The notes beneath the pieces were generated by a model. The model had not been told where the DNA came from and searched no databases. It saw only the letters and a list, made by a program, of their open reading frames with translations. Below, one piece after another: positions 1 to 64,000 of a DNA stretch of 64,000 nucleotides. Position 1 is the first letter of the stretch. Every line of letters begins with the position of its first letter. The DNA comes from Lutimonas halocynthiae. Lineage in GTDB: Bacteria > Bacteroidota > Bacteroidia > Flavobacteriales > Flavobacteriaceae. Location of the stretch: positions 1 to 64,000 of the forward strand of contig NZ_JAUFQO010000004.1 of the NCBI RefSeq assembly GCF_030409835.1, in the 5' to 3' direction. The position numbers and the translations under genes are program-made.

Positions 1-458
1 TCTGCTAAATAAATTTAACAAACTAAAACAAATAATTTTACTCTCTTTGTTACGCTGTCAATCTTCAATATTTTCAATGAACTTTTATTCTCTTTCTCGC
101 TCTTTTCCCTTCAACATCTTCTTATCTATCTCTCAAAGCGGCTGCAAAAATAAAACCTTTTTTTCTTTCCACCTAATAAAAAATAAAATATTTTTTTGAT
201 GGCTTTTTGAGGCTTAAAATTGCCGCAAGAAATCTAACCACTACTAGGTAGTAGTCACAAAAAAAAGGGAATGCAAATTTATGACCCTTTTCTTTAATCA
301 GCAAATAAAATATCAATTTTATTTACCTTTTCTTACTCTCAGAATTTCACAATGAACGATCCCATAAAAATTGGGACTGCAAATGTAAAACAAATCTGAG
401 TAATAGAAAATAAAAAGGCGGTCAAACTTATTAACAATTCAACTTTTTTTCAAGCCTG
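1..458 (-). promoter_or_regulatory. probable rRNA operon leader (leftward) with tandem promoters
   Basis: No protein gene is visible here. Read on the minus strand there are three exact Bacteroidota -7 boxes (TAnnTTTG): TACATTTG at 387-380, TAAATTTG at 281-274 and TATTTTTG at 152-145. The last is followed by a GC-richer start region. Downstream of it, at about 85-73, is AGTTCATTGAAAA, which resembles an rrn boxA antitermination element, then a GACAGCGTAACAAAG stretch like those I associate with flavobacterial 16S leaders. Stacked promoters plus a boxA-like element and no ORF suggest the 5' leader of an rRNA operon whose 16S gene would begin just left of the window. The 16S itself is not in view, so this is inference. 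Confidence 0.5.
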
Positions 459-1376
459 TTATGAGAGCAAACCGCTATCTAACTGACCCTTAAAAACTTG
501 TAATCTTTCCGTAAAAGAATAAGACGGCAAATTAATATCGACAATAGACTTATTAAGATTGAAACCAGTACTCAATGGCCTTTCTGCAGGCAAACTCAGG
601 TCTTTTGTGGCAACTGGATGAATGTATTTTTTATCAAGAACAAAAGCATCTGCTATAGTTAAAGCGATGTCATAGATGCTCATCAGCTCATTGCTCGACA
701 CATTATATACCCCGTTCGCTCGTGATTCAACAGCAAGCCAACAAGCTTCCGCCAAATCTTCTGCATAAGTGGGCATCCTCAACTGATCCGTAACTACGTA
801 AATATCCTTTTCGTTTTCGAGTGAATTTTTAACCCAAAGTACGATATTACTCCTGTCATTATCATCCACCAAGCCATAAACCAAGATAGTTCTTAGGATA
901 GCACAATCAATTTTCGACTCCTCAATCATGATTTCAGACTTCCATTTAGACAAACCATAATAGTTTACCGGATGAGGCACATCGTCTTCTTTATATACAT
1001 CTCCTTTGGTGCCGTCAAAAATAAAATCTGTAGAAAGATGCACTAAATAAACCTCCTTAGCCTTACAATAGCTCAGGATATTTGCCACAACATCAATATT
1101 CATACGATCACACTCCTCTTGCTGCTGCTCACAGGCATCAACATTTGTCATAGCAGCTGTATGAATGATTACATCTGGCCGTATTTGATCAAGAACTTTT
1201 AGTAAATCGGGTTTGACTAACAAATCTATATTATAATAGGTATAGCCCTCCTTATTATGAAGTCTGTTTTCACCTCTAGACAAGGCGTGAATTTCATAAG
1301 TTGATTTGCTCAAAAACAATTTTACAAGTTTTTGACCTAACAGACCATTACTACCTGTAATAACTACTTTCTTCAA
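459..1376 (-). CDS. RmlD-like NAD(P)-dependent sugar reductase (SDR family)
   Basis: This 305-residue protein is an extended short-chain dehydrogenase of the RmlD/dTDP-4-dehydrorhamnose reductase type. The nucleotide-binding glycine motif GSNGLLGQ is at residues 8-15 and the catalytic Tyr-x3-Lys is at Y140 and K144 (YYGLSK). The length is normal for the family. The substrate cannot be told: no other rhamnose-pathway genes (rmlA, B, C) lie nearby, so a different nucleotide-sugar or a general reductase role is possible. It is the last gene of a leftward trio, 11 bp after the potassium channel gene, and is probably co-transcribed with it. Confidence 0.8.
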   Translation of the reverse strand: MKKVVITGSNGLLGQKLVKLFLSKSTYEIHALSRGENRLHNKEGYTYYNIDLLVKPDLLKVLDQIRPDVIIHTAAMTNVDACEQQQEECDRMNIDVVANILSYCKAKEVYLVHLSTDFIFDGTKGDVYKEDDVPHPVNYYGLSKWKSEIMIEESKIDCAILRTILVYGLVDDNDRSNIVLWVKNSLENEKDIYVVTDQLRMPTYAEDLAEACWLAVESRANGVYNVSSNELMSIYDIALTIADAFVLDKKYIHPVATKDLSLPAERPLSTGFNLNKSIVDINLPSYSFTERLQVFKGQLDSGLLS

Positions 1377-1387
1377 ACCTCTTAGAA

Positions 1388-2401
1388 TTAGAATAATTTA
1401 TTAAGCTTTTGTATCTCTTCAGGATTTCCGATAACAATTAACTTAGACTTTGGCACGAGTTTGGTTGAAGCATCCGGATTAATAATATACTCTCTGCCAG
1501 GAGTTTTAAAACCAATAACTGTGCATCCTGTCCTCTTTCTTAGATCAAGATCAAAGATAGATTTATTAGTATATTCAGGAGGTAAGTTTTCTATAACCAA
1601 CTCTTCTATATTCGAAGAACTTTCTCCTTCGATTGACAGCCGGTCGATAAACTCAATAATATCAGGTGTCACAACCAGAGAAGCCATATGGGCTCCCCCT
1701 ATTTTATCGGGCATGATTACATTATCAGCTCCTGCAATTTTTAACTTTTTATAGGAAGTGTCTATGGAAGCTCTACTAACAATGGTACATTCACTATTCA
1801 GCTGTCTGGCCGAAAGAACCACATACAAATTATCAGCATCAGAAGGAAGCGTTGTAATCAAACTATTGGCCCTATCAATACCAGCCGCTAGTAATGCCTC
1901 ATCACTGGTAGCATCTCCTCTTATATACAACATTGACCCATCAGCCTCGATTTCCTCGATCAACTCATGATTACTTTCTACGATTACACAACCTTGATCA
2001 TAACTCTTAAGCCTTGCCATTGCCTGTTTGCCATTTCGGCCAAATCCACAAACAATCGTGTGGTTATCTAGCTTTTGTATTTTTTTTTGCACTTGCTTAA
2101 ATTTAAGTTCTTCAATGAATTTATTGTTTGCGATATAATCTGTAATGACAGAAACAATATAACCAAAAATCGTAATACTCGTTATGATTAGTAAAATGGT
2201 AAAAATTTTGGCATCTGCATCCAGAGGCTCTACCTCCTTAAACCCAACCGTTGATATAGTAATTACGGTCATATAAAGCGCATTAATCCAACCGTAATCT
2301 GCGATAAAAACAAAACCTATGGTACCTACTAATATAATTAGAAACAACATGCTTAACGCGATGTAGAACCTTGATTTTATAAATACACTTTTAAAAGCCA
2401 A
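1388..2401 (-). CDS. RCK-domain potassium channel (Kch/TrkA-N type)
   Basis: This is a two-TM potassium channel subunit of 337 residues in the inner membrane. TM1 is at about 12-34, the pore loop with filter TVGF at 51-54, and TM2 at about 66-88. A cytoplasmic RCK (TrkA-N) Rossmann domain starts near 114 with VCGFGRNGKQ and a TrkA-C-like domain occupies about 255-337. RCK domains gate such channels in response to nucleotides or ions. It lies 18 bp after the PspC-like gene and 11 bp before the reductase gene, so the three probably form one operon. Confidence 0.88.
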   Translation of the reverse strand: MAFKSVFIKSRFYIALSMLFLIILVGTIGFVFIADYGWINALYMTVITISTVGFKEVEPLDADAKIFTILLIITSITIFGYIVSVITDYIANNKFIEELKFKQVQKKIQKLDNHTIVCGFGRNGKQAMARLKSYDQGCVIVESNHELIEEIEADGSMLYIRGDATSDEALLAAGIDRANSLITTLPSDADNLYVVLSARQLNSECTIVSRASIDTSYKKLKIAGADNVIMPDKIGGAHMASLVVTPDIIEFIDRLSIEGESSSNIEELVIENLPPEYTNKSIFDLDLRKRTGCTVIGFKTPGREYIINPDASTKLVPKSKLIVIGNPEEIQKLNKLF

Positions 2402-2419
2402 ATAGTAAAATTTTAAGGG

Positions 2420-2647
2420 TTACAGATCAAAAACAGAAGTTCGCTTGGTATAGACCATATCTTTTAACCTCAGCAAAAATGCCAAAGTGAGATAAATCCC
2501 AAAAGAAAGACCCACAGTTACAAACGAAATATAGATAAAAAACAACCTTACATTAGTAGCACGCATCCCTAATTTATCCGCAAATCTTGCAGAAACATCG
2601 AAACCTCTGGTCTCAAAAAAGTGGCGTATAGAATGAATAAAATGCAA
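2420..2647 (-). CDS. small PspC-domain membrane protein
   Basis: This 75-residue protein resembles short flavobacterial PspC-family proteins. An amphipathic N-terminal part (FFETRGFDVSARFADKLG) is followed by a pair of closely spaced hydrophobic segments at about 30-60 and a basic tail. PspC domains belong to the envelope stress response of other bacteria. Here the neighbours are a potassium channel and a reductase, and no pspA or pspB was seen. It is the first gene of the leftward trio. No exact -7 box was found between it and uvrA. Confidence 0.7.
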   Translation of the reverse strand: MHFIHSIRHFFETRGFDVSARFADKLGMRATNVRLFFIYISFVTVGLSFGIYLTLAFLLRLKDMVYTKRTSVFDL

Positions 2648-2720
2648 GCTTAATTTTTAACGCAATTTATAAAAATAAAATTTACAATACATCTATAATT
2701 TAAAACTGCTTCCAATTAAT

Positions 2721-2728
2721 TAAATTTG
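2721..2728 (+). promoter_or_regulatory. -7 promoter box of uvrA
   Basis: TAAATTTG matches the Bacteroidota -7 consensus TAnnTTTG exactly and lies 18 nt before the ATG at 2747. It overlaps an in-frame TTG at 2726, so that TTG cannot be the start codon of a transcript made from this promoter. No clear -33 TTG is present. Confidence 0.6.
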
Positions 2729-2746
2729 CTCTTTTTTCACCACCCT

Positions 2747-5587
2747 ATGAGTAGAAAGCAAGAATATATAGAAGTACTTGGTGCACGAGTACATAATTTA
2801 AAAAACATTGATATTCGCATTCCGCGTGAAAAGCTGGTAGTAATCACTGGTATTAGCGGAAGCGGAAAATCTTCACTTGCCTTCGACACGATATATGCGG
2901 AAGGTCAGCGACGTTATATTGAAACTTTTTCTGCCTATGCCAGACAATTTCTAGGAGGCCTTGAAAGGCCGGATGTCGACAAAATTGAAGGACTTTCTCC
3001 TGTGATAGCCATCGAGCAAAAAACAACAAGTAAAAGCCCAAGGTCTACAGTAGGGACCATTACAGAGGTTTACGATTTTTTAAGGCTGCTCTATGCAAGA
3101 GTCGGAATAGCTTACTCATATAACACGGATGAAAAAATGGTGAGTTATAGTGATGAAGAAATTCATGAGCTCATCATGAAAGATTTTTCAGATCAAAAAG
3201 TGATTGTTTTATCTCCAGTAATCAAATCAAGAAAAGGACATTACCGTGAATTGTTTCAACAGATTTCAAAACAAGGCTTTGTTAGAGTACGTGTGAATGG
3301 AGAAATCAAAGAGATTGAGAGAGGCATGAAATTAGATCGTTACAAAACACATGATATTGAGATTGTCATCGATCGCCTCCTTATAAATGAGTCTTCTGGA
3401 AAGCGACTGATGGAAAGTATCAGAACTGCCATGTATCATGGAGATGAAACCCTCATGATTGTTAAGCAAAGTGAAGAAGACCTTGTTACCCAACCAAGGT
3501 ACTTTAGTCGAAATTTAATGTGCCCGACAACAGGTATATCATATCCAAAGCCTGAACCAAATTCTTTTTCTTTCAACTCCCCCAAAGGAGCTTGCAGTAC
3601 ATGTAATGGTCTTGGAAAAGTACATGAAATCAATTTGGACAAAATTATCCCTGACTATCAATTATCGATTAAAAATGGCGGACTTGCTCCATTAGGAGAA
3701 GAAAAAAAATCATGGATATTTAAGCAGTTAGGTCATATTGCAGACAAATTTGGTTTTAGTCTTTCTGACCCTATGAAAGACATACCTGAGGCAGCCATGC
3801 AACTTATTTTGTATGGAGGTAAAGACAAACTTGAAATAAACTCGAAGGAGCTTGGTGTTTCAAGAAAATATGAAATTGACTTTGAAGGAATCAGTAATTT
3901 TATTTTAAGTCAATATAATGACAGCCAGTCTGGATCCATTAAAAGATGGGCCAAAGGTTTTATGGATGAAGTCAATTGTGATGTTTGCAAAGGTGACCGA
4001 TTAAAAAAGGAAGCCCTTTACTTTAAGGTCAATGAAAAATCTATCGCTGAATTATCAGGAATGGATATTGATCATCTGGCTGATTGGTTCGATGAATTAG
4101 AGCCAAAACTAAGTGAAAGACAATTGATCATTGGGTCTGAAATCATAAAAGAGCTAAGAACTCGGATTCAATTTCTATTAGATGTAGGCCTGAATTACCT
4201 CGCCTTGAGCAGGGGATCCAAAACTTTATCAGGAGGAGAGGCCCAGAGAATCCGTTTAGCCACACAGATCGGTTCTCAACTCGTAGGCGTTTTATATATA
4301 CTCGATGAACCAAGTATTGGTTTGCATCAAAGAGATAATGTTAAACTGATCGAATCGCTTCAAAAACTGCGAGATTTAGGTAATTCGGTACTGGTTGTTG
4401 AACATGACAAAGACATGATGATCGCCTCAGATTATGTGATTGACATTGGGCCTGAAGCCGGGAAACATGGTGGTGAGATCATCAGTATAGGTACCCCGAA
4501 GGAATTACTGAATAGTAAAACGCTCACTGCAGATTATCTCAATGGAACAAGAACTTTTGAAATTCCTGAACTCAGAAGGGAAGGCAGTGGAAAAGAAATT
4601 ATACTTAAAGGAGCAAAAGGAAATAATCTGAAGAATGTTACGTTAAAAGTACCTCTAGGGAAATTAATAGGTGTTACAGGCGTCTCGGGAAGTGGTAAAT
4701 CATCATTGGTTAATGAAACCCTCTACCCTATTTTAAACAGGCATATTTACAAAGCCGTAAAAGAGCCACTCCCCTACAAGTCTATCAGTGGACTAGAGCA
4801 TATTGATAAAATTATTGACGTGAATCAAACCGCTATCGGAAGAACTCCCAGATCTAATCCTGCTACTTATACCGGCGTTTTTGGAGAGATCAGAAGTTTG
4901 TTTGCAAAAACTCCAGAAGCCATGATCAGGGGTTACAAACCTGGTAGGTTCTCTTTTAATGTTAAGGATGGACGTTGTGAAACGTGCAAAGGAGGTGGTG
5001 TTAGAGTCATTGAAATGAATTTCTTGCCAGATGTTGAAGTGGAATGTGAAACTTGCCAAGGCAAAAGGTTCACAAGAGAAACTTTAGAAATCCGTTATAA
5101 AGGTAAATCAATATCTGATGTACTGAATATGACCATTGAAGAAGCTGTGAAATTCTTTGAGCTTATTCCTAAAATATATATCAAATTAAAAACAATTGAG
5201 GACGTAGGATTAGGATATATAACCCTTGGCCAACAATCCACAACGCTTTCGGGAGGTGAGGCACAAAGAATAAAACTCGCCGCTGAATTATCAAAAAGAG
5301 ATACCGGTAATACTTTTTACATTCTGGATGAACCTACAACAGGCCTGCATTTTGAAGACATTAATATTTTAATGAAAGTATTAAACAAGCTCACAGACAA
5401 AGGCAATACGGTATTGATTATTGAACACAACCTTGATGTGGTTAAACTATGTGATCATGTTATTGATATTGGTAAAGAAGGAGGCATGAAAGGAGGCAAA
5501 ATACTTTGCACAGGAACACCTGAAGAAATTTGCGGGAATAAGCAAAGCTATACTGCACGTTTCTTAAAAAAAGAATTAAATTTATAA
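2747..5587 (+). CDS. uvrA: excinuclease ABC subunit A
   Basis: UvrA is the DNA-damage recognition ATPase of nucleotide excision repair. The protein has two ABC modules: Walker [10 protein letters not shown] near residue 35 and GVSGSGKSS in the second half, signature LSGGEAQR in both, and Walker B LYILDEP and FYILDEP. Zinc-finger cysteines are present in both halves (CSTC in the first, CETC twice in the second). The 946-residue length is normal. I start it at ATG 2747 ([10 protein letters not shown]). A longer frame from TTG 2726 overlaps the promoter box and adds only seven unlikely residues. Bacteroidota often carry more than one uvrA, so paralogs may exist elsewhere. Confidence 0.95.
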
Positions 5588-5615
5588 GTTCCAAAATTGG
5601 AAAAAAAAATTGATT

Positions 5616-6329
5616 ATGACACCAAATGAAGATAAGAAAATCAGGGAAAAATTAAAGCAAAAGACCTGGAATGAAATAAAAACCAATGATTCTTGGGCTA
5701 TTTTCAAAGTGATGAGCGAATTTGTTGATGGCTACGAAAAATTAAGTCGAATTGGTCCTTGTGTCAGTGTTTTTGGATCAGCAAGAACAAAACCTGGTCA
5801 GGAGTATTATGAATTGGCTGAAAACGTAGCGTTTAAGTTAACGCAAAGTGGTTATGGTGTGATTACCGGTGGTGGTCCTGGTATCATGGAAGCTGGTAAC
5901 AAAGGAGCACAGCGAGGCGGTGGTCTATCGGTAGGGCTTAATATTGACCTCCCATTTGAGCAGCATGACAATCCGTATATTGACAAAGGTAAAAGTCTTG
6001 AATTTGATTATTTTTTCGTCAGAAAAGTAATGTTTGTAAAATATGCTCAAGGCTTTGTTGCCATGCCTGGAGGTTTTGGAACACTTGATGAATTATTTGA
6101 AGCAATCACACTTATTCAGACCAAAAAAATAGGGAAGTTTCCAATTGTCTTGGTAGGTACTCGTTTTTGGTCAGGCTTGATGGATTGGATCAAACAAATG
6201 ATGATTGAAAAAAATGGTAACGCCAGTAAGGAGGATTTGGAATTGTTTACAATTGTGGATACAGCTGATGAAGTTGTTGATATTATCAATTCATTCTATA
6301 ACCGTCATCAATTAAGTCCGAATTTCTAG
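5616..6329 (+). CDS. LOG-family (TIGR00730) nucleotide phosphoribohydrolase-like protein
   Basis: This is a Rossmann-fold protein of the lysine-decarboxylase-like or LOG family. Characterised members release cytokinin bases or split nucleoside 5'-monophosphates. Key motifs are GGGPGIMEAGNKGA in the first half and PGGFGTLDE in the second, which build the active site. It has 237 residues from ATG 5616 (MTPNEDKK). The in-frame TTG six bases earlier is a less likely start. It follows uvrA by 28 bp and may be co-transcribed. The true substrate is unknown, and old labels as a lysine decarboxylase are misleading for this family. Confidence 0.85.
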   Translation: MTPNEDKKIREKLKQKTWNEIKTNDSWAIFKVMSEFVDGYEKLSRIGPCVSVFGSARTKPGQEYYELAENVAFKLTQSGYGVITGGGPGIMEAGNKGAQRGGGLSVGLNIDLPFEQHDNPYIDKGKSLEFDYFFVRKVMFVKYAQGFVAMPGGFGTLDELFEAITLIQTKKIGKFPIVLVGTRFWSGLMDWIKQMMIEKNGNASKEDLELFTIVDTADEVVDIINSFYNRHQLSPNF

Positions 6330-6355
6330 TAATTTACTTAGTAACAGATCCTATT

Positions 6356-6363
6356 TAATTTTG
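6356..6363 (+). promoter_or_regulatory. -7-like box overlapping the TTG start of the next gene
   Basis: TAATTTTG fits TAnnTTTG but coincides with the only plausible start codon (TTG 6361) of the downstream gene. Either the box is coincidental and the gene is read from upstream, or transcription starts inside the first codons and translation begins at a non-standard codon. Confidence 0.3.
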
Positions 6364-9168
6364 CATTACAAAAAATTCATATCGGCATTAGTACTATTAA
6401 TGCCATTTTTTCTTTGTGCGCAAAACAATGAAATTTCAATTAAAGCTGTTGTCGTTCAGGATTATAAGATTTTAATTGATCAGGAAATCACTTATTACAA
6501 TCCGTCCGATTTACCAATGGACACCATTTATTTGTTGAACTGGGCCAATGGTTATAGAGATAAGAAAACACCTTTAAACAAAAGGTTGATTGAAGATTAT
6601 GACAAGAGTTTATATTTTGCCAAGAGAAAAGACCGGGGTTATTCAACTATTCAAAAATTAGAATCGAATGGCACAGCATTGGTATTTAATGAACTTGATA
6701 ACGCTTCAGACATTGTCAAGGTAGTCTTGCCAGGCTCGCTAAAGCCTTCTGAATCCATAAAAATTCATATTGTTTATGAGCTAAGAGTTCCAAGTGACAA
6801 ATATACGCGTTATGGGCGCAATGAATTGGCCTATAATTTAAGGTATTGGCATCTGACACCTGCTGTTTTTGACAAAAAATGGCACTTGTTCAGTAACTTG
6901 AATATGGATGATTACTATATGCAACCTACCGATTTCAAAATTGAGTTTGCCATTCCTTTAGGCTATAGTTTACATAGTGAACTGGAACAGGAGGCTGAGA
7001 TCAAAGAAGACCATGTCTTGTATAAACTCCATGGAAAGAATCAAATGGATATTGAATTGAATATCCAAGTCAAGAACGACTTTTCAGTTTATAAAATAGA
7101 GGGGCCTACTGTGGTCACCAATATCAAGGCCAAAAATCTTATTGAAAATATTAAAGAGGATGTTTTGCAAAGACAACTCAATTTTATTCAGGAGAATTTA
7201 GGTGATTACCCACATCCTAAGATGTTTATCAGTTATGCTACTTACCTGAAATATCCGGTTTATGGTTTCAATCAATTACCGAAATTTTTAAACCCATTTT
7301 CTGATATTTTCGAATGGGATATTAAAATGTTTAAAGCGATCTCAGACCAGTATATCGCCAAAACCATCTTAACCAATACTAGAGAAGATGCCTGGCTTGC
7401 AGATGGTATTCAAATCTACTTGATGATGAAATATGTTGAAAAACACTACCCCGAGGTTAAAGCTATCGGAAGTGTTTCAAAAAAATGGGGTATAAGAAGA
7501 TACAATATTGCTAAATTAGAATTCAATGGTAAGTATCCCTTTGTATATCAATTTTCGGCAAGGAAAGAATTAGACCAATCTCTTATCACACCCACTGATT
7601 CACTATCTAATTTGAACCAAAAACTGGTCAATAGATATAAATCTGGTCTGGGTTTAAGATACCTTGATTCTTATCTGAATGAGAATATTATAGAAAATAG
7701 CCTGCAAGATTATTATAAGGCGAATCGACTAAAACTTACAAAAGCAGATGATTTTGGTGCAATTATTAGGTCAAAAACGAATAAGGATCTCAGTTGGTTC
7801 TTCGAAGATTATATAAGGACCAATAACAAAATCAATTACACCATAAAAGAAATTGAGAAAACGGATGATTCTGTTCATGTAACCGTTCTAAACAAAAGTA
7901 ATTTTAAGGCCCCCATTACGCTATATGGTGTTAACAAAAAGGATATCAAATTCAAACAGTGGTTGGAACCAATCGAAAATGAGCAAACTATCACAGTTCC
8001 CAAAAAGGGTATTGACAGATTGAACCTGAATTATGAATACTTATATCCAGAGTCTAACCTAAGAGATAATTGGAAGAAACTCGATAAGAAATTGCTGAAC
8101 AGGCCCCTAAAGTTTACTTTTTTCAGAGATATTGAAGACCCTTATTACAATCAGGTTTTTTACAAACCTTATGTTGGGTATAACTTTTATGATGGCCTCC
8201 TCCTGGGGCCAACCTTCTACAACCAGGCACTTTTTAAGAAGAAGTGGCTGTTTTCAGCCACTCCTGTTTATGGTTTTAAGAGCAACACGCTAACTGGTGG
8301 GTTTAGTTTTGCCTATGAGCACTTACCCCAGAAAAGCAGCGTATATCGCTATAGAGCAGGGATTGTAGCCAATCGATCTCATTACGATAATGATTTGGCA
8401 TTCAATAAAATAACCCCTTATGTATCTATTAATTTCAAGCGTAAAAGCCTTAGGGATGTTGGAGGTAAAAGCCTTATAGCTCGATATGTCATGGTTGATA
8501 AGGAACTCCCCACGGGTATTGAAAAACCCGAATCCTTTCAGTATAATATTTTTAATGTGCGTTATGGGTTTTCTAAACCTGATATTATTAATGACTTACG
8601 GTATTTTGCAGATTTTCAATTCCACCCGGATTTCAGTAAGGTATCACTTGATGTTAGGTATCGAAAACTTACCAATATCAATCGCTATTTAGATTTTAGA
8701 TTATATTTTGGTTCATTCTTATTTAATAATACGGAGAGTGATTTCTTTAGTTATGCTGCAGACAGGCCAAGTGATTATCTTTTTGATTTGAATTATTTAG
8801 GCCGCTCAGAAGACTCCGGATTTTTAAGTCAGGAAATCATTATTACAGAAGGTGGCTTTAAAAGTATTTTTGAAGACCCTTACGCCAATGAGTGGATATT
8901 AAGCACCAACGGAAGCATAGGTATCTGGAGATTTGTTGAATTATATGCTGATGCAGGGTTTTTAAAGAGCCGAAACGAGTCGGCAAGATTTAAATATGAT
9001 ACCGGAGTCAGGCTCAATTTTATCCATAATTTTCTCGAAGTCTATTTCCCCTTGCAATCAAGTCTAGGATTTGAACCAGGTTTCTCAGATTATAGCTCTA
9101 GAATTCGATTCGTTCTGACCCTGGATTTTGAAAGAATTTACAATTTCGTAAAAAGAGGCTTCTATTGA
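6361..9168 (+). CDS. M1-like pseudo-peptidase fused to an outer-membrane barrel-like domain
   Basis: This exported protein of 935 residues has a signal peptide at about 1-20 (ends LCAQ). Residues about 25-480 look like the beta-sandwich plus catalytic-fold part of M1 (gluzincin) aminopeptidases. The HExxH zinc motif is missing: residues around 324-346 (KAISDQYIAKTIL, then WLADGIQIYL) occupy that place without the two His and Glu. The C-terminal third, from about 580, is rich in alternating aromatic strands and ends FVKRGFY, as outer-membrane barrels do. It is probably surface or outer-membrane located and proteolytically inactive. The start is TTG 6361, because no ATG precedes the signal peptide. 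Confidence 0.65.
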   Translation: MHYKKFISALVLLMPFFLCAQNNEISIKAVVVQDYKILIDQEITYYNPSDLPMDTIYLLNWANGYRDKKTPLNKRLIEDYDKSLYFAKRKDRGYSTIQKLESNGTALVFNELDNASDIVKVVLPGSLKPSESIKIHIVYELRVPSDKYTRYGRNELAYNLRYWHLTPAVFDKKWHLFSNLNMDDYYMQPTDFKIEFAIPLGYSLHSELEQEAEIKEDHVLYKLHGKNQMDIELNIQVKNDFSVYKIEGPTVVTNIKAKNLIENIKEDVLQRQLNFIQENLGDYPHPKMFISYATYLKYPVYGFNQLPKFLNPFSDIFEWDIKMFKAISDQYIAKTILTNTREDAWLADGIQIYLMMKYVEKHYPEVKAIGSVSKKWGIRRYNIAKLEFNGKYPFVYQFSARKELDQSLITPTDSLSNLNQKLVNRYKSGLGLRYLDSYLNENIIENSLQDYYKANRLKLTKADDFGAIIRSKTNKDLSWFFEDYIRTNNKINYTIKEIEKTDDSVHVTVLNKSNFKAPITLYGVNKKDIKFKQWLEPIENEQTITVPKKGIDRLNLNYEYLYPESNLRDNWKKLDKKLLNRPLKFTFFRDIEDPYYNQVFYKPYVGYNFYDGLLLGPTFYNQALFKKKWLFSATPVYGFKSNTLTGGFSFAYEHLPQKSSVYRYRAGIVANRSHYDNDLAFNKITPYVSINFKRKSLRDVGGKSLIARYVMVDKELPTGIEKPESFQYNIFNVRYGFSKPDIINDLRYFADFQFHPDFSKVSLDVRYRKLTNINRYLDFRLYFGSFLFNNTESDFFSYAADRPSDYLFDLNYLGRSEDSGFLSQEIIITEGGFKSIFEDPYANEWILSTNGSIGIWRFVELYADAGFLKSRNESARFKYDTGVRLNFIHNFLEVYFPLQSSLGFEPGFSDYSSRIRFVLTLDFERIYNFVKRGFY

Positions 9169-9254
9169 TTCAACTCTTTTTTCTAAAGGACAATTTTGAT
9201 TTCGCTCTCGTTTTCAGGCACTTAGACTCTGCTAAAAAATGCTCTTATTTTTTG

Positions 9255-9262
9255 TATATTTG
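9255..9262 (+). promoter_or_regulatory. -7 promoter box of the E1 dehydrogenase gene
   Basis: TATATTTG matches TAnnTTTG exactly and lies 24 nt before ATG 9287. No clear -33 TTG is seen at the expected distance. Confidence 0.6.
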
Positions 9263-9286
9263 CACAACTGCTAAAGCCTTTTATAT

Positions 9287-11740
9287 ATGATGAATAAGAC
9301 GGTTCAATCCTCAAAAAAATTGTCCTTCCTGGAATTTAAAAATGAAGTCTTAAAAGACTATAAAATTGCAGTTCTTAGCAGAGAATGTAGCATGATAGGA
9401 AGGCGTGAGGTATTAACCGGTAAAGCTAAATTTGGTATTTTTGGAGGAGGCAAAGAAATTCCTCAACTAGCGATGGCCAAGGCTTTTAAAAAAGGGGATT
9501 GGCGATCAGGATATTATAGAGACCAAACCTTTATGATGGCGATTGGAGAATATGAACCAAAACATTTTTTCGCCAGCCTTTATGCGCATGCTGACATCAA
9601 AGCAGATTCTTTTTCTGCTGGCAGACAAATGAACGGACACTTTTCTACACACTCCATCAATGAAGACGGGAGCTGGAAAAATCTTAAAGAACAATATAAC
9701 GTAAGTGCTGACATCTCACCCACTTCGGGTCAAATGCCGCGTTTATTAGGGCTTGCTGAAGCTTCAAAAAAATTCAGAAACATTCCTGATCTGGATAAAG
9801 AAGGAATCCTTTCTGCCAAAGGCAATGAAGTGGCCTGGGGTACGATCGGAAACGCCAGTACATCCGAAGGTCCGTTCTTTGAAACAATTAATGCGGCAGG
9901 TGTATTAAAGGTGCCAATGGTAATAAGTATTTGGGATGATGAATATGGAATTTCGGTTCACTCAAAGTACCAAACTACCAAAGAAAATATTTCTGAAATC
10001 CTCAAAGGGTTTCAGAGAGAGGGCAAGGGATCTGGATATGAAATTTTTGTTGTAAATGGTTGGAATTACACGCAACTTGTTGACACCTATACCAAAGCAT
10101 CTGCGATAGCAAGAGATGAACACGTACCTGTGATCATCCACGTCAAAGAACTCACGCAACCTCAAGGACATTCTACATCTGGCTCTCATGAAAGATATAA
10201 GGATAAAGAACGACTGGAGTGGGAAAAAGAGCATGACTGTAATGCAAAAATGAGAGAGTGGATTTTAAATTTTGAATTGGAAGATCAGGATGGTCAAATG
10301 CTAAAATTTGTGGAGAATGAAGATGTTTTAAAACAACTTGAGAAAGAGGTTAAAATTACCGTTAGAAATGCAAAGAAGGAAGCTTGGGATGATTTTGTTC
10401 AGCCCATGTTACAAGAAAGAAAAGAACTGGTAAAACTGCTGGAGAAAGCAGCCAGAAAAAGTGAGAATGAGATTTTTATCGATAAGTTAAAACGAGAACT
10501 TGAATCTATCGATGAACCCATTCGAAAAAATATTCTCACCATAGGGCGTAGGAGTTTAATTTACCTCAGAGATGAAGATTTTTTAGAAAAAGAACTGCTT
10601 CAGAACTGGTTGAAAGACTACCATGCACTGCAACAACCAAAATACAGTTCTCATTTATATAGCGAATTAGATACCAGAGCCACGAACATAGCTGAGATAG
10701 AGGCAGAATATGACGAAGAGGCAGAAGATGTTGATGCTAGGGTGATTATCAGAAATAATTTTGATGCCTTGTTGAGCACTAATAATAAGGTTCTCATTTT
10801 TGGAGAAGATTCTGGAAAGATTGGCGATGTAAATCAAGGGCTCGAAGGATTGCAGGAGAAACATGGTGAAGAAAGAGTATATGATACCGGAATCAGGGAA
10901 GTGACCATCATTGGACAAGGCTTAGGTATGGCCATGAGAGGCTTAAGGCCGATAGCTGAAATTCAATACTTAGACTATATTTTTTACGCTACTCAGGTAT
11001 TAACTGATGATCTAGCCACACTGAGATACAGAACCTTTGGCAAGCAGGTTGCACCCTTAATCATTAGAACCAGAGGGCATCGTCTAGAAGGTATTTGGCA
11101 TTCCGGATCACAGATGGGTAGTTTGGTTAATCTCTTTAGAGGAATTTATATCCTTGTACCTCGTAACATGACCAAAGCAGCTGGCTTCTACAATACTTTA
11201 CTAAAATCAGATGAACCGGCCATTGTTATTGAAAATTTGAATGGCTATAGACTTAAAGAAAGTATGCCTACCAATTTAGGTGAATTTACTACTCCTATCG
11301 GGGTAGTTGAAACAGTCAAAGAAGGAAGCGATATTACCTTGTTGTCTTATGGTTCCACGTTAAAATTAGTGGAAGAAGCTTCAAAAGACCTGTCTCAGGT
11401 AGGTATTGATGCTGAAATTATTGATGTTCAGTCATTATTGCCTTTTGATTTGGAGCAAAACGTTTTATTGAGTGTTAGAAAAACAAATAGACTTGTCATT
11501 ATAGATGAAGATATTCCTGGAGGAGCATCTGCATACCTTCTTGATGAAATAGTAAATAAGCAAGGAGCTTACAATTATTTAGATAGCAGGCCAACAACCA
11601 TAACTGCTAAACCGCATAGACCTGCATATGGTACCGATGGTGATTACTTCTCAAAACCATCCGTAAATGATATTTTTGAAGGGGTATACAAAATCATGCA
11701 TGAGAGTGATCCTGAAAAATTTAAGAGTCTGTTTTCGTAA
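9287..11740 (+). CDS. alpha-keto acid dehydrogenase E1, fused alpha and beta subunits
   Basis: This thiamine-diphosphate enzyme has 817 residues. The N-terminal half matches the E1 alpha subunit (RSGYYRDQT, then GNASTSEGPFFE in the cofactor-binding region). The C-terminal half matches the E1 beta subunit (FGEDSGKIGDVNQG, then the transketolase C-terminal domain with IIDVQSLLPFD). Such E1 enzymes decarboxylate branched-chain 2-oxo acids or pyruvate and pass the acyl group to an E2 lipoyl protein. No E2 or E3 gene is adjacent, so the substrate is uncertain; a 2-oxoisovalerate dehydrogenase is the likeliest label. The alpha-beta fusion is common in Bacteroidota. It has its own promoter and is probably monocistronic. 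Confidence 0.85.
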   Translation: MMNKTVQSSKKLSFLEFKNEVLKDYKIAVLSRECSMIGRREVLTGKAKFGIFGGGKEIPQLAMAKAFKKGDWRSGYYRDQTFMMAIGEYEPKHFFASLYAHADIKADSFSAGRQMNGHFSTHSINEDGSWKNLKEQYNVSADISPTSGQMPRLLGLAEASKKFRNIPDLDKEGILSAKGNEVAWGTIGNASTSEGPFFETINAAGVLKVPMVISIWDDEYGISVHSKYQTTKENISEILKGFQREGKGSGYEIFVVNGWNYTQLVDTYTKASAIARDEHVPVIIHVKELTQPQGHSTSGSHERYKDKERLEWEKEHDCNAKMREWILNFELEDQDGQMLKFVENEDVLKQLEKEVKITVRNAKKEAWDDFVQPMLQERKELVKLLEKAARKSENEIFIDKLKRELESIDEPIRKNILTIGRRSLIYLRDEDFLEKELLQNWLKDYHALQQPKYSSHLYSELDTRATNIAEIEAEYDEEAEDVDARVIIRNNFDALLSTNNKVLIFGEDSGKIGDVNQGLEGLQEKHGEERVYDTGIREVTIIGQGLGMAMRGLRPIAEIQYLDYIFYATQVLTDDLATLRYRTFGKQVAPLIIRTRGHRLEGIWHSGSQMGSLVNLFRGIYILVPRNMTKAAGFYNTLLKSDEPAIVIENLNGYRLKESMPTNLGEFTTPIGVVETVKEGSDITLLSYGSTLKLVEEASKDLSQVGIDAEIIDVQSLLPFDLEQNVLLSVRKTNRLVIIDEDIPGGASAYLLDEIVNKQGAYNYLDSRPTTITAKPHRPAYGTDGDYFSKPSVNDIFEGVYKIMHESDPEKFKSLFS

Positions 11741-11789
11741 CCAAAGTTGCATAAAGGCTTAATGAAGCGTTAAAAAAAAATTTATTGAA

Positions 11790-11818
11790 TTGTTTTTATC
11801 AGGAAAATACTACTTTTG
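11790..11818 (+). promoter_or_regulatory. promoter of the L,D-transpeptidase gene
   Basis: TTG at 11790-11792 and TACTTTTG at 11811-11818 are separated by 18 nt, a complete Bacteroidota -33/-7 pair. The gene starts 75 nt downstream at 11894, which leaves an untranslated leader of about 65-70 nt. Confidence 0.7.
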
Positions 11819-11893
11819 TAGCTTGGTGTGAATGACTTAAGTGTTGTTAAAGCATCATAATATCAACCGCCGCCCCTTTTATAAACTTGAAAT

Positions 11894-12643
11894 ATGATCA
11901 AAAAAGGATTCTTCTTGCTTTGTTTTCTTCTCATTAACCTAGGCGGTCAGACTATAAATGCAGCATCTTTAAGGCCCAACATTGGCGTTGTAAATTTTGA
12001 GGATTTCAAAGCTTACGCAGAAAGGTTCTACCATACACTTGGCGATAGTGATCTTGACTATAAAGCTTTTGAAACAGCCTTAAAGGGATACCTTAAATTA
12101 CAGGAAGAAGGTCAGATTGAAGATAATAGCCTACTGACTGTTATTGACATGAGTATTTCAGCAAATAGAAACAGGTTCTTTTTGATTGACGTTAAAAATC
12201 AAAAAATCATTCATAAGTCTATTGTTGCGCATGGTAGAAATTCGGGTGGTGAATTTGCAAAAGATTTTTCAAACAAAATAGGTTCATTCAAAAGCAGCAT
12301 TGGCTTTTATAGAACGGCCGAAACCTATAGTGGTAAGCACGGCTTGTCATTGCGTCTTGACGGTTTAGAATTCAGTAATAACAATGCTAGAGAAAGGGCT
12401 ATTGTAATTCATGCAGCTGATTATGTAAGTGCGGGTTTTATAAAGCAAAATGGCAGACTAGGAAGAAGTTTAGGCTGTCCTTCATTACCTAAAAAGGACT
12501 ACAATCAAATTGTCCATAAAATCAAGAATGGATCCTTGCTTTTTATTTATTATCCTGAGGATAATTATTTAAAAAACTCATCGCTTGCCAATTATTCGAT
12601 ACTTAAAGAAGCCAAACTTAACGGACCTCTTACGAGTCAATAA
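11894..12643 (+). CDS. murein L,D-transpeptidase catalytic domain protein (YkuD_2 type)
   Basis: This exported protein of 249 residues has a signal peptide at about 1-24. The catalytic region carries VIHAADYVS and GRSLGCPSLP, the His and Cys motifs of the YkuD_2 branch of L,D-transpeptidases. These act on peptidoglycan stem peptides in the periplasm, forming 3-3 cross-links or attaching proteins. The length fits the family. It has its own promoter and converges with pyrD, with only 7 bp between the stop codons. Confidence 0.85.
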   Translation: MIKKGFFLLCFLLINLGGQTINAASLRPNIGVVNFEDFKAYAERFYHTLGDSDLDYKAFETALKGYLKLQEEGQIEDNSLLTVIDMSISANRNRFFLIDVKNQKIIHKSIVAHGRNSGGEFAKDFSNKIGSFKSSIGFYRTAETYSGKHGLSLRLDGLEFSNNNARERAIVIHAADYVSAGFIKQNGRLGRSLGCPSLPKKDYNQIVHKIKNGSLLFIYYPEDNYLKNSSLANYSILKEAKLNGPLTSQ

Positions 12644-12650
12644 ATTTAAT

Positions 12651-13664
12651 TTACATCAAACTTTTATTGATCCTCTTCACCAAGCCAGGGCCTTCATATA
12701 TAAAACCAGTATACAACTGAATTAAATCAGCTCCGGCTTCAAGTTTTTCGCGTGCATCCTCTTCTGAATGAATACCCCCTACTCCAATAATTGGAAAAGA
12801 TTTATTCGATTTTTCAGCCAGAAACCTAATAACTTCAGTCGATCTGTTTTTCACTGGTTTCCCGCTTAATCCACCAGTTTCTTCTTTGTTTTCAGCGCTA
12901 AGTCCTTCTCGAGAAATTGTCGTATTCGTTGCAATGACACCAGCAATTTTTGTTGTGTTCACGATATCTATAATATCCATCAACTGACTATCTGTTAAAT
13001 CCGGTGCTATCTTTAGTAAAATAGGCTTGGGTGCTTCCTTTGTGTTATTCTTATCCTGCAAAGTTTGCAGCAATTTCATAAGTGGCTCCTTATCCTGTAA
13101 GGCTCTTAAATTTGGCGTGTTGGGAGAACTAACATTAACGACAAAATAATCAACCACATCGAATAGCTTCTCAAAACAAATCATGTAATCATCAATAGCA
13201 TTCTCATTCGGCGTTACTTTGTTCTTTCCTATATTACCCCCTATTATGATATCCGTTTTCCTTTTTCTTAACCTTTCAACAACCGCATCAACCCCATCAT
13301 TGTTAAAACCCATTCTATTGATCAAAGCCTCATCGCTTTTAAGTCTGAAAATTCTTTTTTTAGGATTCCCTGGCTGGGCTTTTGGTGTCACTGTCCCTAC
13401 CTCAACAAAACCGAAACCAAAATTAGAAAACTCATCAAATAACACCGCATTCTTATCGAATCCCGCAGCCAAGCCAACAGGGTTCTTGAATTTTAAACCA
13501 AAGACTTCTTTTTCCAAACTAGGCGCAGACACTTTAAACATGCTTTCTGCAATTGAAGGCAGAAAAGGAAATTTCATACCTGTTTTGATCGTAGAAAAAG
13601 TGAAATGATGAATTTTTTCAGGGTCGAATTGAAAAAGAAATTTTCGAATAACTGCTTTGTACAT
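12651..13664 (-). CDS. pyrD: dihydroorotate dehydrogenase (quinone), class 2
   Basis: PyrD oxidises dihydroorotate to orotate in pyrimidine synthesis, using FMN and membrane quinone. Motifs seen are [29 protein letters not shown] with the catalytic Ser region, and the FMN phosphate site IGVGGI. The N-terminal helical extension ([21 protein letters not shown]) marks the membrane-associated class 2. I choose the ATG at 13664, giving 337 residues. The frame is open up to 13721, but that start would lie upstream of the -7 box at 13686-13679. Confidence 0.93.
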
Positions 13665-13678
13665 TGCTCTTTTTTTTG

Positions 13679-13686
13679 CAAATATA
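13679..13686 (-). promoter_or_regulatory. -7 promoter box of pyrD
   Basis: On the minus strand this reads TATATTTG, an exact TAnnTTTG. It lies 14 nt before the ATG at 13664, giving a very short leader and fixing the start codon. No -33 TTG is apparent. Confidence 0.6.
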
Positions 13687-13751
13687 ATTGAAAATAAAAA
13701 GGAATCATCAGCCTTGATCACTCCTTTTTAATAAATTAATACGAATGAATC

Positions 13752-14621
13752 CTATTCATATGCATAGGTTGTTTTAGAAGTTAGCATGTCATTGTAAAAA
13801 ATATCCCTTTCAATAGGAAACCCCTCATCATCAATAACATATTCATATCTTAAGGCACTATTTTCGGATGTACTTGTCAGCAAAAATTTATCTGCGTAAA
13901 CCATTGGAATGTCAAGTAATGAACTTAGAGATAAGGCAGCATTATTTACCTCCCTGCCATAAATACTTTGAAAATATTTTTTATAAAAATCTCCATGCTC
14001 CAGATTAATTTCATCATAGGTGTAATTATATGTATCAGCAGAAGGAGTTCTCACAGATATGATTTGATTTTCTTCATAATCAGCCTCAAAAATTTTACCG
14101 TCTTCTGATTCAATCTTTTTAATTAAATTCAATTCATTTAAACTATAAACAAAGGTTCCACCTGGCAATGGTTCTTTTAAATTGTCCTTTTGCTGTTCAA
14201 GAATTGTACTATCTCCAGGGTATTCAAATTCTCTGTAATAAGCCATTTCTGGTGCTGTACGATTTTCACTATAAAACTCAATTAACCTGCCCTCCGTATC
14301 ATAGATAAAGTCATCTTGCTCTTCAAAAACATCATTATAGTAATACTTTATTCTTTCAATCGACCCTCTGCTATTATACTTATATTCAACCTTAGCTACC
14401 AAAGTATTTCCTTCATAGGTATATTTTAAGTATTGCTTACCGCTTAGAAAATATTCTTCAATTCTATTGGATTCCTCCCCGTCTTTATATTCCCTCGTAA
14501 TAATTTCATTAAGAACCCTTTCTTTTAGCTCAATTGGCACCGTAGTCACGTCATCTTCTGAACAAGACGAAATAAATATTAAAATTGTCCAAAAAATAAT
14601 TTGTAAAACCCTGTTTTTCAT
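13752..14621 (-). CDS. predicted surface lipoprotein with YD/RHS-like strands
   Basis: I do not recognise a named family. The 289-residue protein starts with a lipoprotein signal whose lipobox ends ISSC. Acidic residues after the Cys (SEDD) resemble the Bacteroidota lipoprotein export signal that sends lipoproteins to the cell surface. The rest consists of repeated beta strands of the kind YTYEGNTLVAKVEYKYNSRG and FIYDTEGRLIEFY, reminiscent of RHS/YD repeats and of DUF4595-type proteins. It lies between pyrD and pheT, each apparently with its own promoter. Function unknown. Confidence 0.6.
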   Translation of the reverse strand: MKNRVLQIIFWTILIFISSCSEDDVTTVPIELKERVLNEIITREYKDGEESNRIEEYFLSGKQYLKYTYEGNTLVAKVEYKYNSRGSIERIKYYYNDVFEEQDDFIYDTEGRLIEFYSENRTAPEMAYYREFEYPGDSTILEQQKDNLKEPLPGGTFVYSLNELNLIKKIESEDGKIFEADYEENQIISVRTPSADTYNYTYDEINLEHGDFYKKYFQSIYGREVNNAALSLSSLLDIPMVYADKFLLTSTSENSALRYEYVIDDEGFPIERDIFYNDMLTSKTTYAYE

Positions 14622-14690
14622 GTACTTAAAATAAGTCCTTTTGTTTTATAATATTAGAAAAAATATGAACCATTAACAATACAAAATGAT

Positions 14691-14725
14691 AAAAAAACCC
14701 TTTAAGAACTATCGTTCTTAAAGGG
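14691..14725 (-). terminator. rho-independent terminator of pheT
   Basis: A perfect 12-bp stem (arms 14698-14709 and 14714-14725, loop TATC) is followed on the minus strand by a run of seven T (14697-14691). It lies 66 bp after the pheT stop codon. Confidence 0.85.
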
Positions 14726-14790
14726 TATACATCATTGTATTATTTTCGTCCGCAAAAGCGGCTTACCTATAATCTCACAAAACCATAAGG

Positions 14791-17223
14791 CTATCTCAAC
14801 TCCGCATCAAACTCCTTGTTAAATCCTTGTTGTAACTTACTCATGATCTTATCAATCTGCTTATCTGTTAGGGTTTTATTCTCATCCTGTAAAATAAAAC
14901 TCAGTGCATAAGATTTTTTACCCTTAGGTAATTTATCCCCTACATAAACATCAAACAAATCTACATTTTTTAATAATTTTCGTTCACTCTGGAAAGCATA
15001 ATTATACAAATCAATAAAATCAACTTTTTCATCTAAAAGCAATGCCAAATCTCTTTTTACTTCAGGGTATTTAGGCATTTCTGTAATCTTAATTTTTCTT
15101 TTACCTGCACTTTTAATTACATTATTCCAATTGAAATCAGCAAATAAAACTTCTTGTTTGATACCAAACTTTTTCAGGATGGATTTATTCACAAATCCAA
15201 ATTCAACAATCTTGGTTTTCCCCTGATTCATAGCAAGACCTTCTGAAAAAATATCGTTTTGCGTTTTAGCATATTTAAGTCCTGCAACACCTAGTCTATC
15301 CAAAAGGCTTTGTACTACCCCTTTTAAATAAAACACATCAGCAGGTCTGTTAGCCTGCGCCCAGAAATCAGCAGTTCTTTTACCAGTAAACATTAAAGAC
15401 AAGTGTTTGTCTTCAGTATATCCTGATTCATGTTTGTGGTAAGTATTACCAAATTCAAATAATTTTAAATCTAAATTTTTCCTGTTGATATTATAAGAAA
15501 GCCCCTCCAATAAACCAAAAACCATGGATTGTCTCATAACTGAAAGATCTCCACTTAATGCATTGAGGATTTCCACATTTTTCTCCTTGTCTATTGATTC
15601 AGAAGCATCAACGTACTCAGGTTTTGTCAAAGAATTACTCATTGACTCGTATATTCCGTTAGAAATTAAAAATCCGGAAGCAACTTGCTCAATTTTTTCA
15701 GGGCTCGATTTATCGGAGCTTGAAACAGACGTTTTTATCTTATCTGGAGTTTCTATATTGTTATATCCATATACTCTCAAAATTTCTTCAACGATATCTG
15801 CCTCCCTGGTAACATCCACACGATAGGCAGGTATTGTTAATCCAAGTCCGGATTCTGTTTGATGATTGATTTTAATATCAAGAGAAGCTAAAATGTCTTT
15901 AATGGTATCTGTTGGTATTTCTTCACCAATTAATCTAAAGGCTTTCTCGTAAGAAAAATTCACCTGGAAATCTTCAATTTTATTCGGGTATAAATCTATC
16001 ACATCAGAAACTATCTTTCCATTTGCAATTTGTGCAATCCAAATAGCTGCGCGCTTAAGAGCATAAACTACGGCATTAGGATTTATACCTCTTTCAAATC
16101 TAAAAGAAGCATCTGTGTTCAAGGCATGTCTCTTTGCCGTTTTTCTAATGGAAACCGGATTAAAATACGCAGCTTCTAAAAATATAGTTTTTGTGTTTTC
16201 TGTTACACCTGATTTCAATCCACCAAATACACCACCAATACACATAGGGTTATCTTCTCCGTCACAAATCATGATATCATCCTCATGTAATTCTCTTTCA
16301 ACACCATCAAGACCTAAAAACTTTGTACCCGTTGGAAGGTTTTTTACAAGAACCTTCTCCCCTTTTATTTTATCCGCATCAAAGGCATGCAAGGGCTGCC
16401 CCAGTCCGTGCAAAATATAGTTTGTAATATCCACCACATTGTTGATGGGCACCAAACCAATTGCTCGTAATTTGTTTTGTAACCAAGCAGGAGAATCTTC
16501 AATTTTTAAATCTGTAATGGTTATTCCTGCGTATCTCGGAACTTGTTTGTGATCAGCAACTTCTACCTTCACTGCAAACGTTCTCTCATCCACATGAAAT
16601 TCACTCACTGAAGGTGTATTCATTTTTGTCTGCATCTCCTCTACCTGTAACAAACCTGCATAAAGATCTCTTGCTACACCCAAATGACTCATTGCATCGG
16701 CTCTATTTGGAGTCAATCCTATTTCAAAAACCTTATCACTATACAAATCAAAGATATCTGAAGCCTTCGCTCCAATCTTAGTGTCTTCTTCTAAGACCAT
16801 AATGCCATCATGACCTTTGCCCAGACCTAATTCATCTTCAGCGCAAATCATTCCATGACTAAATTCTCCTCTTATTTTCCCCTTTTTAATCTTAAATCCT
16901 TCTCCTGATTCATCATAAAGTGTTGTACCTATAGTCGCTACAGGAACTTTCTGTCCTTTCTCAACATTAGGCGCTCCACATACAATTTGAACCGGCAGGT
17001 CTTCTCCAAGGTCAACCTGAGTAACTTTTAACCTATCAGCATTTGGATGTTGCTCACAACTCAAAACCTCACCAACAATGACTCCTTCAAGATTTCCTTT
17101 TACAGATTCAAATGTTTCAATTCCTTCAACTTCTAATCCTAAATCAGTTAAGATCTCACTTACTTTATCAACATCGAGATCGATGTTTAAAAATTCTTTT
17201 AACCAATTATATGATATCTTCAT
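14791..17223 (-). CDS. pheT: phenylalanine--tRNA ligase beta subunit
   Basis: PheT is the 810-residue beta subunit of the alpha2-beta2 enzyme that charges tRNA-Phe. Domains in order are the tRNA-binding OB fold (about 40-150; SCEQHPNADRLKV), B3/B4 editing domain (about 215-390), B5 domain (about 400-475), core domain, and a C-terminal ferredoxin-fold anticodon-binding domain (about 715-810; KYPEVKRDLALL). The length is normal. pheS is not adjacent, which is usual in Bacteroidota. The gene has its own promoter and a strong terminator. Confidence 0.95.
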   Translation of the reverse strand: MKISYNWLKEFLNIDLDVDKVSEILTDLGLEVEGIETFESVKGNLEGVIVGEVLSCEQHPNADRLKVTQVDLGEDLPVQIVCGAPNVEKGQKVPVATIGTTLYDESGEGFKIKKGKIRGEFSHGMICAEDELGLGKGHDGIMVLEEDTKIGAKASDIFDLYSDKVFEIGLTPNRADAMSHLGVARDLYAGLLQVEEMQTKMNTPSVSEFHVDERTFAVKVEVADHKQVPRYAGITITDLKIEDSPAWLQNKLRAIGLVPINNVVDITNYILHGLGQPLHAFDADKIKGEKVLVKNLPTGTKFLGLDGVERELHEDDIMICDGEDNPMCIGGVFGGLKSGVTENTKTIFLEAAYFNPVSIRKTAKRHALNTDASFRFERGINPNAVVYALKRAAIWIAQIANGKIVSDVIDLYPNKIEDFQVNFSYEKAFRLIGEEIPTDTIKDILASLDIKINHQTESGLGLTIPAYRVDVTREADIVEEILRVYGYNNIETPDKIKTSVSSSDKSSPEKIEQVASGFLISNGIYESMSNSLTKPEYVDASESIDKEKNVEILNALSGDLSVMRQSMVFGLLEGLSYNINRKNLDLKLFEFGNTYHKHESGYTEDKHLSLMFTGKRTADFWAQANRPADVFYLKGVVQSLLDRLGVAGLKYAKTQNDIFSEGLAMNQGKTKIVEFGFVNKSILKKFGIKQEVLFADFNWNNVIKSAGKRKIKITEMPKYPEVKRDLALLLDEKVDFIDLYNYAFQSERKLLKNVDLFDVYVGDKLPKGKKSYALSFILQDENKTLTDKQIDKIMSKLQQGFNKEFDAELR

Positions 17224-17309
17224 TCTATTTTTTTTAAGACTCCAAAATTAAGTATAAATCACCATTTACGAGGCTATAAGCCTATGATTTTCTCTAATTT
17301 TTTCAGCTG

Positions 17310-17317
17310 CAAATATA
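17310..17317 (-). promoter_or_regulatory. -7 promoter box of pheT
   Basis: The minus strand reads TATATTTG, an exact TAnnTTTG, 86 nt upstream of the pheT ATG. The resulting leader of about 80 nt is longer than those of neighbouring genes. I could not identify a pheST-type leader peptide or T-box in it. Confidence 0.5.
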
Positions 17318-17428
17318 GGCAATTGTGCTACGTTTTGAATAGCTTTTAAGTGAGAATTTTTCCAGGTCTTTATTCATTTTAAATATTAATTTAAATTCCC
17401 TATTTTGCATTATTAATAATTTTACGGC

Positions 17429-19207
17429 ATGTCTATAGAAACAACAAGAATATTTGATTTCGCATATTATCAACTTGATAAATATAACCTTGCCAAATCT
17501 TTGGTATCAAAGGTCAATGGAGAATGGATAAGTACTTCGTCGCAAGAATTTATCGCAAAAGCAAATATCGTCAGTAGAGGATTACTTGCTCTTGGTGTGA
17601 AACCAGGAGATAAAATTGCGCTGATATCTTCTACCAACAGAACCGAATGGAATATTTTAGACTTAGCGCTCCTTCAAATTGGTGCAGTAAATGTTCCCAT
17701 TTATCCAACAATCAGCGAGTCAGATTACAAGTACATTTTCAATCATGCCGAAGTAAAATATTGCTTCCTGTCGGATGAAGCACTTTTTGAAAAGGCCAAT
17801 GCTGTGCAGAAAGAAGTAAAAAGTCTGAAGCGCATTTTTTCTTTTGATAAAATAAAAGATTGTGCCTATTGGGAAGAAGTCTTTACGCTTGGCTCTGAAG
17901 AGTCATTACAAGAAAAAGTTGATGCATTAAAAGATAAAGTCAAGCCTGAAGATTTGGCCACTATTATTTATACCTCAGGAACAACAGGCGTCCCTAAAGG
18001 TGTTATGCTCTCACATAACAATCTTGTAAGCAACGTTAAAGACACCGTTCAGGGCTTACCTTTTTTGAAAGACATTAATAATGTTTTAAGTTTCTTACCG
18101 GTATGTCATGTATTTGAACGCATGTTGCATTATTTATACATCTATTCGGGTATTACCATTTATTTTGCTGAATCGATTGAAAAAATAGCTGATAATGTAA
18201 AAGAAGTCCAACCTGATTTTATGAGTGTTGTTCCAAGGTTGCTTGAAAAAATTTATGACAGCATTATTGCAAAAGGCACCGCTCTTACAGGTATTAAAAA
18301 GTCTTTGTTCTTTTGGGCTGTCAACGTAGGCCTGGCTTATGAGCCTTATGGAAGGAATGGTTGGTTGTATGAAAAAAAACTCGCCCTTGCCAACAAGTTA
18401 ATTTTCAGCAAATGGAGAGCAGCACTGGGTGGAAATCTGAGTAATATGGTATCTGGTTCAGCGGCATTACAACCGAGACTTACGAAAATATTTACCGCGG
18501 CTGGCATGCAGATCCTTGAGGGTTATGGACTCACAGAGACTTCTCCTGTGATCTCTGTAAATGTTTATGAAAATCAAAATTTCAAAGTAGGAACTGTAGG
18601 GAAAGCAATAGCGAATGTAGAGGTTAAGATAGCAGAAGACGGTGAAATATTGGTTAAAGGACCAAATGTAATGCTAGGTTATTATAAAGATGCTGCGAAA
18701 ACGACTGAAGTAATGACTGGAGATTATTTCCATACAGGGGATAAAGGAGAAATTGATAAAGAAGGCTTTTTAAAGATTACAGGACGGAAAAAAGAAATAT
18801 TTAAAACTTCTGGCGGGAAATATATTTCACCAACCCTTTTAGAAAATGAAATGAAACAGTCGCGTTTTATAGAGCAAATACTGGTTATTGGGGAAGGTCA
18901 AAAAATGCCAGCCGCGATTGTACAGCCCAATTATGAATTTGTCAAGGAATGGGCCCGTCGACACAATGTTAGCTGCGGTAATACACCCGAAGAAATGGCG
19001 GTAAATGAGGCCGTTCACAACAGAATTTTAGAAGAGATTGAACACGGGAACAAACAATTTGGAAAATGGGAAACAATCAAAAAATTTGAAATGACCCCTG
19101 AAGCCTGGACTGTGGATAATGATTTGCTTACGCCTACTTTTAAACCAAAAAGAGTGGTGATTTTAAAAACGTACAAACACCTTTACGACAAGATTTATAA
19201 CCAATAA
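17429..19207 (+). CDS. long-chain fatty acid--CoA ligase (AMP-forming)
   Basis: This 592-residue adenylate-forming enzyme is of the FadD15-like long-chain acyl-CoA synthetase type. It activates fatty acids through an acyl-AMP to acyl-CoA. The AMP-binding P-loop YTSGTTGVPKGV is at about 183-194, followed by the second motif EGYGLTETSP, then GDYFHTGDKG and the hinge and C-terminal lysine region (GRKKEIFKTSGGKYISP). No membrane segment is obvious. A near-consensus -7 element (TATTTTG, one base short) lies about 20 bp upstream. Chain-length preference cannot be read from sequence. Confidence 0.9.
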   Translation: MSIETTRIFDFAYYQLDKYNLAKSLVSKVNGEWISTSSQEFIAKANIVSRGLLALGVKPGDKIALISSTNRTEWNILDLALLQIGAVNVPIYPTISESDYKYIFNHAEVKYCFLSDEALFEKANAVQKEVKSLKRIFSFDKIKDCAYWEEVFTLGSEESLQEKVDALKDKVKPEDLATIIYTSGTTGVPKGVMLSHNNLVSNVKDTVQGLPFLKDINNVLSFLPVCHVFERMLHYLYIYSGITIYFAESIEKIADNVKEVQPDFMSVVPRLLEKIYDSIIAKGTALTGIKKSLFFWAVNVGLAYEPYGRNGWLYEKKLALANKLIFSKWRAALGGNLSNMVSGSAALQPRLTKIFTAAGMQILEGYGLTETSPVISVNVYENQNFKVGTVGKAIANVEVKIAEDGEILVKGPNVMLGYYKDAAKTTEVMTGDYFHTGDKGEIDKEGFLKITGRKKEIFKTSGGKYISPTLLENEMKQSRFIEQILVIGEGQKMPAAIVQPNYEFVKEWARRHNVSCGNTPEEMAVNEAVHNRILEEIEHGNKQFGKWETIKKFEMTPEAWTVDNDLLTPTFKPKRVVILKTYKHLYDKIYNQ

Positions 19208-19358
19208 AATGAGGTAATTATAACCTGAGGATTGCTTTTTCGACAATTCATCAATCTCATAATGATGTCGAATTATGCCTCTCCTTTGCTCAAAGTCATG
19301 ACTTTAGGATTATTTATTTACTAAGGATTCTTGACAAAATAAGCAGCACATATTTTAG

Positions 19359-19389
19359 TTGTAATTAGCTTTGGATATTCATACATTTG
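19359..19389 (+). promoter_or_regulatory. promoter of dnaX
   Basis: TTG at 19359-19361 and TACATTTG at 19382-19389 are 20 nt apart. The -7 box contains an in-frame TTG (19387), which therefore is not the start. The ATG at 19411 lies 21 nt downstream. Confidence 0.7.
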
Positions 19390-19410
19390 TTTCCTTCAAG
19401 TAGAGATCAA

Positions 19411-20490
19411 ATGGAACATTTTATTGTATCAGCCCGTAAATACCGACCACAGGTATTTAGCGATGTCGTAGGCCAACAGGCTATTACGAATACGCTGGAG
19501 AATGCGATAAAAAATAACCATTTAGCTCAAGCCTTACTTTTTACCGGTCCTCGTGGAGTTGGTAAAACAACCTGTGCCAGAATTCTTGCGAAAAGGATCA
19601 ATCAGGAAAGTATGGAAAATGCTATAGAGGATGAAGACTTTGCATTTAACATCTTTGAATTGGATGCTGCTTCAAATAATTCAGTAGACGATATAAGAAC
19701 CCTAACCGATCAGGTAAGAATTCCACCACAAACAGGAAAATTTAAAGTTTATATTATTGATGAGGTACATATGTTATCTCAGTCTGCTTTCAATGCCTTT
19801 TTAAAAACTTTAGAAGAGCCACCGGCGCATGCCATCTTTATACTTGCAACAACTGAAAAGCACAAGATCATTCCTACAATTTTATCAAGGTGTCAAATTT
19901 TTGATTTCAAACGTATTGGCGTTTTAGACATCAAAAATTATTTACATAAAATAGCCGAGGGTGAAAAAGTGGATGCCGAAGACGATGCCCTTCATATTAT
20001 TGCGCAGAAAGCTGACGGTGCATTAAGAGATGCCTTATCAATATTTGACCGCGTAGTGAGCTTTTCAGGATCTGAACTCACGCGAAAAGCAGTGTCGGAT
20101 AATCTGAATGTACTTGATCATGATGTTTATTTTCAAGTGACTGATTTACTTTTGGATAATAATATTCCACAAGTGCTGATTAGTCTGAATAATATAATGA
20201 CCAAAGGATTTGAAGGACACCATTTTATTATAGGCCTCGCTTCTCATTTTCGAGACCTGCTGGTGGCAAAAGATGCCGCCACTATTGAATTACTGGAAGT
20301 AGGTGATTCTGCAAAAAAGCTCTACCTGGAGCAATCTAAAAAATCAGACCTAAGGTTCTTGATGCGAGCCATTGATATCGCGAATGACTGCGATCTCAAT
20401 TTTAAAAGCAGTAAGAATCAACGCCTGCTAGTTGAACTGACCTTAATGAAAATCGCCTCCATCACATTTGATGGCAAAAAAAAAATCTAA
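19411..20490 (+). CDS. dnaX: DNA polymerase III gamma subunit (dnaX, 0-frame product)
   Basis: DnaX is the clamp-loader ATPase of the replisome. From ATG 19411 (MEHFIVSARKYRP) the frame gives 359 residues: Walker A GPRGVGKTT, DEVH Walker B, sensor 1, SRC finger (LSRCQIFDF) and the collar region. The zinc-binding cysteines of classical DnaX are absent, and a short acidic linker replaces them. The frame stops two codons after a run of ten A (20476-20485). The tau-specific region continues in the +1 frame, so this frame alone corresponds to gamma. Whether the split is programmed slippage or a sequencing error cannot be decided from the sequence alone. Confidence 0.92.
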   Translation: MEHFIVSARKYRPQVFSDVVGQQAITNTLENAIKNNHLAQALLFTGPRGVGKTTCARILAKRINQESMENAIEDEDFAFNIFELDAASNNSVDDIRTLTDQVRIPPQTGKFKVYIIDEVHMLSQSAFNAFLKTLEEPPAHAIFILATTEKHKIIPTILSRCQIFDFKRIGVLDIKNYLHKIAEGEKVDAEDDALHIIAQKADGALRDALSIFDRVVSFSGSELTRKAVSDNLNVLDHDVYFQVTDLLLDNNIPQVLISLNNIMTKGFEGHHFIIGLASHFRDLLVAKDAATIELLEVGDSAKKLYLEQSKKSDLRFLMRAIDIANDCDLNFKSSKNQRLLVELTLMKIASITFDGKKKI

Positions 20491-21163
20491 AAGGTTCATA
20501 GTCCCTTCTTTTCACTTTCTAACTACGCATCCAGCGGCAAAAACAGCAGTTGAACAAAAAACTGAACTGCCACAACAAAAAGAAATTCGAGTTCAGCCAA
20601 GCAGTAAACCAAGTCCAGAAAATCCTGTAAGACCAACTCAAACTCCAGCCAAAGAAATTAGCAAGCCCAAACCTATAGATCTAAAAAATTCGGGTCGAAG
20701 AAATTCAGCGCTTTCTTTATCAAGCTTAAAAAGAAACAAAGAAGAAGCAGCCAATTTTAAAAAGGGCCAAGAGCAAACAACAGACACCAAAAATCAGGCT
20801 AAAGACCCGTTTACGGAAGCGGTATTCCTAGAAGTCTGGAATACCTATGTTGAAGACCTTCATCAAAAAGGAGAAAAAATATTGGCCTCAATTCTTAAGG
20901 CTGATTCTCCGAAATTACAAGGTCACATGATACATGTTGCTTATCCTAACGAGCTGATGAAAGTCGAACTTTTAAAAGTGCGGCCGAGGGTATTGCGATA
21001 CATAAGAGAAAAACTTAATAATTACGAAGTAGATTTCGTGATTACAGTTAATGAAGACAATACAAAACGCTTTGCCTATACCCCTCAGGAAAAATACGAA
21101 TTGCTCAAAGAGAAAAACAAAGTTATCGCGCTGCTTAGAAAAAAATTCAACCTTGAGCTCTAG
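20471..21163 (+). CDS. dnaX: tau-specific C-terminal region of dnaX (shifted frame)
   Basis: This 230-codon frame overlaps the end of the gamma frame and is shifted by +1. It has a low-complexity Lys/Pro/Gln-rich linker (about residues 20-100), then a folded C-terminal part (DPFTEAVFLEVWNTYVEDL through FAYTPQEKYELLKEKN) like the tail of full-length DnaX in related bacteria. Losing one A from the A10 run, or gaining two, would join it to gamma as a tau of about 583 residues. An ATG at 20471 just before the run could also start it separately. In tau this region would bind the polymerase core and helicase. Confidence 0.75.
   Translation: MAKKKSKRFIVPSFHFLTTHPAAKTAVEQKTELPQQKEIRVQPSSKPSPENPVRPTQTPAKEISKPKPIDLKNSGRRNSALSLSSLKRNKEEAANFKKGQEQTTDTKNQAKDPFTEAVFLEVWNTYVEDLHQKGEKILASILKADSPKLQGHMIHVAYPNELMKVELLKVRPRVLRYIREKLNNYEVDFVITVNEDNTKRFAYTPQEKYELLKEKNKVIALLRKKFNLEL
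20476..20485 (+). promoter_or_regulatory. A10 homopolymer, candidate dnaX slippage site
   Basis: Ten consecutive A residues sit exactly where the gamma and tau frames of dnaX meet. The 0-frame reads GGC AAA AAA AAA ATC TAA and stops. The +1 frame reads through into tau. A-runs or A-AAA-AAG sites in dnaX are known slippage or frameshift signals in Thermus and E. coli. Confidence 0.6.
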
Positions 21164-21164
21164 A

Positions 21165-23366
21165 CTAACCTTTTACTGTCAGTCTTAAGACAGAACAAGC
21201 TGAACTATCAGCAAACTTATCCTTATTCTTACCAAGTAGAACATTTTGCCAATTTCCTTTTTCAGGAGTACCAATGATCAATAAATCATATTCAGCTGAG
21301 ATGGAAGAAATGGTTTCAATAGGTTTTTTAGCGCGTTTGACGATGACCGTTGATTGAGTTGCAGACTTTGTTAACAGCTTAGTTGAAGCCTCTTCAATCG
21401 TCTTCATATCCGTCTTAGACATATTATCAGGAACCACGTGTAAAAGCGTAAGCGAAGCACCATAAAATTGGCAGACTCTATCTGCGATGGCAACAAAATT
21501 CTTGTCCTTTCTTCCGGGTCTTAAGGCCATGACAACCTTACTAATATAGCGAACGCCATTATCCCTGAAAAGGGCAACATCAGAATTCACATGGTCTACA
21601 AACCAACCTATAGGATTTCTAACCAATAGACCCTTATGAGCTCGTGCATCCCAGCCCATCACCATCCAGTCTGCATGCGTCTGATCACTTAATTCCTGAA
21701 TCGTTTCAGATAAGTCATGTGTAACGACCGCTTCAAAATCAATCTTAACTTTTCTGGCTGTAGCTAAGAGTGACACTCTGCGCGCAAGAGAGTGAATATT
21801 AGGATTGTCCTCCATCACTGCATCAAGAAAAGTTTGATTTGGAACTTCTGTTATATTGACTGCTTGTGTTACCTCCTTCTTATTCAAGGCGGCCCCAATC
21901 TCAATGAGCATTTCAGGTGATTTTTCATTTCCTAACAAAGGAATAACAACTCCGGCGTCAGAAGCTATCTCACCATCGAGAACGGCTTTATTAATCTTGG
22001 TCATATCTATGGGCTCCCTGCCTTCAAACCTATTCTTTTTGTACAACAAATAGAGCGCTGGTCGATGACCATACTTTCTTAAGATTCCTGTTCTTGCCGT
22101 CTTCTTTCCAATTTTTAAATAAATCAAATAACCAAGAATCACTATCGTCAAAATAGCCAATAATGGAATCAGTCCTAAAAATATCAGGAGTATAATCCCT
22201 GATACAATACCAAAAATATGAACAAAAGGATAAAGTGGAGATTTATAACTTGGATTATACCATTGGGCGGAAGTTTCTCTTAGAATGATAACACAAAAAT
22301 TAACCGAGACAAACATCATGACCATAAAAGCGCTTGCCAGCTTTGCAATCTTAACCACATCGAGAAACAGAATGACCAAGGTCATCGTAATACAAGTAAC
22401 AATGATCGAAGCCACCGGAGTCAGATATTTGGGGTGTATTTTTCCCATAAAATCTGGTAACAGTTTATCCATTGCCATGGCAAAAGGGAATCGTGAAGCA
22501 GCAAGCACACCTGAATTGGCCATAGATATCAAAGTAATAACACCTATAAAAGCAGCTAGATACCCAATAGTCGAACCACCTTGGATGGTAGCGATCGTAT
22601 AAATTGGGTGCAAATCAGTTGATAATTGTTCCATCGGGATATTTCCCACTAGCGCAAAAGCCACAAATACATAAATAAGGGTCATAATAAATAAGGACAG
22701 AATCATCGCCCTTGGCAAATTTTTACTGGGATTTTTTATTTCACCAGCTATGGCAGCCACTTTGGTAACGCCTGCATAAGAAATATAAACAAAGGCAACT
22801 GTTGAAACCAGTCCCATTTTACCATCAGTATAAAAAGGATCCAGTAAATCTGGGTCAATATTTGGCAATCCAAAAATAAGCACCAAGCTTAGTGTTACTA
22901 ATGAAATACTGACAATTACTATTTGTACCTTCCCTACTTTCTTTACTCCAAAAATATTCAGAAGCAGGATTATTCCCAAAAAGAAAATAGCTACATACTG
23001 GGAAAAGCCATTAGAGGCATTGGCTAAAACCGATAAATAAGCGCCAAAACCAACCAAAGCAAACGCACTTTTAAGTAATAATGACAACCATAAACCAATT
23101 CCAGCTATTGTTCCAAATATAGGCCCAAAAGCCCTTTCTATATATAGATAAGTACCTCCTGAGGAAGGCATGGCTGTAGCAAGTTCTGATTTTGATAAGG
23201 TAGCAGGTAAAATACATATTGCTGCAAGCAAGTATGCCAGCCAAATAGAAGAACCAGTCTTAGCAGCAGCTATTCCGGGTAACACAAAAATACCACTGCC
23301 GAGCATACCTCCAATGCTTATAGCAATGACAGAGGTTAAACTCAAACTTCGTTCTAACTTCTTCAA
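21165..23366 (-). CDS. APC-superfamily amino acid permease with C-terminal universal stress domains
   Basis: This 733-residue protein has about 12 hydrophobic segments in residues 10-425. They begin with the APC signature GGMLGSGIFVLPG, the unwound TM1 of amino acid/polyamine exchangers. From about residue 445 it is soluble and holds two universal-stress-protein-like domains. The last one ends in a nucleotide-loop-like stretch (IIGTPEKGNWQNVLLG). The substrate is unknown. The cytoplasmic domains may bind ATP/AMP and tune transport. It converges with the dnaX tau frame, with one base between the stop codons, and diverges from miaE. Confidence 0.85.
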   Translation of the reverse strand: MKKLERSLSLTSVIAISIGGMLGSGIFVLPGIAAAKTGSSIWLAYLLAAICILPATLSKSELATAMPSSGGTYLYIERAFGPIFGTIAGIGLWLSLLLKSAFALVGFGAYLSVLANASNGFSQYVAIFFLGIILLLNIFGVKKVGKVQIVIVSISLVTLSLVLIFGLPNIDPDLLDPFYTDGKMGLVSTVAFVYISYAGVTKVAAIAGEIKNPSKNLPRAMILSLFIMTLIYVFVAFALVGNIPMEQLSTDLHPIYTIATIQGGSTIGYLAAFIGVITLISMANSGVLAASRFPFAMAMDKLLPDFMGKIHPKYLTPVASIIVTCITMTLVILFLDVVKIAKLASAFMVMMFVSVNFCVIILRETSAQWYNPSYKSPLYPFVHIFGIVSGIILLIFLGLIPLLAILTIVILGYLIYLKIGKKTARTGILRKYGHRPALYLLYKKNRFEGREPIDMTKINKAVLDGEIASDAGVVIPLLGNEKSPEMLIEIGAALNKKEVTQAVNITEVPNQTFLDAVMEDNPNIHSLARRVSLLATARKVKIDFEAVVTHDLSETIQELSDQTHADWMVMGWDARAHKGLLVRNPIGWFVDHVNSDVALFRDNGVRYISKVVMALRPGRKDKNFVAIADRVCQFYGASLTLLHVVPDNMSKTDMKTIEEASTKLLTKSATQSTVIVKRAKKPIETISSISAEYDLLIIGTPEKGNWQNVLLGKNKDKFADSSACSVLRLTVKG

Positions 23367-23430
23367 TTTTCCAAATTTTATCTAAAATAACCTTTTTCTG
23401 AGAACTACCCAATGCGTCTCGCATTCATAT

Positions 23431-23451
23431 CAAATTTAAATTCTAAATTTG
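23431..23451. promoter_or_regulatory. palindromic bidirectional -7 region between permease and miaE
   Basis: CAAATTTA (23431-23438), five bases, then TAAATTTG (23444-23451). The left half read on the minus strand and the right half read on the plus strand are both exact TAnnTTTG boxes, pointing at the permease (ATG 23366) and at miaE (ATG 23492). Only one polymerase is likely to fit at a time. No -33 TTG is clear for either. Confidence 0.5.
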
Positions 23452-23491
23452 CTGACATAATTATCCGTCAGGGAATTCAATAAAATAAATT

Positions 23492-24073
23492 ATGTTAGGA
23501 TTGAAATTCGAAACAGCCACCTCATGGGTTGATATAGCTAAAAGTGGTTTAGAGCAAGTACTTACTGATCATGCTTTTGCTGAGCAAAAAGCAGCTTCAA
23601 ATGCAGTATCTATTATTATCAATTATTCTGAGGAAACCAAATTGGTTCAGGCCATGAGCGATATCGCGATTGAAGAAATGGAACACTTCAAAATGGTGCA
23701 TGATTTCATGGTGGCCAGAGGTATGGTTTTAGGAAGAGAACAAAAAAATGATTACGCCAAACACCTGCATTCATTTTTCATAAAGACACATGACAGAACA
23801 GATGCTTTGATTCAACGGTTGCTAATTGCCGCATTGATCGAAGCCCGAAGTTGTGAAAGGTTCAAAGTCTTTTCTGAAAACATTGAAGATGAAGAACTAG
23901 CTGCTTTTTACCAAGAACTTATGGTTTCAGAAGCCAACCATTATACGGTATTTCTCGGTTTTGCCAGGGCCTATCAAGACAGAGCCATTGTAGATAAAAA
24001 ATGGGATGGATTACTGGCCTACGAAGCTGAATTTATGAAAAACCGGGGCAAAACGGCAAGAGTGCATGGTTAA
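23492..24073 (+). CDS. miaE: tRNA-(ms2io6A37) hydroxylase
   Basis: MiaE is a diiron oxygenase that hydroxylates the isopentenyl group of ms2i6A at position 37 of tRNA. The 193-residue protein is a ferritin-like four-helix bundle. Its iron-ligand motifs are EEMEH in helix 2, EARSCERF in helix 3 and EANHYTVF in helix 4. Length and motifs match the family. It is divergent from the permease gene and converges with the DUF4870 gene, with 3 bp between stops. Confidence 0.88.
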   Translation: MLGLKFETATSWVDIAKSGLEQVLTDHAFAEQKAASNAVSIIINYSEETKLVQAMSDIAIEEMEHFKMVHDFMVARGMVLGREQKNDYAKHLHSFFIKTHDRTDALIQRLLIAALIEARSCERFKVFSENIEDEELAAFYQELMVSEANHYTVFLGFARAYQDRAIVDKKWDGLLAYEAEFMKNRGKTARVHG

Positions 24074-24076
24074 GCA

Positions 24077-24421
24077 CTATGCTATAAATTTAATGGATAA
24101 CGGATAATGTGGTGTTTCACCATTATTTACTTTGATGGCGTTGATTACCGGAAACACCAGGCACAATATTCCAATGGCAATTAATCCTAAAAAGCCTAAA
24201 CCAATCAAAAGAATTAAAGGAACACAAATTAAGGCGTATAAAAACATACTCAATTGAAAATTGATAATGCCTTTACCTTGTTCATCCATGTCATAGATTT
24301 CATCCTTTTTAGTTATCCAAATAACCAATGGAACGATAAATCCTCCAAAACCTGTGATCAGGTCAAGTAATTGACTAAGATGTGTTAACATTAAGGTTTG
24401 CCTGTCTTCTCTCATTTTCAT
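24077..24421 (-). CDS. DUF4870 (Tic20-like) membrane protein
   Basis: This 114-residue protein has three hydrophobic segments (about 22-36, 55-72 and 73-93) and the family pattern of a short N-terminal His/Leu helix (LTHLSQLLDLITGFGGFIVPLVIW) and INFQLS before the second segment. It belongs to the DUF4870/Tic20-like small membrane proteins of unknown function. It is apparently transcribed alone. Confidence 0.8.
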   Translation of the reverse strand: MKMREDRQTLMLTHLSQLLDLITGFGGFIVPLVIWITKKDEIYDMDEQGKGIINFQLSMFLYALICVPLILLIGLGFLGLIAIGILCLVFPVINAIKVNNGETPHYPLSIKFIA

Positions 24422-24481
24422 GTTTTATTATTTGACGTATAGTTGACAAAAATGTTACAATGAAATCATCTCAAATGTGCG

Positions 24482-24489
24482 TACCTTTG
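24482..24489 (+). promoter_or_regulatory. -7 promoter box of mnmE
   Basis: TACCTTTG is an exact TAnnTTTG, 24 nt before ATG 24514. No TTG is found at the usual -33 distance. Confidence 0.55.
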
Positions 24490-24513
24490 CCAAAATATTT
24501 GAGATAATACGTT

Positions 24514-25920
24514 ATGAATCAACCAGGTTTAGGAATTAAAAACGATACCATAATTGCCCTCGCCACTTCATTTGGTGTAGGAGCTATCGCCGTTATCCGA
24601 TTATCAGGACCAACCTCTATAGATTTGGTCAGTGATTTTTTTAAACCCAGAGGAAAAGATAAATCCTTACAAACGGTCGCCTCGCATACAGTTCATTTAG
24701 GCCATATTATGGATAGCGATAGAATCATTGATGAATCTTTGGTTACTGTTTTTAAGACGCCACATTCATACACTGGTGAAAACGTTGTTGAGATATCATG
24801 CCATGGTTCAGCATATATCCAACAGGAAATATTACAATTATTCTTACAAAATGGCGCAAGACATGCTGAAGCCGGAGAGTTTACGCTAAGAGCTTTTCTC
24901 AATGGCAAAATGGATTTAAGCCAGGCCGAAGCTGTAGCGGATGTCATCGCTTCTGATTCTCAGAGTTCTCATAGTATTGCCATGCAACAAATGCGTGGCG
25001 GTTTTTCAAATGAAATTGCGGCTTTAAGAGCTGAATTATTGGATTTTGCTTCATTAATTGAATTGGAATTAGATTTTTCTGAAGAGGATGTAGAGTTTGC
25101 CGATAGAACAGCTTTCCAGGAATTGATCAACAAGATTACCAATGTGATCAAAAGACTCATCGATTCGTTTGCTCTTGGAAATGTTTTAAAAAATGGAATT
25201 CCTGTAGCCATTGTCGGCGAACCGAATGTGGGAAAATCAACCTTACTCAATGCACTTCTTAATGAAGAAAAAGCGATTGTAAGTGACATTGCCGGAACAA
25301 CACGTGATGCCATTGAGGATGAGATTGCCTTACAAGGCGTAACCTATCGTTTTATAGATACGGCAGGTATTCGCGACACCAAAGATGTGATTGAAAATAT
25401 TGGGATAAAAAAGACCTTTGAAAATATTGAAAAAGCACAGTTGGTGCTCCATTTAATAGATGCAAGCAGAGAATTCGACTTGACAGGATTGTCTAAAGAA
25501 GCACAAGAACTTCAGGAAAAATATCCTAAAAAAAAGATATTGACACTTATCAATAAGTCCGACACTTTAAATGAATCCCAACAACTTGAAGTACAAGCGA
25601 ACCAACCAAATTGGATCCTTATCTCCGCCAAGCATAAAACAGGTTTGGATAATTTACTAGAGCATTTAGTGCAACTGGTCAATACCGGTTCATTGAGCAA
25701 TCAACAAACGGTGGTTAGTAATTCACGGCATTTTGAAGCGCTGAACAAAGCTTTCATTGCCTTAAGCGAAGTACAAAAAGGAATGGATCAAAACATTTCA
25801 AGTGACCTTATGGCCATCGACATTCGTCAAGCCTTGTATCATCTGGGAGAGATCACCGGTGAGATCACCACTGATGATTTATTGGGCAATATTTTTGCTA
25901 ATTTCTGTATCGGGAAGTAA
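24514..25920 (+). CDS. mnmE: tRNA uridine-5-carboxymethylaminomethyl modification GTPase
   Basis: MnmE (TrmE), with MnmG, modifies the wobble uridine of certain tRNAs using methylene-THF and GTP. The 468-residue protein has the N-terminal folate-binding domain (about 8-125), a helical domain, an inserted G domain with GEPNVGKSTL (G1), DTAG (G3) and NKSD (G4), and the invariant C-terminal Cys motif FCIGK. It is complete and apparently monocistronic. mnmG is not in the window. Confidence 0.95.
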   Translation: MNQPGLGIKNDTIIALATSFGVGAIAVIRLSGPTSIDLVSDFFKPRGKDKSLQTVASHTVHLGHIMDSDRIIDESLVTVFKTPHSYTGENVVEISCHGSAYIQQEILQLFLQNGARHAEAGEFTLRAFLNGKMDLSQAEAVADVIASDSQSSHSIAMQQMRGGFSNEIAALRAELLDFASLIELELDFSEEDVEFADRTAFQELINKITNVIKRLIDSFALGNVLKNGIPVAIVGEPNVGKSTLLNALLNEEKAIVSDIAGTTRDAIEDEIALQGVTYRFIDTAGIRDTKDVIENIGIKKTFENIEKAQLVLHLIDASREFDLTGLSKEAQELQEKYPKKKILTLINKSDTLNESQQLEVQANQPNWILISAKHKTGLDNLLEHLVQLVNTGSLSNQQTVVSNSRHFEALNKAFIALSEVQKGMDQNISSDLMAIDIRQALYHLGEITGEITTDDLLGNIFANFCIGK

Positions 25921-25994
25921 GGACCCAAAACTGGCAATTGCTAAATCTCTAAAAAACATCATCCAATTCTTTATTATATTATCCTATTAATTTT

Positions 25995-28900
25995 TCATTG
26001 TTTGATTAATCTTCTTATTGTTGAACCTCTTTCTGAGTATATTTTTATAATGTAGGTTCCTTTAGATAAATTAAATGTTTGAATATGCTCAAATTCGGAA
26101 TCAATTTCGTTAATTTTAATTCCTAAGTAAGAGTATATTATAACTTTTTCAATAAGAATGTTTTCTGATTTAATAGTCAAAGTATTATAAACAGGGTTAG
26201 GGTAAAACTTAATAGATTTATCCAATTTTTCATCTTCAACGCCAAGAGCCTGAGAAGCTGAACATCCTTTTGTGTTGACCATTTCTCCTTCTGATGTATC
26301 AGGACAAGTATCTATGTTATTCATCACGCCATCATTATCATCATCTTTTTGTGAATCAGCACAACCATATGAATCTACAGTTTCTCCTTCAGGTGAATCA
26401 GAACAAGAATCTAGATTATTCATCACACCGTCATTGTCATCATCTTTTTGAGATTCAGAACAACCTATATCATCTACAGTTTCACCTTCAGGTGTTTCAA
26501 CGCAAGTATCCACGTTATTCATTATGCCGTCATTGTCGTCGTCCTTTTGAGAATCTGAACAACCTGATTCATCTACAGTTTCTCCTTCCGGAGTATCAGC
26601 ACAAATGTCCAGAATATTCATCACGCCATCATTGTCATCATCCTTTTGAGATTCTGAACAACCTATGTCATCCACGGATTCCCCTTCTGGTGTGTCAGCG
26701 CAAGTATCCAAGTTATTCATTATACCGTCATTGTCATCATCCTTTTGGGATGCTGAACAACCTGTTTCATCTACGGTTTCGCCATTAGGAGTATGATCAC
26801 ATGTATCCAGGTTATTCATTATACCGTCATTGTCATCATCCTTTTGGGACTCTGAACAACCTGTGTCATCCACGGATTCTCCTTCTGGAGTATCAGCACA
26901 AATGTCCAGATTATTCATTATGCCGTCATTGTCATCATCCTTTTGGGACTCTGAACAGCCTGTGTCATCTACAGTTTCACCATTTGGAGTATCAGCACAA
27001 GTATCCGCGTCATTCATCACACCGTCATTGTCATCATCTTTTTGAGATTCCGAACAACCTGTGTCGTCAACAGTTTCACCTTCTGGTGTGTCAGCACAGT
27101 CATCCAGATTATTCATTACGCCGTCATTGTCATGATCTTTTTGAGATTCTGAGCAACCTGTTTCATCTACAGTTTCACCTTCTGGCGTATCAGCACAAAT
27201 GTCCAGATTATTCATCACGCCATCCTTGTCATCATCCTTTTGAGATTCTGAGCAACCTGTTTCATCGACAGTTTCACCTTCTGGTGTGTCAGCACAGTTA
27301 TCCAGATTATTCATTACGCCGTCATTATCATGATCTTTTTGAGATTCTGAACAGCCAGTATCATCTACAGTTTCACCTTCTGGCGTATCAGCACAAATGT
27401 CCAGATTATTCATCACGCCATCCTTGTCATCATCCTTTTGAAATTCTGAACAACCTGTTTCATCTACAGTTTCTCCCTCTGACGTATCAGCGCAATTATC
27501 AATGTTATTCATTACACCATCATTGTCATCATCCTTTTGTGATTCAGAACAACCTGTGTCGTCAACAGTTTCACCATTTGGAGTATCAGCACAAGTATCC
27601 GCGTCATTCATCACGCCGTCATTGTCATCATCTTTTTGAGATTCAGAACAACCTGTGTCGTCAACAGTTTCACCATTTGGAGTATCAGCACAAGTATCCG
27701 CGTCATTCATCACACCGTCATTGTCATCATCCTTTTGTGACTCAGAACAGCCTGTGTCATCTACAGTTTCACCTTCTGGTGTGTCAGCGCAAGTATCCTT
27801 ATCGTTCATAACACCATCTCTATCATCGTCATAATCTTCATTATAACATTTTTCAGAAAACTCCGTCCAGGAATCAACATCAGTCCAATTCTCTTCTGAA
27901 TAAGCTTTATCATCCACAGTGATGCAATACAAATTAGAATTCCCAAAACTTTGAAATCTGGATATATCCGTATTGTTTCCATTTTGCACATTTAAAATTG
28001 AAAGTTTTGAAAGATTAATAAAATATAATTCCTCCAGATTAGGGAATGAGGAAAGGTTCATGTACTCAATTGGCATCTCCCATAACGTAATACTTTTCAA
28101 TTTCTCATTTTTTGAAAAATCAATCTTAGAGAATTGGCCTCCTTGAATCGATATTTTTTCCAAATTAATATTGTTTGTTAGATTCAAATTATTCAAATAC
28201 CAGCCTTCTAGATACAATTCCTCTAGATTAATAAAATCTTCAATTCCAGTCATATCTTGAAGAATATAATCCCCTCCATAATAAAAGTCACTAACGACGC
28301 TTCCCAATCTCAATTCCTTAATTTCTTCAATCGCTTTAGTATACACATAATCGTCCATACGATTATCGTAACGAGCCAATCTAACCTCAAACAGATCGTC
28401 AGGAACATAGGTTAATTGAGACATTGCGCATCCATATCCGTCAACGACTAATCCAGAAGGAGTGTCCGGACATACATCAAGACTATTTACGACTCCATCT
28501 TTGTCATTATCTGAATAATCTCCAAAGCGCTCATCATAGCACGTTTCAGAATATTCTGAATTGTGGAAGCGTTCCCAATTTTCTTCTGACCATTGGGCAT
28601 TATCTACTTGAATGCATCCCAATTCAGTAGGAAAGAAAAAAAAACTCTCGATTGCCTGGTTGTTGCCATTTTTGAGGTTAAAAAATTCAATCGATACTAC
28701 TGTAAGTTCTATTCGTTTTAAATTCACATTATTGGAAAGGTCAAAAAAACGGAGTGCATCGGATTTTAACATTAAATCCGACATAACCAATTCTTCCAAT
28801 AAAATATTTTTTGATAAGTCAAGAGAAACTTCAATTGCATTACCAGAAATGGAGAGCTTTTTAAGGTTTTTAAAATTCTCAATCCCCGTAAAATCCTTTA

Positions 28901-29123
28901 TTCCACCCCATACATATTTGGAAATATATACAGACGGGAATTTCAAACTTTCAACATTTTCAATGTTTTCAGTAACTACATAATCATCCAACACGTCATC
29001 ATAACCCCATTCGATCAGCAATTGCTCAAAGCTGTCATCCGGAACATAGGTCAATTGCGAATGGATAAGTGACGATGTAAAAATGAAGCATAAAAAAGCG
29101 GGGAAAAAGTATTTTTCTTTCAT
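25995..29123 (-). CDS. T9SS-exported protein with two LRR-like domains and 17 thrombospondin type 3 units
   Basis: This 1042-residue surface or secreted protein has a signal peptide at 1-22. A leucine-rich domain at about 23-200 is followed by one calcium-binding thrombospondin type 3 (TSP3) unit at about 201-233 and a second leucine-rich domain at about 234-429 that repeats the first (both start QLTYVPDD.F). Then come 16 tandem 33-residue TSP3 units at 430-957 (core DxDxDGVMNNxDxCADTPEGETVDDTGCSES). A type A T9SS sorting domain follows at 958-1042 (FYPNPVYNTL, ending in a Lys/Arg-rich tail). The Asp-rich repeats should bind calcium and form a stiff stalk. The role is probably adhesion or contact with surfaces or polymers; the ligand is unknown. 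Confidence 0.85.
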   Translation of the reverse strand: MKEKYFFPAFLCFIFTSSLIHSQLTYVPDDSFEQLLIEWGYDDVLDDYVVTENIENVESLKFPSVYISKYVWGGIKDFTGIENFKNLKKLSISGNAIEVSLDLSKNILLEELVMSDLMLKSDALRFFDLSNNVNLKRIELTVVSIEFFNLKNGNNQAIESFFFFPTELGCIQVDNAQWSEENWERFHNSEYSETCYDERFGDYSDNDKDGVVNSLDVCPDTPSGLVVDGYGCAMSQLTYVPDDLFEVRLARYDNRMDDYVYTKAIEEIKELRLGSVVSDFYYGGDYILQDMTGIEDFINLEELYLEGWYLNNLNLTNNINLEKISIQGGQFSKIDFSKNEKLKSITLWEMPIEYMNLSSFPNLEELYFINLSKLSILNVQNGNNTDISRFQSFGNSNLYCITVDDKAYSEENWTDVDSWTEFSEKCYNEDYDDDRDGVMNDKDTCADTPEGETVDDTGCSESQKDDDNDGVMNDADTCADTPNGETVDDTGCSESQKDDDNDGVMNDADTCADTPNGETVDDTGCSESQKDDDNDGVMNNIDNCADTSEGETVDETGCSEFQKDDDKDGVMNNLDICADTPEGETVDDTGCSESQKDHDNDGVMNNLDNCADTPEGETVDETGCSESQKDDDKDGVMNNLDICADTPEGETVDETGCSESQKDHDNDGVMNNLDDCADTPEGETVDDTGCSESQKDDDNDGVMNDADTCADTPNGETVDDTGCSESQKDDDNDGIMNNLDICADTPEGESVDDTGCSESQKDDDNDGIMNNLDTCDHTPNGETVDETGCSASQKDDDNDGIMNNLDTCADTPEGESVDDIGCSESQKDDDNDGVMNILDICADTPEGETVDESGCSDSQKDDDNDGIMNNVDTCVETPEGETVDDIGCSESQKDDDNDGVMNNLDSCSDSPEGETVDSYGCADSQKDDDNDGVMNNIDTCPDTSEGEMVNTKGCSASQALGVEDEKLDKSIKFYPNPVYNTLTIKSENILIEKVIIYSYLGIKINEIDSEFEHIQTFNLSKGTYIIKIYSERGSTIRRLIKQ
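26253..27836 (-). repeat. 16 tandem 99-bp units encoding TSP3 repeats
   Basis: Sixteen in-frame units of exactly 99 bp (1584 bp) lie within the T9SS-exported gene. Some neighbours are nearly identical: units 2 and 3 encode the same 33 residues, and so does distant unit 9. Units 5-6 and 7-8 form a 198-bp pair repeated in tandem. This points to recent unequal exchange or slippage, so copy number is likely to vary between strains and to be hard to assemble. Confidence 0.92.
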
Positions 29124-29403
29124 ATAACATATATTGAGTCAGTTAAATAAATAATAAAATTAAAATTGAATCAATTAACTATCAATGACCCCAATCATCG
29201 CACTAATTGACTTTTATCAATTCCATTGATTAATTATCTATTAGTATTAATATTTGTAAAGGTTATAGTTACATGCCCAATTGAATTCTTAAACCTTCAA
29301 TTCACAATTGCCGTCAATTGATTTAAATCAATTTCAAATTGACCTGCATCATAGGATTTTAGGTCAGTGATGTCTTACTTTATAGAGTATATAATAAGTC
29401 ACG

Positions 29404-31185
29404 ATGAATCTTAAGGAGTTCTTATCAGAACTTAGAAGGCGTAAAGTCTATAGGGTTTCTATTGCCTATGGCTTTGCCGCATGGTTAATCGCGCAAATAG
29501 CCGATCTCATCTCAGAAAGTTTCGAAGCTGATCCGTGGGTGATGCAGACCATTATCACAATCTTAATTCTTGGCTTTCCCGTCACATTGATACTTTCTTG
29601 GATTTTTGACATCGGCCCGGAGGGGATTGAACGAACCCTGCCTAAAGACGTAAATGCGCCAACAGAGGACGAACCCATTTCGGTCAAGCTGGTTATTGGT
29701 AGTCTTGTTTTAATCATACTACTCGTTATAGGCAGCACATGGTCTATACAAGAATTTACCAAAGGCAAAAAAGGAAGCATTAGTTCTTTAGCTATATTGC
29801 CCTTTGATAATTTCACTGGTCATGATTCTTTAGCATATTTTGTTGCCGGAATTCAATCATCCCTAATAGGTGATATGCAAAAAGTCAGTGCACTACGCGT
29901 ATCTTCAAAAACGTCATCCAGTTCTTTCCAAGACAGCAAGACCTCTATTCCAGAAATCGCCAATCAGTTAAATGTTGATGCAGCAATTGAAGGTGAAATT
30001 ACCTGTATGGGAGAGGATTCAATTTGCGTTCAAATTAGACTCATTCGCGCATTCCCTGAAGAAGAACAAATTTGGGTTCAGAATTACAAGATTGAAAGAG
30101 GAGAAATATTGAATTTTTATAATAATGTGACCAAACAAATTTCTAAAGAAATTGATATTGCACTTACTCCAAAAGAAGATCGTTTGTTGGCAACATCAAG
30201 AAAAGTGAATCCTGAAGCTTATGATGCTTTTTTAAAAGGCACCTATTATTGGGAAAAAGTAAATGAACAGCCGGCGAAAAAAGCCATAGAGTATTTTCAA
30301 CTGGCTACTGAATTAGATCCAGAATGGGCAGATCCTTATGCAGGGCTTGCAAATGCATGGGCTTTACTTGGCTTTTTTGGATATTCACCAAAATCCGTTA
30401 CCCTCCCAAAAACATATCTGTATCTAAACAAGGCACTTGAATTGGATCCAAATTCGGCAAAGGCTCATTATGTAGCGGCTATTCTGGCAGTGTGGACCGA
30501 ATGGGACTGGGAGAAAGGCGAAAGAGAATTTTTAAGATCCATTGAATTAGATCCAAACGATGCATCATGCAGAATGTACTATGCCCATTTACTAATGATC
30601 CTGCGAAAAACAAATGAAGCCGACCGACAAGCGAATATTGGAATTGAATTAGATCCGATGAAACCATTGATTCTAGGACTTTATGGAAATGTTCTGTGGC
30701 AAAACAATGATGATAGGCAAGGTGCCATTAAAGTCTATGAGAAATCTCTTTCTATAGATCCGAATTTTGGATTAGGAAATCGAGATTTGTATGAGGTTCA
30801 AATGGAGCATACTTATAAAAATGGAGAATATGAAAAATGGATAGGATTTTGGAATAAAAAAGTAGAGAGCCTTGGATATTGGAATACTAAAGGTAGAGAA
30901 GCTGTTTTAAAATCTTTTGATGAAGGAGGTCATATTGCAGCCATCGAGGAAATGATTAGGATGAACGAGATATACGGGAAAGACTGTTATCTGAGTGAAG
31001 GTGTCAAAGCGGAAAGATATATTATGTTGAAAAATATTGACAAAGCAATGGAAGTTCTTGATAAGGGTTATGAAAAAAGGTGGTTTTTAATGCCTTATAT
31101 TTCACCAAAATATCATTATTACGAGCTATTGAAGGATGAGCCCAGGTATATTGAAATTTTAAAGAAAATGGATTTACCTTATTAA
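29404..31185 (+). CDS. membrane-anchored TPR protein with TolB/FlgO-like domain
   Basis: This 593-residue protein has three hydrophobic segments near the N-terminus (about 19-37, 48-67 and 95-113). The pattern ELRRRKVYRVSIAYGFAAWLIAQ and GFPVTLILSW recurs in a large family of TPR proteins often annotated with adenylate cyclases or regulators. Residues about 125-235 form a FlgO/TolB-N-like domain (SLAILPFDN, then DAAIEGEI). Residues about 270-590 are tetratricopeptide repeats (ELDPEWADPYAGLA, ELDPNSAKAHYVAA). No enzyme domain is present. It probably acts as a scaffold or sensor at the inner membrane. It converges with the caspase operon. Confidence 0.7.
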   Translation: MNLKEFLSELRRRKVYRVSIAYGFAAWLIAQIADLISESFEADPWVMQTIITILILGFPVTLILSWIFDIGPEGIERTLPKDVNAPTEDEPISVKLVIGSLVLIILLVIGSTWSIQEFTKGKKGSISSLAILPFDNFTGHDSLAYFVAGIQSSLIGDMQKVSALRVSSKTSSSSFQDSKTSIPEIANQLNVDAAIEGEITCMGEDSICVQIRLIRAFPEEEQIWVQNYKIERGEILNFYNNVTKQISKEIDIALTPKEDRLLATSRKVNPEAYDAFLKGTYYWEKVNEQPAKKAIEYFQLATELDPEWADPYAGLANAWALLGFFGYSPKSVTLPKTYLYLNKALELDPNSAKAHYVAAILAVWTEWDWEKGEREFLRSIELDPNDASCRMYYAHLLMILRKTNEADRQANIGIELDPMKPLILGLYGNVLWQNNDDRQGAIKVYEKSLSIDPNFGLGNRDLYEVQMEHTYKNGEYEKWIGFWNKKVESLGYWNTKGREAVLKSFDEGGHIAAIEEMIRMNEIYGKDCYLSEGVKAERYIMLKNIDKAMEVLDKGYEKRWFLMPYISPKYHYYELLKDEPRYIEILKKMDLPY

Positions 31186-31201
31186 TAACCTTATTGTATT
31201 A

Positions 31202-33376
31202 TTATTTTAGCTGCCATTCTTGCCATTTATTCGCTACTTTTTGACTGAAATATACTTCTGGTGTTTGCACAATCCCATTCAAACCTGCTTCTTTTCGAAC
31301 AGAACGATTCAAATAGTTACCCAACTCATCATAATCAATATTACCTTTCGTCTCTTTGAGCTTTTTGAGCAAGAAATACGTAAAGTATCCATGTTTTGCT
31401 TCCCGGTATATAAATGAGGTCTCTTCTCTGGAGCTTGATGAAAAAACAACCATATTTCCAAGAATAACATTTTTATTTGCTTTAACCTTAATCCCTTTAC
31501 TTGGAAGCAATTTTTGATTTCGCCCTCCACCACTAAAACATGCATCTAAAAAGACGGTAACCTGACGTGAGGGATGTTCTGTCAATAAAGAAAAAGCATC
31601 TGAAAGCTGGATGCCATACTCCAAGTTATTCGTTGACACATCTACAGGTATTATAACTGGTGATTTTGTCTCTTCATTAGCCATACCATGGCCAGAATAG
31701 TAAAAAATAAGATTGGCATCGCCGTTTTCTATTTTGGCCAGATTATTAATCCAGGCAAGACCCTGACTCATTTCAGCAGCTGTTGCGTTGCGTAAAATTT
31801 TGATCTGCTTAGCAGGTATTCCTAGTGTTTTTTGACAGTATTCCCTGAATACTTCTGCATCATTTAATGAATAGCTAGCGTTTTGTTCAATCGAAAGTGT
31901 TCTTTGTCTTGATTTATAATCCTCATTACCAATAATCAAGGCATAGGTACTATTTTGTCTGACTTTCGTTACAGGAATATCCTTATCCACATCATCGATA
32001 ATTTCAGTCAATTCTGATGACAGGAGCTGATTTGAATCATAGCTAGCAACCATGCCATCCACAATATTAGCCTCATCAAATCCTGCTTTTTCATCAATTG
32101 GAATGTTCAAATTCGCTGAAAAATCCAATCCGTTAAATCGATCAGATGCCTGTACTTTGAAGCTCAATTTTTGTCCATGAAAATCACTATTAATGAAATA
32201 CCGATAGGTCAAAGTTCGGTTATCTCCTGAGATGATAGATTTCATTTCTGGGTTTGATTCCTTAATCGAATAATCTTTGACCTGACCAAGAAACATGACT
32301 CCTAGTTGATCGCATTTGACATCAATCTCCAATTGCTCAGCATTGGCTTTACCAACATTTTTAATGGTAAAACTCAGGTCCATCATTTCATTATTGTCAA
32401 TTTTGTTGTTGGCTTGTCCTGATGGTATTTCACGAACTTTATAATCAGCTATGACCAATATGGGCTTTGGAAGTTCTTCGGTTTCAAACCTCAATTGCCG
32501 TATAGGTACCTGACCATTAAATTTTGGTTCAACTACCTCAATGGAAAGAGTCGCGACACCATCTTCTAGATATTGGTTGCCATCAACATTTATAGTCATT
32601 GATCTCATACCTCCGTTTGCCCCTATCTCAGGGAAATGACTTATCTGAGGATATGTAATTCCCCTGTTCTGACTTGTCAATCGCACAAATACATTTTTAG
32701 CATCCCCCGAACCTGTATTGCGTAAAGTGATCATCAATTGATTGGATTCACCTGCGCACAATACATTTTTGGAAAACGAAATATCGTCTATGCTTATTAT
32801 CGGTGGGTATTGTTCAACAAACCTTTTTGCCTGTGGTGATTTATTAATCTTCATCGTGGCAAGCATTGCCTGAGAAACTTCATTATGAATATTATGCCTG
32901 CCTAAATCAGTATAACCGATATGATTCATATATCTCACCAAATACTTCCCCTTCTTAACCCGCCCCATTACCTCAAGGATTTCGCGTTTTGGGACAGCAA
33001 TGACCATTTTATAATTCGTTTTTTTTGTGATATAGGTCTTTCGAGAAAGTGTAACATATTTCTTCCTTGAAGAGTTGGGAACAAATTGTGGCTTCTTTAC
33101 ATGAACTAAATTCGTTTCTAACCGATTTTTTAGATTAAAAGAAATGATGTATCCATTCCAATTTTTGTACTGCGCTTTATAGATGGGTCCGTTCACTTTT
33201 TCCATAATCCGTATCGCGTTTCCTTTTGGCACAACACAGACAAGCTCCGAATTTTCTCTAGCGCCTTTTAGCATCAGCATTTTTTTATCAAAGACGGCAT
33301 ATTTACTAGCGTAATTTTGTCCATATCCCAAAACGGATATCAAAATGAGAAACAAAAGAGGGGAATAATTTTTCAT
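31202..33376 (-). CDS. exported caspase-like (C14) protease
   Basis: This is a cysteine protease of the caspase/metacaspase fold preceded by a signal peptide (MKNYSPLLFLILISVLGYGQ). I start it at the ATG in front of that peptide; an in-frame ATG five codons earlier (33391) is possible. After the signal come two SH3-like modules (to about 150) and two CARDB/immunoglobulin-like modules (about 185-430). The caspase domain (about 470-724) carries the catalytic His in YYSGHG (about 563) and Cys in LDACFSGG (about 613). Both catalytic residues are intact. It is the last gene of a three-gene operon. Most bacterial caspase-fold proteins are cytoplasmic, so the export signal is notable. Confidence 0.85.
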   Translation of the reverse strand: MKNYSPLLFLILISVLGYGQNYASKYAVFDKKMLMLKGARENSELVCVVPKGNAIRIMEKVNGPIYKAQYKNWNGYIISFNLKNRLETNLVHVKKPQFVPNSSRKKYVTLSRKTYITKKTNYKMVIAVPKREILEVMGRVKKGKYLVRYMNHIGYTDLGRHNIHNEVSQAMLATMKINKSPQAKRFVEQYPPIISIDDISFSKNVLCAGESNQLMITLRNTGSGDAKNVFVRLTSQNRGITYPQISHFPEIGANGGMRSMTINVDGNQYLEDGVATLSIEVVEPKFNGQVPIRQLRFETEELPKPILVIADYKVREIPSGQANNKIDNNEMMDLSFTIKNVGKANAEQLEIDVKCDQLGVMFLGQVKDYSIKESNPEMKSIISGDNRTLTYRYFINSDFHGQKLSFKVQASDRFNGLDFSANLNIPIDEKAGFDEANIVDGMVASYDSNQLLSSELTEIIDDVDKDIPVTKVRQNSTYALIIGNEDYKSRQRTLSIEQNASYSLNDAEVFREYCQKTLGIPAKQIKILRNATAAEMSQGLAWINNLAKIENGDANLIFYYSGHGMANEETKSPVIIPVDVSTNNLEYGIQLSDAFSLLTEHPSRQVTVFLDACFSGGGRNQKLLPSKGIKVKANKNVILGNMVVFSSSSREETSFIYREAKHGYFTYFLLKKLKETKGNIDYDELGNYLNRSVRKEAGLNGIVQTPEVYFSQKVANKWQEWQLK

Positions 33377-33394
33377 TTTTATTGAATTCAAAAT

Positions 33395-34246
33395 TTAATC
33401 AAGTTGTTTAAGTAATACATTTCTATAAACAACTTCTCGCTCGTTTATAGGAATTTCATAAATCCAAGACCGCACAGATTCAAGACTTATCTGCTGATCA
33501 ATCCAAGGGATATGATTTTTAGTATATATAAAGAGTAGCAAACTGGCTTCGTCAGTTAAGGGCTTATTCATTTCAATAGCATAACCCGGATCATATGCCT
33601 CATTAATCGGAAATGAGACCATCACTTCTTTGATAAACACGCGCTCTTTCTCATCGCTTAGATATTCGTATTCTTTGTTATCAAAAGGGTATAAGACAAA
33701 TGACTCGCTCTCATTGAAAGCAAATATTGTCAAATACCCATTCTGTGATGGCACAAAGGAAAAAGCAATGTGTTCATTTTCATAATAGACCTCTTTAAGT
33801 CCATTTAGGTCAAAGAAAAAACCAGGATCCCTCGTTTGATCATAGGCATAAACTACTGCTTCAATTTCAACCGAGATGATCATGTTTCCATACTCGTCAA
33901 ACCTATTGCTTTCAGAATGAATACTGTCGATAAGAATATTGGCTGTCAATTCAGAATTCGAAATTCCATGGAAAAATGTTTCTACATTTTGTTCATTGCC
34001 ATAGGTATACAACAGATTAGAAACAACCAGATTCTCAAAGATCCCAGCCTTTAAAAGAGCATTTTTCTTAGCATCGATCAAGGCTTCATTCAGAGCTTCT
34101 TTGGGCGTTTTATCCCGGCTTACTGATATACCACTTGCATGAACGGTAATCTGCTCCTGCGCATGAATAGAACTAAATAGTAGACATAAAATGAAAAGTG
34201 AAATTGAATTGGGCCAGCGCTTAATTAATGCTGTGTTCCGCTTCAT
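33395..34246 (-). CDS. exported DUF4384 protein
   Basis: This 283-residue protein has a signal peptide ending near residue 30 (SSIHAQ). A conserved N-terminal part (VHASGISVSRDKTPKEALNEALIDAKKNAL) is like that of LPP20/FlgT-type proteins. A C-terminal DUF4384 domain occupies about 150-250 (FSFVPSQNGYLTIFAFN, VLYPFDN). DUF4384 is often found fused to, or beside, kinases and caspase-like proteins; its function is unknown. Its start overlaps the upstream lipoprotein gene by 26 bp and the caspase frame follows closely, so the three are translationally tied. Confidence 0.75.
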   Translation of the reverse strand: MKRNTALIKRWPNSISLFILCLLFSSIHAQEQITVHASGISVSRDKTPKEALNEALIDAKKNALLKAGIFENLVVSNLLYTYGNEQNVETFFHGISNSELTANILIDSIHSESNRFDEYGNMIISVEIEAVVYAYDQTRDPGFFFDLNGLKEVYYENEHIAFSFVPSQNGYLTIFAFNESESFVLYPFDNKEYEYLSDEKERVFIKEVMVSFPINEAYDPGYAIEMNKPLTDEASLLLFIYTKNHIPWIDQQISLESVRSWIYEIPINEREVVYRNVLLKQLD

Positions 34247-34799
34247 ATTTACTCATTTCATCATTGAAGATTTTTTCAAATTGATACTTGTCGAAATCAA
34301 GTTTGAGCTGGGCATCTTTACTAATTCCGTCATATACGCCAGTTAAAGTAGTTTCTTTGGAGCTTTCAATAGCTATCCAATAACTATATAGCCCATCTTT
34401 TTGTCTGAACAACTTTTCACCTATAATATTCACGTCTTTTACATCCTGACGAACAATCTCGCGAGACATTTCTTCGAATTTGTTTTCAAAATCTTTATTA
34501 CTTCCTACTGACCTTTGGTTGGTATATTGTTCCGTGACCCTCTTGATCACAGCTTCAATATTACTTGCCAACTCAGCCTTGGCATTTTGCTCGGCAATTT
34601 TTTTTGCAGTAGCCAGATCAGTACTTTCCCCTACTTGTTTGGCTCGGAAAAAGTCCTTGTTGTTTTCGAATTGTTTCCCCGAAAACGGGATTGAAACTTC
34701 AGTGGAATCTTGAATTTTTGTAATTTCTTTCTTTGATTTGCAACTAATTGCTGCGAGGGAAAATACAAATAAAACAATGTGTAATTTTTTCATTTTCAT
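34221..34799 (-). CDS. LPP20-like lipoprotein
   Basis: This 192-residue lipoprotein has the lipobox AISC at about 17-20. The body has the LPP20 pattern ATAKKIAEQNAKAELASNIEAVIKRV, then a domain ending in YWIAIE. LPP20-like proteins include Helicobacter Lpp20 and the flagellar FlgP family; their biochemical role is unsettled. It is the first gene of the operon with the DUF4384 protein and the caspase. No flagellar genes are in the window, so a motility role is unlikely here. Confidence 0.75.
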   Translation of the reverse strand: MKMKKLHIVLFVFSLAAISCKSKKEITKIQDSTEVSIPFSGKQFENNKDFFRAKQVGESTDLATAKKIAEQNAKAELASNIEAVIKRVTEQYTNQRSVGSNKDFENKFEEMSREIVRQDVKDVNIIGEKLFRQKDGLYSYWIAIESSKETTLTGVYDGISKDAQLKLDFDKYQFEKIFNDEMSKYEAEHSIN

Positions 34800-35142
34800 A
34801 GCTTTACGAATTTTAATTATACAAAATTTAACATTATACCGAAGGATAATACAACAATCATACCGAAAAAATTATGGAGCGTTGAGAAATTACAATTGAA
34901 GGCTTAGAGTAAGCTTAAAAAAACTTACTGAATATATGATCTGGCCGCTTCATTATATGAGTCTAGTAGTAGGAACTCTTGGGAAGAAACATCAAATTTC
35001 AGGAGCTGAAGTTTATTTGTATAGACTACGTCAATTCACACTAATAACCGATCGATTCTTGCATTTATTTAATATGAAAGAATCTTAACCGACAACTTAG
35101 TTTACATGAATTGTTCTTGTATTGAATAGCTTAATAATAGTA
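34800..35142. other. 343-bp intergenic region
   Basis: This region lies between the lipoprotein operon (start at 34799) and the end of the small Cys-rich gene. It is AT-rich. A repeated ATACCGAA element occurs twice (around 34838 and 34861) upstream of the lipoprotein gene and might be regulatory. No exact -7 box was found. A 50-codon plus-strand frame (34936-35088) is open but lacks supporting signals. Confidence 0.4.
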
Positions 35143-35349
35143 CTAATCTGAAACAAAACAGCTTCTACCCTCCTTACATCCTGAAGTCGATACCAAACCA
35201 TTGTCAGGGCCCGAAGCTCCGGCTGATTGAATACACCAGCAGATTGTATTGGCATCATCTAATAATAGCCAGGGCTGATCGCCTCCTTCCATCATCCCAT
35301 ATGGGTTTCTGGCCCGAAGGAATTTACATATATTATTTTTTGATTTCAT
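35143..35349 (-). CDS. small Cys-rich protein, last gene of the molybdenum hydroxylase operon
   Basis: This 68-residue protein belongs to no family I can name. It has five cysteines (C8, C37, C39, C58, C64), including an ICWCI motif, and a conserved-looking core NPYGMMEGGDQPW. No signal peptide or membrane segment is seen. It starts 11 bp after the stop of the FAD-subunit gene on the same strand, so it is almost certainly co-transcribed. The Cys pattern suggests metal or iron-sulfur binding, possibly in maturation or electron transfer for the PaoABC-like enzyme. This is inference. Confidence 0.65.
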   Translation of the reverse strand: MKSKNNICKFLRARNPYGMMEGGDQPWLLLDDANTICWCIQSAGASGPDNGLVSTSGCKEGRSCFVSD

Positions 35350-35360
35350 AGATTGAATAA

Positions 35361-36377
35361 CTAGGTGATTTCTAAAATGGCTTGTTTAATAATCGATTCA
35401 AATAAGGGCACCTTATATGCATTTTTTGAAAGAGGTCGTGCTATACTCATCGCAGCTTTAGCAGCTGCCATTGCATTCTCCTGGTTAATATCCTTTTTCT
35501 CCATAGCCTCCTGAGCCTGCATTGAGCGATACGGAACCGGAGCGGCTGCGCCTAAGACGATACTGGCTGATTTACAGGTGTTTCCTGAAACTTCCATAAC
35601 TACTGCAACATCTCCCAAAGACCAGTCATATGATTCACGTGCGACATTTTTAATATAAAAGCTTTTTGTATTTTTTGAAGGAGCAGGAAGCATAATATCC
35701 GTAATAATCTCCTTGGCTTGCAAGATGGTTTCCATGGATATATCTTTTCCTGCAGATACAAAAAAGTCATCCATTAGAACCTCTTTCTTTTTCCCATCAG
35801 CACCTACAATTACAACACTGGCATTAAAAGCCATAAGTGCTGTAGCAATAGAAGAAGCATGGATACTTACGCAAGAGCCATTATCAATGATGGCGTGATT
35901 TTCGTTTTCACCTGTTTCAGAATGTCTTGCGAAACATCGGTCTCCAGCTTTGCGAAAACATTGATGATCGGCAGATCGAAAATACCAACAACGGTTTCGC
36001 TGCACAATATTTCCTCCCAGGGTTGACATATTGCGCAATTGCGGTGTGGCTGCATCATTTACTGCTTGATGAAGGGCCAAATAATTTGATTTGATTTCTT
36101 CATTCGAAGCAATATCAGCCAAGGTTACATTCGCGCCAATACGCATTCCTTCTTTCCGGTCATAACTGATCTGGTCAAGACCAGGAATATTCCTAATATT
36201 GATTATTTTTTCCGGTGAAAGCAAACCTTCTTTTGCCCAATCAAATACATCAACTCCTCCTGATTTGAATACCGCGGCTCCCTTAGTAGGCTCATACAGT
36301 TGTTCAGATACTGTTGAATTTACTTGTTGTAGCGCATCTTCAAGAGATTTGGCTTCATACCAACTAAATTTATTCAT
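35361..36377 (-). CDS. PaoB/YagS-like FAD-binding subunit of a molybdenum hydroxylase
   Basis: This 338-residue subunit carries FAD between the iron-sulfur and molybdenum subunits. FAD motifs are RIGANVTLADI (about 79-89) and TPQLRNMSTLGGNI (about 111-124). Four cysteines, C130, C140, C148 and C169, sit in an insert (RNRCWYFRSADHQCF). In the periplasmic E. coli PaoB and in 4-hydroxybenzoyl-CoA reductase such inserts bind an extra [4Fe-4S] cluster. It starts 39 bp after the large-subunit gene. The organisation matches aldehyde oxidoreductase PaoABC better than cytoplasmic xanthine dehydrogenase. Confidence 0.87.
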   Translation of the reverse strand: MNKFSWYEAKSLEDALQQVNSTVSEQLYEPTKGAAVFKSGGVDVFDWAKEGLLSPEKIINIRNIPGLDQISYDRKEGMRIGANVTLADIASNEEIKSNYLALHQAVNDAATPQLRNMSTLGGNIVQRNRCWYFRSADHQCFRKAGDRCFARHSETGENENHAIIDNGSCVSIHASSIATALMAFNASVVIVGADGKKKEVLMDDFFVSAGKDISMETILQAKEIITDIMLPAPSKNTKSFYIKNVARESYDWSLGDVAVVMEVSGNTCKSASIVLGAAAPVPYRSMQAQEAMEKKDINQENAMAAAKAAMSIARPLSKNAYKVPLFESIIKQAILEIT

Positions 36378-36416
36378 GTCTTCGTTTTTAAGAGACTTTA
36401 TCTTACTAGTCTCATG

Positions 36417-38759
36417 CTATACTTTATTTAATGCTTTTAGAATACTGGCAGGAGTAATAGGTATTTCATAAATTCTTACCCCTATAGCGTTATAAACAGC
36501 ATTGGCAATCGCTGCTGCTGTTGAAATATTTGCGGGTTCTCCAATGCCATAGGCATCTGTTGATGAACGTCCCGTATACTCTTCTACAATAATAGATTCA
36601 ATCTCAGGAATTTCCATAGAGAAAGGAGTCTTATACTGGTCTACATTAGCATTCATCATATGGCCAGTACTATTATCCATTACCCTGTTTTCATACAATG
36701 CATAAGAAACACCCTGGATAATTCCTCCATTAATCTGGCTTTCTAACTGACCTATATTAAGAGGTCTTCCACAACTGTGTGCCGCTACAACCTTATCTAC
36801 TTTTACAAATCCAGTATCGGTATTCACACTAACCTCCGCAAATTGAACGGCTCCTAAATCGCCATAGGCTAAACCCCAGGGTTGCTGAAATCCGCCATAA
36901 TCATCTGAACGACTCGAGACCTTACTGATCTGACTTGTGCGCATCAATTTAGTGGCATCCTTAAATGACATTTTAAGCGCTGCATCTTTTTTACTGCTTA
37001 CCTCCCCATTGGCTATAGAAAGTTCAGAAGAATCTGTTTCCCATTTCTTTGCAACGAGTTTCAATAGTTCTTTCTTTGCTTCAAAAGCAGCATTACGTGT
37101 TGGCGGCGTAATAGAACCGGTTACAACACTACCTCCCGAGCCGGGTCCTACAGGAAAAAAGGTATCTCCTATATTGACCGTAATATCTTTTACTTCCAAG
37201 CCTAACTCTTCAGCAACTACCTGGGCAAGTATCGTTTTAGTCCCGGTACCAATATCCTGAACACTGGATCTTATTTCAACACCTCCATCATTATGAATTT
37301 TTACTTCCACGGATGAATCTAAGGTGACAAATCGTGGCCAGGTAGATTGACCTACTCCTAGCCCTTTTTTAACAACTCCTTTACCGGAGCCGGCGGCTTG
37401 GCGTCTGGACCAGTCAAAAAGTTTTGCCCCTCTTTGGCGCTCTACTTTTCTGACCTCACTTTTATCTATATGATCCCTGTATGTCAATGGATCCATATTT
37501 AATTTTTCTGCTAACTCATCAATAGCCTGTTCAAGTCCGAAAGCACCTTGTACATTACCTGGTGCACGCCAAGCCGCTCCAGGGCCAGCGTTGGTCAATA
37601 CATCGTATTGCTCTGTTGTAAAATTAGGACATGAATACAGGATCTGAGCAATCCTTCCTACACCTGCACCTAATGCCACACCAGCAGTTCCATGAGAACG
37701 CTGTTGAATTCCGGTTAAAGTACCGTCTTTCTTTGCTCCTATTTTTAAGTATTGAATTGAATTTGGACGATTTCCTTCGGCTATATGTTCTTCTTGACGG
37801 TCTAACATTAACCAAACAGGTCTACCAGTTTTCTTGGCCAGATTTGCAGCCATTGGTCCAAAACTACCGGCGCTGTGTTTGGCGCCAAATCCGCCTCCCA
37901 TGAATTCACAGACAACACGTACTTTACTCTTAGGCAAACCAAAAACACTTGCCATTTCATTTCTCACGGATGCTGTGTTCTGAGTAGATGCATAAACCAT
38001 CATGACGTCAGGTCTCCAATCAACAACAACTCCATGTGTTTCTAGAGGCATATGTGTATGCACTTGTGTGCGATATGTTCTTTCTACGATAACATCAGCT
38101 TCGCTGAAACCCACTTCTAAATCACCTCTTGGGCCACCAAAAAAGCTACTGGTAGATGGTCCTCTTACATTACCTTCTCCTTTACTACCATCATGCGTTT
38201 CTCCTACATCTCCTCCATCTTCCTGTTGGACTATTGGCGCATCAAACACAATAGGTGAATCCATTTTCATGGCAGAATCAAGATCTATAACAAATGGTTT
38301 CTCTTCATAATTTACCTTGATCAAGGCAAGGGCATCTTTAGCAATAGCTAAACTCTCCGCCGCTATCCCTCCTATGGGTTGCCCTACATATTTAACCATA
38401 GGGTATTTTCCATGCTTACTCTCGCCATCTTTATCCTCTGCATTCTCTATGAGGTGTATTGCATGAACCCCTTTCAAACTTTCAGCCTGACTGATATCAA
38501 TAGATGAAATAACTGCGTGAGGCACCTTTGATCGCAACATCTTGGCATAAAGCATACCTGGCAATTTCATGTCAGAAGTATACTTGGCCTTTCCTGTTAC
38601 CTTATCAAGGGCATCAATTCTTTCAACTCTTTTTCCAATAATTTTTAGCTTATCATTTATGGGCCATACTGGTGGCTCTCCAATAGGGATATCTCTTTCT
38701 ATTTCACCTAAATTATGTCCTGGAATACCGTGTGGTAATTTTTCTTTTCTCGTATCCAT
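36417..38759 (-). CDS. PaoC/YagR-like molybdopterin-binding large subunit
   Basis: This 780-residue large subunit belongs to the xanthine dehydrogenase/aldehyde oxidoreductase family. It binds molybdenum cofactor and oxidises an aldehyde or heterocycle with water. Family features are KYTSDMKLPGMLYAK near the start, GGGFGAKHSAG, GPGAAWRAPGNVQ and the C-terminal catalytic Glu in YGIGEPAN. No signal peptide is present, as in E. coli PaoC, which travels with the Tat-tagged PaoA. It starts a few bases after the 2Fe-2S gene. No PaoD/XdhC insertion chaperone gene is adjacent. Substrate unknown. Confidence 0.88.
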   Translation of the reverse strand: MDTRKEKLPHGIPGHNLGEIERDIPIGEPPVWPINDKLKIIGKRVERIDALDKVTGKAKYTSDMKLPGMLYAKMLRSKVPHAVISSIDISQAESLKGVHAIHLIENAEDKDGESKHGKYPMVKYVGQPIGGIAAESLAIAKDALALIKVNYEEKPFVIDLDSAMKMDSPIVFDAPIVQQEDGGDVGETHDGSKGEGNVRGPSTSSFFGGPRGDLEVGFSEADVIVERTYRTQVHTHMPLETHGVVVDWRPDVMMVYASTQNTASVRNEMASVFGLPKSKVRVVCEFMGGGFGAKHSAGSFGPMAANLAKKTGRPVWLMLDRQEEHIAEGNRPNSIQYLKIGAKKDGTLTGIQQRSHGTAGVALGAGVGRIAQILYSCPNFTTEQYDVLTNAGPGAAWRAPGNVQGAFGLEQAIDELAEKLNMDPLTYRDHIDKSEVRKVERQRGAKLFDWSRRQAAGSGKGVVKKGLGVGQSTWPRFVTLDSSVEVKIHNDGGVEIRSSVQDIGTGTKTILAQVVAEELGLEVKDITVNIGDTFFPVGPGSGGSVVTGSITPPTRNAAFEAKKELLKLVAKKWETDSSELSIANGEVSSKKDAALKMSFKDATKLMRTSQISKVSSRSDDYGGFQQPWGLAYGDLGAVQFAEVSVNTDTGFVKVDKVVAAHSCGRPLNIGQLESQINGGIIQGVSYALYENRVMDNSTGHMMNANVDQYKTPFSMEIPEIESIIVEEYTGRSSTDAYGIGEPANISTAAAIANAVYNAIGVRIYEIPITPASILKALNKV

Positions 38760-38760
38760 A

Positions 38761-39396
38761 TCAAGTTGTTTTTTTTGCTGCAGCTAAAGTTGCCTTAAAT
38801 ACATGAGGATATGTTCCACAACGGCAAAGATTGCCTCGTGTAGCACTTTTCACATCATCAAGTGTTGGGTTTGAATTATTGTCTAACAAATGTGCACAAG
38901 ACATTACCATCCCTGGCGTACAGTAACCACATTGTGATGCATCATGCTCGATAAAAGCCTCTTGAACCGGGTGAAGCACCCCATCTTTAGCGATTCCTTC
39001 AATAGTAGTTATTTCCTTGTCTCCGACATCAAAAACCGACATCATACACGAATTCACTGGAACGCCATCTAAATATACCGTGCAGGCTGAACAAGAGCCA
39101 CGGTCACAAACAACTTTTGTTCCTGTAAGTTCTAAATGATCTCTTAATGCTGAAGCTAAAGTGGTTCTTGGTTCAACGCTTAAAGACTTTATTCTACCGT
39201 TAACTTTCATTTGAATAATGTTAGCTCCTGGGCCATATTCTTTGCCTTTAGAAAAGCCTTCGTCAAACTCAAAAGCAAGTGCATTTGTTGTCAATAATAC
39301 ACTTCCTGCGGTGGATAATCCAGCTCCTCTGATAAAACTACGCCTGCTAAAACCTTTTTTTGAATTCGGATCGGATCCTTGTTTCTTATCTTCCAT
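38761..39396 (-). CDS. PaoA/YagT-like 2Fe-2S subunit with Tat signal
   Basis: This 211-residue iron-sulfur subunit has a twin-arginine signal (SRRSFIRGAG, then a hydrophobic stretch) at about 17-42, which implies export of the folded complex. A plant-type 2Fe-2S domain (CDRGSCSACTVYLDG) and a second helical 2Fe-2S domain (QCGYCTPGM, NLCRCGTY) follow. It is the first gene of the leftward operon with the large subunit, FAD subunit and small Cys-rich gene. Upstream is a 328-bp region without a recognisable exact promoter box. Confidence 0.9.
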   Translation of the reverse strand: MEDKKQGSDPNSKKGFSRRSFIRGAGLSTAGSVLLTTNALAFEFDEGFSKGKEYGPGANIIQMKVNGRIKSLSVEPRTTLASALRDHLELTGTKVVCDRGSCSACTVYLDGVPVNSCMMSVFDVGDKEITTIEGIAKDGVLHPVQEAFIEHDASQCGYCTPGMVMSCAHLLDNNSNPTLDDVKSATRGNLCRCGTYPHVFKATLAAAKKTT

Positions 39397-39724
39397 AAAA
39401 TTAAAGTATGGTTTGTTAAAATTTTAATCTAACTATGAGCTAGTAAGTTACAATTTTATTCAATAAAAAACCACAGGAGTTTTTAACAAAAGAAGGTGAA
39501 AAAGAAATTCAAGCCAATGTGCTTCACGAGAATTTAAATAAAGTAAAATATTCCTGTTCTACCTATTTACTTTTAATGCAAATAGTATTTTTATAAATTG
39601 TTAACCGTAGTGGTATCCTTAATTCAGTTCATGAAATTAAATTTTTACCATTATTTTTTTTGTTCAGGCAACTTCAACCTGAATTAATGTGTTATTAGAA
39701 TTAAACAGACTTAAAAAATAAAAA
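39397..39724. other. 328-bp divergent intergenic region
   Basis: This region separates the molybdenum hydroxylase operon (leftward) from the sigma-factor operon (rightward). It must hold promoters for both, but I see no exact TAnnTTTG box on either strand. An ECF-type autoregulated promoter is possible. A short open stretch without a start codon is not considered a gene. Confidence 0.4.
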
Positions 39725-40270
39725 TTGGAAGTTAAAGAGGTTTTAGAAAGGTGTAAATCTGGAAATCAAATTGCTCAAAGCGTCTTGTTCAATACACACT
39801 ATAAGCATATGTACAATATATCAATGCGCATATTGGCAAATCACAACGATGTAGAAGATGTATTAATTATTTCTTTTACCAAGGTATTTAAGAATATTAA
39901 AAAATTCGAATACCGTGGAGATCATAGCCTGGTTAAATGGATCAAAACAATTATGATCAACGAATCATTAAGGTTCCTAAAGAAAAGAGATAAAATTAAA
40001 TACGATGATACTATACCCGAACTTGAAATAAGTGGAGAATTTAATACTGATTTAAGTGATATTGATGTTGAGCATATTTACGCCATAATTGAAACTATGC
40101 CAACGGGTTACAGAATTGTTTTTAATTTATTTGCCATAGAAGGCTATTCGCACAAAGAGATATCCGAATTACTGCAAATTTCTGAAAGCACCTCAAAATC
40201 GCAGTTGAGAAAAGCAAGGATGAACATTATTAAAAAAATTAATAAAATGAAGAATTATGGAGGAGCATAA
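39725..40270 (+). CDS. ECF-type RNA polymerase sigma factor
   Basis: This 181-residue sigma-70 family protein has region 2 (DVEDVLIISFTKVFKNIKKFEYRGD, about 43-70) and region 4 with a helix-turn-helix (GYSHKEISELLQISESTSKSQL, about 140-165). It uses TTG 39725 as its start; the next in-frame Met is too far inside. It overlaps the next gene by 14 bp, the usual arrangement with a cognate membrane anti-sigma factor. Confidence 0.88.
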   Translation: MEVKEVLERCKSGNQIAQSVLFNTHYKHMYNISMRILANHNDVEDVLIISFTKVFKNIKKFEYRGDHSLVKWIKTIMINESLRFLKKRDKIKYDDTIPELEISGEFNTDLSDIDVEHIYAIIETMPTGYRIVFNLFAIEGYSHKEISELLQISESTSKSQLRKARMNIIKKINKMKNYGGA

Positions 40271-40904
40271 AATAGATTCACTTGTGAAAAAAGCGTTGAA
40301 TGAATCAGGAAATTTCTATGATGCTGAAGCCATAAAAGCTGAGAATAGGATCTGGAATCAAATTCACCCTCAACAGCAAGTAAAGCCACTTTATATTCGG
40401 TTTTTGGCCGCTGCCAGTATTTTACTTTTTATTGGTTTATCTGCAGTCACTTTCTACAACATGAAGCAGAAGTCTGCCATAAATGAACTGGTTGAATCAA
40501 ATGTTTTGTTAAAAAAAGATCTTATGATATACAAACAAAATTTGCTCACCAATAAGGAGACTATGGCAGCATCTTACAAGCTCGCTAATGACACGATCTA
40601 TATAGAGAAGAAGGTACTGCAAAAACCCCTAGTTACAACCCAATATATTACTGACACAGTTTATATAAAACAAATCATATATGTCGAAAAAGAACCAGAG
40701 GCGAATTTAATAACAGTAAATGACACCTCCTCTTCTTTAGATTCTAGCAGCATCAGAATCAAAAACAACTATCAATCAGACATCATAATTAGTAACAATG
40801 AATCCGCTAAAAAGAAGAAACCGAAAAAAATGAAAATAAAATTTGGGGGAAATCGATCTCAAAATAGAAAAGGAACATTAGCGCTTACAACTAAACCTAA
40901 GTAG
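40257..40904 (+). CDS. putative membrane anti-sigma factor
   Basis: This 215-residue protein has a short cytoplasmic N-terminus (about 1-43), one membrane segment at about 45-64 (FLAAASILLFIGLSAVTFY), a coiled-coil-like stretch, and a Lys-rich C-terminal tail (KKKKPKKMKIKFG). It overlaps the ECF sigma gene, which suggests an anti-sigma role. No zinc-type HxxxCxxC motif is seen, so the assignment rests on context. Confidence 0.6.
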   Translation: MEEHKIDSLVKKALNESGNFYDAEAIKAENRIWNQIHPQQQVKPLYIRFLAAASILLFIGLSAVTFYNMKQKSAINELVESNVLLKKDLMIYKQNLLTNKETMAASYKLANDTIYIEKKVLQKPLVTTQYITDTVYIKQIIYVEKEPEANLITVNDTSSSLDSSSIRIKNNYQSDIIISNNESAKKKKPKKMKIKFGGNRSQNRKGTLALTTKPK

Positions 40905-40962
40905 GAAAAATCTTGGTGACAACTCATATCTGTCAATTATTAATGCATTAACCTATAACAAA

Positions 40963-41913
40963 ATGAAATACTTTAAAACAACATACATCACACTCCTTAT
41001 TATATTGAGCAGTATTACTTGCTTTGGTCAAAAAACGTATCTAGATTCAGTATCCGTCGAAATAGAGGATAAAATAGAACTCGGTATGAGCATTTATGAC
41101 TATTCAGATTTAGTTAATAGTGTTGAAAATGATCTAAAAAGTCTGCATGAAATTCTTAAAGGTAATCAGGATACTCCTGAGCCACCCTATTCTATTGTCT
41201 ATAAACCGAATAAAAAACTATCTATTAAGCAGTCAGGGCCCGCCGAAAGAATAATTTGGAAAAATGGGAAACAGACTAGATATCAATTTAATAATAAATG
41301 TGAAATACTTTCAGAAAAGTACCAATTGCACATTGAATATAATGAACTCGAGAGCTTGATTTCTACTGATTTAATTGAGAAATTGAAAGAAGTAATTGAT
41401 ACCACAAGTGCTATTCAAGGTAGATTTTCTTCAACCTACAATTACTCATTTAAAGATGAACAATTGGTCCATCATCAGGAACTCGATGAATATATCGGGC
41501 AACAAGATATGTTGTTTATCAAGGGAGGCGTAGGAGCTAGTATCATTAAAGGAGAACTTGTAATGGATCTTTCCGCAGAGATAGGTTTGGGATTTGGTAA
41601 AAAAGGCATTTTAAAGAACCAATTTTACCTTTCCTATACTCCATTATTTGATTTTGTTGACAATTCAACAATTGACTTGAATCACTTTGTCAACTTGGGT
41701 TACCGATATAACTTGTCAAAAAACAAAGATGATGATAATTGGTTAGGGGTAGAATTCGGATACCTCGTATCGCAAGAAGGTGACTTGTTTAATGAAGACA
41801 CCTTCAAATTTGGTGTAAACTGGGAAGTAGGAAAATACATTTCAATTTCACCTCAACTATACGTTTCCAAAGAACTTACTTACCCTGCTGTACGTGTTGG
41901 GTTCGGATTTTAA
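40963..41913 (+). CDS. predicted outer-membrane protein of the sigma-factor operon
   Basis: I do not recognise a family. The 316-residue protein has a signal peptide at about 1-22 (ITCFGQ). The middle is mixed, and the C-terminal 130 residues alternate hydrophobic strands and turns (LFIKGGVGASIIKGELVMDLSAEIGLGFG) and end in VGFGF with a terminal aromatic, which suggests an outer-membrane beta barrel. It follows the anti-sigma gene by 58 bp and may be the target or sensor output of that regulon. Confidence 0.55.
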   Translation: MKYFKTTYITLLIILSSITCFGQKTYLDSVSVEIEDKIELGMSIYDYSDLVNSVENDLKSLHEILKGNQDTPEPPYSIVYKPNKKLSIKQSGPAERIIWKNGKQTRYQFNNKCEILSEKYQLHIEYNELESLISTDLIEKLKEVIDTTSAIQGRFSSTYNYSFKDEQLVHHQELDEYIGQQDMLFIKGGVGASIIKGELVMDLSAEIGLGFGKKGILKNQFYLSYTPLFDFVDNSTIDLNHFVNLGYRYNLSKNKDDDNWLGVEFGYLVSQEGDLFNEDTFKFGVNWEVGKYISISPQLYVSKELTYPAVRVGFGF

Positions 41914-42011
41914 ATGATTCAAAAGAAGACTTGTAACAAGTTCATTGCGAATAAAGAAAAATAGAGCATAGGGGCTATATTCTAATAAATAACTCGCTAT
42001 TAATTAACCTC

Positions 42012-42944
42012 TTATATTTTTTCATCAAACTGCAAACACACCGAAGCATCAACTTTTACTTCTCGATCATGATTGACATAGATTTTCTCTCCCTCAAAGG
42101 TGAGCTCTAGCAACAAATAAGTTCCCCTAAAGTAACAGTTTTTCACCGTGGCTTTTAGCTCAGAATGCTCAACTATTTTTATTTGATGCGGATAGATCAG
42201 CGTCTTATTACCTTTTATAATAAGCTCATTTACATCATCAAACAAAGATGCGACATACTTATTGACAGGATTCTGATACAAGTCTTGTGGTGTTCCTGCC
42301 GCAATGATTTGATTATTTTGGATTACGATCATTTTATCGGCAAAAGACAATGCATCCTCTGCATCATGCGTTGCAACGATACAAGCAATGTTTTTTTCTT
42401 TTAAGTAAGAAAAAAGCATTCTTCTTAAGGAACGTTTTTTAAAATTATCTATTTGACCAAATGGTTCGTCTAATAGCAATAATTCTGGCTCCTTAGCCAA
42501 GGCTCTTGCTATAGCAACACGCTGTTGTTGTCCGCCACTTAGTGTTTTTACTTTTACTTCTGCAAAAGAGGCCATTTCAATTACATCGAGTAATTCATCT
42601 GTTCTCTTCTTAGACTCTTCGTGATAAATTCTAGATAAAAATTTAGAAATATTGTCTGCAACAGTCGTATAAGGCATCAAATCAAAATCCTGAGCCACAT
42701 ACTTGAAATTTTTCATTCCAGGTATCAGATGATGGGCCGGACCAAGTACCTGGTCATCGTTCCAAAAAATGGCTCCTTCATGCAAATCCAATAAACCATA
42801 AACTACTTTTAACAAAGTTGATTTACCGCAACCACTTTCTCCCATGACACATAAATGCTCCCCTTTATTAACGGAGAAACTGATATCTTTCAATAGTGGC
42901 TTGTCTTCACTGTAAGCAAAGGCAATATCATTTACTTTTAGCAT
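42012..42944 (-). CDS. ABC transporter ATP-binding protein (PotA-like), stand-alone
   Basis: This 310-residue ATPase has Walker A GESGCGKST (about 36-44), signature LSGGQQQRV, Walker B LLLLDEP, the switch His in ATHD, and a C-terminal TOBE-like domain (about 235-310). It is of the importer class seen with spermidine, sulfate or iron uptake systems. No permease or binding-protein gene is adjacent on the same strand, so its partner is elsewhere or unknown. The ATG follows a -7 box by only four bases, which suggests a leaderless transcript. Confidence 0.82.
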   Translation of the reverse strand: MLKVNDIAFAYSEDKPLLKDISFSVNKGEHLCVMGESGCGKSTLLKVVYGLLDLHEGAIFWNDDQVLGPAHHLIPGMKNFKYVAQDFDLMPYTTVADNISKFLSRIYHEESKKRTDELLDVIEMASFAEVKVKTLSGGQQQRVAIARALAKEPELLLLDEPFGQIDNFKKRSLRRMLFSYLKEKNIACIVATHDAEDALSFADKMIVIQNNQIIAAGTPQDLYQNPVNKYVASLFDDVNELIIKGNKTLIYPHQIKIVEHSELKATVKNCYFRGTYLLLELTFEGEKIYVNHDREVKVDASVCLQFDEKI

Positions 42945-42948
42945 GCCA

Positions 42949-42956
42949 CAAAAATA
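42949..42956 (-). promoter_or_regulatory. -7 promoter box of the ABC ATPase gene, near-leaderless
   Basis: The minus strand reads TATTTTTG, an exact TAnnTTTG, ending four bases before the ATG at 42944. Transcription starting the usual few bases downstream would begin at or next to the start codon. Confidence 0.45.
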
Positions 42957-43007
42957 GATTTAAAATTAAAATCTGGAAGAAAAATAAAGAAAACTTCAGT
43001 TTCCTTG

Positions 43008-44318
43008 TTATTTAGACCTTTCTATCAAGTCGCTGTATCTCTTAATTAGACCCAAAGTGCTCTCGTCACTATCATACACCCCGTACCAACCTTGTAATTC
43101 ATGAGGCGGGTCGCCAAGAAACGGGTCTCCCTTTTTCCAAAAAGCACCTGGCGTAACTGGTTTGACTTCTCCGGAATAACTCCAGAAATTCAATCCTTTT
43201 ACGGGTTCATTTTCTTTGATTGACTCAGTAACTTTTTGAAAAAGATAGCCGAAAAAATGATCTCTCCATTCTGTTCCTGCTTCGGGTGAAAACGAAGAAT
43301 TATCACGTGCAATTCCGAATTCTTCCAACACAATCGGCTTTTTTAAAGACTTGGCTGCGATCACATGATCGTCCCAATAAGCATCGACTTTTTGCAAGGC
43401 TTCTTGGTATACTTCTTCTCCTTGACTTGGCTCGAACCAGCCCCAGTTTTGTGGCCAAATATGCATGGTAATATAATCAACATTAGGATCGTTATTATCT
43501 CGAAATACATCAACCCCCGCATCCTTACTAGCTGTATTCCCTTCGGTACCCAGACAGACCATATGATTTACATCTAGTGTTTTTATATAAGCTGATGTTT
43601 TTCTAGTCCATGATATAAATACCTCCTGGGCATCATAGGCACGTGGCTCATTTGACAGCTGCCATGCCATAATGGTAGGATCTTCTTTATACAAACCTCC
43701 AGAAATAGAGTTCTTCCTGTTGATCACTTTTTTGATGTGCTCATTCATCATTTTCTGAGCCTTATCATTGGTATAGAATAATTTAGAATAATCCACAAAA
43801 TTTTGCCAACTATAAGCCTCCTCCTGAGGAAATGGTATATCACCTGCTCCACTCCATTTCAAGTATTGTGGAAATCCCCCACTCCAGGTCCAAAAGTTTC
43901 CTAAGACCATAACCGCCTTCATATTTCTTTTTCCCAATTCGACCAATAGCACATCCAGCCCTTGCCATATATCTTCATCATAGACACCTGGTGCAGTCTG
44001 TAAAGCAGGATGAATGGCGAATTTCATTTCATCATCTGCTTCACTGGCAGCTAATACCCTCAGATTTGTGACACCCATTGCCTGCAAATGATCTAATTCT
44101 CGTTTGAGTCTTTCAACATCACCTGAGACAGGTGCCCCTAAGTTCATTCCCTGCCAATAATTAGACCCCATAAACACATAAGGTTTGCCATCTATTCTAA
44201 ATTCTCCTTGTTCTACTTTGACAAATCCTGCAGTTCCATTCTGGGCATAACCAATAAAAACGAAAGTCATCATCACAATTGTGAGAAAACTTTTCATGTG
44301 ATCTATCTTATTATTCAT
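43008..44318 (-). CDS. GH5 glycoside hydrolase, probable endo-beta-1,4-mannanase
   Basis: This exported (beta/alpha)8 hydrolase of 436 residues has a signal peptide starting MKSFLTIVMM. The catalytic acid/base Glu is in QLSNEPRA and the nucleophile Glu in LEEFGIA; the pattern fits GH5 subfamily 7 mannanases. A second ATG seven codons in (44297) could also be the start. It is the last gene of the mannan operon, 15 bp after the sulfatase gene. It would cut mannan or glucomannan chains outside the inner membrane, next to GH26. The exact GH5 subfamily needs a database search. Confidence 0.8.
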   Translation of the reverse strand: MNNKIDHMKSFLTIVMMTFVFIGYAQNGTAGFVKVEQGEFRIDGKPYVFMGSNYWQGMNLGAPVSGDVERLKRELDHLQAMGVTNLRVLAASEADDEMKFAIHPALQTAPGVYDEDIWQGLDVLLVELGKRNMKAVMVLGNFWTWSGGFPQYLKWSGAGDIPFPQEEAYSWQNFVDYSKLFYTNDKAQKMMNEHIKKVINRKNSISGGLYKEDPTIMAWQLSNEPRAYDAQEVFISWTRKTSAYIKTLDVNHMVCLGTEGNTASKDAGVDVFRDNNDPNVDYITMHIWPQNWGWFEPSQGEEVYQEALQKVDAYWDDHVIAAKSLKKPIVLEEFGIARDNSSFSPEAGTEWRDHFFGYLFQKVTESIKENEPVKGLNFWSYSGEVKPVTPGAFWKKGDPFLGDPPHELQGWYGVYDSDESTLGLIKRYSDLIERSK

Positions 44319-44333
44319 TTTTTACAATTTTAA

Positions 44334-46127
44334 TTAATCTACTCTTATCAAAATCAATTCCTTTAATTCTATGGACGCTTCACCTGGAATTTCTACCGCT
44401 TCGATCTTTATCTCGGATTGACCTGCTAACAATTCAAAAGCTCCTATGTCAAGAACATTCCAATCAGTCTCAGGAGCTTCTTGAGTTCGCTTCACCCTGT
44501 CATGATTCTCAAATAATGAATGTTCAAATACCGGAACCTCATCTATAATTCTTTGTTTATTTTGAATTTCTATCTTGAGTTTTGTTCCTTTATTTTCAGA
44601 TTTTAAGGCATACTTTAATTTCAATTCATAGCGACCTGCTGATACCACATCTATATTCCAACTTGGATAAGCACTGGTTTGGGTCCAGAAATCGATCCAG
44701 TCATGCGCCCAACCGTGCAAACTGTGATAGGCTATTCCTGTATGCCGCCTATCCTTTCTAAATTCAAAAGCAGGATATAAATTGGCTTCATTAGCCGGTA
44801 ACACCGTTTCAGGGTGGTCAAGGTAACCCACCGGAACGGTATTAGTTGATTCGGTCACAGGAATACTATTGATCCAAAGATCATAACTCTTTCTTAGAGA
44901 ATCATAAGTGCCAGGAAATTCTTCTCGAATATCCGAAGTCTGATTAGGATCTGTTTTTAAATTAAAAAGGGCTTCATTGATCATCAAATAATCTTCAGAT
45001 AAGATCCGTTTGTTGCCACCCCATTCAGCAAATAAGTTTCTTGACTTCATGGAAGACGCATCTTCAAAGAGGTTCTTAAAATCAATTCCATCTATCACTT
45101 GTTCAGAAGTGTATTCAATATCTAACATACCCAATAAGGTGGGCAGCACATCTATATGTGCCAAAGGATAATTTATCGTTTTACCTGCTTCTATTTGTCC
45201 TTTCCAATTCATTATAAAAGGCACCCTAACACCACCTTCATCAATTTGTCCTTTCCTGCCTTTTAATCCTTGGTTAAATCTCAAATTTAAAGGGCCATTA
45301 TCTGAGAGGTAAATAATGATAGTCTCTTCCCTTATGTTGAGCTGTTCAAGCCCCTGGATCAATCTGTTTACATTGTCATCAATATTTTCTACCATGCCAT
45401 AAATTGTGGCATTAAAATCATCTGCCCCTTTATTTTTATATTTATCGAAATAGGCATCCGGAACCTGCAAAGGAGTATGCGGTGTCTGATAGGGAACATA
45501 ACATAAGAAAGGTTCATCATTATCAACACTATTCTTTATAAAGCCTAGCGCCTCTGTTGTCAAGGCGTCTGGTAGATAACCTTTCGCCAAAAACGGCTTC
45601 CCGTTTTTTTCTATGGTGGTATCAAAATAGCTCGACCAGTGGCCCGAAGTAAAACCAACAAATTCATTAAATCCCCTTCCCATTGGATGATAAGGATAAT
45701 GAGCCCCATTATGCCATTTACCGAAAATTCCGGTTCGGTAGCCATTCTCTTTCAAGATGTCTGCCAAGGTCACTTCATTCAAATTCATATTCTCCCTACC
45801 CCTGGTTACGCCCTGCACTCCTGTTCTTTGATGGTACCTACCGGTCAGTAAACTAGCCCGAGTTGGAGCGCATACCGGGCTGACATAAAAATTTTCAAAA
45901 AAGACGCCTTCTTTTGCCAAACGATCTAAATGTGGCGTTTCACTAATTGGATTATTCGTAAAAGAAAGATCGCCATAAGCCTGATCATCAGTAAGAATTA
46001 ATAAAACATTGGGCCTTTTATGACTGCTTGCTGGTTTTTCAGTTTTCTTTTCAGCACAACTATAAAAAAAGAAAATAGATAAGAGGCTAAAAACTACAGT
46101 GATGAAAAATTTGCTTACATGCATCAT
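44334..46127 (-). CDS. family S1 sulfatase, predicted lipoprotein
   Basis: This 597-residue sulfatase of the alkaline phosphatase superfamily has a lipoprotein signal (YSCAEKK, Cys near 25). The metal site is NVLLILTDDQAYGD and the formylglycine motif is CAPTRASLLTGR (Cys-x-Pro-x-Arg). A maturase must convert that Cys. About 130 extra residues at the C-terminus form a beta-rich module (YELKLKYALKSEN, IKIEAVEIPGEASIEL). It lies inside the mannan operon, 43 bp after the symporter gene, which suggests that the natural substrate carries sulfate. Subfamily not determinable by eye. Confidence 0.87.
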   Translation of the reverse strand: MMHVSKFFITVVFSLLSIFFFYSCAEKKTEKPASSHKRPNVLLILTDDQAYGDLSFTNNPISETPHLDRLAKEGVFFENFYVSPVCAPTRASLLTGRYHQRTGVQGVTRGRENMNLNEVTLADILKENGYRTGIFGKWHNGAHYPYHPMGRGFNEFVGFTSGHWSSYFDTTIEKNGKPFLAKGYLPDALTTEALGFIKNSVDNDEPFLCYVPYQTPHTPLQVPDAYFDKYKNKGADDFNATIYGMVENIDDNVNRLIQGLEQLNIREETIIIYLSDNGPLNLRFNQGLKGRKGQIDEGGVRVPFIMNWKGQIEAGKTINYPLAHIDVLPTLLGMLDIEYTSEQVIDGIDFKNLFEDASSMKSRNLFAEWGGNKRILSEDYLMINEALFNLKTDPNQTSDIREEFPGTYDSLRKSYDLWINSIPVTESTNTVPVGYLDHPETVLPANEANLYPAFEFRKDRRHTGIAYHSLHGWAHDWIDFWTQTSAYPSWNIDVVSAGRYELKLKYALKSENKGTKLKIEIQNKQRIIDEVPVFEHSLFENHDRVKRTQEAPETDWNVLDIGAFELLAGQSEIKIEAVEIPGEASIELKELILIRVD

Positions 46128-46170
46128 AAATTATATTTTCTTATAAAAAGTCAATAGATAATGAAAAATA

Positions 46171-47544
46171 TTAGCTTCTTCTATCGTCAAGATCATCACT
46201 AATACCCTTCATATAATTATCACTCAATTTGTACTTTATTAAAAATAGAGCTGATAGCACTGCTCCAGCTGCGGGATATATGGTAATCATTAAGCGAATA
46301 CCCTCCAAAGATTCCAGGGTCTGTTCGGCATTAGCTTCAAATCCATAGGCTGACAATAACCAACCCGTAATGGCACCTCCTAAAGTCCAACCCATTTTTT
46401 GAGACATAGAAGAAGATGAAAAAACAAGACCAGTTGCTCTTCTTCCTGTTTTCCATTCTGAATAATCAGCAATATCTGCGTACATAGACCAAATCAACGG
46501 CAGCACGATTCCAGAACACACTCCCATAATTATATTCAATCCAAAAATAACTCCAATGGAATTTGGATCTACAAAATAGAATAACACACTGAATATAGCA
46601 GCGATTAACATGGCAGCCATAAAGACCGTTTTTTTACCAAATTTTGCGGAAGCAGGCTTTGCCAATAAAACACCCACCAGATTTGTAACCAACCACAGCG
46701 TCATATAAGCCCCTGCCAATTTATCCCACTGGACCTCTCCAAAGTAGGCCAAAGTCTGGTCTTTTACGAAATATTTAAAGTAATACATAATACTTCCATC
46801 TCTCAATGAATTAAAGATCAATACCGCAATTCCAGCGCCCAGCATAATAAACCACTGGCCATTTTTCGCCAAATCTTTAAGATCCTTTTTAATAGATGTT
46901 TTTTGCTCAAGAGGCTTTACCCGCTCTTTGGTCCATAAAAAAGTCATTATAAAAAAGAACGCGGCAAGCACCGCATAAATACCAACGGTATACTGATAAC
47001 TCTGTGCATCATTTGCCCCCGAGTTTCTAAAATAATCTAATAAATAAGGTACCGTTGCAGTCATAAAAATACCTCCGGAATAAGCGCCAATAAATCTAAA
47101 TGAGGCTAAGGATGTTCTTTCTTTTGTATCAGATGTCATGACCCCCATCAATGAAGAATAAGGAACGTTGATAGCCGTATAAACCATCATCATCATGGTA
47201 TAGGTAACATAGGCATACAGCAGTTTGCCGGAAGGTCCAAAATCAGGTGAAGAAAAAGTCAATACCCCAATAATACCGAAGGGTATGGCCACCCATAAAA
47301 GGTAGGGTCTGAATTTACCCATACTTGTTCTGGTTCTATCAGAAATGATACCCATAATAGGGTCATTCAAACCATCCCAAAGCCTTGTCAGCAAAAACAT
47401 GGTTCCAACAGATGCCGGTGATATTTCAACAACGTCCGTATAATATATCATGAGGAACATGGAGAATAGCTTCCAAAACATTGAGGAGGCAAAATCCCCA
47501 AAACCATAACCTATTTTTTCTTTTAATTTAATTTGTTCATTCAT
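46171..47544 (-). CDS. GPH-family sugar:cation symporter (MFS), probable mannobiose transporter
   Basis: This 457-residue inner-membrane protein has about 12 membrane segments and the glycoside-pentoside-hexuronide signature LLTRLWDGLNDPIMGIISDRT near residues 49-69. By position it should import mannobiose or short mannosides made by GH26 and GH5. Its ATG overlaps the stop of the epimerase gene (ATGA), so the two are translationally coupled. In Bacteroides fragilis a comparable transporter sits with the same epimerase and phosphorylase. Confidence 0.87.
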   Translation of the reverse strand: MNEQIKLKEKIGYGFGDFASSMFWKLFSMFLMIYYTDVVEISPASVGTMFLLTRLWDGLNDPIMGIISDRTRTSMGKFRPYLLWVAIPFGIIGVLTFSSPDFGPSGKLLYAYVTYTMMMMVYTAINVPYSSLMGVMTSDTKERTSLASFRFIGAYSGGIFMTATVPYLLDYFRNSGANDAQSYQYTVGIYAVLAAFFFIMTFLWTKERVKPLEQKTSIKKDLKDLAKNGQWFIMLGAGIAVLIFNSLRDGSIMYYFKYFVKDQTLAYFGEVQWDKLAGAYMTLWLVTNLVGVLLAKPASAKFGKKTVFMAAMLIAAIFSVLFYFVDPNSIGVIFGLNIIMGVCSGIVLPLIWSMYADIADYSEWKTGRRATGLVFSSSSMSQKMGWTLGGAITGWLLSAYGFEANAEQTLESLEGIRLMITIYPAAGAVLSALFLIKYKLSDNYMKGISDDLDDRRS

Positions 47545-48776
47545 GATTTATCTGTCATTTTATCAATTCGTTCTATTAATTCCATTAATGCCCTCCCATT
47601 GTGATAAGGACATTTCCAAAACCCTAATTTATCCTCGGTGCTAATCGGAATATTAGCTGCATTTACACGCCAAAACCATTCGCCGTTTTCTCTGTCGATC
47701 ATATAATTCTTTATAAAACTCCAAAGCATTTCAACGTGCATCAGGTAATCTAAATCTTGATTATTTTCAAAAGCATCCATAAAGCCTACCATGGCTTCTG
47801 CCTGAGGCCACCAATGTTTGTCGGTATCTAGAGTATCACCCTTTTTATCATTAAAAACTGAACCATCTGTATCTAGCCCTTCAGCCAAAGTAGCTTTGAC
47901 TAATTCATTGGTGATTTTATAAATTTCTTTATCAAGAACACCTTGATTAATCACCATACTGGCCTCGTTCATAAGCCAGGCAGCTTCTATATCATGACCA
48001 AAAGATACTTCTTCAAATTGAGAGTTCCATTCCAGATCAAAGAAGAGTTGCAAATGATGACTGTCATGGTTATAAATTTTATCTGAGAATAATTTCAATA
48101 GAGATGCTATCGATTTTTTAAGATTTTGATCAGGCCACACCCTAAATAAATTTGTGTAGGGTTCTAAAATATGCAAATGGGTATTCATTGTTTTAGGAGC
48201 GTTCAAATCTTTTTCACTAAGGCGCATATCTTCTATAGCGTGCCAGTTTTCTGTCAGTGCCTCCACATAACCTCCGTGTTCTGGTTCCAAAAAATTCATT
48301 TCTAAAATAGCATAGAGATCTTTTGCCAATTTCAAACTTTCTTCTGCTCCTGATGCTCGATAGTATTCAGAAAAAGCGTAGATTCCAAAACCTTGTACAT
48401 AGGCTTGTTTCTTTTTATCTACGGGGTTTCCGAGATAATCTAACTCCCAGAAAAGCCCTCCAAATTCTTTATCCCAAAAATAATCCTTAATGTATGTATA
48501 CGCCCTTTTTGCTAGCGGCCCATACCGCTCATCTTTGGTGGTTCTATAGGCCGAAGAAAAGGCCCAAAGAATTCTGGTATTCAAAATGCAACCCTTATTT
48601 GCCCTAGTATTAATATGGCCATAATGATCTATGTTTCCTGCAAAACCACCATGAGTTGCATCCAGGCCCTGACTTGACCAAAAGTCAAGCAAGCTTACTA
48701 ATTCTTCCGAAAATTCATTCTTTATACGAAGTAAACGTCCTGTTATATTTTCATCTAAAATAGATTCTGTAGCCAT
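47541..48776 (-). CDS. AGE-family 2-epimerase, probable mannobiose 2-epimerase
   Basis: This is a 411-residue (alpha/alpha)6-barrel epimerase of the N-acylglucosamine/cellobiose 2-epimerase family. Catalytic His regions are FGHDIEAAW and KHWWPQAEAM, and YHNGRALMELIERI is at the end. No signal peptide is seen, so it is cytoplasmic. Next to a GH130 mannosylglucose phosphorylase it should convert beta-1,4-mannobiose to 4-O-beta-mannosyl-glucose. It starts 27 bp after the GH130 gene and overlaps the symporter gene by 4 bp. Cellobiose 2-epimerase activity is also possible. Confidence 0.87.
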   Translation of the reverse strand: MATESILDENITGRLLRIKNEFSEELVSLLDFWSSQGLDATHGGFAGNIDHYGHINTRANKGCILNTRILWAFSSAYRTTKDERYGPLAKRAYTYIKDYFWDKEFGGLFWELDYLGNPVDKKKQAYVQGFGIYAFSEYYRASGAEESLKLAKDLYAILEMNFLEPEHGGYVEALTENWHAIEDMRLSEKDLNAPKTMNTHLHILEPYTNLFRVWPDQNLKKSIASLLKLFSDKIYNHDSHHLQLFFDLEWNSQFEEVSFGHDIEAAWLMNEASMVINQGVLDKEIYKITNELVKATLAEGLDTDGSVFNDKKGDTLDTDKHWWPQAEAMVGFMDAFENNQDLDYLMHVEMLWSFIKNYMIDRENGEWFWRVNAANIPISTEDKLGFWKCPYHNGRALMELIERIDKMTDKS

Positions 48777-48803
48777 GCCTGATACCTAAATTAGTGTATA
48801 GTT

Positions 48804-49979
48804 CTATAATGATTCATTCTTATCAATTAATTTGTTGATGGTCTCAACAGATAAATGAGAATAGAGGTTGTCTTGAGGAGAATTGATACAATAATCAACC
48901 AATCTGTCAATGCTTGACGTGGCAACGTGCATTCTTGTATCTGAGGAGGCGTAATAAATAAAAACCTTTCCATCTTCATCCTGAATCCAGCCATTTGAAA
49001 ACACCACATTTGACACATCTCCTATGCGCTCTTCCTTTAAAGGAGCAATCAAATGTCCGTGTGGTTTATGTGTGACCCTCCATGGTTTATCCAGATCAGT
49101 CATAAACATATATAAGGTATACCTTAAACCAGCCGCTGTATTTCTCACTCCATGGGCCAAATGCAACCATCCTTTATCTGTTCTAAAAGGAGCCGGCCCA
49201 AGGCCATTCTTCACTTCATAGATGGTGTGGTAGGTTTTAGCATCAACAATAATTTCTTCTTTTACTTCAGGGTTTTCTATGGTCTCAGAAAGTCCAAAAC
49301 CAACTCCCCCTCCTTTACCTGTGTCAATAAAACCGTCTTGTGGTCGGGTAAAAAAAGCATACTTCCCTTCGATTAAATGAGGGAACAATACTACGTTTCT
49401 TTGTTGCCCTGTAGTTGAGATTAAATCTGGCAACCTTTCCCATGACTTTAAATCTTTGGATCTAACAATACCGGCTTCTGCCTTGGCAGTTGAAGTATCC
49501 CCTTCAGGAGCAGATGTATCTTTTCTCTCAGTGCAAAAAACACCATAAATCCAACCATCATCGTGTTGGGTTAATCGCATGTCATACACATTCGTGTCCC
49601 AATTGTCAGTTTGAGGAATGCTTATGGGGCGTTTCCAAAACCTGAAATTATCTATACCATTATCGCTTTCAGCTATAGCGAAAAAAGACTTCCTGTCATT
49701 TCCTTCAACACGTGCCACCAATAAATATTTGCCATTCAATTTAATGGCTCCTGAATTGAAAGTTGCATTGTATCCTATTCTTTCCATAAAAAAAGGATTG
49801 GTATCAGAATTAAAGTCAAAACGCCATTCTAATGGAATATGATCTCTTGTTAAAATCGGTTGTTCATACCTTTCATAGATTCCATTAGTGCTAAATACCG
49901 CTGTATTTGATTTGCTTAAAAATTCCTGATGCGCTTTAAAAATTCTGGCCCGCCTTTCTTTAAAAATTGTTTGATCCAT
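48804..49979 (-). CDS. GH130 4-O-beta-D-mannosyl-D-glucose phosphorylase
   Basis: This 391-residue five-bladed propeller enzyme splits mannosyl-glucose with phosphate to mannose-1-phosphate and glucose. The catalytic Asp is in NVYDMRLT (D133), as in the B. fragilis enzyme. Phosphate-binding Arg/His regions are QQRNVVLFP and GHLIAPL. It has no signal peptide and is cytoplasmic. It starts 29 bp after the GH26 gene and is followed by the epimerase that makes its substrate. Confidence 0.9.
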   Translation of the reverse strand: MDQTIFKERRARIFKAHQEFLSKSNTAVFSTNGIYERYEQPILTRDHIPLEWRFDFNSDTNPFFMERIGYNATFNSGAIKLNGKYLLVARVEGNDRKSFFAIAESDNGIDNFRFWKRPISIPQTDNWDTNVYDMRLTQHDDGWIYGVFCTERKDTSAPEGDTSTAKAEAGIVRSKDLKSWERLPDLISTTGQQRNVVLFPHLIEGKYAFFTRPQDGFIDTGKGGGVGFGLSETIENPEVKEEIIVDAKTYHTIYEVKNGLGPAPFRTDKGWLHLAHGVRNTAAGLRYTLYMFMTDLDKPWRVTHKPHGHLIAPLKEERIGDVSNVVFSNGWIQDEDGKVFIYYASSDTRMHVATSSIDRLVDYCINSPQDNLYSHLSVETINKLIDKNESL

Positions 49980-50008
49980 TGTAAATAATATTATTTTCTC
50001 AAGTGATG

Positions 50009-51115
50009 CTATTGTAATGAATTGAAATCTTCTAATAATAAAATGTGAGGATCACTGAGCAATTCCTTGGCGTCAGCCTCTCCTTTTTGACCTGGGTAAG
50101 GAAAGAAATAATGTACATTCCCGTCATTTCTCCAGACCATCACATAGCTTATTTCTTTTGCAATAATTGGGTCCGCCAACACTTTACCTAATCTTTGGGT
50201 GTACCATTTCTCATCCGTTACATTCTCTATTCCCGTTTCCGTAAAAGCCGCAATTTTCTCCTTCTTATTGGCCAACTCAATCACGATATGTAATTTTTTA
50301 ATGGCTTGTTCAACGTCACTTTCTTGCTTCAGGTCTCCGTAATTATCGACTCCTAAGATATCTACGTATTTATCTCCAGGATACCATTGCAAATAATCAT
50401 TTTCTGAATCAAAATTTCTATCCGGAGAGTAGGCCACCAACATTTGGTCCAAACCTTTTTCCTCCTTTAAATACTGAATTGTGAATTCGAACAAGGTTTT
50501 AAACTCCTCCTTAGTGCAGCTTGCATCTCCCCACCAAAACCATGAACCATCCATTTCATGCCAGGGTCTGAAAATAAACGGGATGTCTTGCCCATTTTTA
50601 TCTTTTAACTGATTAAAAAAAGAAGCCACTTTATCCAAATGTTGTTTAAAGGCTTCATGATGAGAACCGCCTGGAATAATATGCTCCACTACTATAGCCT
50701 CTTTATCCCAAGAACTTTCGCCCTTTGTTGCCGCATAAGGATGCCAACTAAAGGTGTTAATTCCTCCCATCTGATCTCCCATAATGGTAAGATCTCGCAT
50801 GGTATCAAAAGGTACTTTATCTAAATTCACTTGATCGCCTCTTTCAATGCCACCAAGTTCCCATCCAAATAATGCTGGATAATCACCTGATACTCTTTTT
50901 ACATCTGATTCGCCCCGAATATATTCCCATCCCACACCATAAGCCAAATCATCCTGGTGACCGAAAAGTATGCCTTTGCCTTTTATCATCTGTAAATCAC
51001 TTCGCAAACTATGCTTATCTGCTGAATCATCGTTTTGCCCTCTGAAAGGTTGACTTGATAAAAAAAGGATCAATAGTAAATAGTAGCTTGTTTTGATATT
51101 GTATTTCAAAATCAT
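50009..51115 (-). CDS. GH26 endo-beta-1,4-mannanase
   Basis: This exported 368-residue clan GH-A hydrolase has a signal peptide at about 1-27 (no lipobox). The acid/base Glu is in RPWHEMDGSWFWWG and the nucleophile Glu in AAFTETGIEN. It cuts mannan or glucomannan into mannobiose and short oligomers. It is the first gene of the leftward mannan operon and is preceded by a complete promoter at 51213-51183. Confidence 0.9.
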   Translation of the reverse strand: MILKYNIKTSYYLLLILFLSSQPFRGQNDDSADKHSLRSDLQMIKGKGILFGHQDDLAYGVGWEYIRGESDVKRVSGDYPALFGWELGGIERGDQVNLDKVPFDTMRDLTIMGDQMGGINTFSWHPYAATKGESSWDKEAIVVEHIIPGGSHHEAFKQHLDKVASFFNQLKDKNGQDIPFIFRPWHEMDGSWFWWGDASCTKEEFKTLFEFTIQYLKEEKGLDQMLVAYSPDRNFDSENDYLQWYPGDKYVDILGVDNYGDLKQESDVEQAIKKLHIVIELANKKEKIAAFTETGIENVTDEKWYTQRLGKVLADPIIAKEISYVMVWRNDGNVHYFFPYPGQKGEADAKELLSDPHILLLEDFNSLQ

Positions 51116-51182
51116 AATTATAGAATGATTTGATTCAAAGCCCCTTAAATTGATTTCAAAGTGCTTTTCTCAAAATTTTATT

Positions 51183-51213
51183 CAAATTTAGACCTGAATC
51201 CCGTCGCAAACAA
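51183..51213 (-). promoter_or_regulatory. promoter of the mannan operon
   Basis: On the minus strand, TTG at 51213-51211 or at 51209-51207 precedes TAAATTTG at 51190-51183 by 20 or 16 nt. The GH26 ATG is about 68 nt downstream. The AraC regulator gene starts on the other side, so its product could bind in this 223-bp region. Confidence 0.7.
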
Positions 51214-51338
51214 GTAGTTTTACAACACAAAATAATACTATTACAACCCACTATTCTTATGCTTTTAAAATGCGTTTTTTTATAAAAAACAAAGCTTCTA
51301 ATGGAAAGGTGCACAAATCGTTTAGTATATAATTAATT

Positions 51339-52226
51339 ATGAGCGACTTAAAAGAAAATATCCATCGAGAGATCACGCCACTAAAAAAAAACGACTGTTT
51401 TTTGATATTCGATCGGAAGCGAAAAGTGTTTAATTTTCCTATACATTTCCATCCAGAATTTGAATTAAATTATATCCAAAATGCTAAAGGTGCAAGAAGA
51501 ATTGTCGGGGATCATATAGATGAAATTGCTCAAAAGGAATTGGTGTTAACCGGGCCAAACTTGTATCATGGATGGGAGAACTATAAGAATTCTGGAAAGC
51601 AAGATTTTCATGAAATAACAATTCAATTTTCAAAAGATGTTTTCGGTGAAACCCTCTTAGACAGAAATCTATTAAAGGTTGTGAAAACGCTTTTACAGAA
51701 TGCAAATCGCGGCATATTATTCTCTAAACAAACAATAGTTCAAGTAGAAAAAAAGATCCATAACTTGAGTAAAACAAACGGGTTTGACAGTTTCCTTCAA
51801 TTCCAATCCTTGCTATATGATCTGGCTATTTCAAGAGATCAGACCTATCTTACAAACATGTCTTTTCAAAATCAAAATGACTTTTACAATAGTGAACGAA
51901 TAGAGAAAGTATATGGTTTTTTAAAAGAGAACTATCACCGAAAAATTAAAATTGAAGAAGTGGCAGCATTAATTAATATGACGGTCATTTCATTCAGTAG
52001 GTTAATTAAACAAAGAACAGGAAAGTCTTTTGTGGAATTTCTGATTGAAATTAGATTAGGGTCAGCCACGAGAATGTTGATTGAGAGTAATGAAAATATC
52101 ACGACCATTTGTTACGACTGCGGATTTAATAATATTTCAAACTTCAATCGCATTTTTAAAAAATACCAAAACTGTACCCCATCAGAATTTAGAACAAGCT
52201 TCAGCGGTGTGAAGAATGTGTATTAA
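51339..52226 (+). CDS. AraC-family transcriptional regulator, probable mannan operon regulator
   Basis: This 295-residue regulator has an N-terminal cupin-like sensing domain (FPIHFHPEFELNYI at about 33-46) and a C-terminal double helix-turn-helix (about 190-290; CGFNNISNFNRIFKKYQNCTPSEFR). It is divergent from the GH26 operon, which suggests it activates that operon on binding a mannoside in the cytoplasm. A close paralog lies at 61676-62548. No exact -7 box was found upstream. Confidence 0.85.
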   Translation: MSDLKENIHREITPLKKNDCFLIFDRKRKVFNFPIHFHPEFELNYIQNAKGARRIVGDHIDEIAQKELVLTGPNLYHGWENYKNSGKQDFHEITIQFSKDVFGETLLDRNLLKVVKTLLQNANRGILFSKQTIVQVEKKIHNLSKTNGFDSFLQFQSLLYDLAISRDQTYLTNMSFQNQNDFYNSERIEKVYGFLKENYHRKIKIEEVAALINMTVISFSRLIKQRTGKSFVEFLIEIRLGSATRMLIESNENITTICYDCGFNNISNFNRIFKKYQNCTPSEFRTSFSGVKNVY

Positions 52227-52316
52227 AACGTTCAGTCCCAAACCATAAGAAATAAATTTGTATTTTAGTAAGCATTAGAAGCAATCAATTAACCTAATCT
52301 TCTTCTCTCTCTACCT

Positions 52317-55300
52317 ATGATACATTCGACTAACCTCAAATTCATGAGACATGTTGTGCTCACATTAACCTTATTATTATACCTGATTTCCAGTAATTTT
52401 TTACTTGCGCAAGAACAAATAGGCCGACCAATGGTTACGAATTACTCGTATCAGAATTATGAAGCGGCTCCAGTTAACTGGTGGGCTTTAGAAGATAAGA
52501 AAGGTAATATGTATTTTGCAAATGGTGATGGAATATTGCAATATGATGGTGTCAACTGGAAACTTGTTGAATCAACAGGAGGCGCGAGATGCATGGTTTA
52601 CGATGATAACGGAATTATGTATGCCGGAGGCCAAGGAGATCTTGGATATTTAGAACCTGATTCTAAAGGTGAAATGAAATTTATTTCACTAAAAGATAAA
52701 ATCCCAGAAGAATATCAATCATTTGGAACTGTTTGGGAGGTAGATTATTATAAAAATCGTATCATTTTCAGAACGACCAACAGACTCTACATTTGGGATG
52801 GCGATAAAATGAAAGTGATTGTTTCGGAGGATGCATTTCATGTAGGGAAGATCGTTCATGATGTTTATTATATCAGAATTTGGAATAGAGGATTGTGCTA
52901 TATGACTGAAGATGACACTTTTGAAGTGGTACCGGGAGGTGAAATGTTTGCAAATGAGAGAGTCTATTTAATCTTACCCTATGATGACCATCAAGTGCTC
53001 CTTGGTTCCAGATTAATGGGGTTCTTTTTATATGATGGAAAATCATTCAAACCTTTCAAAACAGATCTAAGTCCAGAGGTACTACAAGCTATTTATTTGC
53101 CAGGTATTGCCCTTGAAAATGGTAATTTCATCGTCAACACTTTTGCGGAGGGAACCTACCTAATAGATCATAACGGAAAACTTATCCAAAAATATACCAC
53201 AGCAAATGGACTACAAGATGGGAGTACGAGTTACGTTTATCTGGATTCAAGAGGCGTGCTTTGGATGCCTTTGTTTAATGGTATTTCAAAAGTGAACCTC
53301 AATTCTTCCATAACGGTACTTGACACAAACATGGGGCTATCTACAAAGGTGGTTTTTTCTACTTATCGATTTAAAGGGATGCTGTATTTAGGCACAAATA
53401 ATGGCGTGTTTTATTTAGATGAAAAGAATAAAGAACTGATTCTGGTTGAAGGTACTGCAGGTCAATTTGCTAATTTTTTAGAAAAAGATGGGAGGCTTTA
53501 TAGTGGTTCAGGTAGCCTTGGACTCATCGAAATTATAGGTAAATCTTTTAGAACCATTAGAAGTAATGACAATTATGATTTTAGAGTCAACTTTTTAAAA
53601 TTATCTGTTTCAGACCCAAAAAGACTATTGATTCGCACCAATGACGGCTTGGCCAGTTTTTACTTTAATGATAAATCACAGGAATTTGAGGAAGAATCAT
53701 ACATCCCTTACAGAGGAAGACGAGATATTTTAGAAAGGAAACAAGGAGGAATCTGGGTCAATTCTGATAATGACGGGGAAATAAATCTTTTATTACCTAT
53801 TATGACAGATGGGAAAATGGATTTTTCAAAATCTGATACAATCGTTTATGGTGCGGATAAAGGGCTTCCAGATTCAGATTTTGGCTTTTGGGGTTATACA
53901 GAAAATGAAATTGCTGTGATGGATAGGGACTCAAAAAGTACTTATACTTATAATTCAGAAAAAGATGTTTTCGAGAAAAAAAAGTTATACTTCGATGAAC
54001 TCATAAAATGGGAAGGAGAAAGAGGAGATGGAATTCCCTTACATACAGATCACCTCGGTCGTCGCTGGTTTAGTATAGGTCATGGAATCACTGTGGCGAC
54101 TAAAAACAATGACGATACTTACGAATTTAATACACAATCTTTTAAAGAACTAAAAAACAGGAACATCTATTCCATCTATGTCGACCCCTCCTCTACTGAA
54201 TCGAATACTATTGCTTGGTTTTCAGGTCCGGATGGAGTGGTTCGCTATGAAGGCGATCTCAAAAAAAACTTTACAGGCAAATTCGATGTCGCTATCAGAA
54301 GCGTGACAATTGCCGGGGACTCTCTTATTTATGCAGGTTCAATTGATTTTCCAGATAAATTGAAAATTACCGCTGATTTAAACTCAGTTTCTATAGACTA
54401 TGCCGCACCATTCTTTATTAGCCAAAAAGACATGCAATACAGCACTAATTTGGCTGGGCTAGATAAGGAATGGTCAGAATGGACTAAAAAGGCTACACGG
54501 GAATACATCAATTTACCTCCTGGTGATTATGACTTTAAAGTCAAAGCCAAAAATGTATTTGGTGATATAAGCGATGAAGCCATGGCTAGTTTTTCTATTA
54601 CGCCGCCTTGGTATAAAACTTTATGGGCCTACGCTCTTTATATTCTTGGGTTCATTTTACTAATCTATACCATCGTCAGGTCTAGAACAAAAATACTGGT
54701 CAACCAACAAAAGGTTCTAGAAGATAAGGTGAACCAAAGAACGGAAGAAGTTCATCAAAGACTGGATGAATTAGCAACAGTAAATGAAGTAAGCCAGGCA
54801 TTAACGCAAAAATTGGAGCTTAGTGAATTAATCCAAATGGTGGGTAACCAAATGAAAAATCTTTTTAAATCAGACATTACCTATTTGGCCTTATTGGATA
54901 CTGACAAAGAGTTTATAAATTTCCCTTACCAAGAGGGTGATGCCATGCCTCCTATGCCATACGGAGAGGGCCTTACTTCTAGTATCATTAAAACGGGAGA
55001 CTCTATGCTCATTAATCACGATACTGATATTAGCGCGACGTATGATAAAATTGGCGTGGAACAAACTGGAAAGAATGTTATGTCTTATTTAGGCGTACCT
55101 ATTCCTGTTGAAGATAACATTATTGGCGTTTTAAGTGTCCAAAGCACCAAACAGGCCAGCCGATTTACGAGTGAAGACGAAAGATTGTTGAGTACTATTG
55201 CCATTAATGTTGGAGTGGCTTTGCACAATGCTGAATTATATGAAGAAGCGAAAGAGGCCAAAGCGAAAGCTGAAGATGCCAATGAGGCGAAATCGGCCTT

Positions 55301-56702
55301 TTTATCAACGGTAAGTCACGAGTTAAGAACACCACTAACTTCTGTTTTGGGGTTTGCTAAAATCATTAGAAAGCGTTTAGAAGATAAAGTTTTCCCGGCG
55401 GTAACTGTTGATGACCAAAAGATAAAACGCACTATGAAACAGGTCAGTGAAAACCTGAATGTTGTTGTTTCTGAAGGAGAACGTTTGACAAACCTAATTA
55501 ATGATGTGCTTGATCTTGCTAAGATTGAATCAGGAAGAATGGAATGGCATATGCGGCCTATTTTCCTTCAGGATGTAATCAGCCGGGCCATTGCAAGCAC
55601 GTCTGCCCTTTTTGAGGAAAAAGGCCTGAAATTGGTAAAAAACATTTCTCCAGACTTACCGCTGATTAGTGCAGATGAAGATAAATTAATCCAGGTTGTA
55701 ATTAACCTGCTTTCAAACGCTGTTAAGTTTACCGACAAAGGTAAAGTAACAGTTGAAGCTTATATCGATAATGCACAAATCATGGTTGAGGTGCAAGACA
55801 CTGGTATTGGAATAGCAGAAGAAGACCGACATAAAATATTCGAAAGATTCCGTCAGGCCGGAGACACGCTTACCGACAAACCAAAAGGCACCGGACTTGG
55901 CCTACCTATTTGTCGTGAAATTATAGAACATCATGGGGGTATTATCTGGATGAAAAGTGAACATGGTGTTGGGAGTTCATTCTTCTTTACCATGCCAGTG
56001 ATGGGTGAAGGTAGCAGTGAGCAACCCATACAACTCGATAGAATTCTTAATAGCCTGAAAAAACAAATCAAGCATTCTTCTCTGACTAATGTTAAGCAGG
56101 TGCCTACCATTTTAGTGGTTGATGATGACACCCCAATCAGGTCTCTTTTGAGGCAAGAATTGGGTGATGCCGGATATCAGGTAAAAGAAGCGGCCAATGG
56201 AAAAGCAGCTCTTGACATGGTAAGGCTTTCAAAACCTGATCTAATTATATTAGATGTTATGATGCCTGAAATTAATGGTTTTGACGTGGCAGCGGTTTTG
56301 AAGAACGATCCGGCAACCATGGACATTCCCATCATTATTTTATCTATTGTTCAAGACAAAGAGCGTGGATTAAAAATTGGGGTTGACAGATACCTTACCA
56401 AACCGATTAACACGGAGCAGCTCTTCCATGAAGTAGATGAACTACTTGAACAAGGTGTGTCCAAGAAAAAAGTATTAGTAGTTGATGACGATACATCGGC
56501 GGTTAAGACACTTTCTGACGTACTGAGTGCCAGAGGCTATAAGGTTATGGAAAGTGACCCCAAGAACCTGTTGAAAAATGCCACTGAATCAAAGCCAGAT
56601 ATCATCATGCTAAACTCTGTTCATAATGCCGATCAAAAGATTATCAAAGACCTAAAAGGTCAAAAAGGCATGGAAAACACAATGTTCTTTATTTATGAAT
56701 AA
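52317..56702 (+). CDS. hybrid sensor kinase with periplasmic propeller, Y_Y_Y and GAF domains
   Basis: This 1461-residue protein has a signal peptide (about 1-31), two-component-regulator propeller repeats (about 35-655), a Y_Y_Y domain (about 687-768) and a membrane segment (about 770-791). A GAF domain (about 815-978), HisKA with His 1001 (SHELRTP) and HATPase (DTGIGI, GTGLGL) follow, then receiver 1 (about 1264-1378, Asp 1313) and receiver 2 (about 1382-1461). In receiver 2 the phospho-acceptor Asp is Asn (N1433). Unlike classical Bacteroides hybrid regulators it has a GAF domain and no C-terminal AraC domain, so output must pass to a partner. It is first in an operon with a CheY-like protein and a cyclase. 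Confidence 0.9.
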   Translation: MIHSTNLKFMRHVVLTLTLLLYLISSNFLLAQEQIGRPMVTNYSYQNYEAAPVNWWALEDKKGNMYFANGDGILQYDGVNWKLVESTGGARCMVYDDNGIMYAGGQGDLGYLEPDSKGEMKFISLKDKIPEEYQSFGTVWEVDYYKNRIIFRTTNRLYIWDGDKMKVIVSEDAFHVGKIVHDVYYIRIWNRGLCYMTEDDTFEVVPGGEMFANERVYLILPYDDHQVLLGSRLMGFFLYDGKSFKPFKTDLSPEVLQAIYLPGIALENGNFIVNTFAEGTYLIDHNGKLIQKYTTANGLQDGSTSYVYLDSRGVLWMPLFNGISKVNLNSSITVLDTNMGLSTKVVFSTYRFKGMLYLGTNNGVFYLDEKNKELILVEGTAGQFANFLEKDGRLYSGSGSLGLIEIIGKSFRTIRSNDNYDFRVNFLKLSVSDPKRLLIRTNDGLASFYFNDKSQEFEEESYIPYRGRRDILERKQGGIWVNSDNDGEINLLLPIMTDGKMDFSKSDTIVYGADKGLPDSDFGFWGYTENEIAVMDRDSKSTYTYNSEKDVFEKKKLYFDELIKWEGERGDGIPLHTDHLGRRWFSIGHGITVATKNNDDTYEFNTQSFKELKNRNIYSIYVDPSSTESNTIAWFSGPDGVVRYEGDLKKNFTGKFDVAIRSVTIAGDSLIYAGSIDFPDKLKITADLNSVSIDYAAPFFISQKDMQYSTNLAGLDKEWSEWTKKATREYINLPPGDYDFKVKAKNVFGDISDEAMASFSITPPWYKTLWAYALYILGFILLIYTIVRSRTKILVNQQKVLEDKVNQRTEEVHQRLDELATVNEVSQALTQKLELSELIQMVGNQMKNLFKSDITYLALLDTDKEFINFPYQEGDAMPPMPYGEGLTSSIIKTGDSMLINHDTDISATYDKIGVEQTGKNVMSYLGVPIPVEDNIIGVLSVQSTKQASRFTSEDERLLSTIAINVGVALHNAELYEEAKEAKAKAEDANEAKSAFLSTVSHELRTPLTSVLGFAKIIRKRLEDKVFPAVTVDDQKIKRTMKQVSENLNVVVSEGERLTNLINDVLDLAKIESGRMEWHMRPIFLQDVISRAIASTSALFEEKGLKLVKNISPDLPLISADEDKLIQVVINLLSNAVKFTDKGKVTVEAYIDNAQIMVEVQDTGIGIAEEDRHKIFERFRQAGDTLTDKPKGTGLGLPICREIIEHHGGIIWMKSEHGVGSSFFFTMPVMGEGSSEQPIQLDRILNSLKKQIKHSSLTNVKQVPTILVVDDDTPIRSLLRQELGDAGYQVKEAANGKAALDMVRLSKPDLIILDVMMPEINGFDVAAVLKNDPATMDIPIIILSIVQDKERGLKIGVDRYLTKPINTEQLFHEVDELLEQGVSKKKVLVVDDDTSAVKTLSDVLSARGYKVMESDPKNLLKNATESKPDIIMLNSVHNADQKIIKDLKGQKGMENTMFFIYE

Positions 56703-56737
56703 AAGAAAAACTAAAACAAATAAAAATTGAATTGCAC

Positions 56738-57115
56738 ATGGACCAAAAAATATTAATCGTAGATGATGAAGCACATATCCGAATGCTCATTGAACAAACT
56801 CTTGAGGATCTCGAAGATGAAGGAGTGGAACTTTTGCTTGCCGAAAATGGGGAACAAGCCCTGGAGCTGATACAAAAAGAAGAACCAAATCTTGTTTTTC
56901 TAGACGTGATGATGCCAAAAATGAATGGCATGGAAGTGTGTCAAAAAGTAAAAAAAGAATTAAAACTTTCTCATGTCTATATCATTTTACTGACGGCTAA
57001 AGGACAAGAAGTAGACCGGCAAAAAGGATTAGAAATGGGAGCTGACCGCTATATGACCAAGCCCTTTGATCCAGATGAGATGCTCTCTATTGCTGAAGAA
57101 GTACTGAAAATATAA
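56738..57115 (+). CDS. CheY-like single-domain response regulator
   Basis: This 125-residue receiver domain has all key residues: the acidic pair VDDE, phospho-acceptor Asp in LVFLDVMMP, Thr in ILLTAKG and Lys in MTKPF. There is no output domain. I start it at ATG 56738; the TTG two codons earlier is less likely. It sits between the hybrid kinase and the cyclase, 2 bp before the latter, and probably relays phosphate from the kinase. Confidence 0.88.
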   Translation: MDQKILIVDDEAHIRMLIEQTLEDLEDEGVELLLAENGEQALELIQKEEPNLVFLDVMMPKMNGMEVCQKVKKELKLSHVYIILLTAKGQEVDRQKGLEMGADRYMTKPFDPDEMLSIAEEVLKI

Positions 57116-57117
57116 AC

Positions 57118-58815
57118 ATGATAACCCTCGATAAAAAAGTAAGAACAAGAGTAAGAGCGCTCAAACATATCTTAAAGGATATTAGAACTGATACGCTGCT
57201 GAAACAATTGTCTAAAGAATTAGACTTGGAATTCAGCATCCTTGATATCAATGCTGTTTTAATGTGGGGTAACGATACTAATTATTCACTACACCTGACA
57301 CTCAAAGATCATGATCTTGATTATGGGCAGGTAGTAGCCAATGAAGAAAAAGCAAGTATCATTGTTAACCTATTGAATACATTGGTATCAAAAGACCTTG
57401 AGAAAAAAAATATTGGAAATGAAGTCTTGGGTTTGTATCGTGAAATCAATATGATCTATGATTTTAGTGAAAAATTATCTGAAAAAATTGAAGTGAAGTC
57501 AATTGCAGAAATGGCCCTGACAGAAGCTTCTCAGATCATTGACACCACACATGGTATGTTTCTTTTATTGGATACAGATATTGACAAAGTTATCATTCTA
57601 TCAGCCTTTGGGGAAGATGCTAAAAGAGCCAAAAACATCGAGGAGCAAAATCATCTTTTAAAAGAGCTCATCATAAAAGGAACCTCAGCAATTGTAGATG
57701 TTGAAAGAATACAACAAAACCCGGCCTTACGTCATTTAAAAGCCATGATGTACGCGCCATTAAAAGTAAAAAACCGCACCCTAGGAATGGTCATCCTAGG
57801 ACATGCCGAAGAAAGAGAATTCAGAGCAGCCGAATTAAAACTATTGACCACCATTTCATTACAATCAGCGGTTGCCATTGAAAGTGCACAATTGTTCCAA
57901 AAAGGACTTAAAGAAGCCCAAGAAAGAGAGGAAGCCATCAAAAAAATTCACCAGGTCAGCCAGAAATTTGTGCCGACTGAATTTATTAAATCCTTGGGGA
58001 AAAACAGACTTACGGAAGTATCATTAGGCGACCTGACTGAAAAAGAAGTGACCGTGATGTTTGTAGATATCAGGGAATTCACGTCGCTTTCTGAAGGATT
58101 GAGTCCTAAGGATAATTTTCTGTTTATAAATTCTTTTAACAAGAGAATGGGCCCTGTCATTAGAAAAAATAAAGGGTTTATTATGCAATACTTGGGAGAC
58201 GGATTTATGGCACTCTTTCCTAGTGGTTCTCAAAATGCCTTAAGGGCTTCGATTGAGATGCACAAGACGCTTGACGATTACAACAAAATTAGACTAAAAA
58301 AGAAAAGGTCAGCTGTAAGAGTTGGTATAGGGATGCAAAATGGAGACCTCATCATGGGGATTACCGGGGATGTTGAAAGACTTGATGCGGCTATCATTTC
58401 TGATACAGTAAATACAGCCTCGAGAATTGAGGGTCTGTCGAAGCACTTCGGAACATCCATACTGATGACAGGAAAATGCATGACCAATCTTACAAACCCT
58501 GAAGAGTTTAATTTTAGATATTTAGGCCCTGTACAAGTAATAGGAAAGAAAAAACCTGTTAAATTATACGAGTGCATTAATGGGGATGTAAAAACACTTT
58601 ACAATCATAAATTAAGGACCCTGGGCACTTTTAACCGTGGAATGGAACTTTATTTTAATAAAGAATTCGCGATGTCTGCGGTAACTTTTCAACAGATATA
58701 CAAACAAAACACTAAAGATCTTACTGCCAAACTTTTTCTTAATAGAGCAGCTCACCTTATCACTCAGGAGATTGATGAAAACTGGGAAGGTGTTCAATCT
58801 ATGACCAAAAAATAA
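57118..58815 (+). CDS. class III nucleotide cyclase with GAF domain
   Basis: This 565-residue protein has an N-terminal region of about 120 residues I do not recognise, a GAF domain at about 120-265, and a class III cyclase domain at about 300-480. Metal-binding Asp are D317 (VMFVDIREFT) and D361 (YLGDGFMALF). The transition-state Asn/Arg are N432 and R436. The purine-specifying Lys is replaced by Gln (Q357), while the second position is D429. A C-terminal helical tail follows (about 490-565). No membrane segment is seen. It is the last gene of the kinase operon. The product is probably cAMP, but Q357 leaves nucleotide choice open. Confidence 0.85.
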   Translation: MITLDKKVRTRVRALKHILKDIRTDTLLKQLSKELDLEFSILDINAVLMWGNDTNYSLHLTLKDHDLDYGQVVANEEKASIIVNLLNTLVSKDLEKKNIGNEVLGLYREINMIYDFSEKLSEKIEVKSIAEMALTEASQIIDTTHGMFLLLDTDIDKVIILSAFGEDAKRAKNIEEQNHLLKELIIKGTSAIVDVERIQQNPALRHLKAMMYAPLKVKNRTLGMVILGHAEEREFRAAELKLLTTISLQSAVAIESAQLFQKGLKEAQEREEAIKKIHQVSQKFVPTEFIKSLGKNRLTEVSLGDLTEKEVTVMFVDIREFTSLSEGLSPKDNFLFINSFNKRMGPVIRKNKGFIMQYLGDGFMALFPSGSQNALRASIEMHKTLDDYNKIRLKKKRSAVRVGIGMQNGDLIMGITGDVERLDAAIISDTVNTASRIEGLSKHFGTSILMTGKCMTNLTNPEEFNFRYLGPVQVIGKKKPVKLYECINGDVKTLYNHKLRTLGTFNRGMELYFNKEFAMSAVTFQQIYKQNTKDLTAKLFLNRAAHLITQEIDENWEGVQSMTKK

Positions 58816-58974
58816 ATTGACACGATAAATTAGAGATCTTGTTATTCACGCTGATTTTTAATTATTTTATCGATAATTAAGAGTGTAACTGTAACAATTT
58901 TGTTTTATGGATATCTTTATAGAAACCAATGATCAAAAATTGGTCTAAAACAATTAACAAAAAACAACAATCTC

Positions 58975-59727
58975 ATGAAAAAATCCTACTTAACCTTGCT
59001 TATTGCAACCTTCATGTTGCTAGGAATACAACAGACCGAAGCCCAGAACAAAACTTATGACGTCTCTTCATTCGATGAAGTAATTATCAGTCCTCATATT
59101 GAAGTGATTTTTGAAAGAGCAGATACAGAATCTGTGGTAATCGAAAACATCGATGTGTCTATGGACAAACTCAACGTTGAAGTAAAAGGAAATACCCTGC
59201 ACATTTATCTTGATGATGCCAAGGTTTACACAAAATCAGAAAAGGTAGTTTATGACGATTATAAAGGAAAGGATGCTATTTATCACGGAACTGTCGTTTC
59301 TGCAAAAGTATATTTTAAAGATTTAGAAGAAATCTCTTTAAGGGGAGAAGAAACCCATAAAGTTAAAAGTGTTTTGAAAGGCGAAGAATTGACGCTTAAA
59401 ATATATGGAGAATCAGAAGTATACCTGAGTGAAATTGATGTAGAAAAATTCTACACTACTATGTATGGTGAGTCTTATTTAGAAGTCAAAGAGGGCATCG
59501 CCAAACGCCAGCGCATTATTTCATATGGTGAAGGTGAAATAAATACTTTTGGTGTTAAAAACACCAGCGCCAAAGTAACCGCATATGGCGAAGGGAAAGT
59601 CAAACTTAACGTTACCGATGAATTAAAAGTTACTGCCTATGGTGAAGCATCCATACACTACAAAGGAAGTCCGATGGTGAACCGAGGCATAGTCATTGGA
59701 GAAGCCAATATTCATCAGATCAACTAG
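58975..59727 (+). CDS. exported GIN-domain (DUF2807) protein
   Basis: This 250-residue protein has a signal peptide at about 1-23 (QQTEAQ). A beta-helix-like GIN domain (DUF2807, putative auto-transporter adhesin head) fills the rest, with repeating strands such as TAYGEGKVKLNVTDELKVTAYGEASIH. The role is unknown, probably periplasmic or surface. An inverted repeat ACCAAT-N8-ATTGGT (58925-58944) lies 30 bp upstream and may be regulatory. A terminator follows the gene. Confidence 0.75.
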   Translation: MKKSYLTLLIATFMLLGIQQTEAQNKTYDVSSFDEVIISPHIEVIFERADTESVVIENIDVSMDKLNVEVKGNTLHIYLDDAKVYTKSEKVVYDDYKGKDAIYHGTVVSAKVYFKDLEEISLRGEETHKVKSVLKGEELTLKIYGESEVYLSEIDVEKFYTTMYGESYLEVKEGIAKRQRIISYGEGEINTFGVKNTSAKVTAYGEGKVKLNVTDELKVTAYGEASIHYKGSPMVNRGIVIGEANIHQIN

Positions 59728-59758
59728 ATCAATTCGCTTAAACAAATAATATATCAAT

Positions 59759-59797
59759 ATCCTGTATTCTGAGATCTTCTCTACATACAGGATTTTT
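59759..59797 (+). terminator. rho-independent terminator after the GIN-domain gene
   Basis: A 9-bp stem (59759-59767 with 59785-59793, loop of 17 nt) is followed by T residues at 59794-59797. It lies 31 bp after the stop codon. Confidence 0.6.
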
Positions 59798-59878
59798 CAA
59801 TATATTAAACCCATTTTTAATCTATAATAATTGTGTTACTTTTATGCTTCCTCAAATTAAAAATGATTCTACATCTCA

Positions 59879-61384
59879 ATGGAAAGCCTAAAAAAGCAAT
59901 TTATTAAATACAACCTCTTAGGCTGGTCTATATTCATCTTATTTCTATTTTCATTGTGGATTTCGCTCGACCCACTGCGGGCTATAACCACTATCTCTGA
60001 AGTATCCCTATGGGTCAGAGAATACTTTGGGCAATTCTATCTTGTTTTGGGCTTGGCCTGTGTTTTGCTTTTGATCGTCCTGGCCATATTGCCAATCGGA
60101 AAAAGAAAGCTGGGAAACATGGATGACAAACCTGAATATGACCTATGGTCATGGTCAGCGATGTTGTTTAGTGCAGGTATGGGAGCGGGTTTGATTTTAA
60201 GAGCGGTACAGGAACCTGTTTTTATGCTAAAGAACCCTCCTATTCAATCTTCAAATGATGCCAATTCTTTGGCTTTAGAATATACATTTTATCATTGGGG
60301 TTTTACGCCTTGGGCCATGTATGGCCTTTTTGCTTTAATCATTGGTTATTATATCTATGTGCAAAAAGCACCTGTTCTAATGAGTGCTCCGGTTAAAAAA
60401 ATCAATTCCAATATCTATCTACTCAAAAGTATTGACATTCTCACCATTCTCATTACAGTTATTGGAGTTATTGCCGCAGTAGCACTTGGTGTAACTCAAA
60501 TTAGCGGGGGTTTAAATCACCTGATGCCTGAACTCGATTTAAATTTTAAGGGAACCATATTTATTCTGATATTGGTGAGTAGTATATCATTGATATCAGC
60601 CTCTTACGGCGTTAACAAAGGAATTAATATCATCTCCAAATTCAATATTACAATAGCTGTTTTTCTGCTTTTATTTGTTTTTTTACAAGGTGACATGTGG
60701 CTCATGTTCAGCCGGTTTATAAAAACCCTGTATTTATATATTATTGATTTTATTCCTTTGAGTCTGGCTATGGGTTCCTTCGATCCTGGAAAGGAATTTT
60801 TAAGTTCATGGACCTATTTCTACTGGGCCTTCTGGTTGTCCTGGGCACCATTTACAGGTATTTTTATTGCGCGGATATCAAAAGGCAGGACAATTAGAGA
60901 ATTTGTCATTGCCATTCTGCTAATTCCCTCTTTGGGAACCTTTTTTTGGTTTACGGCTTTTGGAGAAACTGCCTTTTTACGTTTAGAACAATGGGATAAT
61001 TACAATAATGAATTCGGAAACGTTTTTACTTCTATCTTCATCTTTTTTGAAGTCTATCCTATGCAGGCAATAATCAATTCACTTGTTGTGCTTGTTTTAT
61101 TTACCTTCTTAATTACCTCAATGGATTCTGCTATTTATGTACTTAGTATGTTTACCGATGGCGGCAACAGAAGTCCTGCCAAGAAGCATCGTTATATCTG
61201 GGGAGTCTTTCTTCCTATTTTTGGATGCTCTATGTTGCTTTTAGGGAATAAATTAGCCAACCTTGACCTATTGGGTGCCATGACCAAGCTGATTGTAATC
61301 ACCTCTCTCCCCTATGCTTTCTTAACAATTATAATAAGCGGGATATTTATCCGAAGCCTAATTCATTCAAAAGAAAAAATGTGA
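59879..61384 (+). CDS. BCCT-family transporter (betaine/carnitine/choline type)
   Basis: This 501-residue inner-membrane protein has about 12 membrane segments. Family features are FSAGMGAGLILRAVQEP in the TM3 region and the FWLSWAPFTGIFIARISKGRTIREF motif in TM8. Other BCCT proteins have a Trp-rich box around the first motif; here it reads LILRAVQEP, so the substrate site may differ from known betaine carriers. It could serve osmoprotection, but the substrate is unknown. Confidence 0.85.
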   Translation: MESLKKQFIKYNLLGWSIFILFLFSLWISLDPLRAITTISEVSLWVREYFGQFYLVLGLACVLLLIVLAILPIGKRKLGNMDDKPEYDLWSWSAMLFSAGMGAGLILRAVQEPVFMLKNPPIQSSNDANSLALEYTFYHWGFTPWAMYGLFALIIGYYIYVQKAPVLMSAPVKKINSNIYLLKSIDILTILITVIGVIAAVALGVTQISGGLNHLMPELDLNFKGTIFILILVSSISLISASYGVNKGINIISKFNITIAVFLLLFVFLQGDMWLMFSRFIKTLYLYIIDFIPLSLAMGSFDPGKEFLSSWTYFYWAFWLSWAPFTGIFIARISKGRTIREFVIAILLIPSLGTFFWFTAFGETAFLRLEQWDNYNNEFGNVFTSIFIFFEVYPMQAIINSLVVLVLFTFLITSMDSAIYVLSMFTDGGNRSPAKKHRYIWGVFLPIFGCSMLLLGNKLANLDLLGAMTKLIVITSLPYAFLTIIISGIFIRSLIHSKEKM

Positions 61385-61391
61385 TTTCTAT

Positions 61392-61430
61392 ATCAACTTA
61401 ATGTTGATTTAGTCTAAATAAAAGGACTAA
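61392..61430 (+). terminator. two small hairpins after the BCCT gene
   Basis: ATCAAC-TTAAT-GTTGAT (61392-61408) and TTAGTC-N10-GACTAA (61409-61430) lie back to back just after the stop codon. Neither is followed by a T-run, so termination is only a guess. Confidence 0.3.
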
Positions 61431-61675
61431 GCCTATTTCGACATATTTTGTGTTTTAATTGAATTCTATTTTCCTTTCTGTCAATATATTTTAATAATCG
61501 ACAAAATTTATAAGTATAGAATTTATGCGAATTTGAAATTAAACGCCGCGATTAGGTCTATAGCGCGAAGCTGTTAATGATTATTGAAAAATTTTATGAA
61601 GTTATAAAGCATCTCATTACAATTAATACTATATTGTCAAAAATAGATTGAAAACAGATTATTAGAGATTGAGTT

Positions 61676-62548
61676 ATGAGAACGAGCGTACACAGAGAGA
61701 TAACACAATTAAGCCCCGAAGATAGTTTTCTTGTTTATGAAAGGGTGAAAGACGATTTTGACTTCCCAATTCATTTTCATCCTGAATATGAATTGAATTT
61801 TATTTACAAAGGCGAAGGCGTAAGAAGAATCATTGGTGATCACACCAACGTAATAAATGATGTTGAATTAGTGCTGGTGGGCCCTAATCTGACTCACGGA
61901 TGGGAACTTAACAAATGTACCTGTAAAGAAATCTACGAGATCACAATTCACATACAACATGACTTGTTAAATGACAAAATGCTTTCAAGAAGGATTTTCA
62001 AATGCATCAAAGACATGTTTAACAGATCTAAACATGGTATTTTGTTTTCTCAGGAAATAACTATGGAGATCATGCCCAGGTTAATGGCACTTCCTAAATT
62101 ACATGGCATTAATTACTTCTTAGAATTTATTTCAATTTTAAATGAATTGGCCATTTCCAAAGACCAGACACTGCTCTCTACACAGTTTTCTGAAATGAAT
62201 GACTTTCAGAATAGCGAAAGCATCAAGAAAGTATATGAATTCATTCAGGAAAACTATCATCGTAAAATAGCACTGGAGGAAATTTCTCAACTCGTAAATA
62301 TGAGTGCGGTTTCGTTTAATCGTTTTATAAAAAAAAGAACAGGGAAGACCTTTATCAATTATGTCAATGATACAAGAATCAGCTATGCCAGCAGGGCTCT
62401 TATAGAATCTGAAAAAAGCATAGGTGAAATCAGTTTTCAATGTGGATTCAATAATATTGCTAATTTTAATCGCATCTTTAAAAGGTCCAAAGATTGTACG
62501 CCAAGCGAATTCAGGAAAGAGTTTGTTGGTATGCAAAGGGTACTGTGA
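61676..62548 (+). CDS. AraC-family transcriptional regulator, paralog of the mannan regulator
   Basis: This 290-residue regulator aligns along its whole length with the regulator at 51339-52226: FPIHFHPEYELNFIYKGEG in the cupin-like domain, ENYHRKIALEEISQLVNMSAVSFNRFIKKRTGKTF and CGFNNIANFNRIFKRSKDCTPSEFR in the DNA-binding domain. The last gene in view, the GH94 phosphorylase, converges with it, so it may regulate that gene or others to the right. Its stop codon overlaps a short tandem repeat. Confidence 0.85.
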   Translation: MRTSVHREITQLSPEDSFLVYERVKDDFDFPIHFHPEYELNFIYKGEGVRRIIGDHTNVINDVELVLVGPNLTHGWELNKCTCKEIYEITIHIQHDLLNDKMLSRRIFKCIKDMFNRSKHGILFSQEITMEIMPRLMALPKLHGINYFLEFISILNELAISKDQTLLSTQFSEMNDFQNSESIKKVYEFIQENYHRKIALEEISQLVNMSAVSFNRFIKKRTGKTFINYVNDTRISYASRALIESEKSIGEISFQCGFNNIANFNRIFKRSKDCTPSEFRKEFVGMQRVL

Positions 62549-62589
62549 AGGCCTCGCCCGTGAAGGCTTGAGAAGTGAAGGCTTCACGT
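62545..62589 (+). repeat. three 15-nt direct repeats beginning GTGAAGGC
   Basis: Units at 62545-62559, 62560-62574 and 62575-62589 share GTGAAGGC and are spaced exactly 15 nt apart. The first overlaps the stop codon of the AraC gene. The last unit and the following bases form two small inverted repeats (GTGAA-GGC-TTCAC and CCGAA-CGG-TTCGG). Confidence 0.6.
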
Positions 62590-62610
62590 CCGAACGGTTC
62601 GGTTATGAAC

Positions 62611-62646
62611 AAAAAAACTCCCAAAAGTTTTGGCTTTCAGGAGTTT
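62611..62646 (-). terminator. rho-independent terminator of the GH94 gene
   Basis: Stem arms 62615-62621 and 62640-62646, read on the minus strand, are followed by a run of seven T (62617-62611, overlapping the stem base). The loop contains an inner CCAAAA/TTTTGG pairing. It lies 24 bp after the stop codon at 62670. Confidence 0.75.
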
Positions 62647-62669
62647 CATTCGGTAAAAATAGCAGTCTT

Positions 62670-64000
62670 TTATCCCATAATTATTTCAACTGTATGACTT
62701 TTACCTTTCTCAAGTAGTGGAATTACATTTGAGTTTATGCTTTTACCATTAATGATCAATTCTTTTACGCCCTTACTCACATGATCCGGGTTTTTAATAA
62801 TCAATTGATAAGTAGCTCCTCTGAATTTTCGTTGCATTTTAAAACCGTCCCAGCTTTTAGGAATACAAGGATCAACTCTTAAGCCATCATATTCTGGCCT
62901 AACACCCAATATATACTGAGTAATCGCATAGAAATTCCATGAAGCAGTACCAGACAACCAAGAATTTTTAGCTTCCCCTGGTTTAAAGGCTTCCTTACCT
63001 GCAATCATCTGGCAATAAACATAAGGTTCAACTTTGTGCAATTCAGATATATCCTCCAGAAAACTAGGTGCAATTTTAGTATAGTAGTCATAGGCATTAT
63101 CTCCTCTTCCAATCATTGTTTCACCTATCATGATCCAAGGGTTGTTATGACAAAATATCCCTCCATTTTCTTTGTAACCAGCAGGATACGTAGAAATTTC
63201 TCCATATTCTATATGATACTTTGTAAAGGCAGGGTAATTAAGAACAACTCCGTATTCTGAATCGAGATGTTCTTTCACTGAATCAAGTGACTTTTTAACC
63301 AGGCCTTCTTCCTTACCAATTTCAGCCATGGTACACCAGCCTTGTGATTCTATAAAGATTTTTCCTTCCTCGTTTTCGTTGGACCCAATCTTCTTTCCAT
63401 AATAATCATAGGCTCTAAGGTACCAGTCTCCATCCCATCCATGTGCTTTTACGGCGGCGATCATGTTATCTACATGAGTCTGGGCCTCTGCAGCTTCAGT
63501 ATCTTTACCAACGTATTTACATAATTCAATATATTCTTTCCCGTAGACCACAAATAATCCGGCGATCATTAGTGATTCGGCAGTATCTCCTTTTTTATTT
63601 CCGGTAGTTTGAAATGACTCATTCGGGTCACTTGAAAAACAATTCAAATTCAAACAATCATTCCAATCAGCTCTACCGATTAATGGTAATTTATGCGGGC
63701 CCAGGTTGTTAACCACATGATAAAAAGAAGCTTTTAAATGATCAAAATGAGGTTTAGCTCTTGATGCATCATTGTCAAACGGGACCATTTCATCTAATAA
63801 GGAGAAATCTCCTGTTTCCTTGATATAGGCCGTTGTAGAAAGTATTAACCAAAGTGGGTCATCATTGAAATCACCTCCGACTGCAGAATTTCCTTTTTTA
63901 GTCAATGGCTGGTATTGATGATAGCATGAACCATCTTCAAACTGAGTCGAAGCAATATCAAAAATTCTTTCTCTTGCTCTTTCCGGTATTTGATGGACAA
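62670..64000 (-). CDS. GH94 glycoside phosphorylase, C-terminal part (5' end outside window)
   Basis: The frame is open to the right edge; about 443 codons are visible of a family that usually has about 800. It contains [28 protein letters not shown] and the catalytic Asp in [12 protein letters not shown], then the (alpha/alpha)6 barrel and C-terminal sheet. GH94 enzymes split beta-linked disaccharides (cellobiose, diacetylchitobiose and others) with phosphate. The context of mannan or glucomannan use favours cellobiose, but the motif also resembles chitobiose phosphorylases, so the substrate stays open. No signal peptide can be judged. A TTG at 63905 is an internal codon, not a start. Confidence 0.87.

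Follow-up and report, generated by a model that had tools for sequence, protein, structure and literature searches.

The dnaX locus of Lutimonas halocynthiae

We report that dnaX in the window, i.e. the whole stretch of 64,000 nucleotides that was analysed (Lutimonas halocynthiae, contig NZ_JAUFQO010000004.1, positions 1 to 64,000), is divided on the forward strand between two reading frames that meet at a run of ten A residues. The gamma frame, which covers the ATPase, the lid and domain III, extends over 359 codons from an ATG at 19411 to a TAA at 20488-20490; the start was set by homology, and an in-frame TTG upstream (19387) represents a possible alternative. This frame matched the NCBIfam model TIGR02397 and the Pfam models PF13177, PF22608 and PF12169, all above cut-off. 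Close to its end there is a stem-loop (20459-20474; supported by RNAfold, synonymous recoding and covariation in the family) and, one base further on, the A10 run (20476-20485), which is the candidate slippage site at the gamma/tau boundary as judged from the sequence and from relatives.

In frame 0 the junction reads GAT GGC AAA AAA AAA ATC TAA (FDG-KKK-I-stop), and this TAA closes gamma in the unslipped transcript. The +1 frame reads GCA AAA AAA AAA TCT AAA AGG, then TTC ATA GTC CCT, and is open to 21163; it carries the tau linker and C-terminal part (20486-21163, 225 codons, stop at 21161-21163). The -1 frame is closed by a TAG at 20499-20501, which arises from the ATA codon of F-I-V-P. The preliminary description of this DNA had a gamma frame ending in K-K-K-I-stop right after ten A residues and a tau tail continuing through the run in the +1 frame, and both are seen here. 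Moreover, the NCBIfam gamma/tau model NF011531 (PRK14971) matches both pieces, positions 1-367 of the profile with gamma (622.7 bits) and positions 414-613 with the tail (78.9 bits), and each piece taken alone is below the 685-bit whole-protein cut-off of this model.

The genome (3.99 Mb, 20 contigs, 99.9% complete) has 31 overlapping matches to A≥10, corresponding to 25 distinct runs, and the locus was given for 24 of these. Among the 24, only the dnaX run has both a long frame leading up to it (369 codons from stop to run) and a long continuation in another frame (225 codons), and hence we do not consider the split at A10 to be a matter of chance. The best gamma match in the named set, among the matches listed, was the MAG 'Flavobacteriaceae bacterium isolate Ww436' (91% identity), and the next ones listed were other Flavobacteriaceae MAGs, Lutibacter, Tenacibaculum and Polaribacter.

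Searching positions 19300-21300 against Rfam gave nothing relevant, the three matches being to snoRNAs and all sub-threshold. On the minus strand, convergent with dnaX, there is a large ORF (21165-23366) that by eye encodes an amino-acid permease with a stress-protein-like C-terminal part. Elsewhere in the same genome, outside the window (contig C16, near 194901), we noted an in-frame A11 within a reading frame that is open for at least 843 codons and whose protein by eye resembles a glycoside hydrolase 3/serine hydrolase fusion; a 10-pair stem (several pairs being G-U) precedes the A11, the other two frames both stop soon after it, and it is possibly a second slippage site.

Run, frame and stops among relatives

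The genus search covered 22 genomes including that of the window and gave 22 junction rows (two from genome G010 and none from G005; sequence L024 stops short of the junction). An A10 or A11 is present in all 22, i.e. A≥9 throughout, and the window layout, A10 with gamma in frame 0, was found in 16 of the 22 with the window's own row included, while six have tau in frame 0. Two single-contig genomes, G021 (100% complete) and G003 (72%), have the split of the window together with A10. For 14 of the 16 rows with the window layout the +1 tail is open for at least 100 codons, and in L014 and L016, which are short contigs, it is open up to the nearby contig end. Change per codon position in the 14 tails was 0.35, 0.25 and 0.58 for the first, second and third positions (20,116 codon comparisons). 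In this genus the phase is set by the flanking sequence and not by the length of the run.

For the family, 149 genomes were searched, of which two were also part of the genus set, and 141 further junction rows were obtained, approximately one per genus; in six family genomes the dnaX match was absent or partial. A run of A≥9 is present at the gamma/tau junction in 139 of the 141, the exceptions being L159 (no run) and L167 (A8), and in 80/80 rows of the named set, which are the best 80 of a larger number and overlap the other sets. Elsewhere in the family dnaX sequence there are seven A≥9 runs in 239 kb. Outside the family, A≥9 is present in 54/61 order rows, and outside the order in 39/59 phylum rows. 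In order family f7 (60 genomes searched, 28 rows read) the run is kept in 26 of 28 rows. The genus of G041 (22 genomes searched) gave 18 junction rows, in which the gamma stop is kept and the tau tail is open in the -1 frame and which are all without an A≥9 run. Since it is absent from these 18 and from 20 of the 59 phylum rows, the A-run is not universal. In six rows from order family f16, with very AT-rich reduced genomes of approximately 0.6 Mb, we observed A-runs at varying distance past the gamma domain, and in two of the six no A≥9 in the stretch tested. The family rows are related to one another, so row counts are not independent.

The frame of tau relative to gamma (0/+1/-1) is distributed as 115/2/20 in the family, 6/14/0 in the genus and 62/3/6 in the named set. 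For the order and phylum draws the figures are 34/3/18 and 26/0/15, which include a few rows from nearer groups, and strict sorting gives 33/3/16 and 26/0/13. These counts leave out 22 rows, 11 being duplicates and 11 having an unusable tail or a stop before the run. On a FastTree tree of the gamma proteins the layout changed at least 23 times among the 154 family and genus rows, and over 270 rows, where the states also include run-less and heptamer rows, there were at least 39 state changes; both figures are minimum numbers of changes, and some of the run-length changes confined to a single lineage could be sequencing errors. The preliminary description had proposed a comparison of run length and frame in related genomes, and what the relatives have is a kept run with differing frames, not one uniform frame without a run.

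Both non-tau frames are closed within eight codons of the run in 131/137 family, 18/20 genus, 70/71 named-set, 43/55 order and 34/41 phylum rows, compared with 24, 13, 20, 28 and 24%, respectively, when the tail was synonymously recoded. In rows with tau in frame 0, a -1 shift runs into a stop after one codon (median), and the third frame likewise stays closed (median five codons). An Ile codon before (I/V/L)(P/S) carries one of these stops; among the 91 family rows in which this motif was found, 87 use ATA there, against a background of 1,560 ATA among 6,092 other dnaX Ile codons. In the window the TAG at 20499-20501 shuts the -1 frame, and transcripts with one extra A would therefore also give a gamma-length product. 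A slippage site that supplies all three frames has to have a stop in each of the two non-tau frames, whereas a -1 ribosomal site can do with one.

Three genomes of order family f7, G188, G217 and G384 (the last two represented in the f7 rows as L402 and L403; G217 also as L342 and G188 as L343), have no A-run. Instead they have CCA AAA AAG followed by a stop, with tau in the -1 frame, and a downstream stem that begins 5-6 nt past the A_AAA_AAG heptamer (-26.5 kcal/mol, z -4.4 in G188; -20.3 kcal/mol, z -2.3 in G217; -21.6 kcal/mol in G384). This looks like E. coli-type ribosomal frameshifting in a reversed layout, and the direction of the shift fits.

A stem-loop adjoining the run

The window hairpin consists of CCATCA (20459-20464), the loop CATT (20465-20468) and TGATGG (20469-20474), followed by one C and then the run. 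The commonest hairpin in the family, CTCTATCA-NNNN-TGATGGAG, is placed straight against the run, and these arms are present in 65 of 140 rows. For the window the predicted stability is modest (RNAfold, -6.1 kcal/mol on 42 nt) and the fold of 72 nt has a z of -1.76, with 12 of 200 shuffles equally good; the stem score was matched by 1% of 200 synonymous recodings (row L002).

Stems ending at most 3 nt from the run were compared with in-gene positions and with synonymous recoding. The stem exceeds the in-gene 95th percentile in 101/137 family and 19/22 genus rows; when it is set against synonymous recoding, 90 of the 137 family rows and 14 of the 22 genus rows are at the 0.05 level. Outside the family the 0.05 level is reached in 8/57 order rows (four same-family) and 3/41 phylum rows, and in order family f7 the stem was found in 4/21 rows. 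The plain folding energy of 42 nt is at the 0.05 level (synonymous recoding) in 51/140 family and 4/22 genus rows, and the folding energy upstream of the run was rejected as a general signal, being weak (7/58 order and 2/41 phylum rows). For this reason the case for the stem-loop is built on the stem test together with covariation, and for the family only. A hairpin that by eye is conserved in the run-less genus of G041 was also dropped, the synonymous-recoding fractions for its 12 distinct rows being 0.085-0.705.

Among 51 distinct rows in one register, chosen by eye, 77% of the cells pair, compared with 38-59% in slid controls, and 27 cells have changed on both sides compared with 13.5 in shuffles, a number reached by 0/500. 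Including all 67 distinct rows of the same phase, 70% pair (slid controls 38-58%; reached by 0/500 shuffles) and 37 cells have changed on both sides (21 when shuffled, again 0/500; slid controls 11-27). Counted as pairs instead of cells, double changes are unremarkable, 167/500 shuffles being as high for the 51 rows and 111/500 for the 67, and the number of further pair types is not unusual either (18/500 and 53/500, respectively). Codon choice is close to uniform in the 52 rows that encode ASITFDGE: GCC in 52, TCT in 50, ATC in 52, ACT in 50, TTT in 48, GAT in 52 and GGA in 52, against gene-wide backgrounds of 28, 25, 18, 26, 81, 75 and 32%.

The stem-loop is accordingly a family trait, kept at synonymous sites and covarying, and is not general outside the family; we treat it as such because it is scarce elsewhere, because folding energy is weak and because the window fold has a z of only -1.76. 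Neither the stem-loop adjoining the run nor the kept stop in the third frame had been noticed in the preliminary description.

Proposed slippage, rival explanations and known systems

Our data suggest that programmed transcriptional slippage very probably allows the single dnaX gene to supply both clamp-loader subunits. This reading, also put forward in the preliminary description, is favoured by the comparison with relatives, since these keep the run, the nearby stops and a small hairpin. RNA polymerase crossing A10 would produce transcripts with A9, A10, A11, A12 and so on; those with A10 or A11 would reach a stop a few codons later and yield gamma, and those with one A fewer or two more (A9 or A12) would put the tail in frame and give tau, in each case by ordinary translation. 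We infer that such slippage occurs, at some ratio of the products, and that the stem-loop has a role in it: folded in the nascent RNA in the exit channel, with a hybrid consisting entirely of rA:dT as at an intrinsic terminator, it would promote realignment. The RNA:DNA hybrid is 9-10 bp (PMC5009743), approximately the length of the A10 run, and the geometry would be that proposed in the same source for the Roseiflexus element.

The second subunit would also be made if ribosomes shifted frame on the A-run, by -1 at A_AAA_AAA in the relatives and by +1 or -2 in the window. A_AAA_AAA is a slippery heptamer, 20 of the 137 family rows carry tau in the -1 frame, the tau-in-frame rows have a stop almost at once after a -1 shift, and one clade has the canonical heptamer with a downstream stem. 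Against this, the window and 13 other genus rows that were kept have tau in the +1 frame, beyond the reach of a -1 shift, the third frame is closed as well, runs of 9-13 are longer than a heptamer requires, and the single 72-nt fold for the window has the upstream hairpin and long-range pairing and no compact downstream stem. We consider it unlikely that ribosomes alone account for the second subunit, and they may slip on the A-run in addition to transcriptional slippage; as far as sequence comparison goes, transcriptional slippage accounts for the pattern better than ribosomal frameshifting in one direction. The preliminary description had cited both E. coli and Thermus as precedents, of which the Thermus-like slippage stands and the E. 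coli-like shift does not, because a tail in the +1 frame is unreachable by a -1 ribosomal shift.

That the split might be a sequencing or assembly error, the true gene being one frame that encodes tau only, was named as the main alternative in the preliminary description, and homopolymers are error-prone and the genome is a draft in 20 contigs. Given that the split and A10 recur in the same phase in 16 of the 22 genus rows (the window's included, and the single-contig G021 and G003 among them), that the phase is set by the flanking sequence and that both off-frame stops are kept, we regard an error as extremely improbable. Equally improbable is decay of the gene to gamma alone with the tail as a relic: frame 0 does stop ahead of the tail, but in the 14 genus rows of sufficient length the tail is open, its changes are biased towards third positions, and it is an ordinary part of a single-frame tau in 115 of 137 family rows. 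The tail could also be a separate polypeptide, with translation starting from ATG 20471 or coupled to the termination of gamma, and this ATG is indeed in the tail frame; in the run-less genus of G041 a tail-frame ATG is present 40 nt before the gamma stop in 12/12 distinct N-free rows. In the common family arrangement the frame opened by the ATG equivalent to 20471 stops after approximately ten codons (by eye), so this ATG is not a conserved start of the tail, and tau is there one ORF. A separate tail would also leave the kept run, stops and stem-loop unexplained, and we judge it highly unlikely; the separate production from 20471 suggested in the preliminary description finds no support in the relatives.

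With transcriptional slippage as the preferred reading, Flavobacteriaceae dnaX, with its split, its frame flips and its conserved run, stops, tail and (in the family) stem-loop, is rather likely to represent an old, selected recoding module, in which the frame flips repeatedly and which can be swapped for a ribosomal cassette. The parts of the module would be a terminator-like stem-loop in the nascent RNA, an A9-A13 run directly after it that extends over the whole RNA:DNA hybrid and, behind the run, a stop in each frame other than that of tau. With every frame supplied by slippage, it would be immaterial which product stands in frame 0, and so the frame of dnaX, an essential replication gene, could drift and flip.

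According to a review (PMC3290774), most bacteria outside the enterobacteria and Thermus keep no dnaX frameshift signature and may not make gamma. The present data suggest that the whole family Flavobacteriaceae and much of its phylum keep such a signature, and annotation from sequence only would tend to label these dnaX genes as truncated or frameshifted. A kept gamma product would bear on the old question whether gamma matters, and the family, with its many stem variants, three layouts and one clade with a ribosomal cassette, constitutes a natural experiment on stem-loop-assisted slippage. Apart from Antonov et al. 2013, we found nothing in the open-licence literature that describes dnaX of Bacteroidetes/Flavobacteria, nor any paper on the combination reported here or on its spread in Flavobacteriaceae.

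In E. coli dnaX, as described in PMC5009743 and PMC3711429, an A_AAA_AAG heptamer, an SD-like element and a downstream stem give a -1 shift only, with tau in frame 0. The window gene resembles it in that gamma and tau would come from one gene with the gamma stop directly after the site, and differs in having no AAG in the run, a +1 tail and no compact downstream stem (one fold). In Thermus thermophilus dnaX, slippage at A9 gives about equal amounts of gamma and tau (Larsen et al. 2000; PMC1088944, PMC5009743). The window likewise has a poly-A at the gamma/tau boundary (A10, 20476-20485) and, shortly after it, a stop in each of the two frames without tau (TAA 20488, TAG 20499). Thermus as described there has tau in frame 0 and A9, whereas in the window frame 0 encodes gamma, the run is an A10 and a stem-loop adjoins it. 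The Thermus layout, i.e. tau in frame 0, is that of 115/137 family rows, mostly with A10, and the window dnaX is predicted to work like Thermus dnaX with the layout reversed. The two-ORF dnaX type of Antonov et al. 2013 comprises 17 fs-genes from 12 genera, nine with 10 As, in which tau needs a frame change and for which transcriptional slippage was proposed (PMC3711429). The window is of this type, tau requiring a frame change at a poly-A and the gamma stop being in frame 0; in the wording of that paper the 17 are -1 at the DNA level, while the window genus is +1 and 20/137 family rows are -1. The same source names Chlorobi for shorter runs, and its A10 species may include relatives of the window; we found no stem-loop, tau-in-frame relatives or frame flipping in its description of the type. 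The Roseiflexus IS630 element (Penno et al. 2015), as presented in PMC5009743, has stem-loop-mediated slippage on a U5C5 motif with a one-base deletion only. There as in the window (20459-20474, one base between) an RNA stem-loop is directly 5' of the slippage motif, but in the family of the window the motif is an A9-A13 run from which every frame could be reached, and the gene belongs to the core replication machinery. Taken together, slippage at the Thermus A9, two-ORF A10 dnaX and hairpin-stimulated slippage are already known and each cover a part of what we describe, and the apparent novelty lies in how far the arrangement extends through the family, in the flips of frame, in the pair of off-frame stops and in the hairpin.
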